Shown in pieces: positions 1 to 64,000 of a DNA stretch of 64,000 nt. Made by a program: the position numbers and the translations under genes. The DNA is taken from NCBI GenBank assembly GCA_944363565.1, contig CALVUI010000002.1, positions 270,408-334,407 on the forward strand, read 5' to 3'. Source of the stretch: an uncultured Bacilli bacterium. Lineage in GTDB: Bacteria; Bacillota_I; Bacilli_A; RFN20; CAG-826. The notes below the pieces were generated by a model. It was given only the letters and a program-made list of their open reading frames with translations, had not been told where the DNA came from and ran no database searches. The stretch's first letter is position 1. The number at the start of each line of letters is the position of its first letter.

Positions 1-1781
1 TCACCGAGATCCCCTACCAGGTCAACAAGTCGGCGATGATCTCCAACATCGCCCAACTGGTCCGCGACAAGGTGGTCGAAGGGATCACCGACGTCCGCGA
101 CGAAAGCAACAAAGAGGGCATCAGGGTCGTCATCGAGGTCAGGCGCGACGCCGTCCCCGAGGTGGTGGCCAACAACCTTTTGAAGCACGCCCAACTCCAA
201 TGCAACTTCGGGATCATCAACCTCTGCCTCGTCGACGGGGCCCCGAAGATCCTCCCAATCACCGGTTTGCTTAGCAATTACATCGAATTCCAGGTCTCGG
301 TTTTGACCAGGCGGACCAAATTCCGCCGCAAAAGGGACGCCGATCGCGATCATATCGTCGTCGGCCTCATCAAGGCCCACGACAACATCGACGAGGTCAT
401 CCACATCATCCGTGACTCGGAAAACGACGAAGAGTCGGGCCGTCGCCTCAATGAGCGCTTCGGCTTTGACGAGCCCCAGGTCGCGGCCATCTTGGCCATG
501 ACCCTAAGGCGTCTCCAGGGCCTCGAACAAGGGAAGCTCCACGCCGAACACGACCAATTGGTCAAGAACATTGCCGAGTACGACCGTTTGCTTTCCAGCC
601 GCGAGAACATCATCGATCTGATGATCCAGGAACTGACCGAACTCAAGGAAAAGTACGGCGACAAGCGCCAGACCGAGATCAGCGATTCGGCCGGCGACAT
701 CGACAATGAAGACCTCATCCCTCAGGAAGACCTCATCGTCATCTTGACCAAGAACGGCTATCTCAAGCGGATGAGCGACGACACCTTCCGGACCCAGAAT
801 CGGGGCGGCAAGGGCGTCAAGGGCATCTCCACCAATAGCAACGACATCGTCTCGATCATGCTCCACGCCAAGACCCATACCGACCTCTTGTTCTTCACGA
901 GCTTTGGCAAGGTCTACCGGATGCGGGGCTACATGATCCCCGATAGTTCAAGGGTCGGCAAAGGGATGCCGGCGGTCAATCTCCTCAACCTCGACCGCGA
1001 CGAGCAGATCGTCTCCATCGTCCCCTGCGACGAGTATCCGGAAGGGAAGTTCCTCTTCTTCTGTTCGAAGAAAGGGGTCGTAAAGCGGACCGCCCTCACC
1101 GAATTCAAGTCGATCCACAATAACGGGAAGATCGCCCTCTCCCTCAAGGAAGGCGACAACCTCCTCGATGTCAAATTGACCGATGGTAGCGCCATCATCT
1201 CCTTGGGTGCCGATAACGGCAAGGTCTGCTCCTTCAAGGAAGAAGACGTCCGCCCGATGGGCCGCACCGCGGCCGGGGTCAAGGGCATGAACCTCGAGGA
1301 AAACGAAAACGTCGTTGGTCTCACTTCCTCTTTGGAAGGGGACAAGATCCTCGTCTTGACCCAGAAGGGTTACGGGAAGATCAGCTACGCCAAGGACACC
1401 GATACCGAGGACGGGCGCCACTACGATGGCTACCGCCTGACCAGCCGCGGGGCCAAGGGCGTCATGACCCTCAAGACCACCGACAAAAACGGCAAGCTCA
1501 TCGCCCTGCGCGCCATCAACGGCGACGAAGACCTCATGGTCATCACCCAGCAGGGGATCGTCATCCGGACTCCCTTGTCCCAGGTCAAGATCGCCGGGCG
1601 CAACACCCAAGGGGTGAAGATCATCGCTCTCGAAGACCGCCAGAAGGTGGCCTCGATCGCCATCGTCCCCCACGCCGACGAGGAAGAACTCGCTAATACC
1701 GAAGGCGAGGAAATCCCCGCAGAACCGGCCCCGTCTACACAAAGCGACGAACCGGTCGTGACCCCTGACGAAATCGAATGA
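1..1781 (+). CDS. gyrA: DNA gyrase subunit A, C-terminal part (5' truncated by window edge)
   Basis: The reading frame is open from the first bases, so the N-terminal winged-helix and catalytic tyrosine lie outside the window. The fragment starts at the conserved TEIPYQVNKS segment. It continues through the tower and coiled-coil (AILAMTLRRLQGLEQGKL) into the beta-pinwheel that wraps DNA. A near-canonical GyrA box, QNRGGKG, and the GyrA-typical KVYRMRGYMIPDSSRVGKG stretch favour GyrA over ParC. The pinwheel is followed by an acidic tail of about 30 residues. The TGA stop overlaps the ATG of the next gene by four bases. GyrA pairs with GyrB to introduce negative supercoils; its presence suggests closeness to oriC. 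Confidence 0.97.
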   Translation, partial: TEIPYQVNKSAMISNIAQLVRDKVVEGITDVRDESNKEGIRVVIEVRRDAVPEVVANNLLKHAQLQCNFGIINLCLVDGAPKILPITGLLSNYIEFQVSVLTRRTKFRRKRDADRDHIVVGLIKAHDNIDEVIHIIRDSENDEESGRRLNERFGFDEPQVAAILAMTLRRLQGLEQGKLHAEHDQLVKNIAEYDRLLSSRENIIDLMIQELTELKEKYGDKRQTEISDSAGDIDNEDLIPQEDLIVILTKNGYLKRMSDDTFRTQNRGGKGVKGISTNSNDIVSIMLHAKTHTDLLFFTSFGKVYRMRGYMIPDSSRVGKGMPAVNLLNLDRDEQIVSIVPCDEYPEGKFLFFCSKKGVVKRTALTEFKSIHNNGKIALSLKEGDNLLDVKLTDGSAIISLGADNGKVCSFKEEDVRPMGRTAAGVKGMNLEENENVVGLTSSLEGDKILVLTQKGYGKISYAKDTDTEDGRHYDGYRLTSRGAKGVMTLKTTDKNGKLIALRAINGDEDLMVITQQGIVIRTPLSQVKIAGRNTQGVKIIALEDRQKVASIAIVPHADEEELANTEGEEIPAEPAPSTQSDEPVVTPDEIE

Positions 1782-2797
1782 GCCCCCGGGTCCTCGTCCG
1801 TTACAGTCCCCGGAGGGGCCTCGACTCCTATGACGGGACGAGATTGAGGAAGAACCTCAAGAACGCCCTCGAGGAAGTCGGGATCGAGACGGTCGACTCT
1901 TTGTCGGAGTTGCCCCACCTCGTCCATTTCCTCTCGCCGATCCACGCGGCCGAGGCCGTCGACCTCAAGGCCCTCGGGACCCCGACCGCGACCTCGGCCC
2001 TTTACGCCGAAAACGATCCTGAAGCGCGGTTCTATGATTACGACGAGGAGGGGAAGGGGACCTTGTCCAAGAAGGCCCGGGTCCTCCTTGCCCATAGTGA
2101 CCTCATCTTCGTCCCCTCGGCGTTTGCCGAGAACCTCCTTAGGAAGGACGGGGTTACGGGTGACATCAAGATCCTCCCGCCCCCGACCCATACCGGGCGT
2201 TACCTCAAGCTCGACGAGCCGACTTCCAAGGCCTTCGAGCGTTACTTCATGGTCCGTCCGGGCCATGAGCACGTCTTCGCCAAGGGGGACTACGACGATA
2301 AGGAAGGCTTAAAGGCGGTCGAGGAACTCTCGACTTTGCTTCCGGACCTCGACTTCTACTTCTTCGGCTTGGCCGGCAACCCCCGGAAGACGGCCGACCG
2401 CAAGCACAAGCTCAACGCCAAGACCCCCAACAACCTCCGCTTCTGCGATTCGGGGAGCGACGACCTCTACCGCAGCGGCCTTAGCAGCGCCGCCTTCTAT
2501 CTGTCTCTCAGTTACCGCCATAGCGATCCGATCGGGACCTATGAGGCCTTCGCGGCCAGGATCCAGGTCTTCCGCCTGGGGCCGAGCCTTCCGGGGGATC
2601 CCTTGGAAAGGGACGAAGTGGCCTATGGGTGCCTGACTCCGGAGGAATTGGCCCTAAAAGCCACGCTTTACCGCCAAGGAGCCCTAAAGCCGACTATAAT
2701 TTCCGCAGCCGGGAAGGCCGCGGAAGCTTCCTTGCCGCGCCTCGGAGAGGCATTGAAGGAAGCCTACGGACCCCTGTTGTCCATTAAAGGAGAGTAG
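1778..2797 (+). CDS. Probable glycosyltransferase, GT4-like
   Basis: This 339-residue soluble protein looks like a GT-B fold glycosyltransferase. It has an N-terminal Rossmann-like half (RVLVRYSPRRGLDSYDGTR), a segment ending in FVPSAFAENLL before a predicted hinge, and a C-terminal half with a YLSLSYRHSDPIGTYEAFA stretch that resembles the E-x7-E region of GT4 enzymes. The similarity is weak and the acceptor cannot be told; lipid or surface glycan synthesis is plausible. It overlaps gyrA by four bases and ends two bases before the serS start, so it sits in the gyrA-serS transcription unit. In most Bacilli no glycosyltransferase lies at this position. Confidence 0.5.
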   Translation: MSPRVLVRYSPRRGLDSYDGTRLRKNLKNALEEVGIETVDSLSELPHLVHFLSPIHAAEAVDLKALGTPTATSALYAENDPEARFYDYDEEGKGTLSKKARVLLAHSDLIFVPSAFAENLLRKDGVTGDIKILPPPTHTGRYLKLDEPTSKAFERYFMVRPGHEHVFAKGDYDDKEGLKAVEELSTLLPDLDFYFFGLAGNPRKTADRKHKLNAKTPNNLRFCDSGSDDLYRSGLSSAAFYLSLSYRHSDPIGTYEAFAARIQVFRLGPSLPGDPLERDEVAYGCLTPEELALKATLYRQGALKPTIISAAGKAAEASLPRLGEALKEAYGPLLSIKGE

Positions 2798-2799
2798 CC

Positions 2800-4077
2800 A
2801 TGATCGACATCAAACTCATCGAGGAAAAACCCGAATACGTCAAGGAACTCCTGTCCCGCAAGGGCTGGGACTTCGACTATGAGCCTTTGCTCAAGCTCTT
2901 CGAAGAAAGAAGGACCCTCCTCCACAAGGTCGAGGAAAGCAAGGCCGAGCAGAACAAGCTTTCGGCCTCCGTTCCCCAACTGAAGAAGGAAGGAAAGGAC
3001 GTTAGCCTCGTCTTCAAAGAGGTCAAGAAGCTGGCCGCCGAAAACAAGGAAGCGGAAGCGCGTCTTGGTGAAGTCGAAAAGGAAATCAAGGAACGGGTCG
3101 CGGTTTTGCCCAACCTCCCCGATCCCGATTTGGCCCCGGGCTTCAAGGAACACAACCACCCGATCTACCGCTTCAAGGAACCGACGACCTTCGCCTTCAC
3201 TCCCAAGAACCACGTCGATCTGGCCGAGTCGCTCGGCCTCATCGACTACAAGCGGGCCGCCAAGATCAGCGGGACCGGGACCTGGATCTACACCGGTCTC
3301 GGGGCCCAATTGGAATGGGCCTTGCTCAATTACTTCATCTCCGCCCATCTGAAAGACGGCTACACCTTCATCCTGCCCCCGCATCTATTGAACTACGACT
3401 CCGGCTTTACGGCCGGCCAGTTCCCGAAGTTCAAGGAAGACGTCTTCTGGCTGGCCGATGTCGAGCCCGGGAAGTTCCTGCTCCCGACCGCCGAGACGGC
3501 CCTCGTCAACCTCCACCGTGGGGAAATCCTCTCTAGCGACGATCTCCCGAAGAAGTACTTCGCCTATACCCCCTGCTACCGGAAGGAAGCCGGGAGCTAT
3601 CGGACCGAGGAACGGGGCATGATCCGCGGCTATCAGTTCAACAAGGTCGAGATGGTCCAATACACGACCGAAGAGGGGAGCGACGCCGCCTTCGAGGAAA
3701 TGGTCAACAAGGCCAAGGCCCTGGTCGAAGGGCTCGGGCTGGCCTACCAGATCGACAAACTGGCGGCCGGGGACTGCTCCCACTCGATGGCTCGGACCTA
3801 CGACATCGAGGTCTACATCCCCTCGATGGGGATCTACAAGGAAGTCTCGAGCGTCTCCAACGCCCGCGACTACCAGGCTAGGCGCGGCATGATCCGTTAT
3901 AAGGGGAAAGACGGGAAGACCCACTTCTGCCATACCCTCAATGGGTCGGGTCTCGCCACCAGCCGCGTCTTCCCGGCTTTGCTTGAGCAATTCCAGCAGG
4001 AAGACGGCTCGGTCAAGATCCCCGAGGTCCTGCGTCCCTACATGGGCGGCCTCGAGTACCTCAAACCCATCAAGTAA
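2800..4077 (+). CDS. serS: Serine--tRNA ligase
   Basis: SerS charges tRNA-Ser (and tRNA-Sec where present) with serine in the cytoplasm. The 425-residue length is normal for bacterial SerRS. The N-terminal long antiparallel coiled-coil that grips the tRNA arm covers about residues 1-105. Class II motifs follow: motif 2 around the CYRKEAGSYRTEERGMIRGYQF segment and motif 3 near the end, NGSGLATSRVFPALLEQFQ. A Shine-Dalgarno AAAGGAG lies just before the ATG, at the end of the upstream gene. There is no room for a T-box leader, so expression follows the gyrA operon. A terminator follows at 4094-4119. Confidence 0.98.
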   Translation: MIDIKLIEEKPEYVKELLSRKGWDFDYEPLLKLFEERRTLLHKVEESKAEQNKLSASVPQLKKEGKDVSLVFKEVKKLAAENKEAEARLGEVEKEIKERVAVLPNLPDPDLAPGFKEHNHPIYRFKEPTTFAFTPKNHVDLAESLGLIDYKRAAKISGTGTWIYTGLGAQLEWALLNYFISAHLKDGYTFILPPHLLNYDSGFTAGQFPKFKEDVFWLADVEPGKFLLPTAETALVNLHRGEILSSDDLPKKYFAYTPCYRKEAGSYRTEERGMIRGYQFNKVEMVQYTTEEGSDAAFEEMVNKAKALVEGLGLAYQIDKLAAGDCSHSMARTYDIEVYIPSMGIYKEVSSVSNARDYQARRGMIRYKGKDGKTHFCHTLNGSGLATSRVFPALLEQFQQEDGSVKIPEVLRPYMGGLEYLKPIK

Positions 4078-4093
4078 AACCTTGAGAACAAAT

Positions 4094-4119
4094 AGGAAGG
4101 CTCCGACCTTCCTTTTTTG
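4094..4119 (+). terminator. Rho-independent terminator of the gyrA-serS unit
   Basis: Seven-base-pair stem AGGAAGG/CCTTCCT with a six-base loop, followed by a run of T (TTTTTTGTTT). Confidence 0.85.
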
Positions 4120-4158
4120 TTTACCATGGGTCGACTACCAAAGGTAGCCGCCTTTCTA

Positions 4159-4164
4159 TATAAT
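4159..4164 (+). promoter_or_regulatory. -10 element of the SRP RNA promoter
   Basis: Perfect TATAAT located seven bases before the inferred RNA 5' end. No convincing -35 is seen at 16-18 bases upstream. Confidence 0.6.
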
Positions 4165-4170
4165 GTTCGG

Positions 4171-4252
4171 GCCATCGCGAGGAGAAGAGAGTGAACCGGG
4201 TCAGGCGGGGAACCGAGCAGCCCTAAGCCCCCTTCCCCTGTGCGGTGGTTTT
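4171..4252 (+). ncRNA. ffs: Signal recognition particle RNA (4.5S-type, small)
   Basis: The apical domain IV signature is present: GTGAACCGGGTCAGG, a three-base-pair stem CGG/CCG capped by a GGAA tetraloop, then GAGCAGCC and TAAGC. The CGG/CCG pair replaces the common TCC/GGA by compensatory change, which argues for a real RNA. The 5' arm GCCATCGCGAGGAG pairs with the 3' arm CCCCTGTGCGGTGGT, closing a rod of about 80 nt like the short SRP RNAs of mycoplasmas. A TTTTGTTT tail follows, so the molecule may act as its own terminator. It would bind Ffh and FtsY for membrane-protein targeting. Bacilli usually keep this gene between tadA and dnaX; here it precedes tadA. The ends are approximate. Confidence 0.85.
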
Positions 4253-4268
4253 GTTTACTCTAGTCGAC

Positions 4269-4706
4269 GTGGATTTCATGTCTTTGGCCCTCCTGGAAGC
4301 CAAGAAGGCTTACGAAGAAGGGGAGGTCCCGGTCGGGGCCATCATCGTGCGTCATGGGGAGGTTTTGGCCTCCGCCCATAACAAAAAGGAAAGCAAGCAC
4401 GACGTGTCCTCGCACGCCGAGATCGAGGCGCTTAGGGAAGCCGGGAAGATCCTCGGCAAGACCGACTTCAGTGACTGCGAGATCTACGTTACCCTCGAAC
4501 CGTGTCTGATGTGCGCGGGAGCCTTGAAGGCCGCCCGCATCAAGGCCATCCATTACGCGGCCAAAGACAAAGAGGAAGGGGCCATCGAAGGGAAGTACCG
4601 TCTCTTCGACGATAATCGCGAGCCCCACCATCCCTTGCTCTACCAGGGAGAAAGGGAAAAAGAGGCGGAAGCCCTCCTCAGGGCCTTTTTCAAAGAAAGA
4701 AGGTAG
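4269..4706 (+). CDS. tadA: tRNA(adenine-34) deaminase TadA
   Basis: TadA deaminates adenosine-34 of tRNA-Arg(ACG) to inosine. The cytidine/deoxycytidylate deaminase zinc site is complete: HAE (SHAEIEAL) with the catalytic Glu, and PCLMC (LEPCLMCAGAL) with both Cys ligands. The start is uncertain. GTG at 4269 gives MDFMSLALLEAKKA, which aligns with TadA N termini where a Met follows a short lead; ATG at 4278 and GTG at 4245 are also in frame. None has a clear Shine-Dalgarno sequence. The gene begins directly after the SRP RNA and ends before a strong terminator. Confidence 0.95.
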   Translation: MDFMSLALLEAKKAYEEGEVPVGAIIVRHGEVLASAHNKKESKHDVSSHAEIEALREAGKILGKTDFSDCEIYVTLEPCLMCAGALKAARIKAIHYAAKDKEEGAIEGKYRLFDDNREPHHPLLYQGEREKEAEALLRAFFKERR

Positions 4707-4722
4707 TGTTACAATAAACAAG

Positions 4723-4745
4723 AAGGCGGTAGGAACCGCCTTTTT
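4723..4745 (+). terminator. Rho-independent terminator after tadA
   Basis: Eight-base-pair stem AAGGCGGT/ACCGCCTT, loop AGGA, then five T. Confidence 0.9.
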
Positions 4746-4797
4746 ACATTGTATAAAAAATTACAATTTCATAGCGTCATTTGGCCCTATCTTATGC

Positions 4798-4803
4798 CAT
4801 AAT
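4798..4803 (+). promoter_or_regulatory. -10-like hexamer of a possible leaderless start (ABC exporter)
   Basis: CATAAT ends seven bases before the ATG at 4811. There is no Shine-Dalgarno sequence and the -35 is unclear. Confidence 0.4.
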
Positions 4804-4810
4804 AATGTTC

Positions 4811-7639
4811 ATGCCAAAGATCTTGGAACTAAAAGGCATTTCGAAACGCTACAAGGTCGACGAGGGGGATTTCAAAGCCCTCGATTCCATCGACCTGACT
4901 TTTGGGCCGACCGGTTTCAACACGGTCCTTGGACCCAGCGGCTGCGGGAAGACGACCCTCCTCAACGTCATCGGGGGCTTGGACGTCCATAACGAAGGGA
5001 CCCTTCTGATCGACGGGACCGACACCACCGCCTTCAAGGATGCCGATTGGGACGACTACCGGAACAAGAAGGTCGGCTTCGTCTTCCAGACCTATTACCT
5101 GATTCCCCATCTCAACATCCTGGAAAACGTCGAAATGCCCCTTCGTTTGCGGGGATTTTCGAAAATAGATCGGGAAAAAGCCGCGATCGAGGCTCTTAAA
5201 TCGGTAGGGATTGAGGATGGTTATCAGAAGAAGCCTTCCGAGCTCAGCGGGGGCCAACAGCAACGGGTCGCCATCGCCCGGGCCATCGTCGGCCACCCCT
5301 CCATCATCTTGGCCGATGAGCCGACCGGGGCTTTGGATTCCAAGACCTCGGTCCAGGTCATGGACATACTTAAGGGCCTCAGTTCCAAGACCGCGGTCAT
5401 CATGGTGACCCATAACCGCGAACTGGCGCAACGTTACGGCGACCGCCTCATCGAAATGAAGGACGGGCGCATCGTCTCCGATAAGGTCATAAAAGAAAAG
5501 ACGGATGTCCCTTCGAGCGAAAAAGGGGAAGACGGTCGGAAATCGGCGATGTCTTTTGCTACCGCCGTCCTCACTTCTCTAAAAAGCATAAGAGCGAAGT
5601 TGGGTCGGAGCCTGGTCACCTCTTTGGCCTGTTCGATCGGGATCGTCGGGGTGGCTTTGGTCTTAGCGGTCGCCAACGGTTTTCAGAACTACATCGACCG
5701 GACTGAGGCCTCGGTGGCCGGTTCGGTACCCGTTACCATTTCCCCGGCCTACTATGGGTCTGTCAGCAATTCGGAGGGCGTCGATTTTACTCCCTATCCC
5801 GATAGCGACGAACTCTACGTCTACGACCCTTCCTACACTTCCTACGTCGCCCACCTCAACAAGTACGATGCCTTTTACATCCAATATCTGGAGGAAGCAG
5901 TGGAGAAGGGCCTGGCCTCCTCCATCATGCTCAACCGCCAGGATTTCTCCTTCAACGTTTTGACCGAGGAAGGGGATACCGGTTACTACACGATGGTCAA
6001 CCAATGGAACTCCGCGAGTTTCATCGGTTCCCTCGTCAGCGGTCTACCTTCGACGATCTTCCATGAACTATACGGGGACAAGGACACCGTCTCTTCCAAC
6101 TACGACCTCATCTACGGCAAGTTCCCGGAGAAGGCCGAAGAGATCGTCTTAGTGACCGACAAGTACAACCGGATCCAGGTTTCGACTTTGCAAGGCCTCG
6201 GCATCATCTCCGATCAGGAAAAGACGGAATCGGGGACGGCCATTCCCTTCTCCGATTTGATCTACGATGGGGACCGGGATGAAGAATACAAACCCTACAA
6301 GGCCTATCGGATGAGCGATTTCTATGGCCTTCCCGAAAATAAGCCCTTGGTCTATGAGGCCGAGAACAACGTCATCGACGCCATCAAGCCGGTGGACGCA
6401 AACGGGAACGTCCTTCCTACTAGCCAGCTTTTGCAGGCCCATCACTTTGAGGTCGAAAGCCATACCGAAACCAAGGAAATCCATTATTACGATAGTCCCT
6501 ACCATCCCTATGAAAATGCGATCGACATCTTCGAAAACGACGCAAAATACAATCCGATTGAACTGAAAATTGTCGGCGTTCTCCGTCCGAGCGCCTCTAG
6601 CGTTTTGACCATGGTGCCTTCTTCGATCGGCTACACCAAGGAACTTTCCGATATCTTGGCCAGCGACGTGGCCGAGGGCGGGGCGGGACACGAAATCGGG
6701 GCCCTGACCGCGGACAACTACGTCATTTCCAAGAACGGTCTGAATAATCTCAAGGAACTGCTTTCCACGCCCTTAAGCGACCTCTTGAATAGCGAGGACC
6801 CCTCGAACATACAAAGCAAGGTCTCGCGGATCTATTCCTGTTTCTATCCCTGGGCCTACCATGGGACCTTGCCCGGGAACGACAACAACCCCGCGGGCTA
6901 TCTGGCCTACAACCGGATGGTCGGGGGCAACATGGCCGAAAACATCGACGTCGATTTGAACAACCTCCTCTTGTTGACAACCAAATTCATCGATCCGGCC
7001 TTCTATAACGGAACATCAAAGGACTACGGCCTTTTCGATCTCGTGGCCTACATCAACGGGGGCAACCTCGTCACCTCGATCTCCGTCTTCCCGAGTACCC
7101 TTGGTTCCAAAGGCGCTCTCCTCGATTACCTCGATGCCTATAACGAGGGGAAGGACGAAGACGATCGGATCTACTATAGCGACATCATGGGGACGGTCAC
7201 GAGTGCCCTCTCGGTCGTGACCACGGTCGTCCCCGCCGTCCTCATCGTCTTCGCTTCCGTTTCCTTGGTCGTCTCTTCCCTCATGATGGCGGTCATCACC
7301 TACGTCTCGGTTCTCGAAAGGACCAAGGAAATCGGGATCCTCAGGAGCTACGGGGCCAGGAAACGCGACATCAGGCGCCTCTTCGAAATCGAATGCTCCT
7401 TGATCGGGGTCGTGGCCGGGGTCATCGGGATCTTGTTTTCCCTCGTTCTTTGTTTGCCCATCAATCTCATCCTCAATAATTTCTTCCCGGAATTTGCCTT
7501 GGGGGCGATTGCCTCCCTCAATGTCTGGGCCGCCCTCATTCTCATCGTTTTTGCCATCCTTCTGGCTTTGGTCGGCGGTCTCGTGCCCGCGGTCATCGCC
7601 GCCAAGAAGGATCCGGTTTTGGCCCTAAGGAGTGAATAG
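4811..7639 (+). CDS. Fused ABC transporter ATPase-permease (MacB/FtsX type)
   Basis: One polypeptide of about 942 residues joins an ATPase and a permease. Residues 1-225 form the ATPase: Walker A GPSGCGKTT, signature LSGGQQQR, Walker B ILADEP followed by TGALD. A transmembrane helix near residue 275 (SLACSIGIVGVALVLAVANG) leads into a large extracytoplasmic region of about 500 residues. Three helices and the FtsX-type permease signature (ERTKEIGILRSYGA) close the protein. This matches the mechanotransmission ABC class, which exports peptides or lipoproteins or signals across the membrane rather than pumping small solutes. The substrate is unknown. ATG at 4805 is an alternative start. The stop abuts the ATG of the P-type ATPase, so the two are co-transcribed. 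Confidence 0.9.
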   Translation: MPKILELKGISKRYKVDEGDFKALDSIDLTFGPTGFNTVLGPSGCGKTTLLNVIGGLDVHNEGTLLIDGTDTTAFKDADWDDYRNKKVGFVFQTYYLIPHLNILENVEMPLRLRGFSKIDREKAAIEALKSVGIEDGYQKKPSELSGGQQQRVAIARAIVGHPSIILADEPTGALDSKTSVQVMDILKGLSSKTAVIMVTHNRELAQRYGDRLIEMKDGRIVSDKVIKEKTDVPSSEKGEDGRKSAMSFATAVLTSLKSIRAKLGRSLVTSLACSIGIVGVALVLAVANGFQNYIDRTEASVAGSVPVTISPAYYGSVSNSEGVDFTPYPDSDELYVYDPSYTSYVAHLNKYDAFYIQYLEEAVEKGLASSIMLNRQDFSFNVLTEEGDTGYYTMVNQWNSASFIGSLVSGLPSTIFHELYGDKDTVSSNYDLIYGKFPEKAEEIVLVTDKYNRIQVSTLQGLGIISDQEKTESGTAIPFSDLIYDGDRDEEYKPYKAYRMSDFYGLPENKPLVYEAENNVIDAIKPVDANGNVLPTSQLLQAHHFEVESHTETKEIHYYDSPYHPYENAIDIFENDAKYNPIELKIVGVLRPSASSVLTMVPSSIGYTKELSDILASDVAEGGAGHEIGALTADNYVISKNGLNNLKELLSTPLSDLLNSEDPSNIQSKVSRIYSCFYPWAYHGTLPGNDNNPAGYLAYNRMVGGNMAENIDVDLNNLLLLTTKFIDPAFYNGTSKDYGLFDLVAYINGGNLVTSISVFPSTLGSKGALLDYLDAYNEGKDEDDRIYYSDIMGTVTSALSVVTTVVPAVLIVFASVSLVVSSLMMAVITYVSVLERTKEIGILRSYGARKRDIRRLFEIECSLIGVVAGVIGILFSLVLCLPINLILNNFFPEFALGAIASLNVWAALILIVFAILLALVGGLVPAVIAAKKDPVLALRSE

Positions 7640-10120
7640 ATGAAACCCTTGCGTTACCGTAGCCAACAAGTCCTAGCCGCGATCGAAGCGGCCAAGCCCC
7701 TGAATCCCGACATCGGGACCGGTTTGACTAAAGAAGAAGTCGAGGAAAGAAAAAAGGACAACCTGACCAATAGGATCAAGAAGCAGGTCACGAAGTCCTA
7801 CTTCCGGATCTTCTTCGACAACCTCTTCTCCTTCTTCAACATCATCCTCTTCTGCATCGCCGCCCTCATGATCAGCGCCGGGATCTCGACAATCTCCAGT
7901 TATCTCTTCGTCGTCATCTTGACCGCCAACATCGTCATCGGCCTCATCTCCGATATCCGGGCCCGGGTCCTGGTCGACCGCCTCCGCCTCATCACCGATC
8001 CCCGTTCCAAGGTCATCAGGGACGGGCATAAGACCGAGATCCCGGTCACCGACGTCGTCCTAAGCGACATCGTCTATCTGGACGCCGGGGACCAGATCCC
8101 CTGCGACCTGCTTCTAGTTGACGGAAGCCTCTACGTCGACGAATCCCTTTTGACCGGGGAAAGCGAGCCGGTCAAGAAGGGGAGGGGGGACGAACTCCTC
8201 GGCGGTTCATTCGTGAAGTCGGGACATGCCTACGCCAAAGCCATCAGGATCGGGGCCGCTTCCTATTCGGAGACCTTAAGGACCTCGGCCCAGACCTTCA
8301 GCCGTCCCAAAAGCGAGATCAAGCATTCGACGATGCTGATCTTCCTCGTGACCGGGATCGCCTCCATCGTCATCGGTGTGGCCACTTTCCTCAACCACTA
8401 TATTCCCATCTGGTCGGGGATCCCGAGTGGGGATACCTACCAGGACTTCATCCAGGAGCTCTCGGGCAAAATGGTGGCCATGATTCCCTCGGGCCTCTAT
8501 CTCCTGACCTCGATGACCCTGGCGGTCGGGGTCATTGCCCTAGCTAGAAAACGGATGAACGTCCAAGAGCTTTATTGCATCGAGATGTTGGCGAGGGTCG
8601 ATACGGTCTGCTTCGACAAGACCGGGACCCTGACCGACGGGACCTTGAGCCTCAGGGAAGTCCTTCCTTTAGGTAAAGAAAAGAAGGAAGGCCTCATCCA
8701 CCTGGCCTATTCCTTGGTCAAGGCGACGGGGGACAACAACTCGACCGCCCTCGCCATCTTGGAAGCAGGCAAAAACCTCAAGCCCTTGGACCATCAGGAA
8801 ACCTTGCCCTTTGATTCCTCGAGGAAGTACTCCGGGGCTTCTTTGGAAGGCAAGACCTACGCCCTCGGGGCCTATGGCTTCCTCAAAGCCAAAAAGAACT
8901 CGGAACTCGAGGAAAAGATCGAGTCCTACGCCAAGGAAGGCTACCGGGTCTTGGTCCTATATTCCTGCAAATCCGACATCGATGAGGGGGAAATCGATGG
9001 GCTGTGCACCCCGATCGGCCTTCTCTTGTTCCTCGATACCATCAAACCCGACGCCAAGGAAAACATCGCCTGGTTCGTCGACAACGGAGTCGCCATCAAG
9101 GTCATCTCCGGGGACGACGCCGTGACCGTTTCCTCCATCGCCCGCGAGGTCGGGGTCCCCAATGCCTCCCATTACATTTCTCTCGCCGGTATTCCCATCG
9201 AGGAAGTCGGGCCCCTCATCGACGACTATGCCGTCTTCGGACGGGTCTCGCCCGAGCAGAAGGCGGCCTTGGTCGAAGCCCTCCAAAAGAAGGGGCACAA
9301 GGTGGCAATGACCGGGGACGGGGTCAATGACATCCTGGCCCTCAAGAAGGCCGACTGCTCGATCGCCATGGCCTCTGGCTCGGCAGCCGCCCGCAACATC
9401 TCCCACCTAGTGGCCCTCGACAATGACTTCTCCCACCTTCCCGACGTCGTCGGGGAAGGACGGAGGGTCATCAACAACCTCCAACGGACCGCTTCCCTCT
9501 TCCTCTGCAAGACCTTCTTCGCTATCGTCCTCTCCTTCGTCTTCCTCATCTCCGACTGGTGCGGTGGGGAGTCCTATCCCTTCACGACCCAAAACCTTTT
9601 GATCTGGGAAGTCCTCTCGATCGGGGTTCCGGCCTTCTTCCTTTCCCTCCAGCCGACCAAGGAACGGCTTCAGGGTTCCTTCCTCAAGAACATCTTGCTC
9701 AGGGCCATTCCCGGCGGATTCTGCGAGTGCCTGGTCGTCATCATCATTTATCTCTCGCACGCCATCAACCCGGCCTTCATGAACCTCGAGACGGCCAGGA
9801 CCCTCTCGATCCTTTCCTTCTCGGTCATCTCCTTCGTCACCCTCTTTAGGGTTAGCCTTCCGCCCAACAAACTGCGGCTCATCATCTTCGCCGTCATGTT
9901 GGTGGCGGCCCTCGGCCTCTTCGGATTGGATGCCGCCATCGGAACGGGAGCCCTCAACATCGGGCTCCAGGAACTCCTGGGCATCGACTTCCCGGCCACC
10001 ACCTTCGGGGTTGGTCAGATCATCTTGGCCGCGATCACGACCCTGATCGCCGCTTCCATCTTCATCGCCACCGAGTCCTATCTCGTGGCCCGTTCGCACG
10101 CCAAAGGAGCTAAACAATGA
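7640..10120 (+). CDS. Cation-transporting P-type ATPase (Exp7/CtpE-like)
   Basis: 826 residues with the complete P-type core: actuator motif LLTGESEPVKK, phosphorylation site DKTGTLTDG with Asp326, and hinge TGDGVND. About ten transmembrane helices are predicted, with six in the C-terminal third and no N-terminal metal-binding domain. The best match by eye is the Exp7/CtpE group, in which mycobacterial CtpE is linked to Ca2+ uptake. In transmembrane segment 4 the usual PEGL reads IPSGL (AMIPSGLYLLTSM), a change at the ion site, so the ion is uncertain. It starts one base after the ABC exporter with AAGGAG ahead and overlaps psuG by four bases. Confidence 0.88.
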   Translation: MKPLRYRSQQVLAAIEAAKPLNPDIGTGLTKEEVEERKKDNLTNRIKKQVTKSYFRIFFDNLFSFFNIILFCIAALMISAGISTISSYLFVVILTANIVIGLISDIRARVLVDRLRLITDPRSKVIRDGHKTEIPVTDVVLSDIVYLDAGDQIPCDLLLVDGSLYVDESLLTGESEPVKKGRGDELLGGSFVKSGHAYAKAIRIGAASYSETLRTSAQTFSRPKSEIKHSTMLIFLVTGIASIVIGVATFLNHYIPIWSGIPSGDTYQDFIQELSGKMVAMIPSGLYLLTSMTLAVGVIALARKRMNVQELYCIEMLARVDTVCFDKTGTLTDGTLSLREVLPLGKEKKEGLIHLAYSLVKATGDNNSTALAILEAGKNLKPLDHQETLPFDSSRKYSGASLEGKTYALGAYGFLKAKKNSELEEKIESYAKEGYRVLVLYSCKSDIDEGEIDGLCTPIGLLLFLDTIKPDAKENIAWFVDNGVAIKVISGDDAVTVSSIAREVGVPNASHYISLAGIPIEEVGPLIDDYAVFGRVSPEQKAALVEALQKKGHKVAMTGDGVNDILALKKADCSIAMASGSAAARNISHLVALDNDFSHLPDVVGEGRRVINNLQRTASLFLCKTFFAIVLSFVFLISDWCGGESYPFTTQNLLIWEVLSIGVPAFFLSLQPTKERLQGSFLKNILLRAIPGGFCECLVVIIIYLSHAINPAFMNLETARTLSILSFSVISFVTLFRVSLPPNKLRLIIFAVMLVAALGLFGLDAAIGTGALNIGLQELLGIDFPATTFGVGQIILAAITTLIAASIFIATESYLVARSHAKGAKQ

Positions 10121-11016
10121 GAATTTCCAAAATCGTAGAAGAGGCCTTGAAGGCCCATAAGCCCGTCGTGGCTTTGGAGTCGACGATCATCAGCCACGGC
10201 ATGCCCTATCCCCGCAATGTCGAGACTGCTTTGGCGGTCGAAAAGGCGGTCTGGGAAAACGGGGCCGTCCCGGCCACCATCGGCATCATCGATGGGGAAC
10301 CGGTCATCGGGATGAATGAACAGGAAATCGAGGAATTCGGTAAAAGAAAAGGGATTTGCAAGGTTTCTTATCGCGATTTCCCGATTGTTTTGGCCAATAA
10401 GCTTTGGGGCGCCACCACGGTCAGCGCCACCATCATCCTGGCCGAAAAGGCCGGGATCGAGGTCTTCGTGACCGGCGGGATCGGCGGGGTCCACCGGGGA
10501 GCGGAGAAGACCTTTGACATCTCCCGCGACCTCAAGGAACTGGGTCTCCACGAGATCACCGTCGTCTCGGCCGGGGCCAAGGCCATCCTCGATATCCCCA
10601 AGACCTTGGAGGTTTTGGAAACCGAGGGTGTCACTGTCCTTTCCTACAAGGAAAAGAACTTCGCTTCCTTTTATAGCCGCGATTCCGGCTATCCGGTCGA
10701 CGCGGTTTTCGAGACACCTTTAGAAGCCGCTCGCATCATCAAGGCCAAGCGCGATTTCGGTCTCAAGGGCGGGATCCTGATATCCAATCCGCCGGATGAG
10801 AAATACGCCCTTCCGAGCAGCTACATCGAAAAGATCATCGCCGAGGCCCTGAAGGAAGCCGAGGAGAAGCAGATCCACGGGAAAGAGGTGACGCCCTTCC
10901 TTTTGAAGCGGGTAGCGGAGCTTTCGGGCGGGAAGTCCCTCGACACCAACATCGACCTCGTGATCGACAATGCCAGGTTGGGGGCCAAGATCGCCGTGGC
11001 CCTAAGTGAACTATGA
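10117..11016 (+). CDS. psuG: Pseudouridine-5'-phosphate glycosidase
   Basis: PsuG reversibly splits pseudouridine 5'-phosphate into uracil and ribose 5-phosphate, breaking a C-C glycosidic bond. Length (299 residues) and sequence fit the family: VVALESTIISHGMPYP near the start, GATTVSAT, the catalytic-region segments FVTGGIGGVHRG and VVSAGAKAILDIPKTLEVLET, and the C-terminal SLDTNIDLVIDNARLGAKIA. A good Shine-Dalgarno AAAGGAG precedes the ATG, which overlaps the ATPase stop. No PsuK kinase is nearby, so pseudouridine would need to be phosphorylated elsewhere. The link to the ATPase in the same unit is unexplained. Confidence 0.95.
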   Translation: MRISKIVEEALKAHKPVVALESTIISHGMPYPRNVETALAVEKAVWENGAVPATIGIIDGEPVIGMNEQEIEEFGKRKGICKVSYRDFPIVLANKLWGATTVSATIILAEKAGIEVFVTGGIGGVHRGAEKTFDISRDLKELGLHEITVVSAGAKAILDIPKTLEVLETEGVTVLSYKEKNFASFYSRDSGYPVDAVFETPLEAARIIKAKRDFGLKGGILISNPPDEKYALPSSYIEKIIAEALKEAEEKQIHGKEVTPFLLKRVAELSGGKSLDTNIDLVIDNARLGAKIAVALSEL

Positions 11017-11567
11017 CCACCGAAGCGAAATTCAAATACGCCCTCAAGGACATGATGAAGGAAAGGCCCCTTTCCGACATCAATGTCACGGCCTTATGTA
11101 AGAAATGCGGCTGCCACCGCCAGACTTTCTACTACCATTACCAGGATATCTATGACTTGCTGGCCGCCATCATCCTCAATGAGGAGGTGGATGGGCTATC
11201 GGAGGCCGAGACGCCCCGCGACATCCTCTATTCCTTCTTTTCCTACGCCCAGCACAATTTCGACTTCCTGAAGTCAATCTACTTCTCGGCCGCCCACGAA
11301 CTGGTCGACGACTTCTTCTATTCCAAGATCATCTCCCGTCTCCTCCCGGTTCTTTTGAAGGAAAAGAAATATGACCTCAAGCTCGAGGAGTACCGGGTCT
11401 TGAGCCGTCGCTTCGCCCACTTCATCGCCGACGAGTATTCCTACGCCTTCAAAAACGGGGACCTCGATGCCGAGACCTTCACCAAGAATATGAAGCGTTT
11501 CACCGACCTAAGCCTTCGTTACGTCCTCCCGGCCTTGGCCGAAGCGGCCCGGAGCGAAAACGCCTAA
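11013..11567 (+). CDS. TetR/AcrR-family transcriptional regulator
   Basis: 184 residues. The first 50 carry a TetR-type helix-turn-helix: ALKDMMKERPLSDINVTALCKKCGCHRQTFYYHYQDIYDLL. The spacing and the TFYYHY recognition-helix ending are diagnostic, closest to the DhaS-like branch that often lacks a classical ligand pocket. The alpha-helical C-terminal region gives no ligand clue. ATG overlaps the psuG stop, so it is the last gene of the ABC exporter-ATPase-psuG unit and may control it. No clear palindromic operator is visible upstream of the exporter. Confidence 0.88.
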   Translation: MTTEAKFKYALKDMMKERPLSDINVTALCKKCGCHRQTFYYHYQDIYDLLAAIILNEEVDGLSEAETPRDILYSFFSYAQHNFDFLKSIYFSAAHELVDDFFYSKIISRLLPVLLKEKKYDLKLEEYRVLSRRFAHFIADEYSYAFKNGDLDAETFTKNMKRFTDLSLRYVLPALAEAARSENA

Positions 11568-11593
11568 TCTTCCCTTTCTTGCCTTAAGCCGAT

Positions 11594-11599
11594 TATAAT
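11594..11599 (+). promoter_or_regulatory. -10 element TATAAT
   Basis: Perfect TATAAT about 90 bases before the ATG at 11689. The -35 region is poor. Confidence 0.5.
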
Positions 11600-11619
11600 T
11601 AGCGCGCGTTTCCGGGCAT

Positions 11620-11673
11620 TTGCACACGTGGCGTGGCAAACGCCGCCGGAAGCGGAAGTTCTCCGCTCCCGAG
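11620..11673 (+). other. Structured 5' leader of the M50-like gene
   Basis: Two consecutive stable hairpins: TTTGC-A-CACG with CGTGGCAAA (9 bp, one bulge), then GGAAGCGG with CCGCTCC (7 bp, one bulge). They are followed at once by the Shine-Dalgarno GAGGAAGGAG. A regulatory leader is possible; no known riboswitch is recognised. Confidence 0.4.
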
Positions 11674-11688
11674 GAAGGAGTTATATCC

Positions 11689-12894
11689 ATGAAAAAGAAC
11701 GACACCATATCCCTGGTTGTCTATGCTCTCATGCTGGCCATTGCTTTGGTCGTCGGCATCGTGATGATCAGGCCCCTCACCGAAAGCATCGACACCGATG
11801 CCCTGGGCGGGATTTCCTTTCCCGTCGTCATCGTCCTCGCCATCGTGGTCGGGATCTTGCTCTCGGCCGGCTTAATCGAAGTCGGGCACCTGATCGGGGC
11901 CAAGATCGGCCATTACGAGATCCTGAGTTTCGTCATCCTTGGCCTCGGGGCCAAGAAGGGGAAGGACGGGAAGTTCCACTTCTATGCCGGAGGCTTCGAC
12001 GGCCTGACCGGGGAAGTGGCGGTTTCCCCCAAGGACCGCGAAAAGAATAGCCTAAGGGCCTACATCTATCTGCCTCTTTTGTTCCTCGTCCTCCTCATCA
12101 TCGCCATGGCCGTCTGCATGGTCTTCAGCGGCCCCCAGGAAGCCCCGACCACCCCGTGGCTTTATGCCGCCTCCCTCTTGGTTTTGACGGTGGCCGGCAT
12201 CATCCTCCTTTACGACATCTTCCCGGCGGAACTCGATTCCACCAACGACGGCTACCGCCTCGTTCTCATCTCCAACCCCAAGAACAAGATGGCCTACAAC
12301 GACACCCTCTTGGCGAGGAAGTGCGAACGGATGGGGGAAGCCATCCCGGCCCTCGAACCCTATAGGGACCTGACCGACTTCACGGCCTCCATCAATAACA
12401 TTCTCATGTACCAGGCTTTGAGGGAAAAGAAGGTCCAAAAGGCCCTTGAGATCACCGACATCGCCATCGAAAGCAAGAAGTCGGTGAGCCGCGAGGTCTA
12501 TGGGGACGCCATCTCGATGAAACTCTCCCTCGATCTCCTTTACGGCGACAAGGAAGCGGCCAAGCAGTGGTTCATCGACCTCAAGACCGATGACAAGAAG
12601 TACATCGCCCAGATGCCGACCATGCCGAGCCTCCGGGCCTATCTCCTGGCCAGCGCCCTCATCGAGGAAAGCGAATCGGAGACCGAAGTGGCCATTGCCC
12701 GCCACGTCAGCCTCGTCAAGAAGGTGGCCAAGAACGTCAAGGACGTCGAAGACGCCCTCTACAAGGAAGGCCTCGAAAAGGCCAAGGCCGCCCATCCCGA
12801 CTGGGCCATCTTCAACGAAGAACAAGCAATCGAAGAGGAAGCCCCCAAAGAGGAACCCAAGGCCGAAGAAACCCCTAGAGACGATGGTAAATAA
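11689..12894 (+). CDS. Membrane protein resembling a degenerate M50 (site-2 protease-like) metalloprotease
   Basis: 401 residues: two N-terminal transmembrane helices, two more near residues 125-180, then a long soluble helical domain rich in Lys and Glu. The second helix contains GLIEVGHLIGAKIGHYEILSF, laid out like the HExxH zinc motif of Firmicutes M50 proteins, where a HELGHLI core is usual. Here the first His is replaced by Ile63; Glu64 and His67 remain. If the homology is right, the protein is probably not a working protease. ATG at 11689 is chosen because GAGGAAGGAG lies eight bases before it. The acidic tail ends at a terminator shared with pmbA. Confidence 0.5.
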   Translation: MKKNDTISLVVYALMLAIALVVGIVMIRPLTESIDTDALGGISFPVVIVLAIVVGILLSAGLIEVGHLIGAKIGHYEILSFVILGLGAKKGKDGKFHFYAGGFDGLTGEVAVSPKDREKNSLRAYIYLPLLFLVLLIIAMAVCMVFSGPQEAPTTPWLYAASLLVLTVAGIILLYDIFPAELDSTNDGYRLVLISNPKNKMAYNDTLLARKCERMGEAIPALEPYRDLTDFTASINNILMYQALREKKVQKALEITDIAIESKKSVSREVYGDAISMKLSLDLLYGDKEAAKQWFIDLKTDDKKYIAQMPTMPSLRAYLLASALIEESESETEVAIARHVSLVKKVAKNVKDVEDALYKEGLEKAKAAHPDWAIFNEEQAIEEEAPKEEPKAEETPRDDGK

Positions 12895-12903
12895 GGACAA
12901 TAC

Positions 12904-12935
12904 AAAAGGCGGGGCCGTGACCCCGCCTTTTCTTT
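12904..12935. terminator. Bidirectional terminator between convergent genes
   Basis: Eleven-base-pair stem AAAAGGCGGGG/CCCCGCCTTTT with loop CCGTGA. The flanking A and T runs serve both strands. Confidence 0.9.
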
Positions 12936-12947
12936 ATGCTTGATGGG

Positions 12948-14276
12948 TCAGATGCCGCCGATGGCCATCTTCTTGACGTAGACGTCGGGGACGTAGGCAT
13001 CGCTCCCTTCTTTCGAAAGGTTGTTGTCGAGGTCCTTGACGTTAGTGAGCATGTCCACGAGATTGCCACCGAGGGTGATGAGGGTCAAAGGCTTGGTCAA
13101 TTTCCCGTCTTCGATCAGAAAGCCTTCGGCCTGGCAGCTGAAGTCGCCGCTGGTGTCGTTCATCCCGGTTCCCAAACCCTGGATATCGGTGATATAGACC
13201 CCCTTCTTGATGGGGGAGATCATCTCATCGAAGGTCTTTTTGCCGGGCTTGACGAAGATGTTGTTGAAGTTGATTCCGATCTTCCCGACCCCGATCGAGC
13301 CGTTCCCGGTCGTTTCCTTGCCCATCTCGGCCGCCAATTCGCGGTTGTAGAGATAGGTGTTGAGGACACCGCGTTTGACGATGTCTTTGGTCACTGCCGG
13401 ATAACCCTCGTCATCGTGATAGTAGTAGGAGAGGGTCGGCTCCAATGGTTTTTCGGAAATGGTGATCTTGCTGGAAGCAACCTTGGTCCCGAGTTTGTCG
13501 AGGAGGAAGGTCGTCTTCCTCTTGAGGCGTTCCGCCGAAGCGGCGGAGATGAAATAGGGGATGAGGGAAGAGAAGACGTCGTTCTTGATGACGGTCGGGT
13601 AGTTGCCGGACTTGATGGAGGTAGCCCCGAATTTGGCGAGGACTTCCTTGGCGGTCCTGACCGCGAGGTCATCGAGCTTCAACTCGTCGAAACGCCGGCC
13701 CATCTCGATGTTGAAGGCGTCCTTGGTAACATCCCCTTCCCGGGCCGGGACGTCGATCCCGTAGTAGCAGGAAGAGGAGGTTTCCTTGAGCTTGAGGCCC
13801 TTCCAGTTTTCGAAGGCTTCTTCCCTTTGGGCTTCGCCGTAGATGACCTGGACCGTTTCTTCGATCCGCGGATCGTAGGCTAGGGCCTGCTCCGCCAGTT
13901 TCTTGGCGATGGCGATCTTCTCGGAAGCTTCGTGGAGGCCGAGGTCGCTAGCGGGAAGCTTCTTCTTCCGGTATCTCTTGGCCCCTTCGTAGAGGCCGAC
14001 CTTGCTGACTTCGCTCTTGTAGGTCGCCCCTTCCTTGAGGGCGGCGACGATGGAGGGAAAGTCCTCCTTGTCGAACTTTTCGGTGCTGTAGCAGCAGATC
14101 TTCCCTTGGTAGAGACCGGTCACCAAGAGACCGGCCCCGGTCGAGGCCTTGTAGGAATCGATCTCCCCTTTGAAGTATTGGAAGGAGAGGCGGTCGACCT
14201 TGCTATATTGGATTTGCAGCTGCTCGATCCCTTCGCTCAAGGCGAGGGCAAAGAGGTTTTTGAAATTGGTTTTCAT
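12948..14276 (-). CDS. pmbA: TldD/PmbA family protein, PmbA (TldE) subunit
   Basis: 442 residues. This is the non-catalytic partner that forms a heterodimeric metalloprotease with TldD, acting on peptides such as modified bacteriocins and antitoxins in the cytoplasm. Family features include the N-terminal self-association domain (FQYFKGEIDSYKASTGAGLLVTGLYQG) and the C-terminal GMNDTSGDFSCQAEGFLIEDGKL and TLGGNLVDML segments. It lacks the HExxxH motif, as expected for PmbA. Its start overlaps the tldD stop by four bases, so the two are translationally coupled. Confidence 0.95.
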   Translation of the reverse strand: MKTNFKNLFALALSEGIEQLQIQYSKVDRLSFQYFKGEIDSYKASTGAGLLVTGLYQGKICCYSTEKFDKEDFPSIVAALKEGATYKSEVSKVGLYEGAKRYRKKKLPASDLGLHEASEKIAIAKKLAEQALAYDPRIEETVQVIYGEAQREEAFENWKGLKLKETSSSCYYGIDVPAREGDVTKDAFNIEMGRRFDELKLDDLAVRTAKEVLAKFGATSIKSGNYPTVIKNDVFSSLIPYFISAASAERLKRKTTFLLDKLGTKVASSKITISEKPLEPTLSYYYHDDEGYPAVTKDIVKRGVLNTYLYNRELAAEMGKETTGNGSIGVGKIGINFNNIFVKPGKKTFDEMISPIKKGVYITDIQGLGTGMNDTSGDFSCQAEGFLIEDGKLTKPLTLITLGGNLVDMLTNVKDLDNNLSKEGSDAYVPDVYVKKMAIGGI

Positions 14277-15679
14277 AGGGTTTCTCCTCCTCTTCCTCCG
14301 ACGGTGATGGAACTGAGGCGGATGGTCGGTTGTCCGACGTTGACCGGGATGCTGCCCGAGGCGGCGCCGCAGTTGCCCTGGCCGAGGTTGAGGTCATCCC
14401 CGACCCGGTCGATGTTCATGAGGACTTCCTTGCCGCTTCCGATCAGGGTGCAGCCCTTGAGGGGTTCGGCAATCTTCCCGTCCCGGATGGCGTAGGCCTC
14501 GGAGGCCGTGAAGTTGAATTCCCCGGTCGTCGGGTTGACGGACCCGCCGTTGAAGCCGGTGACGTAGATCCCAAGTTTCGTGTCGGCGATGATGTCTTCC
14601 TTCTTGTCCTTGCCCGGAAGGATGTAGGTGTTGTTCATCCGGGAAGTCGGTTCATAGGCATAGCTTTGGCGGCGCGAGGTGCCGTTGGGCTCCATCCCGA
14701 TCCTTCTTCCGGAGAGACGGTCGACGAGGAAACCGACGCAGATCCCGTCTTTGATGAGCATATTCCGCTTGGTCTCAACCCCTTCGGTATCGATGTTGTT
14801 GCTGCCCCATTCCCCAGGAAGGGTCCCGTCATCGACGGCCGAGACGATGGGGGAGGCGATCTGTTCGCCGATGGAATCGCTGAAGACCGAGAGGTGGCGG
14901 CTGGTGGCGCTGGCTTCGAGGGAGTGGCCGCAGGCCTCGTGGAACAAGACCCCGCCCCAACCGTTGCCGATCACGACCGCGAAACGGCCACTGGGACATT
15001 CGCGGGCCGAAAGCAAGGTAATGGCCTGCTTGGCGGCCTTTTCGCCGATCGCCTTGGGGTCGATGTTGGTCTTGAAGTAGTTCCAACCCTGGCTCATGCC
15101 AGGGGCTTCGGAACCTCCTTCGACCTTGTCCCCGTCGCGGGCGGTCGCGAAGACGCTAAAACGTCCCCGTTCCTCTTCGGTGGGGTAGAAGTAGGCCGTT
15201 TCCCCTTCGGCCACATAGAGAGCGATGGTCTTGCGGCTTTCATACCAGCCGGCCCTGACGTTGATGATGCGGGGATCGGTGGCAAAGGCGGCATCGGAGC
15301 CGCTTCTAAGCATGGCGATCTTTTCCTCAAGCGGAGCCTCATCGAGATGGTCCTCGATGCGGTTGACGGTCGGGACCTTGCCCTTCTTGAGGGCGGTGAC
15401 GGTGATTTTGCGCTCTTCGCTATAACGGGCCGCGAGGTTCTCGGCTAGTTTCAGTAAGCCCTTGCGGCTGACGTCGTTGGTGTAGCCGTAGACGGAACTG
15501 GTTCCGAGTAGGATCCGGATCCCGGCCCCATAGAGGTGGGAGCGGGTGATTCCGTCGACTTTGTTTTCTTGATAGACGAGGTTCAGGCTTTTGGTTTCCT
15601 CGATGTATATTTCGGCATAGTCCCCGCCGCTAGAGAGGGCGGCGTTGAGGACCATGATGGCGATATTTTTAGATAACAT
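14273..15679 (-). CDS. tldD: Metalloprotease TldD
   Basis: 468 residues, the catalytic subunit of TldD/PmbA. The zinc motif HEACGH is intact (His247, Glu248, His252), followed by the usual SLEASATSRHLSVFSD stretch. The C terminus carries GFNGGSVNPTTGEFNFTASEAY. The start at 15679 is chosen over an upstream in-frame ATG because AAAGGAG lies immediately before it. The pair processes peptides through a narrow channel; nothing nearby looks like a bacteriocin precursor, so the role here may be general peptide turnover. Confidence 0.95.
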   Translation of the reverse strand: MLSKNIAIMVLNAALSSGGDYAEIYIEETKSLNLVYQENKVDGITRSHLYGAGIRILLGTSSVYGYTNDVSRKGLLKLAENLAARYSEERKITVTALKKGKVPTVNRIEDHLDEAPLEEKIAMLRSGSDAAFATDPRIINVRAGWYESRKTIALYVAEGETAYFYPTEEERGRFSVFATARDGDKVEGGSEAPGMSQGWNYFKTNIDPKAIGEKAAKQAITLLSARECPSGRFAVVIGNGWGGVLFHEACGHSLEASATSRHLSVFSDSIGEQIASPIVSAVDDGTLPGEWGSNNIDTEGVETKRNMLIKDGICVGFLVDRLSGRRIGMEPNGTSRRQSYAYEPTSRMNNTYILPGKDKKEDIIADTKLGIYVTGFNGGSVNPTTGEFNFTASEAYAIRDGKIAEPLKGCTLIGSGKEVLMNIDRVGDDLNLGQGNCGAASGSIPVNVGQPTIRLSSITVGGRGGETL

Positions 15680-15750
15680 GGTTCTCCTTTCACGCGCGAT
15701 ACTAGCACCTCGGGGGCTTTTATTCACTTATTTTAATGGGCCCTTGCTGA

Positions 15751-15756
15751 TAGTAT
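15751..15756 (+). promoter_or_regulatory. Extended -10 promoter of a leaderless gene
   Basis: TAGTAT preceded by TGA (an extended -10 TGn) and ending six bases before the ATG at 15763. There is no Shine-Dalgarno sequence. Confidence 0.6.
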
Positions 15757-15762
15757 GGAAGA

Positions 15763-16362
15763 ATGGAAGTAAGGCTGGCCTTAGAGGAAGTCGTGAAAGC
15801 CTATGACGAGGCTCGGAAGACTTTCGGGAAGGAAGAGGAAAACCTCATCCTCGGACGGGAAACCCTAAGGGGGAAGCTGCTCGGTTTTATGACCAGCGCC
15901 TATTACCGCCGGCCCAAGGTCGTGAAGTACGGGGAAGTGGTTCTGGGCTATGCCTTCCGGGACTTCAAACCCAGTCCCAAGAGCCCTTATTTCAGAGTTT
16001 GGGTTCTATATTCCCCAGCCTTGGAATTCAAAGAAAAACCCGCGATTTACGTGGATATTGCCAACAAGCTTTTGAGTAATCAAAACGATGGAAAGCCCGA
16101 CAAGGCCTTGAGAAAGTTCCTGACCGCCCTCAATGAAAACTACGCGGATGCGACGAGTTTGGAAGTGCCACCGTCTTTGTCGGATGGCCACTTTGTCACC
16201 CTTTCGATCATCGATTGCGACGAGCGGCGTTTCCCGGAATTCCGTCTGGGTTATAACTTCTTCCTTTCCTCGCCTAGTGACAGCAAGGAACTCTTGCCCC
16301 TCCATCCCCGCTTCATCCCAATAGAGGTTTACAAGGCCTACGCCGAAGGAGAACTACAATGA
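15763..16362 (+). CDS. Unknown conserved-looking cytoplasmic protein
   Basis: 199 residues, not recognised. It has no signal peptide or transmembrane segment. The N-terminal half is helical with many charged residues; the second half has alternating hydrophobic strands (FRVWVLYSPAL, AIYVDIANKLL, FVTLSIIDCDE). Codon use matches its neighbours. It appears to be read from a leaderless transcript, since the -10 hexamer ends six bases before the ATG. It overlaps the MBL-fold gene by four bases, so the two probably act together, but no function can be given. Confidence 0.75.
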   Translation: MEVRLALEEVVKAYDEARKTFGKEEENLILGRETLRGKLLGFMTSAYYRRPKVVKYGEVVLGYAFRDFKPSPKSPYFRVWVLYSPALEFKEKPAIYVDIANKLLSNQNDGKPDKALRKFLTALNENYADATSLEVPPSLSDGHFVTLSIIDCDERRFPEFRLGYNFFLSSPSDSKELLPLHPRFIPIEVYKAYAEGELQ

Positions 16363-16952
16363 CGAGACTTCTCTACCAAGGACACGCTTCGGTCCGCATC
16401 ACTTCCAATGACGGCAAGGTTTGCTACATCGACCCCTTCGCCGGGGAGGGTTACGAAAGACCCTGCGACCTTTGCCTCATCACCCACGAACATTACGACC
16501 ACAATGCGGTCGACAAACTGACGCCTGGGAAGCGGATGGTTATCATCCGTAGCCGCGACATGCTCAAAGACGGAAAGTACTTCACCTACTCGGCCTTTGG
16601 TTACGACGTGGAAGCCGTACCCGCTTATAACAGCCACCACCCGAAGGATGAATGCGTCGGCTACATCGTCAAGGTCGATGGTAGAACCATCTACCACGCC
16701 GGCGATACCGGATTGATCCCGGAGATGAAGGATCTATCCAAGCTCAACATCGACTATGCCCTCCTTCCGATCGACGGCTTCTACACCATGTCGCCGGAAG
16801 AAGCGACCCGGGCCGCGGATGAGTACATCAGGCCCAAACACCTGATACCCATCCACATGAAACCCGGAATGCTTTGGGACTACCATACGGACATGAAGGT
16901 CACCTCTCCTTTGGCCATGTTCGTCCGTCCCGGGGATGAAATCGAACTCTAG
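16359..16952 (+). CDS. MBL-fold metal-dependent hydrolase (UlaG-like)
   Basis: 197 residues of the metallo-beta-lactamase fold, in the small UlaG-like/UPF0173 class. Metal ligands are visible: THEHYDHN (HxHxDH), HAGDTG, and the final His in LIPIHMKPG. YNSHHPKDECVGYIV precedes the second ligand. These enzymes hydrolyse phosphoesters or lactones of varied small molecules; the substrate is unknown. Start and stop overlap indicate co-expression with the unknown 199-residue protein upstream. Confidence 0.9.
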   Translation: MTRLLYQGHASVRITSNDGKVCYIDPFAGEGYERPCDLCLITHEHYDHNAVDKLTPGKRMVIIRSRDMLKDGKYFTYSAFGYDVEAVPAYNSHHPKDECVGYIVKVDGRTIYHAGDTGLIPEMKDLSKLNIDYALLPIDGFYTMSPEEATRAADEYIRPKHLIPIHMKPGMLWDYHTDMKVTSPLAMFVRPGDEIEL

Positions 16953-17070
16953 GTTTCTAGGAAACCGGTCCCTCCCCACCAATAGATAGGCAAGTTTTCG
17001 GCCTTTGGTCCCCAAAAGGCGAAAAGTTTTTGATTTTTCTTCGAAAACGGGAAGTTTTGGCCAAAACCAT

Positions 17071-17099
17071 TTGCCAGTATTCGCGCCTGCGCGTATAGT
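17071..17099 (+). promoter_or_regulatory. rpmE promoter
   Basis: -35 TTGCCA (17071-17076), 17-base spacer, -10 TATAGT (17094-17099). The transcript starts about 17106. Confidence 0.75.
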
Positions 17100-17116
17100 A
17101 TGGCCCGTAACTCTCT

Positions 17117-17134
17117 TTGCGGATCAGACCGCAA
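17117..17134 (+). other. Hairpin in the rpmE leader
   Basis: Stem TTGCGG/CCGCAA with loop ATCAGA lies a few bases upstream of the Shine-Dalgarno AAGGAG. It could be a site for autogenous control of L31, but this is inferred only from position. Confidence 0.35.
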
Positions 17135-17152
17135 GGCGAAAGGAGTAAGAAA

Positions 17153-17371
17153 ATGAAAGCAAACATCCATCCCGAATACCACCGCTGCAAGGTCACCTGC
17201 GTTTCCTGCGGGAACACCTTCGAAACCGGTTCGACCCTCGAAGAGATCAAGGTCGATACCTGCAGCAACTGCCACCCCTTCTACACCGGGAAGCAGCGCT
17301 TCGTGGCCGCCGACGGCCGCATTGACCGCTTCAACAAGAAGCTAGCCAAGGCCGAAGCCAACAAAAAGTAA
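17153..17371 (+). CDS. rpmE: 50S ribosomal protein L31 (zinc-binding type)
   Basis: 72 residues. [10 protein letters not shown] at the start and [25 protein letters not shown] at the end are diagnostic for L31. It is the Cys-containing (C+) form with a zinc ribbon built from CVSC-type and CSNC pairs. L31 sits in the central protuberance and bridges the subunits. ATG at 17153 is fixed by AAGGAG eight bases ahead; an upstream in-frame ATG has no such site. It has its own promoter and terminator. Confidence 0.97.
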
Positions 17372-17389
17372 GGATTTGGTTTAAACTAA

Positions 17390-17417
17390 GGCCGCGGAAA
17401 CGCGGCCCTTTGTTTTT
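17390..17417 (+). terminator. rpmE terminator running into the metG start
   Basis: Stem GGCCGCG/CGCGGCC, GAAA tetraloop, then CTTTGTTTTT. The next base is the A of the metG ATG. Confidence 0.9.
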
Positions 17418-19028
17418 ATGGAAAAGAAAAAGTTTTACGTCACTACCCCCATTTACTATCCCAGCGCCAAACCCCACCTCGGGCATGCCTATTGTTCGAC
17501 TTTGGCCGACGTCGTGGCCAGGGGCAAGAGGCTAAGGGGCTATGAGGTCTATTTCCTGACCGGCCTTGACGAGCACGGGGAGAAGATCCAGGAAAACGCC
17601 GCCGCCAAAGGCGTCAGCCCCCAGGAATTCGTCGATGGGGTGGCCGAAATCTTCCTGAAGCTTTGGAAGGCCCTGCGTCTATCCAACGACGACTTCATTA
17701 GGACCACCCAAGAGAGGCACGTAAAGACCGTCCAGGCCATTTTCCATAAATTCATCGAAGACGGGGACGTCTACCTCGGCTCCTACAAGGGCTGGTACTG
17801 CGTCCACGAGGAATCCTATTGGACCGAGACCCAGGTCGGGCCCGAACACCTTTGCCCCGACTGCGGACGCCCGGTCGAGCAGAAAAGCGAAGAAGCCTAT
17901 TTCTTCAACTGCGGCAAGTACGTCGATTCCCTTTTGAAGTACTACGACGCGAATCCGAAGTTCATCACCCCGGTCGGACGGAAGACCGAAATGATCAACA
18001 ACTTCATCAAACCGGGCCTCAATGACCTCTGCGTCACCCGGACGACCTTCGATTGGGGCGTCCCGGTCTTAGAAAAGGAAGGCCACGTCGTCTACGTCTG
18101 GCTCGATGCCCTCACCAACTACATCTCCGCCCTTGGCTACGGACAGGAAGACCATTCCCTGTTCGACAAGTTCTGGGGCGAGGATTCGGAAATCGTCCAC
18201 ATCGTCGGTGCCGACATCACCCGCTTCCACACCATCTACTGGCCGATGTTCCTCGAGGCCTTGGGCCTCAGGAAACCCGACCGGGTCTTCGTCCATGGGC
18301 TTCTCATGATGAAGGACGGGAAGATGAGCAAGAGCAAGGGCAACGTCGTCTACGTCGAACCCCTCATCGAACGTTACGGGGTCGATGCCGTCCGTTACTT
18401 CTTGACCCGGGAGATCGTCTTCGGGATGGACGGGACCTTTACCCCCGAACAATTCGTCGAGAGGATCAACAACGATTTGGCCAATGACTTCGGTAACCTC
18501 CTGAATAGGACCCTCGGGATGCTCGGCAAGTATTACGGCGGGACCGTCAGCGCCCGTTACGAAGAGGCCTACGACGCCCTCGACAAGGAACTTTTGAACA
18601 AGGCCAAGGCCACGGTCAAGGAATACGAAATTCTCAATGACGACCTCAAGGTCACCGAGAGTTACGCCGCCGTCATGGATCTCGTTTCCAGCGCCAACAA
18701 GTACATCCAGGACAAGGCCCCGTGGGCCTTGGCCAAGGACGAGACCAAGAAGAAGGAACTAAGCAACGCGATGAACATCCTTTGCTCGATCATCTTCCTC
18801 GCCGGCACTCTCTTGAGTCCGGTTTTGGTCGACAAGGCCCCCGAGCTCTTCGACCAGTTGGGCCTCAAGGAAGAAGAGAGGACCTACGAAAAGGCCATCT
18901 CCCTCGAATCCCTCGAAGGGACCCTCACCCATAAGGGGAACCTCCTCTTCCCGCGCCTCGAGACCGAGAAAGAAATCGCCTTCATCAAGGACCTGATGGC
19001 GGGACCCAAGGAAAAGGCCGCTGCCTGA
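17418..19028 (+). CDS. metG: Methionine--tRNA ligase
   Basis: MetRS supplies Met-tRNA for initiation and elongation. 536 residues with the class I signatures HLGHAY (HIGH) near residue 21 and KMSKS around residue 300. The zinc-knuckle region holds CPDCG and a later Cys. There is no C-terminal EMAP/Trbp111 tRNA-binding domain, so this is the short form. The ATG follows the rpmE terminator T-tract directly, with no Shine-Dalgarno sequence and no obvious promoter in the usual place, so expression may rely on read-through or an atypical start. TGATG overlap couples it to the next gene. Confidence 0.97.
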   Translation: MEKKKFYVTTPIYYPSAKPHLGHAYCSTLADVVARGKRLRGYEVYFLTGLDEHGEKIQENAAAKGVSPQEFVDGVAEIFLKLWKALRLSNDDFIRTTQERHVKTVQAIFHKFIEDGDVYLGSYKGWYCVHEESYWTETQVGPEHLCPDCGRPVEQKSEEAYFFNCGKYVDSLLKYYDANPKFITPVGRKTEMINNFIKPGLNDLCVTRTTFDWGVPVLEKEGHVVYVWLDALTNYISALGYGQEDHSLFDKFWGEDSEIVHIVGADITRFHTIYWPMFLEALGLRKPDRVFVHGLLMMKDGKMSKSKGNVVYVEPLIERYGVDAVRYFLTREIVFGMDGTFTPEQFVERINNDLANDFGNLLNRTLGMLGKYYGGTVSARYEEAYDALDKELLNKAKATVKEYEILNDDLKVTESYAAVMDLVSSANKYIQDKAPWALAKDETKKKELSNAMNILCSIIFLAGTLLSPVLVDKAPELFDQLGLKEEERTYEKAISLESLEGTLTHKGNLLFPRLETEKEIAFIKDLMAGPKEKAAA

Positions 19029-20389
19029 TGCCGACTTTCGCCCCCTTCCTCCTCGAAGGAAAATGCGTTGACGTTTCCTACGAAGGGAAAGGGGTTTTCA
19101 AATCGAAGAAAAAGACGGTTTTCGTCGATGGTCTTTTGCCGGGCGAGGAAGCCGTCATCGAAGTTTCCTATAGCCGTAACGGGACCCTCTTCGGAGAGGT
19201 CAGGAAGATCCTCGTTCCCTCGCCCTTCCGCGAGAAGCCCCATTGTCCGCACTTCCTCAAATGCGGGGGCTGCGCCTTCCAAAACGTTTCCTATGAGGCC
19301 GAACTCGAGATCAAACGGAAGATCGTCGAAGACCAACTCAAAAAACTTTCGGGAATCGAATTCAAGGTAGCTCCTACCATCGGGATGGAGGATCCCACCA
19401 ATTACCGGAACAAGATCCAAATGCCGGTCGGACGGGACCGTCATGGCCATGTGGCCGCCGGCTTCTATGCCCCCTATAGCCATCGCCTGATCCCGGTCGA
19501 GGCCTGCATCAACGAAGACCCCTTGGCCTCGAAGATCATCAAGGACCTCGTCCTTCTCTTCGACCGTTTCGACGTCCTTCCCTACGACGAAGACCGGGGT
19601 CGCGGGGATATCCGCCACATCGTCATCAGGACCAGCAAGAAGAAGAGGGAAGCCCTCCTTGGCATCGTCTGCCGGAACGAGGATTTCCCGAGGCGCAAGA
19701 AAGTCATCGAGTTGCTTCTGAGAAAACATCCGGAAGTCACCTCGGTGGTCCTCAATGTCAATCCGCGGAAGACCAATGTCATTCTAGGAGAGAAGAACAA
19801 GGTGGTTTTCGGGAAAGGCTATCTCGAGGATTCCCTCCTCGGCGTCTCTTTCAAAATCTCCCTTTCTTCCTTCTTCCAAACCAACGTCGTCATGGCGGAA
19901 AAACTCTTCCAACACCTCATTAACCACGCAGAAATCAGGTCAACCGATGTGGTTTTGGATGCCTATTCGGGGATTGGGACCATCGGCCTCTTGGCGTCCC
20001 AGAAGGCTAAACAAGTCATCGCCGTCGAGTCGGTTCCCTCTGCGGTCAAGGACGCGAGGGAAACTGCCATCAGGAACGAGATTCCCAATTTCACGATCGA
20101 ATTGGGGGATGCAACAGAATACATCGGGGAGCTGGCCAAAGCGGGAGAGAAAATCGATGTCGTCATCATGGATCCGCCTAGGAAGGGATCGACGCCGGAG
20201 TTCCTCCATTCGGTCCTAAAACTAGCGCCTCGCACCTTGGTCTATGTTTCCTGCAATCCCGGAACCCTGTCGAGGGATTTGGTGGAATTGAAAGACCGAT
20301 ATCAGATTGCCGAGGTCCAACCTTTCGACATGTTCCCCAGGACCCACCACGTGGAGACGTTGGTGGTGCTTAATCGGAACGACGCCTAG
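19028..20389 (+). CDS. rlmD: 23S rRNA (uracil-5-)-methyltransferase, RlmD/RumA family
   Basis: 453 residues. An N-terminal TRAM domain (about 8-65) precedes an iron-sulfur cluster motif CPHFLKCGGC, characteristic of RlmC/RlmD/RlmCD enzymes. The C-terminal Rossmann domain has DAYSGIGTIGLLAS (SAM binding), MDPPRKG, and the catalytic Cys in YVSCNPGTLSRDL. It methylates 5-uridine in 23S rRNA (position 1939 and/or 747); the exact target cannot be decided from sequence. It shares one base with metG. No terminator is evident downstream. Confidence 0.93.
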   Translation: MPTFAPFLLEGKCVDVSYEGKGVFKSKKKTVFVDGLLPGEEAVIEVSYSRNGTLFGEVRKILVPSPFREKPHCPHFLKCGGCAFQNVSYEAELEIKRKIVEDQLKKLSGIEFKVAPTIGMEDPTNYRNKIQMPVGRDRHGHVAAGFYAPYSHRLIPVEACINEDPLASKIIKDLVLLFDRFDVLPYDEDRGRGDIRHIVIRTSKKKREALLGIVCRNEDFPRRKKVIELLLRKHPEVTSVVLNVNPRKTNVILGEKNKVVFGKGYLEDSLLGVSFKISLSSFFQTNVVMAEKLFQHLINHAEIRSTDVVLDAYSGIGTIGLLASQKAKQVIAVESVPSAVKDARETAIRNEIPNFTIELGDATEYIGELAKAGEKIDVVIMDPPRKGSTPEFLHSVLKLAPRTLVYVSCNPGTLSRDLVELKDRYQIAEVQPFDMFPRTHHVETLVVLNRNDA

Positions 20390-20622
20390 AAGCAATCCAA
20401 CATTGTAAAGAATCGGTGGTTTTTCCATAGTTTCATGTAAAGGGGATACTCAATTAAAGTATCTTGTTTTCCTGCACTTCACATTTCAAATACGTACTGC
20501 CTTCTTCAAGTCAAAACAAAGAAAAGATTGTCAAAATAAAGTAATCGAAACTTTTGGTGTTCTAAGCCCGCGTTGCCGAATACAAAAGCTATTTTGATCT
20601 TCTGTGAGTTTGGTTTATCGAC
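20390..20622. other. AT-rich intergenic gap
   Basis: 233 bases, much richer in A+T than the surrounding genes, between the end of the RlmD-type gene and the end of the convergent esterase gene. I see no ORF, tRNA, clear terminator or repeat in it. Confidence 0.5.
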
Positions 20623-21321
20623 TTATGCTTCGAGGATCCACTTGATGCCTTTGGCCATTCTCAAAGCCCCATCCCGGAAGTGGTTCCCTTCATTGAGAAT
20701 AAAGGTGGTTTTGATACCTCTGCCTTTTATGGTTTCGTAAATGGATTTTGTCTTTTCCTCGACGGTGCTCAGGCAAGGATTGGCTGTCTTAGACTCTAAG
20801 TCCCCAAGGGAAAAATAGATGGCTTTTGGAGGCCCCATCAATTCATGGGTTTCGACATATTCCGAGAACCCTTTGAACCAGAGGGAGCCGGAGGCGGCGG
20901 CCAAGCGCTCGAAGGCCGCGGTTTTGAATCCGGCGTAGATGGCAAAGAGGCCGGCAAGGGAATAACCCGCCAAGGCGCGGTAGGGAAAGTCGGATCCGAT
21001 GATCTTCTCCGCTTCGGGGACGATGGTATTAATAAGAAGCGATAGATAGTCATCCGCCCCTCCGGTGAAGGCGGGATCCTTGGGTCTTAAGCCTTCATGA
21101 TCCCAGGGAACCAGGTCATGGTTCCAATTTAAATCCCGGATGACGACCAAGTGGCATTTTGGACCCCCAAGGCCCTCGAGGGCCTCGAGGACTTCCTCCC
21201 CCTCGTCTCCGTAACTATTGAGATAAACGACAGGCAAGGCACCACCTTTAATTTTATAAACGTCTATTGTTTTACCTTCTAACGTAAACGTCTCGCGCGT
21301 AAATCCTTGTATTTCCTTCAT
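20623..21321 (-). CDS. Alpha/beta-hydrolase esterase, siderophore-esterase-like
   Basis: 232 residues of the esterase D/Fes-type alpha/beta-hydrolase family. The nucleophile elbow GYSLAG is clear (ALAGYSLAGLFAIYAG), preceded by WNHDLVPWDHEG, which is common in putative siderophore/enterochelin esterase-like proteins. The catalytic His is probably in LNEGNHFRDG. There is no signal peptide, so it is cytoplasmic. No iron-uptake genes lie nearby, so the siderophore role is not supported. TAATAT ends seven bases before the ATG on this strand and no Shine-Dalgarno sequence is present, suggesting a leaderless message. Confidence 0.85.
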   Translation of the reverse strand: MKEIQGFTRETFTLEGKTIDVYKIKGGALPVVYLNSYGDEGEEVLEALEGLGGPKCHLVVIRDLNWNHDLVPWDHEGLRPKDPAFTGGADDYLSLLINTIVPEAEKIIGSDFPYRALAGYSLAGLFAIYAGFKTAAFERLAAASGSLWFKGFSEYVETHELMGPPKAIYFSLGDLESKTANPCLSTVEEKTKSIYETIKGRGIKTTFILNEGNHFRDGALRMAKGIKWILEA

Positions 21322-21328
21322 GCCAAAA

Positions 21329-21334
21329 ATATTA
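21329..21334 (-). promoter_or_regulatory. -10 element of leaderless esterase gene
   Basis: TAATAT on the minus strand, seven bases before the ATG. TTGAAG lies 18 bases farther upstream as a possible -35. Confidence 0.55.
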
Positions 21335-21424
21335 GCAAATGTGGCCTATTTCCTTCAACTGCCCTTCTCTTCAGGGGGTTGCTCTCTTTCATTTATTTTG
21401 GTAGGGTTGCAAATTGGGTGCGTT

Positions 21425-22798
21425 ATGGTCAGCAAAGAAAGATTCCTCAAAACACCGGTTCTGAAGCTCTTCCTTCTTTTCGCGTTGCCTGGTTCCATTG
21501 GCATGCTGGCCAGCGCCATTTATCAGTTCATTGACGCCATCTTCGTCTCGGCCGCTTTGGGGCCCACCGCCTTTGCCGCCGTCAACCTTGCCTTCCCCTT
21601 TGTCGTCGCTTCCTATTCGATCAGCGACCTCATCGCCGTCGGCTCCTCGGTCCTCATTTCCATCAAACTCGGGAGGAAGGAAAAGAAGGAAGCGGACCGT
21701 CTATTCACGGACGCCGTGATCATGATCCTGATCGTCACCACCATTTTGGGAATAAGCATCGGGGCCTCGGCCAAATGGCTCATTTCCCTTATGGGAGCGG
21801 AAGGCGAATTATTGAAGATGGCCTCCAATTATCTCCGCATATACTCCGTCTTTTTACCGCTTTGTTCCTATTTCTTCGCCTTTGACAATTACCTGCGGAT
21901 CTGTGGCAAGGCCAAGACCAGTATGACGATCAACGTCATTTCTTCCTTCTTGGTCATCGGATTTGAGGCCCTCTTCCTCTTCGTTTTCCGCCTCGGCATC
22001 TGGGCCGCGGCCCTCGCTGCCTGTTTGGCCTTTACCTTCGGTTCCATCGCCTCCGGTTTGCCCTTCTTCCTAAAGAAACTGGAACTGAGGTTCGTGAAGC
22101 CCCACTTCGTGAAATCGGAAATCCTCGCGGTTGGGAAGAATGGCTTCCCGACCTTCCTCACCAATATCGCCGGACGCATAACCGCCCTCGTCTTCAATTA
22201 CCTCCTGCTATCGATGGGCGGGGAAGATGCCGTCAATGCCTACGGGGTTTTGATGTACGTCGATGGCTTTCTGATCTCGATCCTCTATGGGATGTGCGAC
22301 GCCGTCCAACCGGCCATCGGCTACAACTACGGGGCCGGGGAGTGTGCCCGGACCAAGAAACTCGGGGCCCTCTGCTTTGGGGCCTCGGCCATTGTCTGCC
22401 TCATTGGTTTTGCGGTCTTCGCCTTTCTCCCGGGACCCGTTTCTTCCCTCTTCCTCAATTCCTCGACTACCGAGTCGATCCAATTGGCTTCCGGAGCCCT
22501 CTTCATCTTCGCCTTCTCTTATTTGCTAAGATGGGTTTCCTATGCCGGGCAGAGCTATTCGGCCGCTCTCGAACGGCCCTTTGCCTCCCTCGTTATATCG
22601 ATGGCCTACAACATCGTCTTCCCCCTCATCCTCGTGGCTTGCTTCTATTCCCTTGGGCTATTGGGTATCTGGCTCAACTTCCCGGTTACCTCTTTGTTGG
22701 CCGCCATCGTGGTCGCCTTCCTCTTTTACTATATGTTCAAGAAGAAACGGCTTCTGAGCCCCAAGCACGAAGAGGACGAAACGCCTTATCTTTCTTAG
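21425..22798 (+). CDS. MATE-family multidrug/sodium antiporter
   Basis: About 457 residues with twelve hydrophobic segments in two homologous halves, as in the MatE family that exports drugs or metabolites against Na+ or H+. The N terminus PVLKLFLLFALPGSIGMLASAIYQFIDAIFV has the typical MATE TM1 form, and GMCDAVQPAIGYNYGAGE marks the start of the second half. ATG at 21425 (MVSKERF) is preferred over an upstream in-frame ATG at 21320, which would overlap the divergent esterase start and add 35 atypical residues. There is no clear Shine-Dalgarno sequence. Confidence 0.9.
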   Translation: MVSKERFLKTPVLKLFLLFALPGSIGMLASAIYQFIDAIFVSAALGPTAFAAVNLAFPFVVASYSISDLIAVGSSVLISIKLGRKEKKEADRLFTDAVIMILIVTTILGISIGASAKWLISLMGAEGELLKMASNYLRIYSVFLPLCSYFFAFDNYLRICGKAKTSMTINVISSFLVIGFEALFLFVFRLGIWAAALAACLAFTFGSIASGLPFFLKKLELRFVKPHFVKSEILAVGKNGFPTFLTNIAGRITALVFNYLLLSMGGEDAVNAYGVLMYVDGFLISILYGMCDAVQPAIGYNYGAGECARTKKLGALCFGASAIVCLIGFAVFAFLPGPVSSLFLNSSTTESIQLASGALFIFAFSYLLRWVSYAGQSYSAALERPFASLVISMAYNIVFPLILVACFYSLGLLGIWLNFPVTSLLAAIVVAFLFYYMFKKKRLLSPKHEEDETPYLS

Positions 22799-22837
22799 CT
22801 AAGTTGTCTTTGTTTGGACAGGCCCGATTTCATGGGC

Positions 22838-22843
22838 CAAAAT
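22838..22843 (+). promoter_or_regulatory. -10-like element of CoA-disulfide reductase gene
   Basis: CAAAAT five bases before the ATG at 22849, with TTGGAC 18 bases upstream as a candidate -35. Confidence 0.4.
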
Positions 22844-22848
22844 GAGGC

Positions 22849-24549
22849 ATGGACAAAAAACGGATAATCATTGTCGGTGGGGTTGCCGGCGGGGCGAGCT
22901 GTGCCGCCCGTTTGAGAAGGCTTGATGAACAAGCGGAAATCACCATCTACGAAAGAAGCGGCTACATGTCTTACGCCAACTGCGGCCTTCCTTATTTCTT
23001 CGGCGGCGTCATCGAAAACCGTGGGGACCTCGTCCTCCAAACCCCGGCTTCCTTTGGAAGACGCTTCAACGTCGCGGTCAAGGTCAAACACGAAGTGGTT
23101 TCCATCGACCGGGAGAAGAAAGAAGTTAAGGTTAAGGATCTACTTACCGGAAATACCTTCACCGACCATTATGACTACTTGGTTTTGGCCCCCGGGGCCA
23201 AGGCCATCGTGCCGCCCCTCGAGGGGATGGATGATCCTCGGATCTTCGTCGTCAAGACGGTCGAGGATGCCTACGCCATCAAGGACCTCTTAGAGAAGAA
23301 CCATCCGACCGACGCGGTGGTGGCCGGAGGTGGCTACATCGGGGTCGAAATGGCCGAAAACCTCGTAGAAGCCGGCTTGAATGTTTCGTTATTGCAAAAG
23401 ATCAACCATATCATCACCCCGCTTGACCAGGATATGGCCGCCTTTGTCCATCCCCACATCAGGGCCAAGGGTGTGGCCCTCTATCTCGGTGAAGGCATCG
23501 CCTCTTATAAAGATGGCTATGTCCACACCGACCTTGGGCGGAAGATCAAAGCCGACCTTTTGATCATGGCCCTCGGGGTCAAGCCCGAAGTGAGTCTAGC
23601 CAAGGAAGCCGGCCTCAAGCTCGGGACCACTGGCGGCATTGCCGTCAGCGAGTCCATGCAGACCTCCGATCCCTATATCTACGCGGTCGGGGACGCGGTG
23701 GAAATCATCAATCGCGTGACCGGGAAACCCGCCCTCATTGCTTTGGCGGGCCCCGCCAACAAGGAAGGCCGTTTTGCCGCCGACGAGATCTGTGGCATCA
23801 AGAACACCTACCGCGGATCCCTCGGTTCCTCGGTCCTCAAGGTCTTCGATCTGACCGTGGCCATGACCGGGATGGGTTTAGATGCCGCCTTGGCCAATGG
23901 CTACGATGCTGAAGCCATCGTCCTTTCCCCCAATGACCATGCCTCCTATTACCCCGGCGCCAGCGCCATGACCATCAAGGTCATCTTCGACAAAAAAGAC
24001 TACACGATCCTCGGGGCCCAGGCCGTCGGGGAACACGGGGTCGAGAAGCGGATCGATGTCATCGCCACCGCGATGTTCGCCGGCCTCAAGGCCACCGACC
24101 TCAAGGATCTCGACCTTTGCTATGCCCCGCCTTATTCTTCGGCCAAGGACCCGGTCAACATGGCCGGCTTCTATATCGAAAACATCAAAAACGGCCTGGT
24201 GACCCAGTTCGGGATCAAGGAGATGGATGCTTTGCCTCGTGATGGTTCGGTCAACCTGTTGGACGTCAGGACTCCGCGTGAATATGCCTATGGGCACGCC
24301 CCGGGTTTTGTTAACATCCCGGTCGACGAACTGAGGGAAAGGCTAGGGGAGATCGATCCGACCAAGGATACCTACGTCACCTGCCAAAGCGGGGTCCGTA
24401 GTTACATCGCCTGCCGCATCTTGGCGGGACATGGGATCAAGTGCTTCAACTTCATCAACGGGTACCGTTACTACGCGACCGTCAAATACGAAGAAGAGGT
24501 CTCCCGTCGGATCAAGGACTGCGGGCTCGAACTCCCGCGTTCGAAGTAG
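22849..24549 (+). CDS. CoA-disulfide reductase fused to a rhodanese domain
   Basis: 566 residues in two parts. Residues 1-450 form a FAD/NAD(P)H-dependent pyridine nucleotide-disulfide oxidoreductase of the CoADR/NADH-oxidase class: FAD site IIIVGGVAGGASCAARLRR, single redox Cys45 in YANCGLPYF, NAD site VVAGGGYIGVEMAENL, second FAD motif IYAVGDAVE. Residues 465-560 are a rhodanese domain with active Cys512 in TCQSGVRS. Known CoADR-RHD fusions reduce CoA-disulfide or CoA-persulfide and handle sulfane sulfur, protecting against oxidants. It stands ahead of a glycosyltransferase 12 bases downstream. Confidence 0.93.
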   Translation: MDKKRIIIVGGVAGGASCAARLRRLDEQAEITIYERSGYMSYANCGLPYFFGGVIENRGDLVLQTPASFGRRFNVAVKVKHEVVSIDREKKEVKVKDLLTGNTFTDHYDYLVLAPGAKAIVPPLEGMDDPRIFVVKTVEDAYAIKDLLEKNHPTDAVVAGGGYIGVEMAENLVEAGLNVSLLQKINHIITPLDQDMAAFVHPHIRAKGVALYLGEGIASYKDGYVHTDLGRKIKADLLIMALGVKPEVSLAKEAGLKLGTTGGIAVSESMQTSDPYIYAVGDAVEIINRVTGKPALIALAGPANKEGRFAADEICGIKNTYRGSLGSSVLKVFDLTVAMTGMGLDAALANGYDAEAIVLSPNDHASYYPGASAMTIKVIFDKKDYTILGAQAVGEHGVEKRIDVIATAMFAGLKATDLKDLDLCYAPPYSSAKDPVNMAGFYIENIKNGLVTQFGIKEMDALPRDGSVNLLDVRTPREYAYGHAPGFVNIPVDELRERLGEIDPTKDTYVTCQSGVRSYIACRILAGHGIKCFNFINGYRYYATVKYEEEVSRRIKDCGLELPRSK

Positions 24550-24561
24550 GGCAAAGCCACG

Positions 24562-25596
24562 ATGGACAAGCTGAAAGTCAACATGTACGCCGGGGGCCTC
24601 GATATCGAAGGCCAGGGCGTCGGGGCCAACTTCTTCGAACAGGTCAATATCGTCAAGAAGATCCCTTCTCTTTCCGTCACCGTCAACGGTCCTCATCCCA
24701 AGGACTACGACATCAACCATTTCCACACCGTCAACCCCTCCTTCTTCTTCAAGTTCAGGAAGAACAAGATCAACGTTTGCTACGTCCACTTCATCCCTGA
24801 TGAAGACGACGGGAGCCTCAAGATGCCTAAGTTTGCCTTTGCCATCTACAAGGCCTATGTCCTGAGGTTCTACCGCAAGGCCGACGAGACCATCGTCGTC
24901 AATCCCTACTACATTCCGGCTTTGGAAAAGATCGGAATCCCCAGGGACCGCATCACCTACATCCCCAACTGCGTCTCCGCGGAAAAGTTCCATCCCTTGG
25001 ATGCCGAAACCAAGGCCAAGACCAAGAAGGAATTCGGGATCGAAGAAGGGAAGTTCGTGGTCCTCGGGGTCGGCCAGACCCAGACCCGGAAGGGGGTCTT
25101 GGACTTCGCCGAGGTGGCGAAGGAGAATCCGGACATGACCTTCGTCTGGGCCGGAGGCTTCAGTTTTGGGAAGATCACCTCGGGCTATAACGAGATCAAG
25201 GCCCTGATGGACAACCCGCCCGCCAACCTCAAGTTCCTCGGGATTGTAAAAAGGGAGAGGATGAACGAGATCTACAATATGGCGGACGTCTTGTTCCTTC
25301 CTTCTTACCAGGAACTCTTCCCGATGACCCTCCTAGAATGCATCAACGTCGAGATCCCCTTCTTGGTTCGGGACCTCGACCTCTACAAGGACATCTTCCT
25401 TAGTCCCTACTTGGTCGGCCATGACAACTATGAGTTTTCCTCAATGCTTAGGAAACTCGCAAAAGAAGGCAACTTTTACGCCGAAAACAAAAAGAAGTCC
25501 TTGGCCATCAAGGAATTCTATAGCGAAAGTAACGTCGCCAAGCTTTGGGACGAGTACTACCACCGGGTTTACGACAAGTATCCGAACAAACACTAA
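24562..25596 (+). CDS. GT4 glycosyltransferase, diacylglycerol-glucosyltransferase-like
   Basis: 344 residues, GT-B fold, family GT4. The N-terminal domain starts KVNMYAGGLDIEGQGVGANFFEQ. The hinge-side segment IPNCVSAEKFHPLD and the C-terminal nucleotide-sugar motif PSYQELFPMTLLECINVEIPFLV (E-x7-E) are clear. Related Firmicutes and mollicute enzymes glucosylate diacylglycerol at the membrane surface; the basic N-terminal half fits binding to acidic lipids. The actual acceptor is inferred. It follows the CoA-disulfide reductase by 12 bases without a good Shine-Dalgarno sequence. Confidence 0.85.
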   Translation: MDKLKVNMYAGGLDIEGQGVGANFFEQVNIVKKIPSLSVTVNGPHPKDYDINHFHTVNPSFFFKFRKNKINVCYVHFIPDEDDGSLKMPKFAFAIYKAYVLRFYRKADETIVVNPYYIPALEKIGIPRDRITYIPNCVSAEKFHPLDAETKAKTKKEFGIEEGKFVVLGVGQTQTRKGVLDFAEVAKENPDMTFVWAGGFSFGKITSGYNEIKALMDNPPANLKFLGIVKRERMNEIYNMADVLFLPSYQELFPMTLLECINVEIPFLVRDLDLYKDIFLSPYLVGHDNYEFSSMLRKLAKEGNFYAENKKKSLAIKEFYSESNVAKLWDEYYHRVYDKYPNKH

Positions 25597-25684
25597 ATAC
25601 GCTCCATCTTGGGGAGAGAAAAACCTCGGCCAAGTCTTTGAGGTCGCCAAGTAACGCCACCTTGCGGGCCGCTAGGTCGTCCTT

Positions 25685-25690
25685 TATTAT
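25685..25690 (+). promoter_or_regulatory. -10 element of small membrane-protein gene
   Basis: TATTAT nine bases before the ATG at 25700. No Shine-Dalgarno sequence. Confidence 0.45.
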
Positions 25691-25699
25691 CTTGGACAC

Positions 25700-26062
25700 A
25701 TGAAAGTAGCAGCGATTGTCTTCACCGTCCTCTCCTTGATCTTATGCATCTTCGGCGCCCTCGGCTTGCTCATTTACTCTGGCATGGTCGAAGTCCTTAG
25801 GGACATGATCGTCTCCGATCCCTCCCTAAGCGGATATCCGCCGGATATGGTCGAGGCCGCGGTCACCATGATACAAGTCTTCCTCGTCATCACCGGAATC
25901 ATCTTCATCGTCTGCGCGGTCGTTGATATCATCGCCCTCGTCAAGATTTCCAAGGCCAAGAGCCGCCAGGGCCTGACCGCCATCGGGATCGTGACCCTGA
26001 TCGGAATGAACCTCATCGGTGGGATCCTTATCCTTTGCAGCAACGATTCCAACTACCAGTAA
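25700..26062 (+). CDS. Small membrane protein, DUF4064-like
   Basis: 120 residues with three or four hydrophobic helices: one at the N terminus, a central long one (MIQVFLVITGIIFIVCAVVD), and one or two at the C terminus, separated by a short extracytoplasmic loop (SDPSLSGYPPDMVEA). The layout resembles DUF4064 proteins of Bacilli, whose role is unknown. It is probably the first gene of a unit with the GT2 enzyme, which starts six bases after its stop. Confidence 0.7.
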   Translation: MKVAAIVFTVLSLILCIFGALGLLIYSGMVEVLRDMIVSDPSLSGYPPDMVEAAVTMIQVFLVITGIIFIVCAVVDIIALVKISKAKSRQGLTAIGIVTLIGMNLIGGILILCSNDSNYQ

Positions 26063-26067
26063 ACCAA

Positions 26068-27042
26068 ATGCCCTCAACGCTTTCCTTCCTCGTCCCTTGT
26101 TACGATGCCATGCCGTACCTGGAAGAGGCCCTGGAAAGCTTTTTTGTTACCTCCAAAGGCTATGAGGAGAGGACGGAAATCGTCTTCGTCGTCGAACCCA
26201 AAATCGGGGATAAGACGGGGGAGTACCTCTTAGAAAAAGCCAAGGGCGATCCTCGGATCAAGGTCATTTTCAATGAGAAACGGCTTGGTGCCATGGCCAA
26301 TCGCCTCAAGGCCCTCGGGGCCGCGAAGGGGGATTACGTCGCCTTCCTCGATAGCGATGACCTCCTCGATCCCTCCTTCTGCCCCCGGGTCTTTTCACTC
26401 ATCGATAAGGAAAACCCCGACGCGATTAGCTTTGGCTACGCCCTATATAAAAACGGGAAGAAGCAATGGATTCCCTCCCCCTTTTCCTTCAAGGGCGACG
26501 GGCATCGCCTTCTGAAAGCCTGCCTGACCGATATTTTGACTCGGTGCTTCCTCTTCACGAAGGTCATCCGCAAGAGTCTCTTTGCCATTGATGACATTCC
26601 CATCCTCTTGCTTGGGGAGGACATGGTGGCTCTGGCCGCCGTCTTGCCCAAGGCCAAGAAATGCATCGGGATATCCGATGCCCTTTATTTGTACCGGCTC
26701 GATAATTCATCTTCCTTGACCCACAAGAAGGACCCCGATCGTTATCAGAAGCACGCGGAGGCCTATGCCTCCATCCGTGAGTATTACCGGCGTCATGACA
26801 TGAAGGAGGAAGAGAAGTTGTTTTTGGATTTGGGTCTCCGTCACCGCTTGTCTCTCCTCTATGACCTATATCGGGCCCGAAAAGACGGGATGGGGAAGGC
26901 CCAGGAAAGGGAAGTGAAAGGCCTCATCAAGGCGACTCTCTCCAAAGACCCCAAGGCCATGGATTGTTTCACCCAGAGATACGACTCCATCCCGAAGTCC
27001 GGGGCCTTCCTCCACGAAGGGGAGACCAAGGTTGAGCAATAG
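26068..27042 (+). CDS. GT2 glycosyltransferase
   Basis: 324 residues. The GT-A fold is clear at the N terminus: LSFLVPCYDAMPYLEEAL, then the metal-binding FLDSDDLLDPSF. No transmembrane helix is seen, so it probably works at the inner membrane face. Enzymes of this type build teichoic acid, capsule or glycolipid sugars; the product cannot be named. The start at 26068 (MPSTLSF) is chosen over an upstream in-frame ATG inside the preceding gene because GT2 proteins begin just before the first beta strand. Confidence 0.88.
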   Translation: MPSTLSFLVPCYDAMPYLEEALESFFVTSKGYEERTEIVFVVEPKIGDKTGEYLLEKAKGDPRIKVIFNEKRLGAMANRLKALGAAKGDYVAFLDSDDLLDPSFCPRVFSLIDKENPDAISFGYALYKNGKKQWIPSPFSFKGDGHRLLKACLTDILTRCFLFTKVIRKSLFAIDDIPILLLGEDMVALAAVLPKAKKCIGISDALYLYRLDNSSSLTHKKDPDRYQKHAEAYASIREYYRRHDMKEEEKLFLDLGLRHRLSLLYDLYRARKDGMGKAQEREVKGLIKATLSKDPKAMDCFTQRYDSIPKSGAFLHEGETKVEQ

Positions 27043-27164
27043 ACCTTATTAGATCCAAACCACTTTCCGTCACTATCCAAACAAGATCAACGCCAATTAA
27101 GGATCTAAATAATCACTTTTTGCGAAGATTTTGAGTTTTACAACAAAACCGTAAGTTTATCCGT

Positions 27165-27170
27165 TAGTAT
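27165..27170 (+). promoter_or_regulatory. -10 element of leaderless membrane-protein gene
   Basis: TAGTAT ends six bases before the ATG at 27177. No Shine-Dalgarno sequence lies between. Confidence 0.55.
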
Positions 27171-27176
27171 TCTTGT

Positions 27177-27626
27177 ATGAGAAAAGTAGCAACATTCTTC
27201 GGAGCCTTGCTCCTTACGGTCGGGGTCATCGGCCTTATTGCCTCGATCTTCCTCCCCTTCGTCAAATACGACCTGGGAATCCTCGGGGCCCCTGAGCTTG
27301 GTTTTCGCGCCATCATGTCCCTTGGAAACGGTGAAATCGCCCCGGCCATCCTGGTGATGGCCCTCCTCATCATCGGGGGAACGGTGATGTTCAGCGGTCG
27401 TCTATTCGGAACCCTGATGGGTCTCTTCCTGATCCTCGGAACCTTAGCCTTCGCTTCCTATGGGGTTTACGAAGTCATCTCCACGATTTTGGAGATGTTC
27501 GGAGATGCGGCCGAAACATCCATCACTTTCGATTTGGGCACCTTCTGCTTCTACGGAGGGGGCCTGGTCATCCTCATCGGCGGTCTTCTGGGGGCCTCCG
27601 GCCAGAAGAGAAAGAAGCTGGACTAG
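27177..27626 (+). CDS. Four-helix membrane protein of unknown function
   Basis: 149 residues with four predicted transmembrane helices: an N-terminal VATFFGALLLTVGVIGLIAS helix, a long extracytoplasmic loop after the first, two central helices, and a Gly-rich last helix before a basic tail. The same plan occurs in the two proteins at 37208 and 37694. Family unknown. It seems to be leaderless. The stop is followed by a terminator. Confidence 0.7.
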   Translation: MRKVATFFGALLLTVGVIGLIASIFLPFVKYDLGILGAPELGFRAIMSLGNGEIAPAILVMALLIIGGTVMFSGRLFGTLMGLFLILGTLAFASYGVYEVISTILEMFGDAAETSITFDLGTFCFYGGGLVILIGGLLGASGQKRKKLD

Positions 27627-27632
27627 AAATCC

Positions 27633-27654
27633 AAGGCCCTGCGGGGCCTTTTTT
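27633..27654 (+). terminator. Rho-independent terminator
   Basis: Stem AAGGCCC/GGGCCTT, loop TGCG, then TTTT. It ends next to the stop codon of the convergent DUF3883-type gene. Confidence 0.88.
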
Positions 27655-27655
27655 C

Positions 27656-28960
27656 TTACCTAAGCTTGGCGAGGTAGATGTTGGGCTCGAGTTGGTAGAA
27701 GCGATCCAGCAGCTCACCCTTGATGGCGAAGAACTCGGGGGAGTCGGCGTTGATGTTGAAGACCCGGTAGATGTAGTAGTTCTTGTTGACCGCTTCCGAC
27801 TTCGCGGTTTCTAGTTCGTGCCTGGTGATGAAGAAGGCCTGATGGGCGTCTTGGCTCGTGGTCTTGACCTCGATGAAGATCGGTACGACCTTTCCGTTTT
27901 CGATGTTGAAGGATTGGATGTCGTAGCCGTAGTCGGCCCCGCCTTTTTCCTTCGAGACCCAACGGACCTTGGATACGAGGTCTTCCGCGAGTGTCGGATT
28001 GTCCTTGAGGCATTCCCGGATCTTGGCCTTCTCATACTCATAGACGGCCTTTTCCCCGATATCCCCGATCTTGATGTTGATCCTCTCGCGGGCCACGAAG
28101 TCGGGGATGGTCTTGGGCATGCCGTAATCGCTTCTGGCGGTGTAATTCCTTTTGGCCGGTACCCCGACCTGCCTCAAGGGGCGTTTGCCCGAAATGATGT
28201 CGTCGTCGGAGGTGGTGATGAACTCTTCCTCGAAACGGTCGATCTCCCGTTCGACGTCCGCGTCGTTGAGATAACTCCGTTTCCCTAGCGTAAAGGTCTT
28301 GCTCTCTTTGTTGAAGCCGAGGGCCTTGAACTCGCCCCGGTAGACGAAGCTCTCCTTTTTCTTTTCTTTGATGAACAAAAGAATCGATAGGAGGTCGGTG
28401 TTGATGGAGTCGAAGATGACGCGGTTGGGCTTCTTCGAGAAGGTATAGTGTTCGAGGTTTTCCTCGTCTTCGGTTTCAATCGAATAACGGTAGGTCTTGC
28501 CTTCGACGATCCATTCGTCGCTGTAGCCGTGGTGGCTACCGCCGGGCTGGGTCTTGATGGTCGCGTAGTGCTTGCTTCCTTCTTGGAAGCTGGCCATGCT
28601 CTTGAAGACCGAATATTTGTTTCCGAGGGCGGCAATCTCGTAACTGGTGTAGTTTCTCCCTTCCACCAGATCGTCCACCCTCAAAAGGTCCTTTTCATTC
28701 AACTGGCCCCTGTCCAAGAACTCCAAGGCGATGTCGAGGGAGGTTTTGAGGGAGGCCTTGTGGGCCAGCTCGGCGTATTTTTGGTAGTTCTCGGACTTGG
28801 TCGTGGCCCTAACGAAACCTAAGAGGTTCCCGTCCTTTTGAAGGACCTTGAAAACCGAGAGGCGGTAGGGGCTATAGGCGATTCCTTTTTCTTTGAAAAA
28901 GGCCACCAGCCTTTCTTCGTTTTCGTAGAGGGCCTTGCCGAAGGGGTTCGTGGTTCCCAT
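27656..28960 (-). CDS. DUF3883-domain protein, nuclease-like
   Basis: 434 residues. The C-terminal 150 match the DUF3883 (NO VEIN-type) domain, with a PD-(D/E)xK-like core: GADYGYDIQSF, a strand with IFIEVKTT, then FFITRHELETAKS. The upstream GDIGEKAVYEYEKAKI is also typical. The N-terminal 280 residues are not recognised; they include SHHGYSDEWIVEGKTYRYS, perhaps a base- or DNA-sensing module. Such domains occur in restriction and defence proteins. There is no methylase, helicase or mobile gene beside it, so a stand-alone restriction or repair factor is only a guess. GC and codon use match the neighbourhood. Confidence 0.7.
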   Translation of the reverse strand: MGTTNPFGKALYENEERLVAFFKEKGIAYSPYRLSVFKVLQKDGNLLGFVRATTKSENYQKYAELAHKASLKTSLDIALEFLDRGQLNEKDLLRVDDLVEGRNYTSYEIAALGNKYSVFKSMASFQEGSKHYATIKTQPGGSHHGYSDEWIVEGKTYRYSIETEDEENLEHYTFSKKPNRVIFDSINTDLLSILLFIKEKKKESFVYRGEFKALGFNKESKTFTLGKRSYLNDADVEREIDRFEEEFITTSDDDIISGKRPLRQVGVPAKRNYTARSDYGMPKTIPDFVARERINIKIGDIGEKAVYEYEKAKIRECLKDNPTLAEDLVSKVRWVSKEKGGADYGYDIQSFNIENGKVVPIFIEVKTTSQDAHQAFFITRHELETAKSEAVNKNYYIYRVFNINADSPEFFAIKGELLDRFYQLEPNIYLAKLR

Positions 28961-29028
28961 AATCTGAGCTTAACAGTTGGATTTAGTCTTTTAAAGATCG
29001 GCAAAAGCGTCTTTTCCATAAATAATCC

Positions 29029-29056
29029 TTGAGATTTGCGCGATTACCTGTATATT
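29029..29056 (+). promoter_or_regulatory. Lipoprotein gene promoter
   Basis: -35 TTGAGA (29029-29034), 16-base spacer, -10 TATATT (29051-29056). A CCCC-GAAA-GGGG mini-hairpin follows in the leader. Confidence 0.7.
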
Positions 29057-29078
29057 TCGCCCCCGAAAGGGGAAACAA

Positions 29079-30437
29079 ATGAAGAAAAAACTAGCCCTGG
29101 TGGCCGGCGTCTCGGTTCTTGCGTTAACGGGATGCGCGATCGAAACCACCACCTCCACCTCCGTCGAGCCGCCCGATCCGGCCATCGAGGCCCTCGAAGC
29201 CCTGAAGGGCGACCTGAAGCTAACCGGAACCGCGACTTGGACCCGGGAATATCCAAATCCCTGTTACTCGCTCAACAACAACACGTACATCAATGATGAC
29301 GAGATTGTCTTCGTATCTGAAGGTTACCACGCCATTCACGAACGCCGGATACTTGAGGAAGAAGACCCCGTCGTTGACGAAGAAACGGCCTACCTCATGG
29401 ATAACGGCCTTGCCGGTACGCCTTACGTCACCATCGCCAACGAAGTGGCCCTCGAATCCATAAAGGACGGGGCCGGTGAAACCATTCCCTTCGCCGGGCG
29501 TTATGACAATCCATTCCTTAATCTAACCATCAACGACTTGACCAAGGGCGAAGACGGAACCTATGCCCTCCCGGCTGATTTCGGACTCCTTTTTGCCCAT
29601 CGGGCCTATGGGGAAAACCTCGCCGGCACCGCGACCCTGACCCTTGGGGAAGACGGCTCCTTCGTCACCCTCAAGGGGAGCGTCGCTGCCACCGAGGATT
29701 TTATGTCCACCGGGGTCTACACCACCGTGAACGTCACCGTTGACTTCGAATACACGATTGTGGCGGCCTCCGACCAAGACCTTCCGACTCCCCAACCGTT
29801 AGAAAACGCCAACGCTGAATTGGAAGCCATCTTGGCCAAGGCCAAGGACGGCTTCGTCTTCAGCAACCTGATTGACGGGGAAGTGGTGCAGTCGACTTAC
29901 TTCGACGGCGAGCATGCCCTTTATCAGATGCTGGCGCCCGGGGCCCCCATGGAAATGATGATGGACATGTACCTGACCCCCAACGCCGAAGGGACCATGG
30001 ATCTATATTGGTACATGACCTTGGACGAGGAAACCTTCGAGTGGCTCCCCAATGACCCGGCGACCTTTGAGATGTATTACGAAAAGGTCACCTATGCCGA
30101 ACTGATCGGTGGCTTTGCCGACCTCAGCGCTTCGGTGTTCGTCAAGGCCGAGGGCCAGGAAAACGTCTATGTTCCCGAGGATGCCGCCCTCAAGCACATC
30201 GGGGAAATCATCCCGGGAATCTACGATGCCCTGAACCTCACCTCCTATGACGACTTCCGCCTTAGCAGCACCGCGATGACCTTGACCGTCGTCGACGACA
30301 CGACCATCGACATCCACATCGAAAGCACCTACGGCACCGAGGCCGTCTCGACCGTCACCGCCGACTTCCGCTTCCACTCAATCGGGGACGGGACCTTGCC
30401 CTATACCCCCGTCATCGAGACGGGGACGGAAGCCTAA
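29079..30437 (+). CDS. Secreted lipoprotein of unknown function
   Basis: 452 residues. A lipoprotein signal peptide MKKKLALVAGVSVLALTGC ends in a lipobox with Cys19 as the lipidation site. The mature part is acidic (rich in Asp, Glu, Thr) and built from repeated beta-strand segments, with two similar halves each containing long Thr/Val stretches. No catalytic motif is recognised; a surface adhesin or binding protein is possible. A Shine-Dalgarno AAGGGG precedes the ATG and a strong terminator follows. Confidence 0.85.
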   Translation: MKKKLALVAGVSVLALTGCAIETTTSTSVEPPDPAIEALEALKGDLKLTGTATWTREYPNPCYSLNNNTYINDDEIVFVSEGYHAIHERRILEEEDPVVDEETAYLMDNGLAGTPYVTIANEVALESIKDGAGETIPFAGRYDNPFLNLTINDLTKGEDGTYALPADFGLLFAHRAYGENLAGTATLTLGEDGSFVTLKGSVAATEDFMSTGVYTTVNVTVDFEYTIVAASDQDLPTPQPLENANAELEAILAKAKDGFVFSNLIDGEVVQSTYFDGEHALYQMLAPGAPMEMMMDMYLTPNAEGTMDLYWYMTLDEETFEWLPNDPATFEMYYEKVTYAELIGGFADLSASVFVKAEGQENVYVPEDAALKHIGEIIPGIYDALNLTSYDDFRLSSTAMTLTVVDDTTIDIHIESTYGTEAVSTVTADFRFHSIGDGTLPYTPVIETGTEA

Positions 30438-30455
30438 GGAGGCCTTCTATAGCAC

Positions 30456-30486
30456 GGGGAGCCGGTCCGGCTCTCCTTTTTTCTTC
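30456..30486 (+). terminator. Rho-independent terminator of the lipoprotein gene
   Basis: Stem GGGGAGCC/GGCTCTCC (one G-T pair), loop GGTCC, then TTTTTT. Confidence 0.88.
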
Positions 30487-30506
30487 CTTGGAGTCCCCTC
30501 CACCCC

Positions 30507-30534
30507 TTGATAAATGGACTCCCTTTCTTAAACT
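30507..30534 (+). promoter_or_regulatory. Candidate ECF S-component promoter with flanking inverted repeat
   Basis: -35 TTGATA (30507-30512), 16 bases, -10 TAAACT (30529-30534). An inverted repeat GGAGTCC (30490-30496)/GGACTCC (30516-30522) brackets the -35 and could be an operator. Confidence 0.4.
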
Positions 30535-30558
30535 ACTTCCGTAAAGGAGATTTCGTCC

Positions 30559-31131
30559 ATGGTTGATTCCATCATCAATGCCCGCGGGTTCAAAGCCAAA
30601 TGGGCCCTGACCTTCAAGGGGGTCCTGAGCTTCGTCTTGGTGGCCCTCGCCGTCGCCCTTCCCCAAATCGTCCACCTGGCCGCCGGCAGCGCCGGCGGGA
30701 TGACGTGGCTACCGATGTACATCCCCGTCGTCCTCGGGGGCCTCTTGCTCGGCTGGAAGTGGGGCCTCGGGATCGGGGTGCTTTCGCCCCTCGTGTCCTT
30801 CCTCATCACCTATGCCGCCGGCAACCCGATGCCGGCCTTGGCCCGTTTGCCCTATATGGTGGTGGAGCTCGCCGTCTTCGCCCTCATTTCGGGCGCCTTC
30901 TCCAAACTCGGCTCGAAAAATCCCTTGTTCGCCTTCGTCGGCGCCCTCCTCGCCGTCCTCGGCGGCCGTCTCTCGTTCCTAGTGATCGCCTATATCTTCC
31001 ATGGGGTTTCCTCCCTCTCCGGCGCCCTTGTCTGGCAGCAGATCCTCTCGAGCTACCCCGGGATGCTCCTCATCGGACTGGGCCTACCTCTAGTTTCCCT
31101 TTTGCTATATCCTTTAGGTAAGAAGGAATAG
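30559..31131 (+). CDS. ECF transporter S component
   Basis: 190 residues, six hydrophobic segments. It matches substrate-binding (S) subunits of energy-coupling factor vitamin importers: an AVALPQIVHLA helix, LPMYIPVVLGGLLLGWKWGL, and LSPLVSFLITY followed by LPYMVVELAVFALISGAF. It needs an EcfA/EcfA'/EcfT module, which is not in this window and is probably shared with other S components. The vitamin cannot be read from sequence and no known riboswitch is seen. AAAGGAGA precedes the ATG by about eight bases. Confidence 0.85.
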   Translation: MVDSIINARGFKAKWALTFKGVLSFVLVALAVALPQIVHLAAGSAGGMTWLPMYIPVVLGGLLLGWKWGLGIGVLSPLVSFLITYAAGNPMPALARLPYMVVELAVFALISGAFSKLGSKNPLFAFVGALLAVLGGRLSFLVIAYIFHGVSSLSGALVWQQILSSYPGMLLIGLGLPLVSLLLYPLGKKE

Positions 31132-31224
31132 GTTCACCAACTCCTTTCTGTGGCTCCATCCACCCTGTCCCTCCCTATTCCTTCAAGGCCCGTCCCGTCA
31201 ACGGGCCTTATTTCTTACCCTTGA

Positions 31225-31251
31225 TTAGCACTCTCCACTTGCGAGTGCTAA
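31225..31251 (+). promoter_or_regulatory. CIRCE operator (HrcA site) of clpB
   Basis: Perfect CIRCE: TTAGCACTC, nine-base spacer, GAGTGCTAA. It overlaps the clpB -35, so HrcA would block RNA polymerase until heat shock. Confidence 0.95.
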
Positions 31252-31266
31252 AAGTCGGTGTATGAT
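31239..31266 (+). promoter_or_regulatory. clpB promoter
   Basis: -35 TTGCGA (31239-31244) inside the CIRCE, 16-base spacer, -10 TATGAT (31261-31266). Confidence 0.7.
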
Positions 31267-31290
31267 ATGGGCCGGAAGGAGGAAAACACC

Positions 31291-33411
<2,121 letters not shown>

Positions 33412-33420
33412 TTGACAAAG

Positions 33421-33449
33421 AAGGGAGCCACGTGAGTGGCTTCCTTTTT
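33421..33449 (+). terminator. clpB terminator
   Basis: Stem GGGAGCCAC/GTGGCTTCC, loop GTGA, then TTTTT. Confidence 0.88.
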
Positions 33450-33473
33450 CTTTTCCTCTCCTTGTGGGTGCCC

Positions 33474-33479
33474 TATCAT
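33474..33479 (+). promoter_or_regulatory. -10 element of leaderless GT8 gene
   Basis: TATCAT ends six bases before the ATG at 33486. There is no Shine-Dalgarno sequence and the -35 is weak. Confidence 0.55.
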
Positions 33480-33485
33480 TTGGCC

Positions 33486-34346
33486 ATGGCCAATCTCCTT
33501 TATGCCGGAAACGACAAGATGTTCGACGGTATCCTCTCGAGCTTGCTTTCGATCGCTTCCAATACGACCCGCGGACTCGATGTCATCATTCTGACCGCCG
33601 ACTTCACCGAGATCCGGGAGGATTACCGCCCGATCGACGAAAGGATGCGGGTATTCTTGGAACGGGTCCTCCAGTTCTATTGCTCGACCAGCACGGTCCG
33701 TCTCGTCGACCTCGGGGAGGTCGTCAAAAAAGACCTCGCGGATAGCAAGAACAAGAAGAACCGTTTTTCGCCTTACGCCGTCCTCCGTCTATATCTGGAC
33801 TCCATAGAAGACCTGCCCGATCGGATACTCTATTTAGACACCGATACCTTGGCCAAAGGGGACATTTCCCCTTTATATGACCTCGATTTGCGGGGAAATT
33901 ACATCGGGATGGCCCTCGATGCCGTCGGTTCGATCTGGCTGACGCCGGAATATTGCAATTCCGGGGTCTTGCTCATGGACTATGGGAAGATCAGGCAGAG
34001 CAACCTCTTGGAATTATGCCGTAACCTGGTCAAAACCCAGTTCATGTTCATGCCCGACCAAACGGCCCTCAATACCCTCTTCGACGACAAGATCTACTTC
34101 CTGCCCCGGGAATACAATGAGCAAAAGAAAACGCAGGAGAACACCTTGATCAGGCACTTCTGCGACGTCATGCATCTCTTCCCGATCCTCCATGTCGACA
34201 AGGTCAAGCAATGGGATGTCGAACGGGTCCATAGCGTCCTCAAGGAGCACGCCTTCGACGCCGCCCTCGAGACCTATTTGGAATTGAAGAATCTCTATTT
34301 GGACCACAAGGATCCGGAGGAGGCTTTGATCCGTGGCTACCATTAA
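33486..34346 (+). CDS. GT8 glycosyltransferase (LgtC/GspA-like)
   Basis: 286 residues of the GT8 retaining-transferase family. Typical segments: MANLLYAGNDKMFDGILSSL at the N terminus, the metal-binding DxD in ILYLDTDTL, YCNSGVLLMD, and MPDQTALNTLF. The C terminus lacks an obvious membrane helix. GT8 enzymes add glucose or galactose to surface glycans or protein; the acceptor here is unknown. The start is set by the N-terminal beta strand and the -10 hexamer six bases upstream. It overlaps the next gene by 14 bases. Confidence 0.9.
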   Translation: MANLLYAGNDKMFDGILSSLLSIASNTTRGLDVIILTADFTEIREDYRPIDERMRVFLERVLQFYCSTSTVRLVDLGEVVKKDLADSKNKKNRFSPYAVLRLYLDSIEDLPDRILYLDTDTLAKGDISPLYDLDLRGNYIGMALDAVGSIWLTPEYCNSGVLLMDYGKIRQSNLLELCRNLVKTQFMFMPDQTALNTLFDDKIYFLPREYNEQKKTQENTLIRHFCDVMHLFPILHVDKVKQWDVERVHSVLKEHAFDAALETYLELKNLYLDHKDPEEALIRGYH

Positions 34347-34851
34347 AGAACTAAAGGAGCCCCTTAGGTTATTCTTGGAAGAAAGGGATTGGCTCCGTTT
34401 CAATAGCAAGTCGAGTCTCGCCAAGACCCTCTTCATCGAGTGCGGGGAACTTTCGGAATCCTTCTTTGACCAAGACGAAGAAGGGACCAGGGAAGAGGTC
34501 GGGGACGTCTATAGCGCCCTCCTGCAAATCGACATGCTCCGGGAAAAGGAAACGGGGCAGGGCCTAAGCGACGAGGAACTGAATCGTTACCTGGAGAAGG
34601 CGGAAATCCCCTTCTCGGATAAGGAGTTGGTCCGCTCCCTTTTGATCAAGAGCGCCGCCCTCCTCCAAAACGCTCTCAGCGAAGAGTCCTACTATTCTCT
34701 ATATAAAGAATGTCTTTCCCTCTTCTATGCCTTGCTGCTGAAGAAGGGGTATGACGGAAAGACCTGCCTTTTGGAAAAACTCAAGAAGACGGCCGCCCAT
34801 TACCCGGTCGCCCTCTGCAAAGGCAAGGCCACCAAGTACACCGACCTATAA
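34333..34851 (+). CDS. MazG/dCTPase-like nucleotide pyrophosphohydrolase
   Basis: 172 residues, all-alpha. The N-terminal 70 resemble dCTP pyrophosphatase (RS21-C6/MazG superfamily): FLEERDWLRFNSKSSLAKTLFIECGELSE, then an EEVGDVYSALLQ helix, giving the ExxE and ExxD metal ligands. The C-terminal 100 residues are an unassigned helical extension. It would clean abnormal or excess nucleoside triphosphates. The start is a GTG inside the GT8 gene with AGGAGG ahead, so translation is coupled. Family assignment is good, substrate unknown. Confidence 0.75.
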   Translation: MATIKELKEPLRLFLEERDWLRFNSKSSLAKTLFIECGELSESFFDQDEEGTREEVGDVYSALLQIDMLREKETGQGLSDEELNRYLEKAEIPFSDKELVRSLLIKSAALLQNALSEESYYSLYKECLSLFYALLLKKGYDGKTCLLEKLKKTAAHYPVALCKGKATKYTDL

Positions 34852-34877
34852 ACAAAAACCTCCCCTTGGAGGGGAGG
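34852..34877 (-). terminator. Minus-strand terminator of the 38-codon gene
   Basis: Read on the minus strand: stem CCTCCCCT/AGGGGAGG, then TTTTTGTTT. The plus strand has no T-run after the hairpin, so it serves the minus strand only. Confidence 0.8.
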
Positions 34878-34891
34878 CTTACCTTCATTAG

Positions 34892-35008
34892 TTAGCGAAG
34901 GTCGTCTTCCGAGTCATTGAAGATGGGCTTTTCTTGGCTCGCGATCTTCTCTAGGAGATCGCCATAACCCAAGTCCAGTCCACCATACTGTTCTTCGTAC
35001 TGTTCCAT
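34892..35008 (-). CDS. Small acidic protein, 38 residues, unknown
   Basis: A complete small gene in a gap on the minus strand: promoter, Shine-Dalgarno AAAGGATGA about seven bases ahead of the ATG, 38 codons, TAA, and a terminator 14 bases later. The product begins MEQYEEQYGGLDLGYGDLLE and ends in an acidic DSEDDLR; it is Glu/Asp-rich, has no transmembrane segment and few basic residues. No family is recognised. Functions possible for such peptides include adaptor or antagonist of a larger protein. The neighbour on the plus strand upstream is the PIN-domain gene, divergent from it. Confidence 0.65.
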   Translation of the reverse strand: MEQYEEQYGGLDLGYGDLLEKIASQEKPIFNDSEDDLR

Positions 35009-35041
35009 GAGCGGTCATCCTTTCTGCCTTGCGGCGGCCTA

Positions 35042-35069
35042 AATATAAGGGTTATGGAAGATCAATCAA
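35042..35069 (-). promoter_or_regulatory. Promoter of the 38-codon gene
   Basis: On the minus strand: -35 TTGATT (35064-35069), 16-base spacer, -10 TATATT (35042-35047). Confidence 0.65.
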
Positions 35070-35081
35070 GGCCACTTTCCA

Positions 35082-35095
35082 TGTAAACGTTTTCA
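35082..35095 (+). promoter_or_regulatory. cre-like operator 1
   Basis: TGTAAACGTTTTCA matches the CcpA/LacI-family catabolite-responsive consensus TGWAANCGNTNWCA at every defined position. It lies just upstream of the -35 of the 38-codon gene and within the control region of the PIN gene. Confidence 0.5.
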
Positions 35096-35161
35096 GTAAG
35101 GGGTTTCAGAAAGGGCTTTCACGAAAATAGCCGATAAACCCTAAGGAATTTATGGTTTATA

Positions 35162-35175
35162 GGAAAGCGTTTTCA
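35162..35175 (+). promoter_or_regulatory. cre-like operator 2
   Basis: GGAAAGCGTTTTCA, one mismatch from the same consensus. Shares CGTTTTCA with the sites at 35082 and 35194. Confidence 0.4.
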
Positions 35176-35193
35176 TAATATTCAAATTGATTT

Positions 35194-35207
35194 TCAATTC
35201 GTTTTCA
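35194..35207 (+). promoter_or_regulatory. cre-like operator 3 (degenerate)
   Basis: TCAATTCGTTTTCA, two mismatches. Its right half CGTTTTCA is identical to the other two sites. Confidence 0.3.
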
Positions 35208-35237
35208 GGAGGTTTTCCCTTTCCTTTTCCTTTTATG

Positions 35238-35254
35238 TTTTCCTTAAAGGAAAA
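35238..35254 (+). promoter_or_regulatory. Perfect palindrome at the PIN gene promoter
   Basis: TTTTCCTT-A-AAGGAAAA. It covers the place where a -35 would sit for a -10 TAAGAT at 35262-35267, so it may be an operator. Confidence 0.4.
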
Positions 35255-35280
35255 ATGGTAATAAGATATGGCGGAAAGGA

Positions 35281-35296
35281 GGTTTCAAAGGAAACC
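35281..35296 (+). other. Hairpin between Shine-Dalgarno and start codon of the PIN gene
   Basis: Stem GGTTTC/GAAACC with loop AAAG. The AAAGGAGG at 35275-35282 is too far (25 bases) from the ATG unless this hairpin folds, which brings them to about 11 bases; folding also takes up its last two G. Confidence 0.4.
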
Positions 35297-35307
35297 AAAT
35301 AAACACT

Positions 35308-37131
35308 ATGTACAGCGACGAGAACAAACCCTCGGCCCTAGCCCTGATCCTCAATCATTACGACTACGTGGTCCTGGATACTTGTTCCCTGATGGAAGAT
35401 TCGTTCACCGAGTGGCTGGATACCCTCAGCCGTTCAAAGGAATACTGGAACGAAGGCTTGCAGATCTACGTCCCCGAAGCCTGCATGGTAGAACTGAAAA
35501 AGCATGCCGAGGACAAAAGTAAGGAAAACATCGCCAAACGCGTGGCTGCCAAAAGGGCTCTGAAGATCGTGAACCGGGCCCTGGGTGCCATTTGGCCGAA
35601 TCGTTGGCGGAAGGTCTTGACCCTCCTAAAGGACGAAACGGAACCGACCTTCGCCGACAACCAGATCTACAACTTCGTCAACCGTTACCGGATGAACAAA
35701 TCGATCCTCGTCATAACCCAAGACAAGACCTTGGCTTATGAGCTCAGGGAACAGAACCACCTGGTATCGCAAAAAGGGCGCCTGGTCGACGTTAGCAAAA
35801 TCACCGACAAGGGTGATTTGATCACCAACAAAGGGGAGAAGCCCTTGGACCGCAATCGCAGCCAACGGCCTCAAAAACCCATGCAAAAGGCCTCTGAAGA
35901 TAACAATAAAGGCTTCAGGAAGCCCGAGGGGAGACGCAACGAGGACCCGATTGTCCGCAATGACATGCGCCTTTCCTGCAACCTCGATAATCCCAACTAT
36001 CCGGCCAAGCGGAAGGTCTCCGACATCAAGGAACAGATCTCCCTCCTCAAGGCCCTTCCTAGCGACAAGCTTTCCAAGATGAGCTTGGCCTTCACCCTCG
36101 AAGACCTTGAAAAGAGGATCAAGGGCCTTGGCCCCGTCGAAGAGGAAAGCAAGCCCGTTGAGGCCAAGAAGGTCGAACCCAAATCGGAACAATCCAAGAA
36201 GGAAGATAGGCCTTCCTTCAAATCCGATCGCCCCAAGGCCCTCGGCTCCGGCAAGACCGTCTATGACGCGGTCAAGAGCTACTGCAACGCCCGCGGCGTC
36301 ATCGTCCGTGACGATTCGGTTCCCTATGTCGCCATGGTCCATGGTCCCAGCGACATCACCGAATCGGTCCTCAAGGACTTCGTCTCCAAGGTCCCGGCCA
36401 ATGAGAGGATCGACTTCACGGGTGCCATCGCCGGCCTCCCGATCGCCCTCCGTTCGGGCGGTAAATACATCGATGCCTATAACCCTGTTGCCCTTCTAAA
36501 CGAAGCGAAGCCGGCTGTAGGCCAAAGCCCGAAAGCCCCGCAGAAAGCCGAGCAACCGAAGGCTACGGAAGTGAAAAAGGCCGTCGAACCGAAAGCCGAA
36601 CAGCCCAAAGCTCCGGTCGCGAAGAAGGCCGAACAACCTAAGGCCAAGCCGGAAAACCCGGAACCCAAGCCCCAAAAGGCCGAGAAGAAGGTCGTCATCA
36701 AAAACGGTGAGGACATCGAGGTCAAGGGCAGCAACCGCAAGGAAGTCCAAGCCACTCCACGGGCCGTCGTGCCCAAGGGCGCGACCCTGATCGTCGGCGT
36801 GCCGGAATCCCCGCGGGTCGCGGCCGCCATCGAAAAGAAATCCAAGCGCCTTGATACCCCGAAGACCACCGAGGTCGTAAAGCCGGCTACCGCCAAGCGG
36901 GGACCCAAGCCCAAGGCCGACAGTTCCTTGCTCCAGGAAGCCAAGAAGGCCGACATCCGCCTCCAGGCCAACCTCAACAACCCGACCTTCCCGGCCGAGT
37001 CCGCCATCAAGGACATCGATGCCCAGCTCACCCGCCTCCATCAGTTGACCCCTTATGAGAGGAGTTCGCTGAAGCTTGGACTAAGGGAGCTGAAAAACCG
37101 GAAGACGGAAATCCAAAACAAAAAGACCTAG
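35308..37131 (+). CDS. Large PIN-domain protein with duplicated C-terminal module
   Basis: 607 residues in an unfamiliar arrangement. Residues 15-175 are a PIN-type RNase domain with acidic residues Asp24 (VVLDTCSLM), Asp117 (FADNQ) and Asp139 (TQDKTLA). A module of about 55 residues occurs twice, near 219-275 and 549-605, sharing the pattern D(M/I)RL-x2-NL-x-NP-x-(Y/F)PA and later DI-x2-Q. Between them are a globular domain (about 315-390, KTVYDAVKSYCNARG) and a Lys/Pro/Ala/Gln-rich linker with QPKA-type repeats. It is basic overall, suiting RNA binding. There is no antitoxin partner of usual type. The promoter region is unusually elaborate. Confidence 0.75.
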   Translation: MYSDENKPSALALILNHYDYVVLDTCSLMEDSFTEWLDTLSRSKEYWNEGLQIYVPEACMVELKKHAEDKSKENIAKRVAAKRALKIVNRALGAIWPNRWRKVLTLLKDETEPTFADNQIYNFVNRYRMNKSILVITQDKTLAYELREQNHLVSQKGRLVDVSKITDKGDLITNKGEKPLDRNRSQRPQKPMQKASEDNNKGFRKPEGRRNEDPIVRNDMRLSCNLDNPNYPAKRKVSDIKEQISLLKALPSDKLSKMSLAFTLEDLEKRIKGLGPVEEESKPVEAKKVEPKSEQSKKEDRPSFKSDRPKALGSGKTVYDAVKSYCNARGVIVRDDSVPYVAMVHGPSDITESVLKDFVSKVPANERIDFTGAIAGLPIALRSGGKYIDAYNPVALLNEAKPAVGQSPKAPQKAEQPKATEVKKAVEPKAEQPKAPVAKKAEQPKAKPENPEPKPQKAEKKVVIKNGEDIEVKGSNRKEVQATPRAVVPKGATLIVGVPESPRVAAAIEKKSKRLDTPKTTEVVKPATAKRGPKPKADSSLLQEAKKADIRLQANLNNPTFPAESAIKDIDAQLTRLHQLTPYERSSLKLGLRELKNRKTEIQNKKT

Positions 37132-37154
37132 CCTTCCCTGTAAGGGAAAACGCC

Positions 37155-37183
37155 TTGATAGGGTCTTTGGCTAAGTGTAGTAT
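37155..37183 (+). promoter_or_regulatory. Promoter of the tandem membrane-protein genes
   Basis: -35 TTGATA (37155-37160), 17-base spacer, -10 TAGTAT (37178-37183). Among the best sigma-A promoters in the window. Confidence 0.8.
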
Positions 37184-37207
37184 TGCCATTGCCAAAACGG
37201 AGTAACT

Positions 37208-37690
37208 ATGAAAAAACAATCCATCATGATTATCGGCGGCCTCATCGCTGCCCTCGCTTGCCTCGCGGCCTTCCTTTTCCCGATCGGGGATGGTTTGGTC
37301 CGGACAAGCGGCGCCCTCGTCGAAGCCTTCCCGGGCTATGACTTCATCTTCACCAACGATGCCGCCGCCATCACCAAGGAAGCCAGCGGTGCCATGATCG
37401 GCGCCTGGGTCCTCCTGGTCATCGGTAGCGTCTTCAGCGTCTTCGGTCTATTATTACCTTTGACCGGAGCCACCAAATTCCCGGGCTTCATCGACATCGT
37501 CGCCGGCCTTTGCCTCTTGGCGACCGGTGTCCTCTTCCTCCTTGCTCCCGTCGTCATCGGGCTGCCGAGCGTCGCCAATGGGAGCTATGCCCTAGGCTAT
37601 GGTTTCATGGCCGGTGCCATCGCGGCTCTGCTTGGTGCCGTCATCGAGATCGCCCTCGGGGTCCTCGGTTTCACCGGAAAGAAGGCCTAA
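37208..37690 (+). CDS. Four-helix membrane protein (tandem copy 1)
   Basis: 160 residues with four transmembrane helices: an N-terminal one (IMIIGGLIAALACLAAFLFP), a loop of about 35 residues facing outward, two central helices, and a C-terminal Gly/Ala-rich helix ending in GFTGKKA. It is paralogous in layout to the next gene and to the protein at 27177. No family is recognised. GGAG precedes the ATG and a strong promoter lies 25 bases upstream. Confidence 0.75.
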   Translation: MKKQSIMIIGGLIAALACLAAFLFPIGDGLVRTSGALVEAFPGYDFIFTNDAAAITKEASGAMIGAWVLLVIGSVFSVFGLLLPLTGATKFPGFIDIVAGLCLLATGVLFLLAPVVIGLPSVANGSYALGYGFMAGAIAALLGAVIEIALGVLGFTGKKA

Positions 37691-37693
37691 TTG

Positions 37694-38233
37694 ATGCGCA
37701 AGAAGAAAACCAAGAAATCCAACTACCTCTTCGCCCTCGTCGGCGTAATCTTTGTCATCACCTCCATCGCCTTCCTGGCGGCTCCGGCCGTCGGGCTCTA
37801 TGGGACGGCCCTTGGGGAAACCGGCATCCTCGGCGATCCCATAAGCGGCTTCGACTTCTTCTTCAACGGTCTTACCGGTGGTAACGAACTACCGGAAGGA
37901 CTTAGCAACTTAGGGCCCTATCCCGGACTCATGGTTGCCTTCGTCTTGCTTTGTCTCGGAGCCTTGCTCCCCCTCATCGGGGTGGCCCTCGGCCTCGTCA
38001 AGCTCCCCAAGGGAGCCGGCATCGTCGAACTCCTCGGTGGCGCCATCGCCATCGTCGGCGGGGTCATGTCCCTCTTGGCCCTGACCATTGCCGGCCTCAA
38101 GGAATCGGTGGGCTTCGGGAATCTCCTTAGCTACCGCTTCGAGCTTGAATGGGGCATTTGGCTCACCGGCATCGTCGCCATCCTCGGCGGCATCAGCAGT
38201 GCCATCGGCGGGGCCATCAACGTCATCAAGTAA
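37694..38233 (+). CDS. Four-helix membrane protein (tandem copy 2)
   Basis: 179 residues. A basic N terminus (MRKKKTKKSN) leads into four helices in the same order as the preceding gene, again with a first extracytoplasmic loop rich in Gly and Asn (GFDFFFNGLTGGNELPEG). The stretch ending in GFDF/YDFIF is shared with copy 1, supporting duplication. ATG at 37694 follows the upstream stop by three bases; a TTG just before it is also in frame. Function unknown; a terminator follows. Confidence 0.75.
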   Translation: MRKKKTKKSNYLFALVGVIFVITSIAFLAAPAVGLYGTALGETGILGDPISGFDFFFNGLTGGNELPEGLSNLGPYPGLMVAFVLLCLGALLPLIGVALGLVKLPKGAGIVELLGGAIAIVGGVMSLLALTIAGLKESVGFGNLLSYRFELEWGIWLTGIVAILGGISSAIGGAINVIK

Positions 38234-38253
38234 TTACCACTTAAAGACAAAAT

Positions 38254-38274
38254 AGGGGCTTCGGCCCCTTTTTT
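38254..38274 (+). terminator. Rho-independent terminator
   Basis: Stem AGGGGC/GCCCCT with a TTCG tetraloop, then TTTTTT. Confidence 0.92.
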
Positions 38275-38309
38275 CTTACCTAAAAGGGACCATCGGTCTC
38301 ATTTCCTCC

Positions 38310-38315
38310 TATCTT
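38310..38315 (+). promoter_or_regulatory. -10-like element of leaderless 122-residue gene
   Basis: TATCTT ends five bases before the GTG at 38321. Confidence 0.4.
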
Positions 38316-38320
38316 AGGGT

Positions 38321-38689
38321 GTGGAAAACAAATTCAAAGAAAACGGCCTCCTCGCCTTCATCGAAGGAAGCCTCGCCCTCGTCTATGAGTCCCTCGCGGT
38401 CTACGGCCGCTTCTACGACCATCCCGACTTCCGTCTCCAAGTCCAGGATGACCTCATCTCGATCTTCTCCAATTACACGGAAGACCGTGACGAAGAGACG
38501 GCCCTTGGCGCCATCGAAAAGACGATGGTGAAGATCAATATAGCGGTCGAAAATCAGCTAAAACCCAGGTCCGGATACCTGCCCCTGGCCCCGGATTATC
38601 TATCTTATAAATGGGAATTCCTCGAGCTTTTACGCCGCTTCGGAGGGGAGTCAAAAGAAAACGAAAGAAAATTAGCACTTGGGTGTTGA
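38321..38689 (+). CDS. Unknown small cytoplasmic protein
   Basis: 122 residues, mostly helical (LLAFIEGSLALVYESLAVYGRFYDHPDF at the front), acidic, with no membrane segment and no family recognised. The start is a GTG with a -10-like hexamer five bases upstream and no Shine-Dalgarno sequence. Its 3' end runs into the first CIRCE of hsp20, so the two genes are packed but separately controlled. Confidence 0.6.
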   Translation: MENKFKENGLLAFIEGSLALVYESLAVYGRFYDHPDFRLQVQDDLISIFSNYTEDRDEETALGAIEKTMVKINIAVENQLKPRSGYLPLAPDYLSYKWEFLELLRRFGGESKENERKLALGC

Positions 38690-38698
38690 CAGTGCTAA
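38672..38698 (+). promoter_or_regulatory. CIRCE operator 1 of hsp20 (near-perfect)
   Basis: TTAGCACTT, nine bases, CAGTGCTAA: one change in each half from the consensus, still self-complementary in eight pairs. It overlaps the -35 TTGACA. Confidence 0.85.
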
Positions 38699-38713
38699 AA
38701 AGGGGTCTATAGT
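38686..38713 (+). promoter_or_regulatory. hsp20 promoter
   Basis: -35 TTGACA (38686-38691), 16-base spacer, -10 TATAGT (38708-38713). Close to the sigma-A consensus and boxed in by two CIRCE sites. Confidence 0.85.
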
Positions 38714-38717
38714 ATGC

Positions 38718-38744
38718 TTAGCACTCGGGAATGATGAGTGCTAA
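38718..38744 (+). promoter_or_regulatory. CIRCE operator 2 of hsp20 (perfect)
   Basis: TTAGCACTC, nine bases, GAGTGCTAA. It starts at the expected transcription start and abuts the Shine-Dalgarno AAAGGAG. Confidence 0.95.
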
Positions 38745-38759
38745 AGGAGAACTAACAAT

Positions 38760-39203
38760 ATGAAAAGAAATGAACTATTGAACCTTACCGATGAAGATGT
38801 CTTCGATCCCTTCTTCGGGGCCATCGCCAGTCTCTTTGGCACCCCGGCCGAGGAAAGGTACGCCAACAGGCTCCTGGATATGCGGAGCGACATCACCGAT
38901 GAAGGCGACCATTACCTGATCACCGTCGACCTCCCGGGCGTCAAGAAAGAAGACGTCAAGCTGAGCCTTGAAGATGGCTATCTGAACATCAGGGCCGAAG
39001 TCAATGCCTGCAACAAGGAGAAAGAGCATGGGAAGTTCCTGCGCAAGGAACGTTACTGCGGCTCCGTCTCCCGTTCCTTCTATGTCGGTGACATCGACCA
39101 GAGGAACATCGGGGCCAAGATGGAAAACGGCTCCCTTCTCATCACCTTGCCGAAGGAAGATAGGAAGGTCAAAGAGGAAAAGCACCTCATCGCCATTGAA
39201 TAA
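38760..39203 (+). CDS. Small heat-shock protein, Hsp20/alpha-crystallin family
   Basis: 147 residues. It is an ATP-independent holdase that keeps unfolding proteins soluble for ClpB/DnaK. The alpha-crystallin domain covers about residues 38-138: DHYLITVDLPGVKKEDVKLS, a YLNIRAE strand, RSFYVGDIDQRNIGAKMENGSLLITLPK. The C-terminal I-x-I-type anchor appears as HLIAIE. It has a strong promoter flanked by two CIRCE operators and shares HrcA control with clpB, so holdase and disaggregase are induced together. A terminator follows. Confidence 0.95.
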   Translation: MKRNELLNLTDEDVFDPFFGAIASLFGTPAEERYANRLLDMRSDITDEGDHYLITVDLPGVKKEDVKLSLEDGYLNIRAEVNACNKEKEHGKFLRKERYCGSVSRSFYVGDIDQRNIGAKMENGSLLITLPKEDRKVKEEKHLIAIE

Positions 39204-39214
39204 CGGTCCAAGGA

Positions 39215-39246
39215 GGGGCTCCGGGTCACCCGGAGTCCCTTTTTTG
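39215..39246 (+). terminator. hsp20 terminator
   Basis: Eleven-base-pair stem GGGGCTCCGGG/CCCGGAGTCCC, loop TCA, then TTTTTT. The -10 of the next gene starts two bases later. Confidence 0.9.
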
Positions 39247-39247
39247 T

Positions 39248-39253
39248 TATCAT
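39248..39253 (+). promoter_or_regulatory. Extended -10 of leaderless deaminase gene
   Basis: TATCAT preceded by TGT (extended -10) and ending six bases before the ATG at 39260. It lies directly behind the hsp20 terminator. Confidence 0.6.
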
Positions 39254-39259
39254 CTTGGC

Positions 39260-40534
39260 ATGAAGATTTTGTTCAAAGACGCCCGCATCCTCTCGATGTA
39301 CGAAGGGGAGGAGATCTATCGGGGAGACCTACTGACCGACGGCGACACCATCGCCTATGTCGGAAAGGAAAATAAAGATCTTAAGGCCGATCGGACCATC
39401 GATTGCCATGGCAATCTTTTGCTCCCCGGTTTCAAGAACGCCCATACCCATTCGGCGATGTCCTTTTCCCGGTCCCTAAGCGATGACCTCGCCCTCCAGG
39501 ATTGGCTCTACAAGAGGATCTTCCCCTTGGAAGACAAGCTGACCCCGAGCGATATCTATTACCTCAGCAAGGTCTCGGTCCTCGAATACCTCTCCGGCGG
39601 CATCACCGCCTGCTTCGACATGTACTACCATCCCGAGGAGATGGCGCGCTGCGCGGTCGACATGGGTTTCAGGACGGTTCTCTTAGGCACCGTCACCAAT
39701 TACCGCGAATCGGTCGCGGAGATGGTGGAGTCCTACCATCGGATCAACGGACATAACCCCTTGGTCACCTACCGCCTTGGCTTCCACGCCGAATATACCT
39801 GCAAGGACGAAATCCTTAAGGAACTAGCGAGGGCCGCCCACGAACTCAAGTGCCCGATCTACACCCACATCTCGGAAACCCAAAACGAGGTCGAAGGCTG
39901 CAAGCAAAGACATGACGGGATGACCCCGGCCGAATACTTCGAATCACTGGGCCTATTCGATTACGGCGGCGGCGGTTTCCACTGCGTGGCCTTCACCGAC
40001 CATGACATAGAGATCTTCAAACGCCACGGCTGCAGCGTCGTCACCAACCCGGGTAGCAACAGCAAATTGGCCTCCGGCATCGCCCCCTTGACCAAGTTCG
40101 TCGAAGCCGGCCTCAACCTCGCGGTCGGGACCGACGGGGCCGGGAGCAACAACGGCCTCGACTTCTTCTACGAGATGAGACTGGCCTGCGTGTTGCAAAA
40201 ACTTTTGAACCACGATCCGGCTTCCTTTGACGCCATGCTGGCTCTAAAGGCCGCGACCGTCGGCGGGGCCAAGGCCATGGGCCTAGATGATTGCCTCTAC
40301 CTCAAGGAAGGGCAGAAGGCCGACCTCACAATGATCGACCTAAACAAGCCGAGCATGCAGCCCCTCAACAACATCGCCAAAAACCTTGTCTACAGTGGGG
40401 CCAAGGACTGCGTGGCCCTGACCATGATCGGCGGGAAGATCTTCTACGAGAACGGGGAGTTCTTCGTCGGGGAAGACGTCAAAGAGATCTACCGCAAGGC
40501 CCAGGAGATCACCGATCGCCTAAAGGCCGAGTAA
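39260..40534 (+). CDS. mtaD: Amidohydrolase, 5-methylthioadenosine/S-adenosylhomocysteine deaminase type
   Basis: 424 residues of the TrzN/AtzA/MtaD branch of the amidohydrolase superfamily. Metal ligands are visible: HTH (NAHTHSAMSF), the His of GFHAEYTC, and the Asp of VGTDGAGSNN. These enzymes remove the 6-amino group from methylthioadenosine or S-adenosylhomocysteine, by-products of polyamine synthesis and methylation; guanine or chlorohydrolase activity is less likely given the ISETQNE and MQPL segments. A leaderless start is likely. The 3' end overlaps the convergent M24 gene by 15 bases. Confidence 0.85.
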   Translation: MKILFKDARILSMYEGEEIYRGDLLTDGDTIAYVGKENKDLKADRTIDCHGNLLLPGFKNAHTHSAMSFSRSLSDDLALQDWLYKRIFPLEDKLTPSDIYYLSKVSVLEYLSGGITACFDMYYHPEEMARCAVDMGFRTVLLGTVTNYRESVAEMVESYHRINGHNPLVTYRLGFHAEYTCKDEILKELARAAHELKCPIYTHISETQNEVEGCKQRHDGMTPAEYFESLGLFDYGGGGFHCVAFTDHDIEIFKRHGCSVVTNPGSNSKLASGIAPLTKFVEAGLNLAVGTDGAGSNNGLDFFYEMRLACVLQKLLNHDPASFDAMLALKAATVGGAKAMGLDDCLYLKEGQKADLTMIDLNKPSMQPLNNIAKNLVYSGAKDCVALTMIGGKIFYENGEFFVGEDVKEIYRKAQEITDRLKAE

Positions 40535-41701
40535 AGGCAGGATTTCCTCTTGCCGCCCGCCGACCACGACGGGCTTACGGTTTTCGTCGACGTAGACGTC
40601 GGTCTCGCTCCGCATCCCGAAGGTTTCGGTATAGATGCCAGGCTCGAGGGAAAAGGACGTATGGGGAATCAGGGCCCTTTCGTCCCGGCTTTCGAAGTCG
40701 TCGATGTTGGTCCCCGGCCCATGGGGCGAGACGTCGATCCCGATGTTATGACCGGTCCGGTGGGTGAAGTAAGGGCCATAGCCTTTGGATGTGATGTAGT
40801 CCCTGACCAGTCTATCGACCTCATGGCCTTCCACTCTTCTCTTCGGGAGGTTTTCATCGAGAAAAGAAATGGCCATATCAATCGAAGTTTTCAAAGTCTG
40901 GAAGGCTTCTGCGTAGATTTTCGGCACTTTCCGCCCGACATAGCCCATCCAGGTGATGTCGCTATAGACGGCCAAGGGATCATCCATCTTGGCCCACATG
41001 TCGATGAGGACGAGGTTGCCTTCCTTGATGGCGCTGTGGTCCTCTAGGTTCGGGGAGAAGTGGGGGTTGGAAGCCCTTTTCCCGACCGCGACGATCGGGG
41101 GATCGTCGTAGACCATCCCTTCTTCCTGATATCTTCTGGTGATGAAGGTTTGGATCTCCAGTTCGTCGCTTTCGCCTTTGGTCTTGATGTCCTCGGCGAT
41201 CTTCCTAAAGGCTTCGTCCTTGATTAAAAGATTGAGGCGGTTGGCCTCCAATTGGAGTTCAAGTGAACTCTTGCTATAGGTCGCGGTCGTCCTTTGGAGG
41301 TAGTCGCCCGAGGAGACGAATTCTTTGCCGAGTTTCCGGAGATATTCGAGGGAGCCGTAGTCGGAGAGGGAGACGCGTGGCAAGAGGCCATCGGGGGAGT
41401 AGTCCACCATCAGGGTTTTGAGGCCTTTGAGTTCCTTCTCCAATAGGGAGAGCATTTCCTTGTAGTCATGGTAAATATCAACGCAATAACCGGGTCTATT
41501 TGCCAAAAACCGAGCGTCGATCAAATGGGCGATGAGATGGGCTTTTTCTTCGTTGAGGCGATGGACGAAGATGAGCTTGCGGCTCAGAGGCGCGTCTGCG
41601 AACTCTTTCTTTGAAAGAGGGTGCCGCTTCTCGTAATCGAAATAGACATAGGCCTCGGCTTTCTTGGCCTTCAATTCTTCATTCAAAAGGGTGAAATCCA
41701 T
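40520..41701 (-). CDS. M24-family metallopeptidase (Xaa-Pro aminopeptidase-like)
   Basis: 393 residues: an N-terminal creatinase-like domain (about 1-150) and a C-terminal pita-bread catalytic domain. Dimetal ligands can be placed at VLIDMWAK (Asp), the later YSDITW (Asp), HRTGHNIG (His), SLEPGIY (Glu) and a final Glu in MRSETDVYVD. Such enzymes cut Xaa-Pro bonds at the N terminus. On the minus strand TACAAT ends six bases before the ATG and there is no Shine-Dalgarno sequence. Confidence 0.88.
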   Translation of the reverse strand: MDFTLLNEELKAKKAEAYVYFDYEKRHPLSKKEFADAPLSRKLIFVHRLNEEKAHLIAHLIDARFLANRPGYCVDIYHDYKEMLSLLEKELKGLKTLMVDYSPDGLLPRVSLSDYGSLEYLRKLGKEFVSSGDYLQRTTATYSKSSLELQLEANRLNLLIKDEAFRKIAEDIKTKGESDELEIQTFITRRYQEEGMVYDDPPIVAVGKRASNPHFSPNLEDHSAIKEGNLVLIDMWAKMDDPLAVYSDITWMGYVGRKVPKIYAEAFQTLKTSIDMAISFLDENLPKRRVEGHEVDRLVRDYITSKGYGPYFTHRTGHNIGIDVSPHGPGTNIDDFESRDERALIPHTSFSLEPGIYTETFGMRSETDVYVDENRKPVVVGGRQEEILPLLGL

Positions 41702-41707
41702 GGCTCA

Positions 41708-41713
41708 ATTGTA
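41708..41713 (-). promoter_or_regulatory. -10 element of leaderless M24 peptidase gene
   Basis: Minus-strand TACAAT, six bases before the ATG. Divergent from the GH2 promoter about 50 bases away. Confidence 0.6.
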
Positions 41714-41764
41714 AGATGGGTAATACCGGATAGGAAATATTCCGCCTTTCTCCCCCAAAGATAC

Positions 41765-41770
41765 TAAAAT
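41765..41770 (+). promoter_or_regulatory. -10 element of leaderless GH2 gene
   Basis: TAAAAT ends six bases before the GTG at 41777. Confidence 0.55.
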
Positions 41771-41776
41771 GGCGGG

Positions 41777-43555
41777 GTGGAGAAACTAGTGACCCCCTTC
41801 GGGGAAAAGCTCGACCCGGCACACGTCTATGAGGAACATCCCAATCCCTATTTCGAACGGTCTTTGTACGTACCGCTGAATGGGTACTGGGACTTCTGCC
41901 AAAGTAAAAACACGGATACCAAGGACTATCCTGGAAAGATCCTCGTCCCCTTCGCCGTCGAAACCCCTCTATCGGGGATCGGCCGGAAAGTCGAAAAGGA
42001 TGACCACCTCCATTATCGGAGGAAGGTCGTCGTTCCCCCTTCCTTCAAAGGAAAGGTCCTCCGTCTATGCTTTACCTACGTCGACCAAGTGGCCGAAGTC
42101 TATTGGAATGGGAACCTCCTAGGAACCCACGAAGGCGGGTATCTGCCTTTTGACTTCTTAATCGAAGACTATCAGGACGAAAACATCCTCGAGGTCAAAG
42201 TCCAAGACGACACTTCCTCCCCCGTCTATCCGCGGGGCAAGCAAAGCAAGAAACCTCGGGGAATCTGGTATCGCCCCACCAGCGGGATCTACGGTCCCGT
42301 TTACCTTGAGGCGGTACCCAAAGAGGGACGCGCCGAATCCTTCCTCGTCACCCCCGACTACGACCAAGCCTCCTTCAAGGTTTCGGCTTCCCTCAAGGGA
42401 GAAGAAGGAGAGGCCGTCATCAGTCTCTACCACGGCGGTCTTTTCATTTCCAAGAAGGCCTTCGGGAAGAAGAAGGACGGGGTCTACGAAGTCGAGATCC
42501 ACGCCGCCCCGAAAGGACAAAAGGCCTACTTCTACGAACCGGACCATCCCGAGCTTTATGAATTGGTTTTGTCCTATGCCGGCGACGAGGTCAAGACATT
42601 CGCCGGTTTGAGAAAGGTCGAAAAAGGCATTGTCAACGGAACGCCCTGCATTTTATGGAACGGCAAACCCATTTATGTCTCCTCGGTCTTGGACCAAGGC
42701 TATTACCCCGAAAGCGGGCTGACCGCCCCGTCCTACGAGGCCCTTGAAAACGACATCGCCCTCGTGAAGAAGCTCGGCTTCAATGCCATCCGGAAACACA
42801 TCAAGCTCGAGACCCCGCGCTTCTATTACCTCTGCGACAAGGCCGGGATCCTGGTCATCCAGGACTTCGTAAACGGTGGCTCAGCCTACAATCCCTTCCT
42901 CATCGTGGCTGCTCCCTTCATCCGCCTTCCGATCAATGATCGTTTCTATGGATTATTGGGCCGTCATAACAAAGAAGGCCGCGAGCACTTTATTGACTCG
43001 ATGCCCAAGACCCAGGACTACCTCCATAATTCGGCCTCTTTGTTCGCCTATACCGTCTTCAATGAAGGCTGGGGCCAATTCGACTCCGTGGCGAATACCG
43101 AGAAGGCCAAGGAACACGATCCTTCCCGTCTCTACGACGCCGCCTCGGGCTGGTTTGACATGGGCGGCGGGGACTTCGATAGCCGTCACGTCTATTTCCG
43201 GCGGGTCCGTCTAAACAAACCAAAGAAGGGACGGATCCTCTTCCTTTCGGAATTCGGCGGTTACTCCTTGAAGGCCAAGGGCCACCTCTATCAGGAGAAG
43301 ACCTTCGGCTACAAGTATTACCCAGACCTCAAAGCCCTCCAGGGCGGCTTCTCCGACCTCTTCCTCAAGGACCTGATCCCCAATGTCGAAAAGAGGGGAT
43401 TGGCCGCTTCCTGTTTTACCCAACTAAGCGACGTCGAAGGAGAGGTCAATGGCCTCATTACCTATGATCGGCGTTTGTTAAAGGCCGACGAGAAGATGTT
43501 CAAGGAACTCCACGAACGGCTTTACTCCGCCTTCAAGAGGAGGCTAGGGCAATGA
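41777..43555 (+). CDS. Glycoside hydrolase family 2 protein
   Basis: 592 residues with the GH2 layout: N-terminal jelly-roll sugar-binding domain (LNGYWDFCQ, HYRRKVVVPPSF), immunoglobulin-like domain, and TIM barrel. The acid/base Glu430 is in FNEGW and the nucleophile Glu492 in LSEFGGY. IWYRPTSGIYGPVYLEAV is the usual pre-barrel signature. There is no signal peptide, so it acts on an imported oligosaccharide; specificity (beta-galactoside, glucuronide or mannoside) is not resolved. The start is a GTG with a -10 hexamer six bases upstream. It overlaps the aconitase X gene by four bases. Confidence 0.92.
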   Translation: MEKLVTPFGEKLDPAHVYEEHPNPYFERSLYVPLNGYWDFCQSKNTDTKDYPGKILVPFAVETPLSGIGRKVEKDDHLHYRRKVVVPPSFKGKVLRLCFTYVDQVAEVYWNGNLLGTHEGGYLPFDFLIEDYQDENILEVKVQDDTSSPVYPRGKQSKKPRGIWYRPTSGIYGPVYLEAVPKEGRAESFLVTPDYDQASFKVSASLKGEEGEAVISLYHGGLFISKKAFGKKKDGVYEVEIHAAPKGQKAYFYEPDHPELYELVLSYAGDEVKTFAGLRKVEKGIVNGTPCILWNGKPIYVSSVLDQGYYPESGLTAPSYEALENDIALVKKLGFNAIRKHIKLETPRFYYLCDKAGILVIQDFVNGGSAYNPFLIVAAPFIRLPINDRFYGLLGRHNKEGREHFIDSMPKTQDYLHNSASLFAYTVFNEGWGQFDSVANTEKAKEHDPSRLYDAASGWFDMGGGDFDSRHVYFRRVRLNKPKKGRILFLSEFGGYSLKAKGHLYQEKTFGYKYYPDLKALQGGFSDLFLKDLIPNVEKRGLAASCFTQLSDVEGEVNGLITYDRRLLKADEKMFKELHERLYSAFKRRLGQ

Positions 43556-44814
43556 CCTACTCTCCGAAGATGGAACTGACAAAAGAACAATCCGCCATCA
43601 TGGCGGGAAGGAAGGGCGAGGCCCGGGCCTACATGATGGAGTCCTTGGTCCGTTACGGGGACCTGATGGGGGCCAAACGCCTCGTGCCTTTGGACTATCC
43701 CGATATCCAGGCTGCCTTTTATCCCGGACCCGACAATGAGAAACGGCTTCTAAGCAAACTCGACCTCATCGTCAATTCGGGCATCGTCAGCAATGGCAAG
43801 GCCGCGGGGGGTCTCCCTCTCCATGAACCCGTCTATCGCGAGTCCTTCTATGCCCATCAACTGGTTTTGGCCTCGATCCATGAAGACGTCCTCCTTAATG
43901 AAAGGCTGAAGAAGATTTCTTCCCTTACAAAAGAGGAATCCGGATGTTATCCCCATTTCGGAGAATTCCCGAAAGAAGGGGAGACGGTAGCCTTTTCGAG
44001 TCCCGCGGTCGTGGGCTTCGCCAACAGCGTTTTCGGCGCCAAATCGAACCTTTATTCACCCTTACTATCCCTTTTTGCGGGGATTTTGGGGGTAGTCCCG
44101 GAATTCGGCTTTGCCCTCAAGGAGAATAGGCAAGCCAAGATCCGCTTGGCCCTCAGGCTCAGGGTCTTGCCCGAGCCTTCCCTTCTGGCCCACCTCATCG
44201 CCTCAAAAGCCAAGAAGGCCGTCCCCTATATCCAGGGGCTCTCTTCCCTCTTAAAACCAGTCCCGGACGAGATGACCATGTCCTACCTCAAGGATCTGAC
44301 TGCCGGGTTATCGGCCTACGGGATCTATTTGGTCCACATCGAAGGGGTGACCCCGGAGGCCATCGAATACCGTCAATCGCTCCTGAGTCCCGATTGGAAG
44401 GACGCTTCCCTCAATGAGGACGAGCTTCAAAGTGTCTACACCGATTTGGCCGCCCCCGACGGGCATTACAAGGAAGCGATCCTCGGCTGTCCCGAATTGA
44501 CTTTGACCCAACTGGAGACCTACACGGCCTTGGCTTTTTCCTTGCTTAAAAAAGCCAAACGGGAGAAGCCGCGGATCGCCCTCTACTTCAATGCCTCGCC
44601 CACCACGATCGAAGCCTTCAAGAAGGGCCCGAGTTACGAGCTCTTTAGGAAAACGGGGATAAAGTTAACTTCCTTCTGTCCCCTCCGGCATGTCTTATTG
44701 ACCGGGAAGAAGATGAGGAAGACCCTTACCAATTCCCTGCCCCTCGTCCAATGCGGGGCCTCCTATCTCACGGCTTCGGATCTCATGGCCTTCGCCTGCG
44801 GAGGGGAAAGATGA
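43552..44814 (+). CDS. Aconitase X, large catalytic subunit (AcnX/DUF521)
   Basis: 420 residues. Family marks are ELTKEQSAIMAGRKGEARAYMMESLVRYGDLMGAKRLVPL at the N terminus and the segments VGFANSVFGAKSNLYS and CPELTLTQLETY. AcnX enzymes are [Fe-S]-dependent dehydratases; known members act on cis-3-hydroxy-L-proline (bacteria) or phosphomevalonate (archaea). Here the large and swivel subunits are separate genes, as in archaeal enzymes. The substrate cannot be chosen from sequence. AGGAGG lies just before the ATG, which overlaps the GH2 stop. Confidence 0.88.
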   Translation: MTYSPKMELTKEQSAIMAGRKGEARAYMMESLVRYGDLMGAKRLVPLDYPDIQAAFYPGPDNEKRLLSKLDLIVNSGIVSNGKAAGGLPLHEPVYRESFYAHQLVLASIHEDVLLNERLKKISSLTKEESGCYPHFGEFPKEGETVAFSSPAVVGFANSVFGAKSNLYSPLLSLFAGILGVVPEFGFALKENRQAKIRLALRLRVLPEPSLLAHLIASKAKKAVPYIQGLSSLLKPVPDEMTMSYLKDLTAGLSAYGIYLVHIEGVTPEAIEYRQSLLSPDWKDASLNEDELQSVYTDLAAPDGHYKEAILGCPELTLTQLETYTALAFSLLKKAKREKPRIALYFNASPTTIEAFKKGPSYELFRKTGIKLTSFCPLRHVLLTGKKMRKTLTNSLPLVQCGASYLTASDLMAFACGGER

Positions 44815-45245
44815 AGAACTTCATGGGACGTAACGTGACGAGCGTCGGAGCCCAGGGCCTGGCCCTGGTTTCCCGGGCCCCCTTCTATCCTTCTAAGGGC
44901 CTACGGACCTTCCTTCCGGCTTGGAAGAAGAAGGACCTATTTAGGGACTGGCAAAACAAGGACCTCGATAAGAAAAGCCTCAAGGGGGCCATCCTCTGCC
45001 TCGATGAATGCGTCGGTGTCCACGAAGGCTATGAGAGGCTCTTGAGCCTAATCGAAAAGGGAGAAGGGCCTTCCGCCATTTTGTTTTCGGGATCTTTGCC
45101 TTATCAATTCGCGGCCTTATTGGCGACCGAAGCCTCGATGCGGAAGATCGCCATCATAAGCGACCTCGGTCCCGCCTTCATTGATGCGGTCCGCGAAGGC
45201 GACCGGATCGAAGTCAAAAGCGATGGGACGGTCGTTATAATCTGA
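44811..45245 (+). CDS. Aconitase X, small swivel subunit (DUF126)
   Basis: 144 residues. This is the beta-barrel swivelling domain that closes over the AcnX active site: an N-terminal strand-rich segment, then GAILCLDECVGVHEGYERLLSLIEKG and a C-terminal DAVREGDRIEVKSDGTVVII. The family usually has GSSSG or a similar loop near the middle; here the region reads LFSGSLPYQF and is not typical. ATG overlaps the large-subunit stop by four bases. The last bases of this gene carry the -10 of the HAD gene. Confidence 0.8.
   Translation: MKNFMGRNVTSVGAQGLALVSRAPFYPSKGLRTFLPAWKKKDLFRDWQNKDLDKKSLKGAILCLDECVGVHEGYERLLSLIEKGEGPSAILFSGSLPYQFAALLATEASMRKIAIISDLGPAFIDAVREGDRIEVKSDGTVVII
45236..45241 (+). promoter_or_regulatory. 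Internal -10 element TATAAT ahead of the HAD gene
   Basis: Perfect TATAAT within the last codons of the swivel-subunit gene, seven bases before the ATG at 45249. Confidence 0.6.
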
Positions 45246-45248
45246 GCC

Positions 45249-46031
45249 ATGGATTTCAAGGCCTTGTTCTTCGATATCGACTGGACCCTTTTCGACCACG
45301 CCGCTAAGGCCTACGTCCCTTCGGGGATCGAGGCCATCAAAAAGGCCAAAAAGAAGGGAATCAAGGTCTTCCTTTGCAGTTCCCGTCCCTACGATTCGAT
45401 GGTGACTTTCGGGGCCTTCGACCTCGGAATTGAATGGGACGGTTACGTCTCGAGTTGTGGTGGCGTCGCCTATACGGATGGGAAATATGTCCGCAAAACC
45501 CTAATCAAAAGCTCTGATTTGCATCGTTTCGATCGGCTAGCCCATAAACTCGGCCTTACCTATGAATTGGTGGGTCCGACCAGCCGTCACCTGGCCTACG
45601 CCCCCACGGTCTACATGCATAGGTTCCGGGAGCTTTATAAGGACGGGGAAGTGCCGGTCTACCGTTACCGCGGGGAAGAGGTGGTCGGGATCCTGATGTT
45701 CGCCCCAAATCACTACGACTCCTTGTTCAAGGAGAGGCTTTCTTCCTTCACTTACTACCGCTTCCACGACTACGGGGTCGAAATAAGTGAAGTTCCCCAT
45801 AAGAAAGGGGACGGAATAAAGGCAATTCTCCGCTATCATAATATAGACCCGGCTTTAGCCGCCGGTTTCGGGGACGATACCCAGGACCTGACCATGAAGG
45901 AAGGGCTCTGCACCCTCGTGGCCATGGGCAACGGCAAAGAGGAACTGAAGAAGGGCGCTGACCTCGTCACCGCGAGAATCGACGAGGACGGGCTCCTCAA
46001 GGCTTTCCTCCAACTGGGGATCATCGTTTGA
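45249..46031 (+). CDS. HAD-family phosphatase, Cof type (IIB)
   Basis: 260 residues. Motif I is FFDIDWTLFD with nucleophile Asp9 and Asp11, where the residue after Asp11 is Trp instead of the usual Gly. Motif II is FLCSSRPY, motif III the Lys in KKGDGIKAI, motif IV GFGDDTQDLTM. The type IIB cap lies between. These enzymes dephosphorylate sugar phosphates, nucleotides or flavin precursors; substrate unknown. It appears to have its own promoter within the upstream gene. Confidence 0.88.
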   Translation: MDFKALFFDIDWTLFDHAAKAYVPSGIEAIKKAKKKGIKVFLCSSRPYDSMVTFGAFDLGIEWDGYVSSCGGVAYTDGKYVRKTLIKSSDLHRFDRLAHKLGLTYELVGPTSRHLAYAPTVYMHRFRELYKDGEVPVYRYRGEEVVGILMFAPNHYDSLFKERLSSFTYYRFHDYGVEISEVPHKKGDGIKAILRYHNIDPALAAGFGDDTQDLTMKEGLCTLVAMGNGKEELKKGADLVTARIDEDGLLKAFLQLGIIV

Positions 46032-46046
46032 GAAAGGGGAACGAAT

Positions 46047-46679
46047 ATGGACTTACTCTACCGCTTGCCTAACTATACCCAGGAAGGCCTCTTGGACTTA
46101 GCGGCCCGGATGATCGAGGACGAGCAAGGGACCTATGGGGGATTGAACCTCACCTACCTCTTCCCCTACATGACCCCGAAGAGCCGTCTGAGCGTCCTCT
46201 CGGACCTTCTATCGAAGGGAAAGGACCTCTCGCCCCTCTCTGGGTTCTTGTTCCCCGAAGCCTACTTCCAGTTGGCTGACTACGTGAAGAAGAACAAGGT
46301 TTGGCCGAGGGGCCTCGAAAACCACATCCCCTTCCTCCCCCTCAAGGCCGTTGATTCCTTGCTTCCCCTCTTCAAGGAAACCGGGAAGGTCGGGACCATG
46401 GACGTCGAGCGTCTCCTGCCCCAGGCCTCGATGGAAGGGAAGGACAACTTCTTCGAGGACATGCTCGAATACGACTTCGCAAGGGCCAGCAAGTACGCGG
46501 CCTACGCCTCGGTCAAGGCCCTCCACGAGATGGCCCTCCGTTACATAGGCGGCTTCTACGGCGACTGCGACATCGCCAAGTTCTACCGCTACTTCTCGGC
46601 GGAAGACAAAAAGAAGGTCAAGGAGAAGTACAAGGCCTACGGCGAAAAGGCCAAGAAGAACAAAAAGGCAAAGAAGTAA
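46047..46679 (+). CDS. Unknown helical protein upstream of the putrescine operon
   Basis: 210 residues, all-helical by eye, with a strongly basic C-terminal 30 residues (KKKVKEKYKAYGEKAKKNKK). It has no membrane segment and no recognised family. A Shine-Dalgarno AAAGGGG sits about nine bases before the ATG. Its stop is seven bases before the decarboxylase-deiminase start, so it is probably in that operon, but the polycationic tail gives no specific clue. Confidence 0.7.
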   Translation: MDLLYRLPNYTQEGLLDLAARMIEDEQGTYGGLNLTYLFPYMTPKSRLSVLSDLLSKGKDLSPLSGFLFPEAYFQLADYVKKNKVWPRGLENHIPFLPLKAVDSLLPLFKETGKVGTMDVERLLPQASMEGKDNFFEDMLEYDFARASKYAAYASVKALHEMALRYIGGFYGDCDIAKFYRYFSAEDKKKVKEKYKAYGEKAKKNKKAKK

Positions 46680-46686
46680 CCCCAAC

Positions 46687-49311
46687 ATGGCAAAGACAAA
46701 CTACAAACAAAGCGACACTCCGTTCCTCAGTGCAATGGAGGAATATGTCGAGGAGGGCAATTCCCCCTTCGACGTCCCCGGCCACCACCTCGGGAACATC
46801 GATAATCCGGCCATCCGGATCCTAGGGAAAAACGTTTATCGTTACGACCTCAATTCCCCCTATGGCCTCGACAACCTGGCCAAACCCCACGGGGTCATTT
46901 TGGAAGCCGAGAAACTCTTGGCCAAGGCCTGTCACGCCGACGAGGCCTTCTTCCTCATCAACGGGACCTCGGGCGGGATCCTGGCCATGATCATGGCCTC
47001 CTGCAAGGCCGGCGATAAGATCATCTTGCCACGAAATGTCCACAAATCCATCATCAATGGTTTGATTTTGTCGGGCGCCGTCCCGGTCTACGTGATGCCG
47101 GAAATCGACTCCCATTTGGAAATAGCCAACCAACCTAGTCTCGAGAGCTACCGCCGGGCCATCGTCAAGAACCCCTCCGCCAAGGCGGTCCTCGTCATCA
47201 ACCCGACCTACTTCGGGGCCGTCGCCGACCTCAAGGCGATCGTGACCTTGGCCCATGAGCATCATATGGCGGTTTTGGCCGACGAAGCCCACGGGGCCCA
47301 TTATTACTTCCGGGGCAAGGGCTCGCCCCTTTCGGCCATGGATGCCGGGGCCGATCTCTCCAGCGCCTCCTTCCACAAGACGGCCGGGAGCCTGACCCAG
47401 TCCTCGATCCTTTTGATGCACAATGGGATGTTCAAACGGGAAGACATCCAGAAGGCCCTGAACGTTTTGACCACGACCAGCCCCTCGAGCATCCTCATCG
47501 GCTCCATCGACGGAGCCAGGAGCTTCATGGCTTCGAGGGCGGGCAAGAAGGCGATGGAAGAAACTATCGAACTGGTCAAATACGCCCGTGAGGAAATCGC
47601 CAAGATCCCGGGCTTCATCCCGGTCAGCAAGGAACACTTCTTGGCCCACGGCTGCTACGACTACGACATCTCGAAGCTGGTCATCGAAGTCGACCGTCTC
47701 GACATCAACGGCTTCGAACTCTACCGCCTGCTCAAGACCAAGTACGCGGTCCAGATGGAACTCGCGGAAACCTACGCCGTCATGGGGGTCTTCGCCATCG
47801 GTAGCAAAAAGGAACACGTCGACCACCTGGTCGCCTCTTTGAAGGAAATCAGCCGCGACCACTTCCATCCCGAGATCACCTATCCCGACCATCATTTCGA
47901 TACCTCCTTCCCCTACATGCTGGTGAGGCCGAGAAGCGCCTTCCACGCCCCGGGGAAAGTGGTCCCGGTCGAAGAATGCGACGGGGCCGTCTCGAAAGAG
48001 CAGGTCATGATGTATCCGCCGGGCATCCCCCTCATCGTCCCGGGCGAGGTCTGGACCAAGGAATTGGTCGAGAGGGTCAAGCATTACCAGAAGTCCGGGG
48101 TCACCCTCCTTTCGGGTTACCAGAAGGGCTATGAGATCATCGATACCGCCAAGTGGAAACGCTACCCGGTCTACGAGAAGCGTTTGAGCGACTACTTCAA
48201 GAAGCGGATGACGACCCCGGCCCTCGATGGTTTCTACATGCCCTTTGAAGGGGACCGTCACCAGGCCACCTTCATCATGTTGCCCTACCGTAGCGACACC
48301 TGGCGTCGTAAGGGCGTTCCCGCTCGGGAAGAATACAAGAAGGTCATCGAGGCCATCGCCGAACACGAAAACGTCATCGTCCTCATCCATCCGCGCCTCT
48401 ACAAGAAAGAGGCCCCGACCTACGAGAAGATCCCCAACGTCAGTTGCATCCAGATGCGTTATGACGACGCCTGGGCCCGCGACACCTTCCCGATCTTCTT
48501 GACCGACGGGGAGAACATCCGGACCGTCGACTTCCGCTTCAACGGCTACGGGGGTTCCTTCAACGGCCTCTATGGCGACTACAAGGACGACGATCGGCTC
48601 GGGGCCCTCATCTCCAAGCGTTACCACCTTCCGTCCTACTACCATCCCGACTTCGTTTTGGAAGGCGGCTCCATCGCCGTCGACGGGGAAGGGACTTTGA
48701 TCACGACCGAAGCTTGCCTCCTTAGCAAGGGCCGTAACCCGACCTACACCAAGGACCAGATCGAGGAGGTCCTTAGGGAAAACTTCCGGGTCGAAAAGGT
48801 CATCTGGGTCCCCCATGGCATCTACCTCGACGAGACCGACGAGCACATCGACAACATGGTGGCCTTCGTCCGTCCGGGCGAGGTGGTGATGGCCTATACC
48901 GACGACAAGAGCGATCCTCAGTACACCTATTGCGAGGAGACCTACAAGGCCCTTAGGAAGGCCCGCGATGCCCAGGGACGGAAGCTCAAGATCAATCTCT
49001 TGCCCCTGCCCAATCCCCCGCTTTACATGAGTGCCGAGGAGGCCAAGGGCCTCAGCGTCCTCAAGGACACCAAGGATCGAAGGAAGGCCGGTAGACGGCT
49101 GGCCGCCTCCTACGTCAACTTCTACCATGGCCATGACTTCGTCATCATCCCCTCCTTCGGGGTCGTGGAAGACGAGGTCGCCCTCAAGGTCTTCGAAGGC
49201 CTCTTCCCCGAGAAGAAGATCCACCAGGTCCCGTCCAAGGAGATCGTCCTGGGAGGGGGCGGCATCCACTGCATCACCATGCAATACCCGGTTAGAGGAG
49301 AAAAGAAATGA
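46687..49311 (+). CDS. Arginine decarboxylase-agmatine deiminase fusion
   Basis: 874 residues joining two consecutive pathway enzymes. Residues 1 to about 500 are a fold-type I, PLP-dependent Orn/Lys/Arg decarboxylase of the short Bacilli SpeA class: FDVPGHHLGN, NGTSGGILAMI, ADEAHGAHYYF, and PLP Lys231 in SFHKTAGSLTQSS. Residues from about 513 to the end are an agmatine deiminase: YDDAWARDTFPIF, His720 in DETDEHIDNMV, and nucleophile Cys862 in GGGGIHCITMQ. Arginine decarboxylation gives agmatine, which the second half turns into N-carbamoylputrescine and ammonia. Specificity of the first half for arginine is inferred from the fusion. The start follows a CCCCAAC spacer without a Shine-Dalgarno sequence; the 3' end overlaps aguB by four bases. 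Confidence 0.93.
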   Translation: MAKTNYKQSDTPFLSAMEEYVEEGNSPFDVPGHHLGNIDNPAIRILGKNVYRYDLNSPYGLDNLAKPHGVILEAEKLLAKACHADEAFFLINGTSGGILAMIMASCKAGDKIILPRNVHKSIINGLILSGAVPVYVMPEIDSHLEIANQPSLESYRRAIVKNPSAKAVLVINPTYFGAVADLKAIVTLAHEHHMAVLADEAHGAHYYFRGKGSPLSAMDAGADLSSASFHKTAGSLTQSSILLMHNGMFKREDIQKALNVLTTTSPSSILIGSIDGARSFMASRAGKKAMEETIELVKYAREEIAKIPGFIPVSKEHFLAHGCYDYDISKLVIEVDRLDINGFELYRLLKTKYAVQMELAETYAVMGVFAIGSKKEHVDHLVASLKEISRDHFHPEITYPDHHFDTSFPYMLVRPRSAFHAPGKVVPVEECDGAVSKEQVMMYPPGIPLIVPGEVWTKELVERVKHYQKSGVTLLSGYQKGYEIIDTAKWKRYPVYEKRLSDYFKKRMTTPALDGFYMPFEGDRHQATFIMLPYRSDTWRRKGVPAREEYKKVIEAIAEHENVIVLIHPRLYKKEAPTYEKIPNVSCIQMRYDDAWARDTFPIFLTDGENIRTVDFRFNGYGGSFNGLYGDYKDDDRLGALISKRYHLPSYYHPDFVLEGGSIAVDGEGTLITTEACLLSKGRNPTYTKDQIEEVLRENFRVEKVIWVPHGIYLDETDEHIDNMVAFVRPGEVVMAYTDDKSDPQYTYCEETYKALRKARDAQGRKLKINLLPLPNPPLYMSAEEAKGLSVLKDTKDRRKAGRRLAASYVNFYHGHDFVIIPSFGVVEDEVALKVFEGLFPEKKIHQVPSKEIVLGGGGIHCITMQYPVRGEKK

Positions 49312-50171
49312 AGTTTGCCATCACCCAAATGGCGATGAGCCCGGACTACGAGGAAAACATTGCCAAGGCCGACGCCATTCTGGCTTCCGCCAAAAAGGAC
49401 GGGGCCGACTGCGTCCTCTTACCCGAACTCTTCGAATATCCCTATTTCTGCAAACGGGAGGACTACCGTTATTTTGATTTGGCGGAGGACTTCCTCGATT
49501 CCAAAACCCTGGTCCATTATCAGAAACTGGCCATCGAATTGGGTCTGGTTCTTCCCATCTCCTTCTTCGAGAAGGCCCCGACCTGCTACTTCAATTCCCT
49601 GGCCCTCATCGATAGGGACGGGGAGATCAAGGGCCTCTACCGGAAGTCCCACATCCCGACCGGGGAAGGCTATGAAGAGAAGTTCTACTTCACCCCCGGC
49701 AACACGGGGATTTCCCCGATTGCCAGCTCCGCCGGCAAGCTCGGGATCGGGATCTGCTGGGACCAGTGGTTCCCCGAGACTTCGAGGATCTTGGCCTTAT
49801 CGGGGGCGGATATCCTGATGTTCCCGACTGCGATCGGGAGCGAGCCGGTGACCGGGAAGGATTCCAGGAAGCACTGGCAAAACGCCATGATCGGAAGCTC
49901 TGCCCAAAACGTCATGCCCTTACTAGCCTCCAACCGGATCGGGAAGGAAGACGACATGGGTGCCACGGTCACCTTCTTCGGCCATAGCTTCGCCACCAAC
50001 CAATACGGGGAAGTGATCGCCGAGATGGATGAGAATACCGAGGGCTACCGCATCGTCGAGTACGATTTCGATGCTCTACGGAAAGAAAGGACGACCTGGG
50101 GGGTCTTCCGGGATCGGCGGACCGATCTCTACCACGATCTCTTATTGGTCGATCCGCGTCTAGGGAGGTAA
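49308..50171 (+). CDS. aguB: N-carbamoylputrescine amidase
   Basis: AguB hydrolyses N-carbamoylputrescine to putrescine, CO2 and ammonia, completing the route begun by the upstream fusion enzyme. 287 residues of the nitrilase superfamily with the catalytic triad Glu40 (LLPELFEYPYF), Lys113 (GLYRKSHIP) and Cys150 (GICWDQWFPE). GEGYEEKFYFTPGNTG is characteristic of this amidase branch. Its ATG overlaps the fusion gene stop, with GAGGAG in place, so the two are translationally coupled. Confidence 0.95.
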   Translation: MKFAITQMAMSPDYEENIAKADAILASAKKDGADCVLLPELFEYPYFCKREDYRYFDLAEDFLDSKTLVHYQKLAIELGLVLPISFFEKAPTCYFNSLALIDRDGEIKGLYRKSHIPTGEGYEEKFYFTPGNTGISPIASSAGKLGIGICWDQWFPETSRILALSGADILMFPTAIGSEPVTGKDSRKHWQNAMIGSSAQNVMPLLASNRIGKEDDMGATVTFFGHSFATNQYGEVIAEMDENTEGYRIVEYDFDALRKERTTWGVFRDRRTDLYHDLLLVDPRLGR

Positions 50172-50176
50172 ACACC

Positions 50177-50608
50177 ATGGGATTTCGCGCCTTCAACTAC
50201 GGGGCCAACGTCGTGGCCTATGACTACAAGGGCCACAAGATGGCCATGACTTGCGCCTGGGCCATGCAGGTCGATTACCAGGAACTCTGCCTTTGCCTCG
50301 GGAGCCAAAGCGACACCGGGAACCACCTGAAAGTCGGGGACCGGGTCGGGGTCAGCGCCCTCAGCCATGGCCAGGAGAAGATCGCCCTCCAATTTGGGGA
50401 AGGGCACTCCCTGGAAGGAGACAAATTCCACGAGGTCCAATACGAAAACGACCATGGGGTTTTGACCATCCTCGGAGCCAAGGTCAGGATGAAGTGCACG
50501 GTCGAGAATATCCTCGACCATAACGGGGACCATCTGGTCTTCCTAAGGGTCGATAGTTACGACGTCGATCCTAATAAGGGTTTCCTCAGTTACGACGAAG
50601 TGGCCTAG
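50177..50608 (+). CDS. Flavin-reductase-like FMN-binding split-barrel protein
   Basis: 143 residues. The fold is suggested by MAMTCAWAMQVDYQELCLCLGSQSDTG (the FMN phosphate-binding region of flavin reductase-like proteins) and by VGVSALSHGQEKIALQFGE. It would bind FMN and reduce it or a small substrate with NAD(P)H. It follows aguB by five bases, with GGGAGG before the ATG. A link to putrescine synthesis is not obvious. Its stop codon is inside the terminator stem. Confidence 0.75.
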   Translation: MGFRAFNYGANVVAYDYKGHKMAMTCAWAMQVDYQELCLCLGSQSDTGNHLKVGDRVGVSALSHGQEKIALQFGEGHSLEGDKFHEVQYENDHGVLTILGAKVRMKCTVENILDHNGDHLVFLRVDSYDVDPNKGFLSYDEVA

Positions 50609-50620
50609 GGGCCACTTTTT
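50598..50620 (+). terminator. Terminator of the putrescine operon
   Basis: Eight-base-pair stem AAGTGGCC/GGCCACTT, loop TAGG containing the stop codon, then T-run. Confidence 0.9.
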
Positions 50621-50645
50621 CATTTAATTCGTCTTTCTAATCTTT

Positions 50646-50651
50646 TAATAT
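50646..50651 (+). promoter_or_regulatory. -10 element of the mntP gene
   Basis: TAATAT ten bases before the ATG at 50662, leaving at most a few bases of leader. No yybP-ykoY manganese riboswitch fits in the gap. Confidence 0.4.
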
Positions 50652-50661
50652 TCGTCCTTGT

Positions 50662-51282
50662 ATGTGGATCGCCCTTTCCTTCTTGCTTGGACTCGGTCTC
50701 GCCATGGATTGTTTTGCCTTGTCTTTGTCCGATGGTTTGGCCTATCGCGATCTGACCAAGAAGAAGGGGGTTTTCATCGCCACCGTCTTCGGCCTCATGC
50801 AGGGCCTCATGCCCTTACTCGGCTACCTATTGGGCCTGGCCTTGGCCCAATGGATCGACGCCTTCGACCATTATGTCTCCTTTGTCTTACTGGCCTTCAT
50901 CGGGATCAAGATGATGGTGGAGGGCATCAGGGGGATGGTGAAGCCCGAGGCCTGCGAGGCTAAGAAGTTCTCGGTTCCCGAGGTCTTGCTCCAAGGGGTT
51001 GCCGATTCGATTGACGCCCTCGCGATTGGGATCACGATACAGGCGACGATCGGGGCCACCGCCGACTACCAGATCTACGTGAGCTTTGTGATCATTGCCC
51101 TCATGTCCTTTTTGCTTTCGATCATCGGCCTGGTTCTCGGCCGTTACATCAATTGTCTCTTGAAGGGCCGCTTCCACGTGGCCGAGGTCCTCGGGGGCCT
51201 CATCCTCCTAGGCCTAGGGATCTACCTCCTAGTCAGCGGGATCATGGAGGCCCCGGTTTTGACTTCCATCTTAAATCTTTGA
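50662..51282 (+). CDS. mntP: Putative manganese efflux pump MntP
   Basis: 206 residues, six transmembrane helices in two inverted three-helix repeats, as in MntP. The repeat signatures GLGLAMDCFALSLSDGL and LLQGVADSIDALAIGITI hold the paired Asp residues needed for Mn2+ export. MntP protects against manganese excess. In many bacteria it is controlled by a Mn riboswitch; here the 5' leader is nearly absent, so control must be by another route or constitutive. Confidence 0.9.
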   Translation: MWIALSFLLGLGLAMDCFALSLSDGLAYRDLTKKKGVFIATVFGLMQGLMPLLGYLLGLALAQWIDAFDHYVSFVLLAFIGIKMMVEGIRGMVKPEACEAKKFSVPEVLLQGVADSIDALAIGITIQATIGATADYQIYVSFVIIALMSFLLSIIGLVLGRYINCLLKGRFHVAEVLGGLILLGLGIYLLVSGIMEAPVLTSILNL

Positions 51283-51306
51283 TAGAGGGGGCCTCGCCTT
51301 TTGGCT

Positions 51307-51312
51307 TACAAT
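51307..51312 (+). promoter_or_regulatory. -10 element of leaderless patatin gene
   Basis: TACAAT ends six bases before the ATG at 51319. Confidence 0.55.
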
Positions 51313-51318
51313 AAGCCC

Positions 51319-52173
51319 ATGAAAAAGTCCTTCTGCCTCGCCATCCAGGGAGGGGGAACCCGGGCCTCCTTTTGCCTCGGGGTCGTTTTGGCGATGCGGG
51401 AAGCCGGCCTCATGGCCGATTACGTGATCGGCACCAGTGCCGGATCCCTGATCGGGATGATGTATTTGTTAAAGGACTCCAGAGGGGTCGAGGATGCCTT
51501 CATCGACTACATGGGGAACAAGCAGTTCGTCGGTTTAAGCAATGTCATCAAAAACGGATCTTTGTTCAATTTCTCCTTCTTTTACGAGGATATCAGTCGG
51601 AATAGACGGGAAATCGACATCTCTTCCTTCTTGGAAAGCCCGGCCAAATACTACGCGGTCGCGACCGACTGCGAGGAGGGGAAGCCCGCCTATTTCTCCC
51701 TTGATGAAGGCGATGTCCTTAGGGGCATCGAGGCTTCCTGCGCCTTGCCCTTATTCTCGAGGCCGGTGGAAATCGGGGGCCGTCATTATCTCGACGGGGG
51801 GACGGTCGAAAGCCTCCCCTTCCATAAGCCTCTACGGGAAGGGGAAAAGAAGATCGTCTTCGTCTCGAGCCGCCCCAAGGGTTTCAAGAAGGAAGGCAGT
51901 GGCCGTTCGAGCAAGCTGGCCGCGAAGGCGATGTACGGCAAATACCCGAAGTGGAAGGAAGCCTTCGTCAGGTCCATCGAGTCCTACAATGAAGAAGTCG
52001 ATGAACTGTTGAAGGCCGAGGAAGAAGGCAAGCTCTTCGCCATCTATCCCGAAGTCCCGATTTCCCTCGGGGTGGCGGAAACGGACAGATTTCGTTTATT
52101 AGGGGCCATCTACGAAGGACGGAAGACCTTCCAGAAGGTCCTGCCCGCCCTTAAGGAGTATCTACGTCAATGA
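51319..52173 (+). CDS. Patatin-like phospholipase
   Basis: 284 residues. Catalytic Ser-Asp dyad of patatins: oxyanion loop GGGTRASF, nucleophile Ser in GTSAG, and Asp in the DGG motif (YLDGGTVESLPF). Cytoplasmic patatins release fatty acids from phospholipids or lysophospholipids. There is no signal peptide or membrane anchor. The in-frame ATG at 51301 is upstream of the -10 hexamer, so 51319 is preferred. It overlaps the pseudouridine synthase gene by four bases. Confidence 0.92.
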   Translation: MKKSFCLAIQGGGTRASFCLGVVLAMREAGLMADYVIGTSAGSLIGMMYLLKDSRGVEDAFIDYMGNKQFVGLSNVIKNGSLFNFSFFYEDISRNRREIDISSFLESPAKYYAVATDCEEGKPAYFSLDEGDVLRGIEASCALPLFSRPVEIGGRHYLDGGTVESLPFHKPLREGEKKIVFVSSRPKGFKKEGSGRSSKLAAKAMYGKYPKWKEAFVRSIESYNEEVDELLKAEEEGKLFAIYPEVPISLGVAETDRFRLLGAIYEGRKTFQKVLPALKEYLRQ

Positions 52174-53108
52174 ATAGCAACAAAGAACGGAACTTCGACG
52201 AACGTCGGGGCAAGGTCAATTCCAACTCGATCAAGGAATACAAGGTCTATGTCGAGACCACCTTATTGGAATTCCTCCTTTTCAAGATGGGCAAGAGCCT
52301 TTCGCGGAACGCGATCAAGCATCTCCTCAGCAAGAAGATGGTCGCGGTCGGGGGCGTCCCCGTCTCCCAGTTCGACTACCGCCTCTATCCCGAAGACACG
52401 GTCATCGTCTCCAAGCTCCCGATCAAGCCGAAGGCCAAAAGCGACCTCAAGATCATCTACGAGGACGATCTCCTTTTGGTCATCGATAAGCCGACCCGTC
52501 TACTAAGCGTCGAATCCGATAAGGAAAAAGGCCGGACCGCCTACCACATGGCCAGCGATTATCTCCGTAGAACTGACCCTAAAGCCCGGTTATTCGTGGT
52601 CCATCGCCTCGACGAGGATACGTCGGGGGTTTTGGTTTTCGCCAAGGACTACGACTACAAGGAAGCCCTCCAGAGAAGCTGGTCGGAGCTTTGTCTCAAA
52701 AGAGGCTATTACGCGGTGGTGGAAGGCCATCTGCCCCCTTCGGGGACCTACCGCGACTACCTCCTCCAGGACAAAAACGGCCTTATGCACCTCACGAGCG
52801 ACAAGAAAAACGGCAAGCTCTGCATCACCAATTTCAAGCGTCTGGAGGAAAACAAGGACTACTCCCTCCTCGACGTCAACATCGAGACGGGACGCAAGAA
52901 CCAAATCCGGGTCCAACTGGGGACCCGCGGCCATTACGTGGTCGGGGACGACAAGTATGGGGAACCGAGCGACCCCTTGGGCCGCCTCGGCCTCCACGCC
53001 TATGAGCTCGATCTCAAGTGTCCCTACACCGGGAAGGTTTTTAGGTTTGTCTCCAAGATGCCTTATAGCTTCATGGTCCTCTTCAAGAAAAAAGGAGGGA
53101 AGGCGTGA
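52170..53108 (+). CDS. RluA-family pseudouridine synthase
   Basis: 312 residues. N-terminal S4-like domain (about 30-90) then the RluA catalytic domain with catalytic Asp in HRLDEDTSGVLVFAKD and the C-terminal GRKNQIRVQLGTRGHYVVGDDKYG. It isomerises specific uridines in rRNA or tRNA; the target is not decided. A Shine-Dalgarno TAAGGAG precedes the start. With psuG it makes two genes of pseudouridine biology in the window, far apart and likely unrelated. Confidence 0.93.
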   Translation: MNSNKERNFDERRGKVNSNSIKEYKVYVETTLLEFLLFKMGKSLSRNAIKHLLSKKMVAVGGVPVSQFDYRLYPEDTVIVSKLPIKPKAKSDLKIIYEDDLLLVIDKPTRLLSVESDKEKGRTAYHMASDYLRRTDPKARLFVVHRLDEDTSGVLVFAKDYDYKEALQRSWSELCLKRGYYAVVEGHLPPSGTYRDYLLQDKNGLMHLTSDKKNGKLCITNFKRLEENKDYSLLDVNIETGRKNQIRVQLGTRGHYVVGDDKYGEPSDPLGRLGLHAYELDLKCPYTGKVFRFVSKMPYSFMVLFKKKGGKA

Positions 53109-54664
53109 AAGAACTCTTCGCCAAGATCAAGAACAACGCCTATGTCAGCAACTTCCTCCAAGGTCTTTTGAGCGTCCTCCCGATTGCCATCTGCGTCAGT
53201 GTCTTCTACCTGATGGGCATCATCGGGACCACCGACTATGGAAGCTTCGACCTCAATGCCCTCCTCTTCTTCCTCGGGGTCAGCCTCATCGCCGTCATCG
53301 GTCTAGGTCTCTTCCAAATCGGGGTCGACAAGTCGATGTCGAGGATGGGGACCTTGGTCGGCGAAACCATCACCAAGCGGAAGTCGATGTTTTTACTAGT
53401 GGCGATGGCCTTCGTCCTTGGCTTCCTGGTGACGATGGCGGAGCCCGACCTCACGGTTTTGGCCTCCCAGGTCGGACTTCCCAATATCGTGGTCATCGTC
53501 AGTGTATCCGCCGGGACCGGCCTCTTCCTCGTCATCGGGGTCATCCGGATCTTGCTCAAGAAGTCCCTTAAGATCATGTTCCTGGCCTTTTACGCCCTCG
53601 TCTTCGCCCTCGTGGCCCTCGTTTCCCCGGAACTCTTGCCGATCTGCTTTGACTCCGGTGGCGTTTCGGCTGGACCGGTCACCGTTCCCTTCATCCTCTC
53701 CTTCGGGGCCGGCGTCGCCATGTCAACCCATAGCAAGGGGAGCGGGGAAGACTCCTTCGGTCTATCTGCCCTCTGCTCGGTCGGACCCATCATCGCCGTC
53801 ATGGCTTTGTCACTCTTCCTCGGGGAAGGGGCCCTCGATTCCTATGTCGCCGAGGTCAGGCCTTTTACGGGAGGGGCCCTTCTCGATAGTTTCTTCTCGG
53901 CCCTAAGCGACGTCGCTTTGGCCTTCGGTCCTCTCATCCTCTTCTTTTTGATCTACGATCTCTTGTTCCTCCGCCTGTCCTTCAAGGCCTTGCTCAAGAT
54001 CTTGGTCGGTCTCCTCTATGGGTTCTTTGGTCTTTGGCTGTTTTTGACCGCGGTCAACTGCGCCTTCTGGCCGACGGCCCAGATCGTCGGGGCCAGCCTT
54101 GGGGGAGATCCGTTGTGGATGGCTATATTGATCGCCGGGGTCTTCGGTTTGCTAGGAGTTCTAGCCGAACCGGCCGTCCACGTCTTGGTCAAGCAGGTCG
54201 AGACCATCAGCGACGGGGGCATTTCCCGTTACGCCGTCCTCACCGTCATGGCCATCGGCAATGCCCTGGCCTTGGTCCTCGCGGTCCTCAGGGTCGAATA
54301 TGCCTTCCCGATCGAGTATGTCCTGATACCGGGCTACATCCTCATCTTCGTCTTCATGGCCCTGTCTCCCAACATCTATACCTTCATCGCCTTCGACTCC
54401 GGGGCCGTGGCCTCGGGCCCGATGAGCAGTGCCTTCCTCTTGCCCTTCGTCATCGGTTTGGCTTTGAGCAAAGGGGTCGACGTCTATACCTACGCCTTCG
54501 GGGTGGTGGCGTTGATCGCCATGATGCCTCTTCTCTCGATCGAGGTCCTTGGCTCTTATGTCGAGGCCAGACGGAAGTTCAAGCTCAGACGCCTCAAGAA
54601 GGCCTTCTACGAGGAAGGCGAAGACCAGATCATCCATTTCGGGGAGGTGGGTAGCCATGCCTAA
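53105..54664 (+). CDS. DUF1538 membrane protein (putative PII-controlled transporter)
   Basis: 519 residues with about twelve transmembrane helices in two homologous halves. Each half contains the DUF1538 hallmark: FDSGGVSAGPVTVPFI near residue 185 and FDSGAVASGPMSSAFL near 435, preceded by an AEP-type segment (TMAEPDLTVLA and LAEPAVHVLV). The family is of unknown substrate and is commonly followed by PII-like proteins, as here. It overlaps the RluA gene by four bases and the PII-like gene by eight. Confidence 0.9.
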   Translation: MKELFAKIKNNAYVSNFLQGLLSVLPIAICVSVFYLMGIIGTTDYGSFDLNALLFFLGVSLIAVIGLGLFQIGVDKSMSRMGTLVGETITKRKSMFLLVAMAFVLGFLVTMAEPDLTVLASQVGLPNIVVIVSVSAGTGLFLVIGVIRILLKKSLKIMFLAFYALVFALVALVSPELLPICFDSGGVSAGPVTVPFILSFGAGVAMSTHSKGSGEDSFGLSALCSVGPIIAVMALSLFLGEGALDSYVAEVRPFTGGALLDSFFSALSDVALAFGPLILFFLIYDLLFLRLSFKALLKILVGLLYGFFGLWLFLTAVNCAFWPTAQIVGASLGGDPLWMAILIAGVFGLLGVLAEPAVHVLVKQVETISDGGISRYAVLTVMAIGNALALVLAVLRVEYAFPIEYVLIPGYILIFVFMALSPNIYTFIAFDSGAVASGPMSSAFLLPFVIGLALSKGVDVYTYAFGVVALIAMMPLLSIEVLGSYVEARRKFKLRRLKKAFYEEGEDQIIHFGEVGSHA

Positions 54665-55442
54665 GAACCGGATCCTCACCCTTCTAAGGGACAACAAGCC
54701 CAAGGAGCAATTCGACCGCAAAAACAAGGTGGTTGAGATGTTTTTGCTGCTTGTCGTGGTCCCGGAAGGCGGGGACAAGTACGTCCGTGATTTGTTACTA
54801 GAAGCCGAGGTGCCCTGCAATGCCCTTTTCTCTTCGAGGGCTTTGGGGACCGCCTCGAGCGACCTCTATGAGGTCCTCGGGATCGAGGATGACCATAAGA
54901 GATTAATAAGCGCCACGATCCGCCTCGATACCTATTTGGAAATCGCCCCCAAGCTCGAAGCCAAGTTCAAGGCCTCGCGCTTTTCTAGGGGCATTGCCGT
55001 CCTTCTCAAGATGAGCGGTCTATATGGCTTAAGTGCCTACAAGATGCTTTCGTCTTACCCCCTTCCCCTCAAAACAAGCGAAATAGCTCCGGAGGAAAGA
55101 TTCATGGAGAAAAAAGAAGCGATCTTCGCCATCGTCAACGATGGCTATAGCGACCTGGTGATGAAGGCCGCCAAGGAGGCCGGGGCCCGAGGCGGGACCA
55201 TCGTCCACGCCAGAGGGACTGGGAACAAGGAAACCGAAAGTTTCTACGGCATCGTTGTGACCCCGGAAAAGGAAATGGTCATCATCATCGTCGAAGAAGA
55301 ACAAAAGGACACGGTGCTATCCGCGATCGGCAAGGAATGCGGCCTTTTGTCCAAGGGACAAGGCATTTGTTTTTCCATCCCCGTCAGCGGCTCGGTTGGG
55401 TTAGAATCTCTAGACAGTGGAAACGGCGAAGAAGGAAACTAA
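54657..55442 (+). CDS. Tandem PII-like regulator of the DUF1538 protein
   Basis: 261 residues carrying two PII-like ferredoxin folds. The N-terminal copy (about 20-115, MFLLLVVVPEGGDKYVRDLLLEA) is divergent. The C-terminal copy (about 150-245) is closer: EAIFAIVNDGYSDLVMKAAKEAGARGGTIVHARG and EMVIIIVEEEQKDTVLSAI. PII proteins sense ATP/ADP, 2-oxoglutarate or other small ligands and gate transporters by direct contact. The ATG at 54657 has GGGGAGG upstream and lies within the DUF1538 gene, so the two are made together. Confidence 0.85.
   Translation: MPKNRILTLLRDNKPKEQFDRKNKVVEMFLLLVVVPEGGDKYVRDLLLEAEVPCNALFSSRALGTASSDLYEVLGIEDDHKRLISATIRLDTYLEIAPKLEAKFKASRFSRGIAVLLKMSGLYGLSAYKMLSSYPLPLKTSEIAPEERFMEKKEAIFAIVNDGYSDLVMKAAKEAGARGGTIVHARGTGNKETESFYGIVVTPEKEMVIIIVEEEQKDTVLSAIGKECGLLSKGQGICFSIPVSGSVGLESLDSGNGEEGN
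55402..55407 (+). promoter_or_regulatory. -10-like element ahead of the YfhO gene
   Basis: TAGAAT nine bases before the GTG at 55417, within the end of the PII-like gene. Confidence 0.35.
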
Positions 55443-58400
55443 AAGCACCTCCCTTTCGGAACTGAGAAAGGAAAGCGAGAAGCGTTTCGACTTCTCGGCC
55501 TTTTTCCATCGCCACTTCCCCTTCCTCTTCGAGCCTCATAGCCTCTTCTATTTCTTCTGGATCATCTTCTTTTTGGGGATCTTCTGGTGCTTCTATTCCT
55601 TGGTCACCAATGGTTTCACCCAGCTCTACAACTGGGACTACACCTGGCAATACGTCCCGATCGGCTACTACACCCATGACGTTTGGACCAATTTCTTCAA
55701 GACCGGCCACTTCGACATGTATAGCGGCGAGACCTTCATGGGGGCCGATAGCTTCGGGAGCAATGCCTACTATGGCTTGTTCGATCCCTTCGTCATCTGG
55801 ATGGTCATCTTTCCCCGTTCCTGGGTGCCCCAGTTGTTCGCGATTTCCGCCTGTATCAAGGGGGCGGTCGGGGCCCTTTGCATGCGGGCCTACCTCCGTT
55901 ATCGGGGCGTCAGCGAAACGACATCGCGCCTCGGGGCCGCGGCCTACGCCTTCTCCGGCTTCTTCAATTTCATGGTCGGCTTCCCCGACGTCGTCTCCGC
56001 GGTCGTCTTCTTGCCTCTTATCCTTTTGGGGATCGAGAAGGTCTTGAAGGAAGGGAAGATCAACCATTTGGCCATCGGTCTCTTCCTGGTCGGCCTCGTC
56101 AATTTCTTCTACATCGTCGTCTACTGCGTCTTCGGGGTCCTCTACGCGATTTGGCGTTACTTCTCGACCTTCAAGGAAAGGAAGGGCTGGAAGAGACAAC
56201 TCTCGACGATGGGGATCGGGGTCCTGGGCTTTGCCATCGGTCTCATGATGTGTTCCTTCGTCCTTATACCGTCCCTAAGGAATTCCGCCCTCTCGGGCCG
56301 GACCGATTCGATCGGTCAGGCCTATCTCAATTATTTGATTGATTCCCTCTCGAAGGCTGATTTCGGTTCCTTCTTCGGGACCGTCTTCTCGATGGTCGGG
56401 GAAAACCCGGGCCGGGAACTGATGGCCCTCGTTTCTTTCTTCTTCCCGACCGTCAACTACAGTTACCTCCCGATGGTGGTCCCGACCGGGGGCTCCTATG
56501 ACGCCTGGACCGCTTCCATCTTCTGCTACACCCCGATGATGATCTTCTTCATCTATGGGCTGATCGGCGCGATCAGGCGCAAGGAGTGGGGGACCTTGGC
56601 CGGTTTTGGCCTTTGCTCCATCGCCGCCTTCACGACCTTCTCCTATTTCTTCTTCTACGTCTTCTCGGGGGATGGCTACGGCCGTTGGCTCGTGGTCTTG
56701 GTCCCCCTCATCATCTACGTGGCCACCAAGGAGATGGATCGCCTCAAGGAAAACCCCGAGTGGCAACTGCTTAGCGCAAGCGGGGTCGCCATCTTCTTGA
56801 CGGTCCTCACCATCGTCATCTGCCACCTGGCCTTGGATGGGAAACGCTTCGATAGCGGGAACAACCTCACCTACTATCCCCATAGCTTCATACCTGTCAG
56901 CAGCGGGGCGACGATCTACCTCGTCGTTTACCAGGTCATTTTGTTATTGGTCGAAGTGGTTCTCATCTACTACTTCCATAACAAGAAATTCTTCCCGAAG
57001 ATGGTCTTCGCCTTCATCGCCCTCGAGACCATCGTCTCCGGGAACCTCTCCTTCTTCTACGGGGGTCTATGGAACTACCGGACTTCCTTCGAAGGCGGGA
57101 TCGCCAACCACTCGGCCGCCCAACGGGCCATCGACACCATCAACGCGGAAGACGATTCCTTCTACCGCGTCTATAGCGATTACTTCAATGTCAAAAACGA
57201 TGGGCTGACCTATGGCTACAACGGGGCCAGTCATTTCCATTCCCTCTTCAACTACGACCTCGTCGATTTTGCCAGGATGACCGGCTTGACCCACAATGAG
57301 TCCTCGCCGGTTGAGACCTACGGGGGCTACACCTACACCAACAAGGTTTGGAGCGCGGCCTACAACAACAAGCGCCTCGGCTTCGACATGGTGACCGGCC
57401 ACAAATACTATGTTTTAAGAAACGAAGGCTATTACAACTTCAAAGAACCCGATTTTGCGGGGATAAACGTGCCCTTCGGTTCCACCTTGGTCGATATGAC
57501 CGATGATTACCGGATCTATGAATCGGGCCTCTATCTTGGTCTTGGCCACGCGGTCGACGGCCTCTACCAAATGAACCGGGTCGAGGATGGAACTCCCAAC
57601 GAAAACGACTTCTACCACGTCGGTGGATCCTCGATGCCAACGGTTCTGACTGCCCTTAGGAACGACCACCTCTTCCTCACTTCCGCGGTCGTCGAAGACG
57701 AGGATGTCGATCGGCTTCCGGTAGGTGAGAACTTCGCGATCCTCAATCAAGAAGAAACTTCTTCGATCCCCGGTTATCAGGATTTCGGTTATCAGAAACT
57801 TTCCACCAAGATGGAGTACTACGTCACCACCGAGGAGTACGGTGGTTACCATCCTTCCGATCCGGGCCTCTTCCTCCATGACTCTTCCTATTGGGCCGAG
57901 GAGCCCAAACGGATTACTTCCAAGGACGAGGTCTACATGACCCCGGACCACGGGAAGATCGTCTACTCTCCTTCGAATGGGACATACTTCAACGACTCCG
58001 ACGGGGCGTATATTGCTCTGTACTATCCGGCCGCGAGGAAGTCCGGCTCCCTCCAGGGGTCGAACCGGATCTACCTCATCGGCGATAAGCTCGACGAAGA
58101 AGGGAACATCATCGCGGAAAACACACTCCTTTCCTATGAGTATCGAGCCCTTTCCTCCTATCGGACCGGGGCCGACCAGGGCCTACCGATCTTCGGGCTC
58201 TACGCCGAAGGGAAGGTCAAGAACATCGTCATGTGTCCCAAGGATGCTTCTTGGCGCGACGCCCTCGGACCCTGGAAGACCACGACCATCGATTTCTACA
58301 TGCTCGAAAAGGATGAAGTCGATGAGATGGTCGATCGCTACTCTTCCGAGGATTACGCCCTCCAAAACGTCGTCAGACCCAATAACGATACCTTCTACTT

Positions 58401-58719
58401 CGACACTTCCTATAGCGAGCCGAAGATGGTGGTGACCACCTTGGGTTATGACGCAGGCTGGAACATCAAGGCCTACGATCAAGAAAAGAACCCCATCGAA
58501 GGGGTTGAGATCTATAAGCTCGATGGTGGCTTGGTCGGCTTCAACGCCCCGGCGGGAGAAGTGTCCTACGAACTTTATTACATTACCCCGACCCTGGAAT
58601 TCACCGTTCCTTTATCGGTGGTGGGCATCACTTTGCTACTTGGCTTCGACCTCGGACTCTTCGTCCTTGAATATCGGCACAAGGCCAAGAAGGCTCAGTC
58701 CTTGGGCAATTCCAAATAG
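55417..58719 (+). CDS. YfhO family membrane protein
   Basis: 1100 residues. About a dozen transmembrane helices fill the N-terminal 550 residues in a GT-C-like arrangement, followed by a long extracytoplasmic domain and one C-terminal helix with a basic tail. WDYTWQYVPIGYYTHDVW after the first helix, with the GADSFGSNAYYGLFDPF loop, is the YfhO signature. YfhO of Bacillus and Listeria relatives transfers sugars to lipoteichoic acid outside the membrane. The start is a GTG within the PII-like gene. The 3' end overlaps rsmI by 25 bases on the opposite strand. Confidence 0.88.
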   Translation: METAKKETKSTSLSELRKESEKRFDFSAFFHRHFPFLFEPHSLFYFFWIIFFLGIFWCFYSLVTNGFTQLYNWDYTWQYVPIGYYTHDVWTNFFKTGHFDMYSGETFMGADSFGSNAYYGLFDPFVIWMVIFPRSWVPQLFAISACIKGAVGALCMRAYLRYRGVSETTSRLGAAAYAFSGFFNFMVGFPDVVSAVVFLPLILLGIEKVLKEGKINHLAIGLFLVGLVNFFYIVVYCVFGVLYAIWRYFSTFKERKGWKRQLSTMGIGVLGFAIGLMMCSFVLIPSLRNSALSGRTDSIGQAYLNYLIDSLSKADFGSFFGTVFSMVGENPGRELMALVSFFFPTVNYSYLPMVVPTGGSYDAWTASIFCYTPMMIFFIYGLIGAIRRKEWGTLAGFGLCSIAAFTTFSYFFFYVFSGDGYGRWLVVLVPLIIYVATKEMDRLKENPEWQLLSASGVAIFLTVLTIVICHLALDGKRFDSGNNLTYYPHSFIPVSSGATIYLVVYQVILLLVEVVLIYYFHNKKFFPKMVFAFIALETIVSGNLSFFYGGLWNYRTSFEGGIANHSAAQRAIDTINAEDDSFYRVYSDYFNVKNDGLTYGYNGASHFHSLFNYDLVDFARMTGLTHNESSPVETYGGYTYTNKVWSAAYNNKRLGFDMVTGHKYYVLRNEGYYNFKEPDFAGINVPFGSTLVDMTDDYRIYESGLYLGLGHAVDGLYQMNRVEDGTPNENDFYHVGGSSMPTVLTALRNDHLFLTSAVVEDEDVDRLPVGENFAILNQEETSSIPGYQDFGYQKLSTKMEYYVTTEEYGGYHPSDPGLFLHDSSYWAEEPKRITSKDEVYMTPDHGKIVYSPSNGTYFNDSDGAYIALYYPAARKSGSLQGSNRIYLIGDKLDEEGNIIAENTLLSYEYRALSSYRTGADQGLPIFGLYAEGKVKNIVMCPKDASWRDALGPWKTTTIDFYMLEKDEVDEMVDRYSSEDYALQNVVRPNNDTFYFDTSYSEPKMVVTTLGYDAGWNIKAYDQEKNPIEGVEIYKLDGGLVGFNAPAGEVSYELYYITPTLEFTVPLSVVGITLLLGFDLGLFVLEYRHKAKKAQSLGNSK

Positions 58720-59552
58720 AGGGCATAGACCCTCTTTTTGTTGATGCCGAGGAAGTCAGCGGTTTCCTTGACCGCTTCCTTGCCACGGGACTTCTGGAGG
58801 GCCTTCAAAAGGGCCGCTCTGATTTCCTCGTCGCTGACCTCGGCTTTTTCTTTGGCCTTGCCTTCGACGACGATGACGTATTCTCCCCGGGCTTCGTCTT
58901 TGGCGTAGTCCTTTAATTCTTCTAGGGATCCGTCGAGGTATTCCTCGTGGATCTTCGTCAGTTCCCGGGCCAAGCAGGCTTGACGATTGCCAAAGATCTC
59001 GAGCATGTCGCTCAAAGTATCATAGAGGCGATGGGGCGCTTCGTAATAGACCATGGTGACGGGAAGATCCTTTAATTCCTCGAGTCTCTTCCTTCTATCA
59101 CTTCCTTTGGAAGGCAGGAAACCTTCGTAATAGAAGTGGTCGGTGGGTAGACCCGAGCCTAGCAAAGCGGGCAGGAGGGCACTGGGTCCATTGACGTAAT
59201 AGACGTTGAGGCCGGCTTCCAAGAAGGTCTTGATGACGATTTCCCCGGGATCGCTCAAACCCGGATAGCCGGCATCGGAGACATAGGCCACCTTCTTGCC
59301 CTCTTGGACTTCCTTTAATAAGGCGAGGGCCCCTTCCGCTTCATTGTGTTTTTCCACCTTGATGAACTTCTTGGAAGGAAGGGAAAGGCGGTTCAGCAAA
59401 AAAGAGGCGACCCGGGTATCTTCGGCGCCGATGACGTCGACTTCGCTGAGGGTTTGCTTGGTCCTTTCACTCACTTCCGAAAGATTGCCGATCGGGGTGG
59501 CGACCAGGGCCAAGGCCGGGGTTTCAGTTAGAAAAGGGGAGCGCCTTCTCAT
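58695..59552 (-). CDS. rsmI: 16S rRNA (cytidine-1402-2'-O)-methyltransferase
   Basis: 285 residues of the tetrapyrrole-methylase fold. ALVATPIGNLSEVSERT at the N terminus, GAEDTR, VAYVSDAGYPGLSDPG and GPSALLPALLGSGLP are the RsmI signature; the C-terminal HTH-like extension ends in GINKKRVYALYL. It methylates the ribose of C1402 in the decoding centre, with RsmH methylating the base. The start overlaps the upstream yaaT stop by four bases, so it is last in the dnaX block. Confidence 0.96.
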   Translation of the reverse strand: MRRRSPFLTETPALALVATPIGNLSEVSERTKQTLSEVDVIGAEDTRVASFLLNRLSLPSKKFIKVEKHNEAEGALALLKEVQEGKKVAYVSDAGYPGLSDPGEIVIKTFLEAGLNVYYVNGPSALLPALLGSGLPTDHFYYEGFLPSKGSDRRKRLEELKDLPVTMVYYEAPHRLYDTLSDMLEIFGNRQACLARELTKIHEEYLDGSLEELKDYAKDEARGEYVIVVEGKAKEKAEVSDEEIRAALLKALQKSRGKEAVKETADFLGINKKRVYALYLELPKD

Positions 59553-60769
59553 GCCTCTCCCCCGTTGTTGTTGGGTCTATTGCCGCGTGGACGATGACGA
59601 TGGCGGCGACGGTTCCCGTTGTGGTTTTGATTGCCATTCTGGGGCCGGTTCCCCTGGTTGTTGTTTTGGGGTCTGTTCCCTTGGCTCTGGTTTCCGTTTT
59701 GAGGACGGTTGCCGTTATTTTGATTATTCGGCCGATTTTGACGGTTATTGTTATTTTGACCGCCGTTTTGCGGGCGATTTTGCCTTCTATCCCTTTGGTT
59801 GTTGTTATTTTGGTTGCCTTGTTTTTGGTTGTTTTTGGCGAATGTTTCCACTTTGAGTTCGCTCACGAACTTCGATTCGGGGATGCCACCGACGGAACCG
59901 AAGTCGGGAAGAAGATCGGCTTCCTTGTCTTTCTTCGGGGGAACCTTCCCGGCCGCGTAGGCGTTGTATTCCTCGAGGCTCAGGTTCTTGGAATCGTTTT
60001 CCCTCACCACCCTGATGGTCTTGGAAAGGATGTTGAAGGAGGAGACGACGTACTCGTCTCCGTCGATCCTGATGCGGCTTCCCACCGGCGGGAACAAACG
60101 CTTCCCTTCGGTATAGGCCTCGTCTTCATAGAGGAGGCAACAGATGAGTTTGGTGCAGGGACCGGAGAGCTTGGGAATGTTGAGGGTCAACATCTGGTTC
60201 TTGGCTCTGGCGATGGAAATGCCGTCGAATTCCTTGAGGAAGGTCGAGCAGCATAGAGGGAGACCGCAGATGCCGATCCCCCCGATCATCTTGGCTTTGT
60301 CGCGAGGCGGGATCTGCTTGAGGATGATGTGGCAATGCAGTTCGGCGGCCAGGTACTTCAAGAGGTCGCGGAAATCGACCCGCGATTCGCTGAAGAAAGA
60401 GATGGTGCAGTGATCGCCATCGAGGGAATAGGTGGCCTCAAAGAGGCGCATCGGAAGGCCGAACTTGGCGATGCCTTCACTGGCGACCTTGAGGGCGTTC
60501 TTGCTTCTTTCGAGATTTTCCTTGAACTCAGTGAGATCGACCCGGTTGGGACGGCGGAGGATCTTCCTTAATTCGGTCTGGCCCCGGTAATTGGCGATCG
60601 GATATAGAGTCGTGGAAACCATACCGATCGAATCGCCGTTGACGGTTTCGGCGACTACTAAGTCACCAGACTTCAAATCGTCGTAGTCGGTCGCAAAAAA
60701 ATAGGTCTTGCCGCCGGTTTCGAAACGGACGCCGACGAAATAACGTTCATTGTACTGAGTGTTTTCCAT
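59549..60769 (-). CDS. ricT: PSP1-domain protein YaaT/RicT with Asn-rich tail
   Basis: 406 residues. Residues 1-270 form the PSP1 domain with the conserved Cys cluster (GICGLPLCCSTF, then a GPCTKLICCL segment) that in Bacillus helps bind an iron-sulfur cluster in the RicA-RicF-RicT complex, which modulates RNase Y. The final 95 residues are low complexity: Asn, Gln, Arg, Gly and Pro with many NRPQN repeats, and His/Arg near the end. Such a tail is not part of the usual YaaT. An upstream in-frame ATG at 60793 is the alternative start; the chosen one leaves ten residues before the first strand, as in relatives. Confidence 0.9.
   Translation of the reverse strand: MENTQYNERYFVGVRFETGGKTYFFATDYDDLKSGDLVVAETVNGDSIGMVSTTLYPIANYRGQTELRKILRRPNRVDLTEFKENLERSKNALKVASEGIAKFGLPMRLFEATYSLDGDHCTISFFSESRVDFRDLLKYLAAELHCHIILKQIPPRDKAKMIGGIGICGLPLCCSTFLKEFDGISIARAKNQMLTLNIPKLSGPCTKLICCLLYEDEAYTEGKRLFPPVGSRIRIDGDEYVVSSFNILSKTIRVVRENDSKNLSLEEYNAYAAGKVPPKKDKEADLLPDFGSVGGIPESKFVSELKVETFAKNNQKQGNQNNNNQRDRRQNRPQNGGQNNNNRQNRPNNQNNGNRPQNGNQSQGNRPQNNNQGNRPQNGNQNHNGNRRRHRHRPRGNRPNNNGGEA
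59552..59836 (-). repeat. Asn/Gln-rich low-complexity coding repeat in YaaT
   Basis: Short imperfect repeats encoding QNNNN, GNRPQN and NRPNN units, rich in AAC/CAA-type codons on the minus strand. The tract is less GC-rich than the rest of the gene. Confidence 0.85.
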
Positions 60770-61730
60770 ATTCGAGTTGATAGGAGAGCTCATCGAGGAT
60801 GAGGTTCACGTAGACCCCGGCCTCGGCGCTTTGGCGGAGCCCCGGAAGGAGGCCGAGGACATAGACCGGATCAAGGCCGCTATCTAGGCCCTGATACACA
60901 TCATACGCCATAACGGGCAAGTCTTCCCCGAGTTTTTGGTAGAGGTGGTACCTTGAACCCCATTCCAAGAGGTTGAAAAAGAGGCGCAAGGAGGGGAGGG
61001 AACGGTTGATGAGAGCAAGGAGGCGGTTGGTCCCGAGGGCCGCGTAATGGGGATTCTCTTTCTTTGACTCCTCGAGCAAGGCCATGTAGGCGGCCTTGGC
61101 TCCTTCGTAATCGTCTTCCTTCGAAGTTTCCAAGATCTGCCTTCCCGAGCCTGAGAAGGGGGAGAGCAAGAAGGCGTCCTTGGGATCGACCCCGAGGTCG
61201 ATGGCTTCCTTTTCCACGGCCTGGCGGTTGGGCAATACCAGTCTGATGGCCTCGGCCCTACTCAAGATGGTCGGAAGGACCCTGGTGACATTGGCGGTCG
61301 TTAAAATGGCGTAGGTGTTGTCGCTCGGTTCTTCCAAGAACTTCAAAAGGGCGTTTTCCGCACTGACGGTCATCCCTTCGACCCGATTGATGATGTAGAC
61401 CAAGATCCCTTTCTTCTCCAAGGGGGTCTTTTGGAAGCCGGCCACCAGGTCCATGATGGCTTCTTTCTTGAGGGAATCGCTGCTCCCATCCATGATGTAG
61501 AGGTCGGGGTAGTTGTTGGCGTCGATCCTCTTGCAGGTCAGACATTCCTCGTCGGCCAAGGGATCGGGATGGTCGCAGAGGATCGACTTGGCCAAAAAGA
61601 GGGCCGTTTCCTTTAAGGGCGTCCCTTCCTCGCCAACCAAAATATAGGCATGGCTAAGACGCTTGGACCTGATGGCGGCCCCGAAGGTCTTCAGGGCCAC
61701 CTTTTGGGTGGCTTCCAGGTATTCCCTCAT
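60747..61730 (-). CDS. holB: DNA polymerase III delta' subunit
   Basis: 327 residues. Clamp-loader AAA+ subunit that opens the beta clamp together with DnaX and HolA. AYILVGEEG replaces a functional Walker A, as expected for delta', and the zinc-binding CDHPDPLADEECLTCKRI segment is intact. VSAENALLKFLEEPSDNTYAIL is the Box VI-VII region. It sits between tmk and yaaT, as in Bacilli. The 3' end overlaps the YaaT start. Confidence 0.93.
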   Translation of the reverse strand: MREYLEATQKVALKTFGAAIRSKRLSHAYILVGEEGTPLKETALFLAKSILCDHPDPLADEECLTCKRIDANNYPDLYIMDGSSDSLKKEAIMDLVAGFQKTPLEKKGILVYIINRVEGMTVSAENALLKFLEEPSDNTYAILTTANVTRVLPTILSRAEAIRLVLPNRQAVEKEAIDLGVDPKDAFLLSPFSGSGRQILETSKEDDYEGAKAAYMALLEESKKENPHYAALGTNRLLALINRSLPSLRLFFNLLEWGSRYHLYQKLGEDLPVMAYDVYQGLDSGLDPVYVLGLLPGLRQSAEAGVYVNLILDELSYQLEYGKHSVQ

Positions 61731-61731
61731 C

Positions 61732-62358
61732 TTATTTCAGGACGTCTATGATGGCCTTGAAGGCCTCTTCCCTCACTTGTTCCGGGGTCAGGGAAGCATC
61801 GATGATTTTGATGCGTTTTGGGAACTTCTGCGCGAGTTTTAGGAAATTTTTCCTCACGGTTTTGTGAAAATTGAGCTTTTCCAAGTCGAGGCGGTTGACC
61901 TCGCGGTTCTCATTGGCTGAAATGCGTTTTAAGCCGGTTTCGGGATCGAGATCGAAAAGCAAAGTGAGGTCGGGTAGGAAGCCATCCGTCGCATAGAGGT
62001 TGAGGTCATAAATCTTTTGGATCCCGAGGCCCCTGGCCCCGCCTTGGTAGGCCAACGATGAATCGAGGAAGCGGTCCGAGATGACGTTGATCCCCTCGTT
62101 CAACTTGGGGTAGACGAGTTGGACGAGGTGCTGCCTTCTGGCGGCCGCGTAAAGCAAGGCTTCGGTCATCGGGTCCATCTCGGTATTGGCCTTGTCCAAG
62201 ATGATGTCGCGGATCTCCTCGCTGATCTTGGTGCCACCCGGTTCACGGGTCAAAACAAAGGGAATCCCCTCTTCTTTCAAACGGTTGGAAATATAGGCGA
62301 GGGCGCTTGATTTCCCGCTTCCTTCCCCGCCTTCGAAGGTAATGAATTTCCCCTTCAT
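61732..62358 (-). CDS. tmk: Thymidylate kinase
   Basis: 208 residues. Phosphorylates dTMP to dTDP for DNA synthesis. P-loop GGEGSGKS, TREPGGT (DR/TREPGG motif), and SDRFLDSSLAYQGGARGLG. The LID region begins after DPETGLKR. The start overlaps the recR stop by four bases, and one base separates its stop from the holB start. Confidence 0.97.
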   Translation of the reverse strand: MKGKFITFEGGEGSGKSSALAYISNRLKEEGIPFVLTREPGGTKISEEIRDIILDKANTEMDPMTEALLYAAARRQHLVQLVYPKLNEGINVISDRFLDSSLAYQGGARGLGIQKIYDLNLYATDGFLPDLTLLFDLDPETGLKRISANENREVNRLDLEKLNFHKTVRKNFLKLAQKFPKRIKIIDASLTPEQVREEAFKAIIDVLK

Positions 62359-62954
62359 ATGTCCTTCCTCCCTTCGATGGCCTTTTCCAAGGTCAGGGCA
62401 TCGCTGTATTCAAGGGACGAGCCCATCGATAAACCATAGGCCAAACGGCTGACTTTGACCTTCCCGCCTTCTTCGATGCGGCGGGCCAAATAAAGGGCGG
62501 TCGTTTCCCCGTCGATCGTCGGATTGGTGGCGACGATGACTTCTTCGATCTGCCCGTTGTTGATCCTCGTAAGTAACTCATCGACCCCGAGATCTTCGGG
62601 GTAGATGCCCTTGGCCGGGGACAATGTCCCCTTGAGCAAGTGATAAAGCCCCTTGTAGGATCCCGACTTTTCGATGGCCAGGGCATCCTTGTAGGAGGTG
62701 ACCACCATCAATGTCTTTTGGTCACGGCTCGGATCATCGCAGATCGGGCAGGCCCCGCCTTCCTCGTAGAGGCCGCAGCGCGGACATCTCGAGATCTTGC
62801 TTTTGGCATCCTTGATGGCGTTCGCGAAGCCTTCGGCCGTTTCCCCTTCCATGCCTAAAACCGCGTAGGCCATCCTTTCGGCCGACTTGGGGCCGACTCC
62901 CGGAAGACGGGAAAAATAAGAGGCCAAAGTGACGATGGAGGGGAGGTTTTCCAT
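62355..62954 (-). CDS. recR: Recombination protein RecR
   Basis: 199 residues. Helix-hairpin-helix LPGVGPKSAERMAYAVL at the N terminus, C4 zinc finger CPRCGLYEEGGACPIC, then a TOPRIM domain (IVATNPTIDGETTALYLARRI). RecR binds DNA with RecO/RecF to load RecA at gaps. The start lies two bases after the ybaB stop without a clear Shine-Dalgarno sequence, so translation is probably coupled. Confidence 0.97.
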   Translation of the reverse strand: MENLPSIVTLASYFSRLPGVGPKSAERMAYAVLGMEGETAEGFANAIKDAKSKISRCPRCGLYEEGGACPICDDPSRDQKTLMVVTSYKDALAIEKSGSYKGLYHLLKGTLSPAKGIYPEDLGVDELLTRINNGQIEEVIVATNPTIDGETTALYLARRIEEGGKVKVSRLAYGLSMGSSLEYSDALTLEKAIEGRKDI

Positions 62955-62956
62955 AC

Positions 62957-63259
62957 TTAGAAGGGGAGGCCGGACTTTCCGGTGATCTTCTCGTCGATGG
63001 CGTCGGCTTCCTTTTGGATTTCCTTGAGGGCCTTGTTGTAGGCCAGGGCGATGGCTTCTTCGAGCATCTCCTTGTTGTCGGGGGAGAGGGCCTCGGCGTC
63101 GATCTTGACCGAGACAATTTCCTTGTTCCCCTTGACCTCGATTTCCACCATCCCGTTTTGGTCGGCGTGGAAGGTTTTCGCATCGAGGGCTTCGTGGGCC
63201 TTGAGCAGCTCCCGCTGCATCTTGTTGGCCTGCATCAGCATCTGCTGCATCTGGTTCAT
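62957..63259 (-). CDS. ybaB: Nucleoid-associated protein, YbaB/EbfC family
   Basis: 100 residues, a homodimer that binds DNA as tweezers. MNQMQQMLMQANKMQRELLKAHEAL is the helical N terminus typical of the family, followed by the strands VEIEVKGNKEIVSVKI and the DNKEMLEEAIALAYNKAL helix. A strong AAAAGGAGA lies about eight bases before the ATG. It is always next to dnaX and recR in Bacilli. Confidence 0.97.
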   Translation of the reverse strand: MNQMQQMLMQANKMQRELLKAHEALDAKTFHADQNGMVEIEVKGNKEIVSVKIDAEALSPDNKEMLEEAIALAYNKALKEIQKEADAIDEKITGKSGLPF

Positions 63260-63285
63260 GTTGTCTATCTCCTTTTTACTATTTC

Positions 63286-64000
63286 TTAGACTTTGGGCAA
63301 ATTGAGGGTGATTTCTTCTTTGCGTGGCAACTTCTTGACCTGGAGGAGTTCACTGTAGATTTGGCGGACCCGGTTCTGGTCGACGTGGTCGATGGCAATC
63401 ACGAAGACCTTGCGGCCCAAGAAGGCTTCCACCATTTCCTCGAGGGACTTCTGGTTGGCCTTGAGGTTGACCTTGTCCTTGAGGTTCTTGTACTTGTAGG
63501 AGAGGATCAGGGCCTCTTGGGAAACGCAGTAGGGCGTCCCTTGGGAGAGAAGACTGGCCAAGGGACCGAGCTTGAGGTCGAGTTTCATCTCTTCCAAGGC
63601 CTTCCAGTCGTCCTTGAGTTTCTGCCTTTCTTCCTTCTTGAGGGAGACCATGATCTTGATCAGGTCTTCGTCGCTGATCTCATAGGACTCACCGCTGGTG
63701 GCAAGGCTCAGGTTGCTGATCCTATTGGGATCGATCCTGAAGGATTGTTCTTCCTCCGGGTCATTGGCGAACAAGAAGTCGGGGAGGGGGGAAGCCGGCT
63801 TTTTCGGCTCTTCCTTCTTTTTGACGATAACTTCCGGTTCGGGTTCTTTCTGCGGGGTTATCGGGGTCTCCACTTCAATCTTTTTGACGGATTCGACGAT
63901 GGGTTCGGGTTCCTTGATCTCGATCTTTTGCTCGACCTTCTCGACCTTCGGCTTGGGTTCTTCTTTGACTTCAACGGTCCTACTTGGGGCCTCTTCCTTT
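63286..64000 (-). CDS. dnaX: DNA polymerase III tau subunit, C-terminal part (truncated by window edge)
   Basis: The frame is open to the window end, so the AAA+ domains are outside. What remains is a linker rich in Lys, Glu and Pro (about 70 residues), then the C-terminal domain of about 150 residues that contacts the polymerase alpha subunit and DnaB. The gene position next to ybaB-recR supports the assignment, since the tail alone is poorly conserved. Whether a frameshift product gamma exists cannot be seen here. The stop is 26 bases from the ybaB ATG. Confidence 0.88.
   Translation of the reverse strand, partial: KEEAPSRTVEVKEEPKPKVEKVEQKIEIKEPEPIVESVKKIEVETPITPQKEPEPEVIVKKKEEPKKPASPLPDFLFANDPEEEQSFRIDPNRISNLSLATSGESYEISDEDLIKIMVSLKKEERQKLKDDWKALEEMKLDLKLGPLASLLSQGTPYCVSQEALILSYKYKNLKDKVNLKANQKSLEEMVEAFLGRKVFVIAIDHVDQNRVRQIYSELLQVKKLPRKEEITLNLPKV

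Follow-up and report, generated by a model that had tools for sequence, protein, structure and literature searches.

SR1P of Bacillus subtilis is a protein of 39 amino acids that binds GapA; its RNA is about 205 nt long, is repressed by CcpN and CcpA, and SR1P is confined to Bacillales (PMC8152036). In the same species, cre boxes located upstream of the -35 box usually activate transcription in a manner that depends on the helix face, as in CcpA-activated promoters such as that of ackA, where a further conserved upstream element is found (PMC3463425). The small-protein families of gut bacteria and metagenomes (sORFdb, PMC11796252) are based on conserved open reading frames near or under 50 codons, which are missed by usual annotation.

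Here, we describe a 38-codon gene from an uncultured Bacilli bacterium, located in a contiguous stretch of 64,000 nucleotides that was analysed as a whole (the window). Its short, apparently monocistronic transcript, the size of its protein and its putatively carbon-linked control resemble SR1/SR1P. In contrast to SR1P, the gene is preceded by a phased multi-site array and its transcript starts with a co-varying hairpin; the two systems are likened by their working, and homology is not claimed. With ackA-type promoters the locus shares cre-like palindromes upstream of the -35 box and an additional conserved upstream element. It differs from them by two to three abutting units with a 13-bp period, a distal unit and positions that are kept in two genera, and its regulator is a candidate. 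Like the sORFdb families, compared here by description only, it is a conserved, very short frame of the kind that annotation tends to miss but, unlike these, it lacks a Pfam or NCBIfam match.

The 38-codon gene and its surroundings

The open reading frame occupies positions 34892-35008 of the minus strand, with the ATG start codon at 35008 and a TAA stop codon ending at 34892. The encoded protein, MEQYEEQYGGLDLGYGDLLEKIASQEKPIFNDSEDDLR, is acidic (11 Asp and Glu versus 3 Lys and Arg). A Shine-Dalgarno sequence, AGAAAGGA, is located 9 nt 5' of the ATG (35018-35025, minus strand), as is also the case for the homologues that were read. In the promoter scan, a -10 box TATATT (35042-35047, minus strand) and a -35 box TTGATT (35064-35069, minus strand) were found with a spacer of 16 bases; TATATT is present in most of 36 family loci, and 16 is the best-scoring spacing in most of them. 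The stem of an intrinsic terminator (34856-34880, minus strand) has its T-run, TTTTTGTTT, on the minus strand only, and a similar stem with a T-run follows nearly all homologues. Judged by promoter and terminator, the gene is presumably the only one of its transcription unit. The original prediction of a complete small protein gene had named the promoter pair with its spacing, the Shine-Dalgarno sequence, the 38 codons ending in TAA, the strand-specific terminator and the acidic character of the peptide. Each of these elements is present. The prediction did not include the array of operator units at 35083-35120, the distal unit at 35163-35174 or the hairpin with which the transcript begins.

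By themselves, the promoter and terminator signals barely exceed chance (one promoter-like site where 0.7 are expected, and five terminator-like sites where 2.8 are), and an open reading frame of 38 codons is ordinary. The frame is more than a chance event because it is conserved: close relatives share the order of promoter, Shine-Dalgarno sequence, reading frame and terminator together with frame-specific selection.

The small gene and a MazG-like gene (34333-34851, plus strand) converge; on its other side, a PIN-domain gene (35308-37131, plus strand; Pfam PIN_4, E 7e-5) is transcribed divergently. No Pfam or NCBIfam match was obtained for the MazG-like protein of 172 residues. Its full-length relatives were found only in genomes G007 and G004, while in other relatives the N-terminal part is aligned, sometimes together with the C-terminal 30 residues; an inserted middle region is suggested. 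The PIN_4 protein carries a long low-complexity tail of about 400 residues rich in Lys, Pro and Glu. A hairpin, GGTTTCAAAGGAAACC (35281-35296, plus strand), overlaps the Shine-Dalgarno sequence of the PIN gene at 35308 and could limit its translation. In about a dozen loci of the genus, the small gene is flanked divergently by the PIN gene, and in about 13 a gene of the XRE family lies 3' of it; other copies adjoin genes for an MFS-like transporter or a lipoprotein, or still others, the functions being read from sequence. In the window, Rfam matched only the bacterial small SRP RNA (RF00169, 54.8 bits), at 4165-4259 of the plus strand.

Homologues and selection on the reading frame

When 61 related genomes were searched with the peptide, clear matches appeared within the genus, the best with E values of 2.4e-11 and 4.9e-7. 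Of the 37 genomes of the genus, about 18 contained the family according to a six-member profile; a 24-member profile raised this to 20 and added 13 genomes of a second genus from the same family. Other genera yielded no convincing member, and the searches included an order-wide one. Thirty distinct peptides were obtained from the 36 loci read. Around 33 uncultured gut-type Bacilli species keep the acidic protein, the hairpin at the 5' end of the mRNA and the evenly spaced upstream sites. A search of viral contigs revealed no true homologue; the sole viral match (L166) lies by chance within a long unrelated reading frame, and a phage origin was rejected.

Several genomes have two copies of the gene, which are about 400 bp apart in three cases. 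These tandem duplicates (L158 and L159 in G116 and G123, and G122:C1 at about 121.4-122.0 kb) each possess their own three-unit array and 5' hairpin. Another subfamily of second copies (L062-L064, L070 and L066) ends with YIPDPELQ or similar, is located beside an MFS-like transporter and has a TTCGATG-like variant of the conserved upstream element.

As checks of the prediction, a dN/dS test and a search for the frame in related genomes had been put forward, and both speak for it. Besides the frame being kept in both genera, purifying selection is evident from a pooled dN/dS of 0.25 (pS 0.32, pN 0.10; nine independent pairs; Fisher p 1.7e-15), and dN/dS is 0.12 between the gene in the window and its closest relative. 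Substitutions at codon positions 1, 2 and 3 amount to 54, 34 and 110, respectively (eleven pairs; p 6e-11). The synonymous excess and the codon-position bias indicate that the frame encodes a protein under selection. Thus, homologues in two genera and codon selection support the assignment as a complete small protein gene, and the 38-codon frame is almost certainly a real, previously unnamed protein-coding gene.

Protein family

Proteins of the family comprise 35-55 residues and always carry a negative net charge (-3 to -15; 36 loci). A core of the form [YF]x3Lx2[ILV][AS] is found in 33 of the 36 loci and precedes P-I/L-F, or a variant thereof, and an acidic run; the family pattern is Y-x3-L-x2-I-A-x2-G/x-P-I/L-F and then Asp or Glu. 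Neither Pfam and NCBIfam nor the PDB yielded a profile match, and PHROG gave one weak match of unknown function (E 0.0056). Strings of the peptide motif did not occur in the literature searched. In a low-confidence AlphaFold2 model (pLDDT 71, pTM 0.35), residues 15-23 form a central helix, two short helices are located at the ends, and there is no compact fold. To read 'QGPLF' as a sliding-clamp (QxxLF-like) or SSB-tail motif is speculative, since the first residue is not conserved and the proline is nearly constant. We see an even chance that the protein acts as a helix-plus-motif binder that modulates a partner protein. The family is new to Pfam, NCBIfam and the PDB; its kind, a carbon-regulated small modulator, is known.

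Operator array upstream of the promoter

The upstream regions of the family share 12-bp palindromes, GWAANNNNTTWC. They form arrays of two to three units exactly 13 bp apart, with a distal unit at 121-122 bp, where distances are counted from the first base of the -10 box to the centre of the unit. In the window, the minus-strand units GAAAACGTTTAC (35083-35094), GAAACCCCTTAC (35096-35107) and GAAAGCCCTTTC (35109-35120) are centred 41, 54 and 67 bp upstream of the -10 box, an exact three-unit match, and the distal unit GAAAACGCTTTC (35163-35174, minus strand) is centred at 121 bp. Upstream of the array lies a conserved element, TTTATCG (35132-35138, minus strand). The centre of the proximal unit lies at 40-42 bp in 25 of the 36 loci, and the neighbouring units follow 13 bp further out. 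In several other loci the row is about 10 bp closer, corresponding to one helical turn; the -10 box is uncertain for some (the less certain assignments are L088, L060, L107, L157, L158b and L159b).

Elsewhere in the same loci, units at the same cut-off occur at a background of 1.9 per kb. Two abutting units were found at 11 loci in the 37 genomes, and nine of these are in front of the small gene; at the remaining two, no such small gene was seen. Members in G033 and G013, missed by the first profile, were found via the promoter pattern. In 279 genomes, the combination of TTTATCG with a unit pointed to acidic small genes of the second genus that were new; the matches L111, L113, L115 and L120 are not members of the family. 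Among 395 Bacilli genomes, the three-unit pattern occurs at five family sites in G000, G012, G029 and G122 (two copies in the last), and two AT-rich three-unit matches in G543 and G162 were taken as chance. CodY boxes were considered, because a TTTCWGAAA core arises where units abut, but the GTAA/TTAC variants and the flanks fit GWAANNNNTTWC better. Boxes for LexA, NrdR and CtsR fit poorly by eye. Its phasing makes the array an unusual variant.

Candidate regulator

Thirty-two of the 36 arrays contain a cre-like palindrome with a central CG (of the WTGNNARCGNWWWCAW type) in at least one proximal unit each, including GAAAACGTTTAC in the window; the central CG is often missing from the other, middle units. 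In G000, single TGAAANCGNTTTCA-like sites adjoin genes for a solute-binding lipoprotein and for sugar-transport-like functions (read by eye), and one such site is located directly 5' of a gene of the LacI family. A perfect palindrome, TGAAAACGTTTTCA (G000:C1:210790-210803, L099), precedes this CcpA-like LacI gene and suggests autoregulation. The best PDB matches of the LacI protein, which the genome encodes at about 210.8 kb of G000:C1, are CcpA structures (E 6e-38), and its best NCBIfam match is ccpA with 177 bits, below the equivalog cut-off of 442. Putative control of the array by a LacI/CcpA-type protein is, in our judgement, probable. Three abutting units 13 bp apart are not usual for CcpA, which counts against this assignment.

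Assuming control of this type, activation is somewhat favoured over repression. The cre-like units are located upstream of the -35 box, and from the rule for B. subtilis (PMC3463425) we infer that a CcpA-like protein would preferably activate here.

Hairpin at the 5' end of the predicted transcript

A short hairpin, GCC-GCAA-GGC (35026-35035, minus strand), is located at the predicted 5' end of the transcript. With only 3 bp it is the weakest copy among the relatives, and this counts against our best explanation for the locus. The hairpin is present in nearly all relatives, its first base follows the -10 box by 5-7 nt in most loci, and its mean folding z-score is -2.0. The sequences of the arms vary widely (for example, GTTCCC/GGGAAC, GCTTTTC/GAAAAGC, GCCTGA/TCAGGC and CGCCTC/GAGGCG). 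Pairing of the arms within a locus is stronger than between loci (mean -7.1 versus -2.6 kcal/mol; arm-swap permutation p 1e-4), a comparison that favours own pairs, because each hairpin was picked as the best of its leader, and in which relatedness was handled by the choice of representatives alone. Independent support for the hairpin is provided by its constant position after the -10 box. Because RNase J1 is stopped in Bacilli by structured 5' ends (PMC3997798), protection of the mRNA is the likely role of the hairpin.

Proposed mechanism and alternatives

Taken as a whole, the best explanation is a catabolite-regulated, stable small mRNA for a partner-modulating acidic protein, to which we assign a probability of roughly 50%. 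In this model, the promoter would respond to carbon supply through a CcpA-like regulator of the LacI family that would sit on one fixed helix face at the units 5' of the -35 box and act jointly with the distal unit; activation is more likely than repression. The 5' hairpin would keep 5' exonuclease from attacking the short mRNA. The protein, presumably consisting of a short amphipathic helix (Y-x3-L-x2-I-A) and the subsequent P-I/L-F-acidic motif, may bind and modulate one partner in the manner of SR1P. Our proposals on the regulator, on the direction of its effect and on a partner protein are inferences. In a bolder version, which we regard as rather improbable, the locus would represent a new type of promoter, in which LacI-type dimers would line up cooperatively in 13-bp steps, keep register with RNA polymerase and connect to a distal site. 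This promoter would serve a single tiny protein, whose P-I/L-F-acidic motif would dock on a central cell machine and so signal carbon status.

As most proteins of the LacI family are repressors, the same gene could be repressed through the array and released by sugar, and a loop could form with the distal unit, which lies 54 bp from the nearest proximal one; this sign of control appears unlikely, because the units lie upstream of the -35 box, off the core promoter and at a near-constant distance, which is the geometry of activating cre boxes (PMC3463425). Alternatively, the array might bind the neighbouring XRE-family regulator, with the small protein as its effector or anti-repressor. The frequent position of an XRE gene 3' of the small gene suggests such a link, but G000, G007 and G004 keep array and gene without an XRE orthologue: homologues there are distant, with 39-40% identity elsewhere in G000 and G007 and the HTH part only in G004, compared with full-length matches of 50% in other species. 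We consider this connection very unlikely.

Equally little probability is given to the small protein being an antitoxin-like partner or inhibitor of the divergent PIN-domain protein. The acidic peptide, the PIN_4 match and the recurrence of the PIN gene as divergent neighbour would be in line with it. An adjacent PIN gene is missing at many members, among them second copies and the copies in the second genus; the small gene is never in an operon with PIN, and the array travels with the small gene rather than with PIN. A type II toxin-antitoxin pair in particular was rejected, since operon-like linkage is lacking: the PIN gene is divergent where adjacent and often absent. A dual-function or purely RNA regulator, in which a short transcript base-pairs and the reading frame is secondary or fortuitous, would account for the short transcript (about 180 nt), its conserved 5' hairpin and its terminator, and dual-function RNAs such as SR1 exist. 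The substitution pattern is, however, that of a protein in this frame. Moreover, the arms of the hairpin co-vary, yet no stretch of loop or tail is conserved as a pairing seed would be, and there is no Rfam match at the small gene at the gathering score. An RNA regulator is an unlikely explanation; in addition to coding, the RNA may still have a second function. The reading as a catabolite-regulated mRNA for a small modulating protein remains the one that we prefer.

Biological significance

Very small genes are largely missing from the annotation of uncultured Bacilli, and the present one is demonstrably real. Its upstream signature is so specific that it can lead to relatives with a diverged peptide. 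That a gene of 38 codons has a multi-operator promoter of its own, fixed in position, implies that the dosage of the small protein matters. Gene and array together offer a direct route to how gut-type Bacilli with small genomes read their carbon supply.
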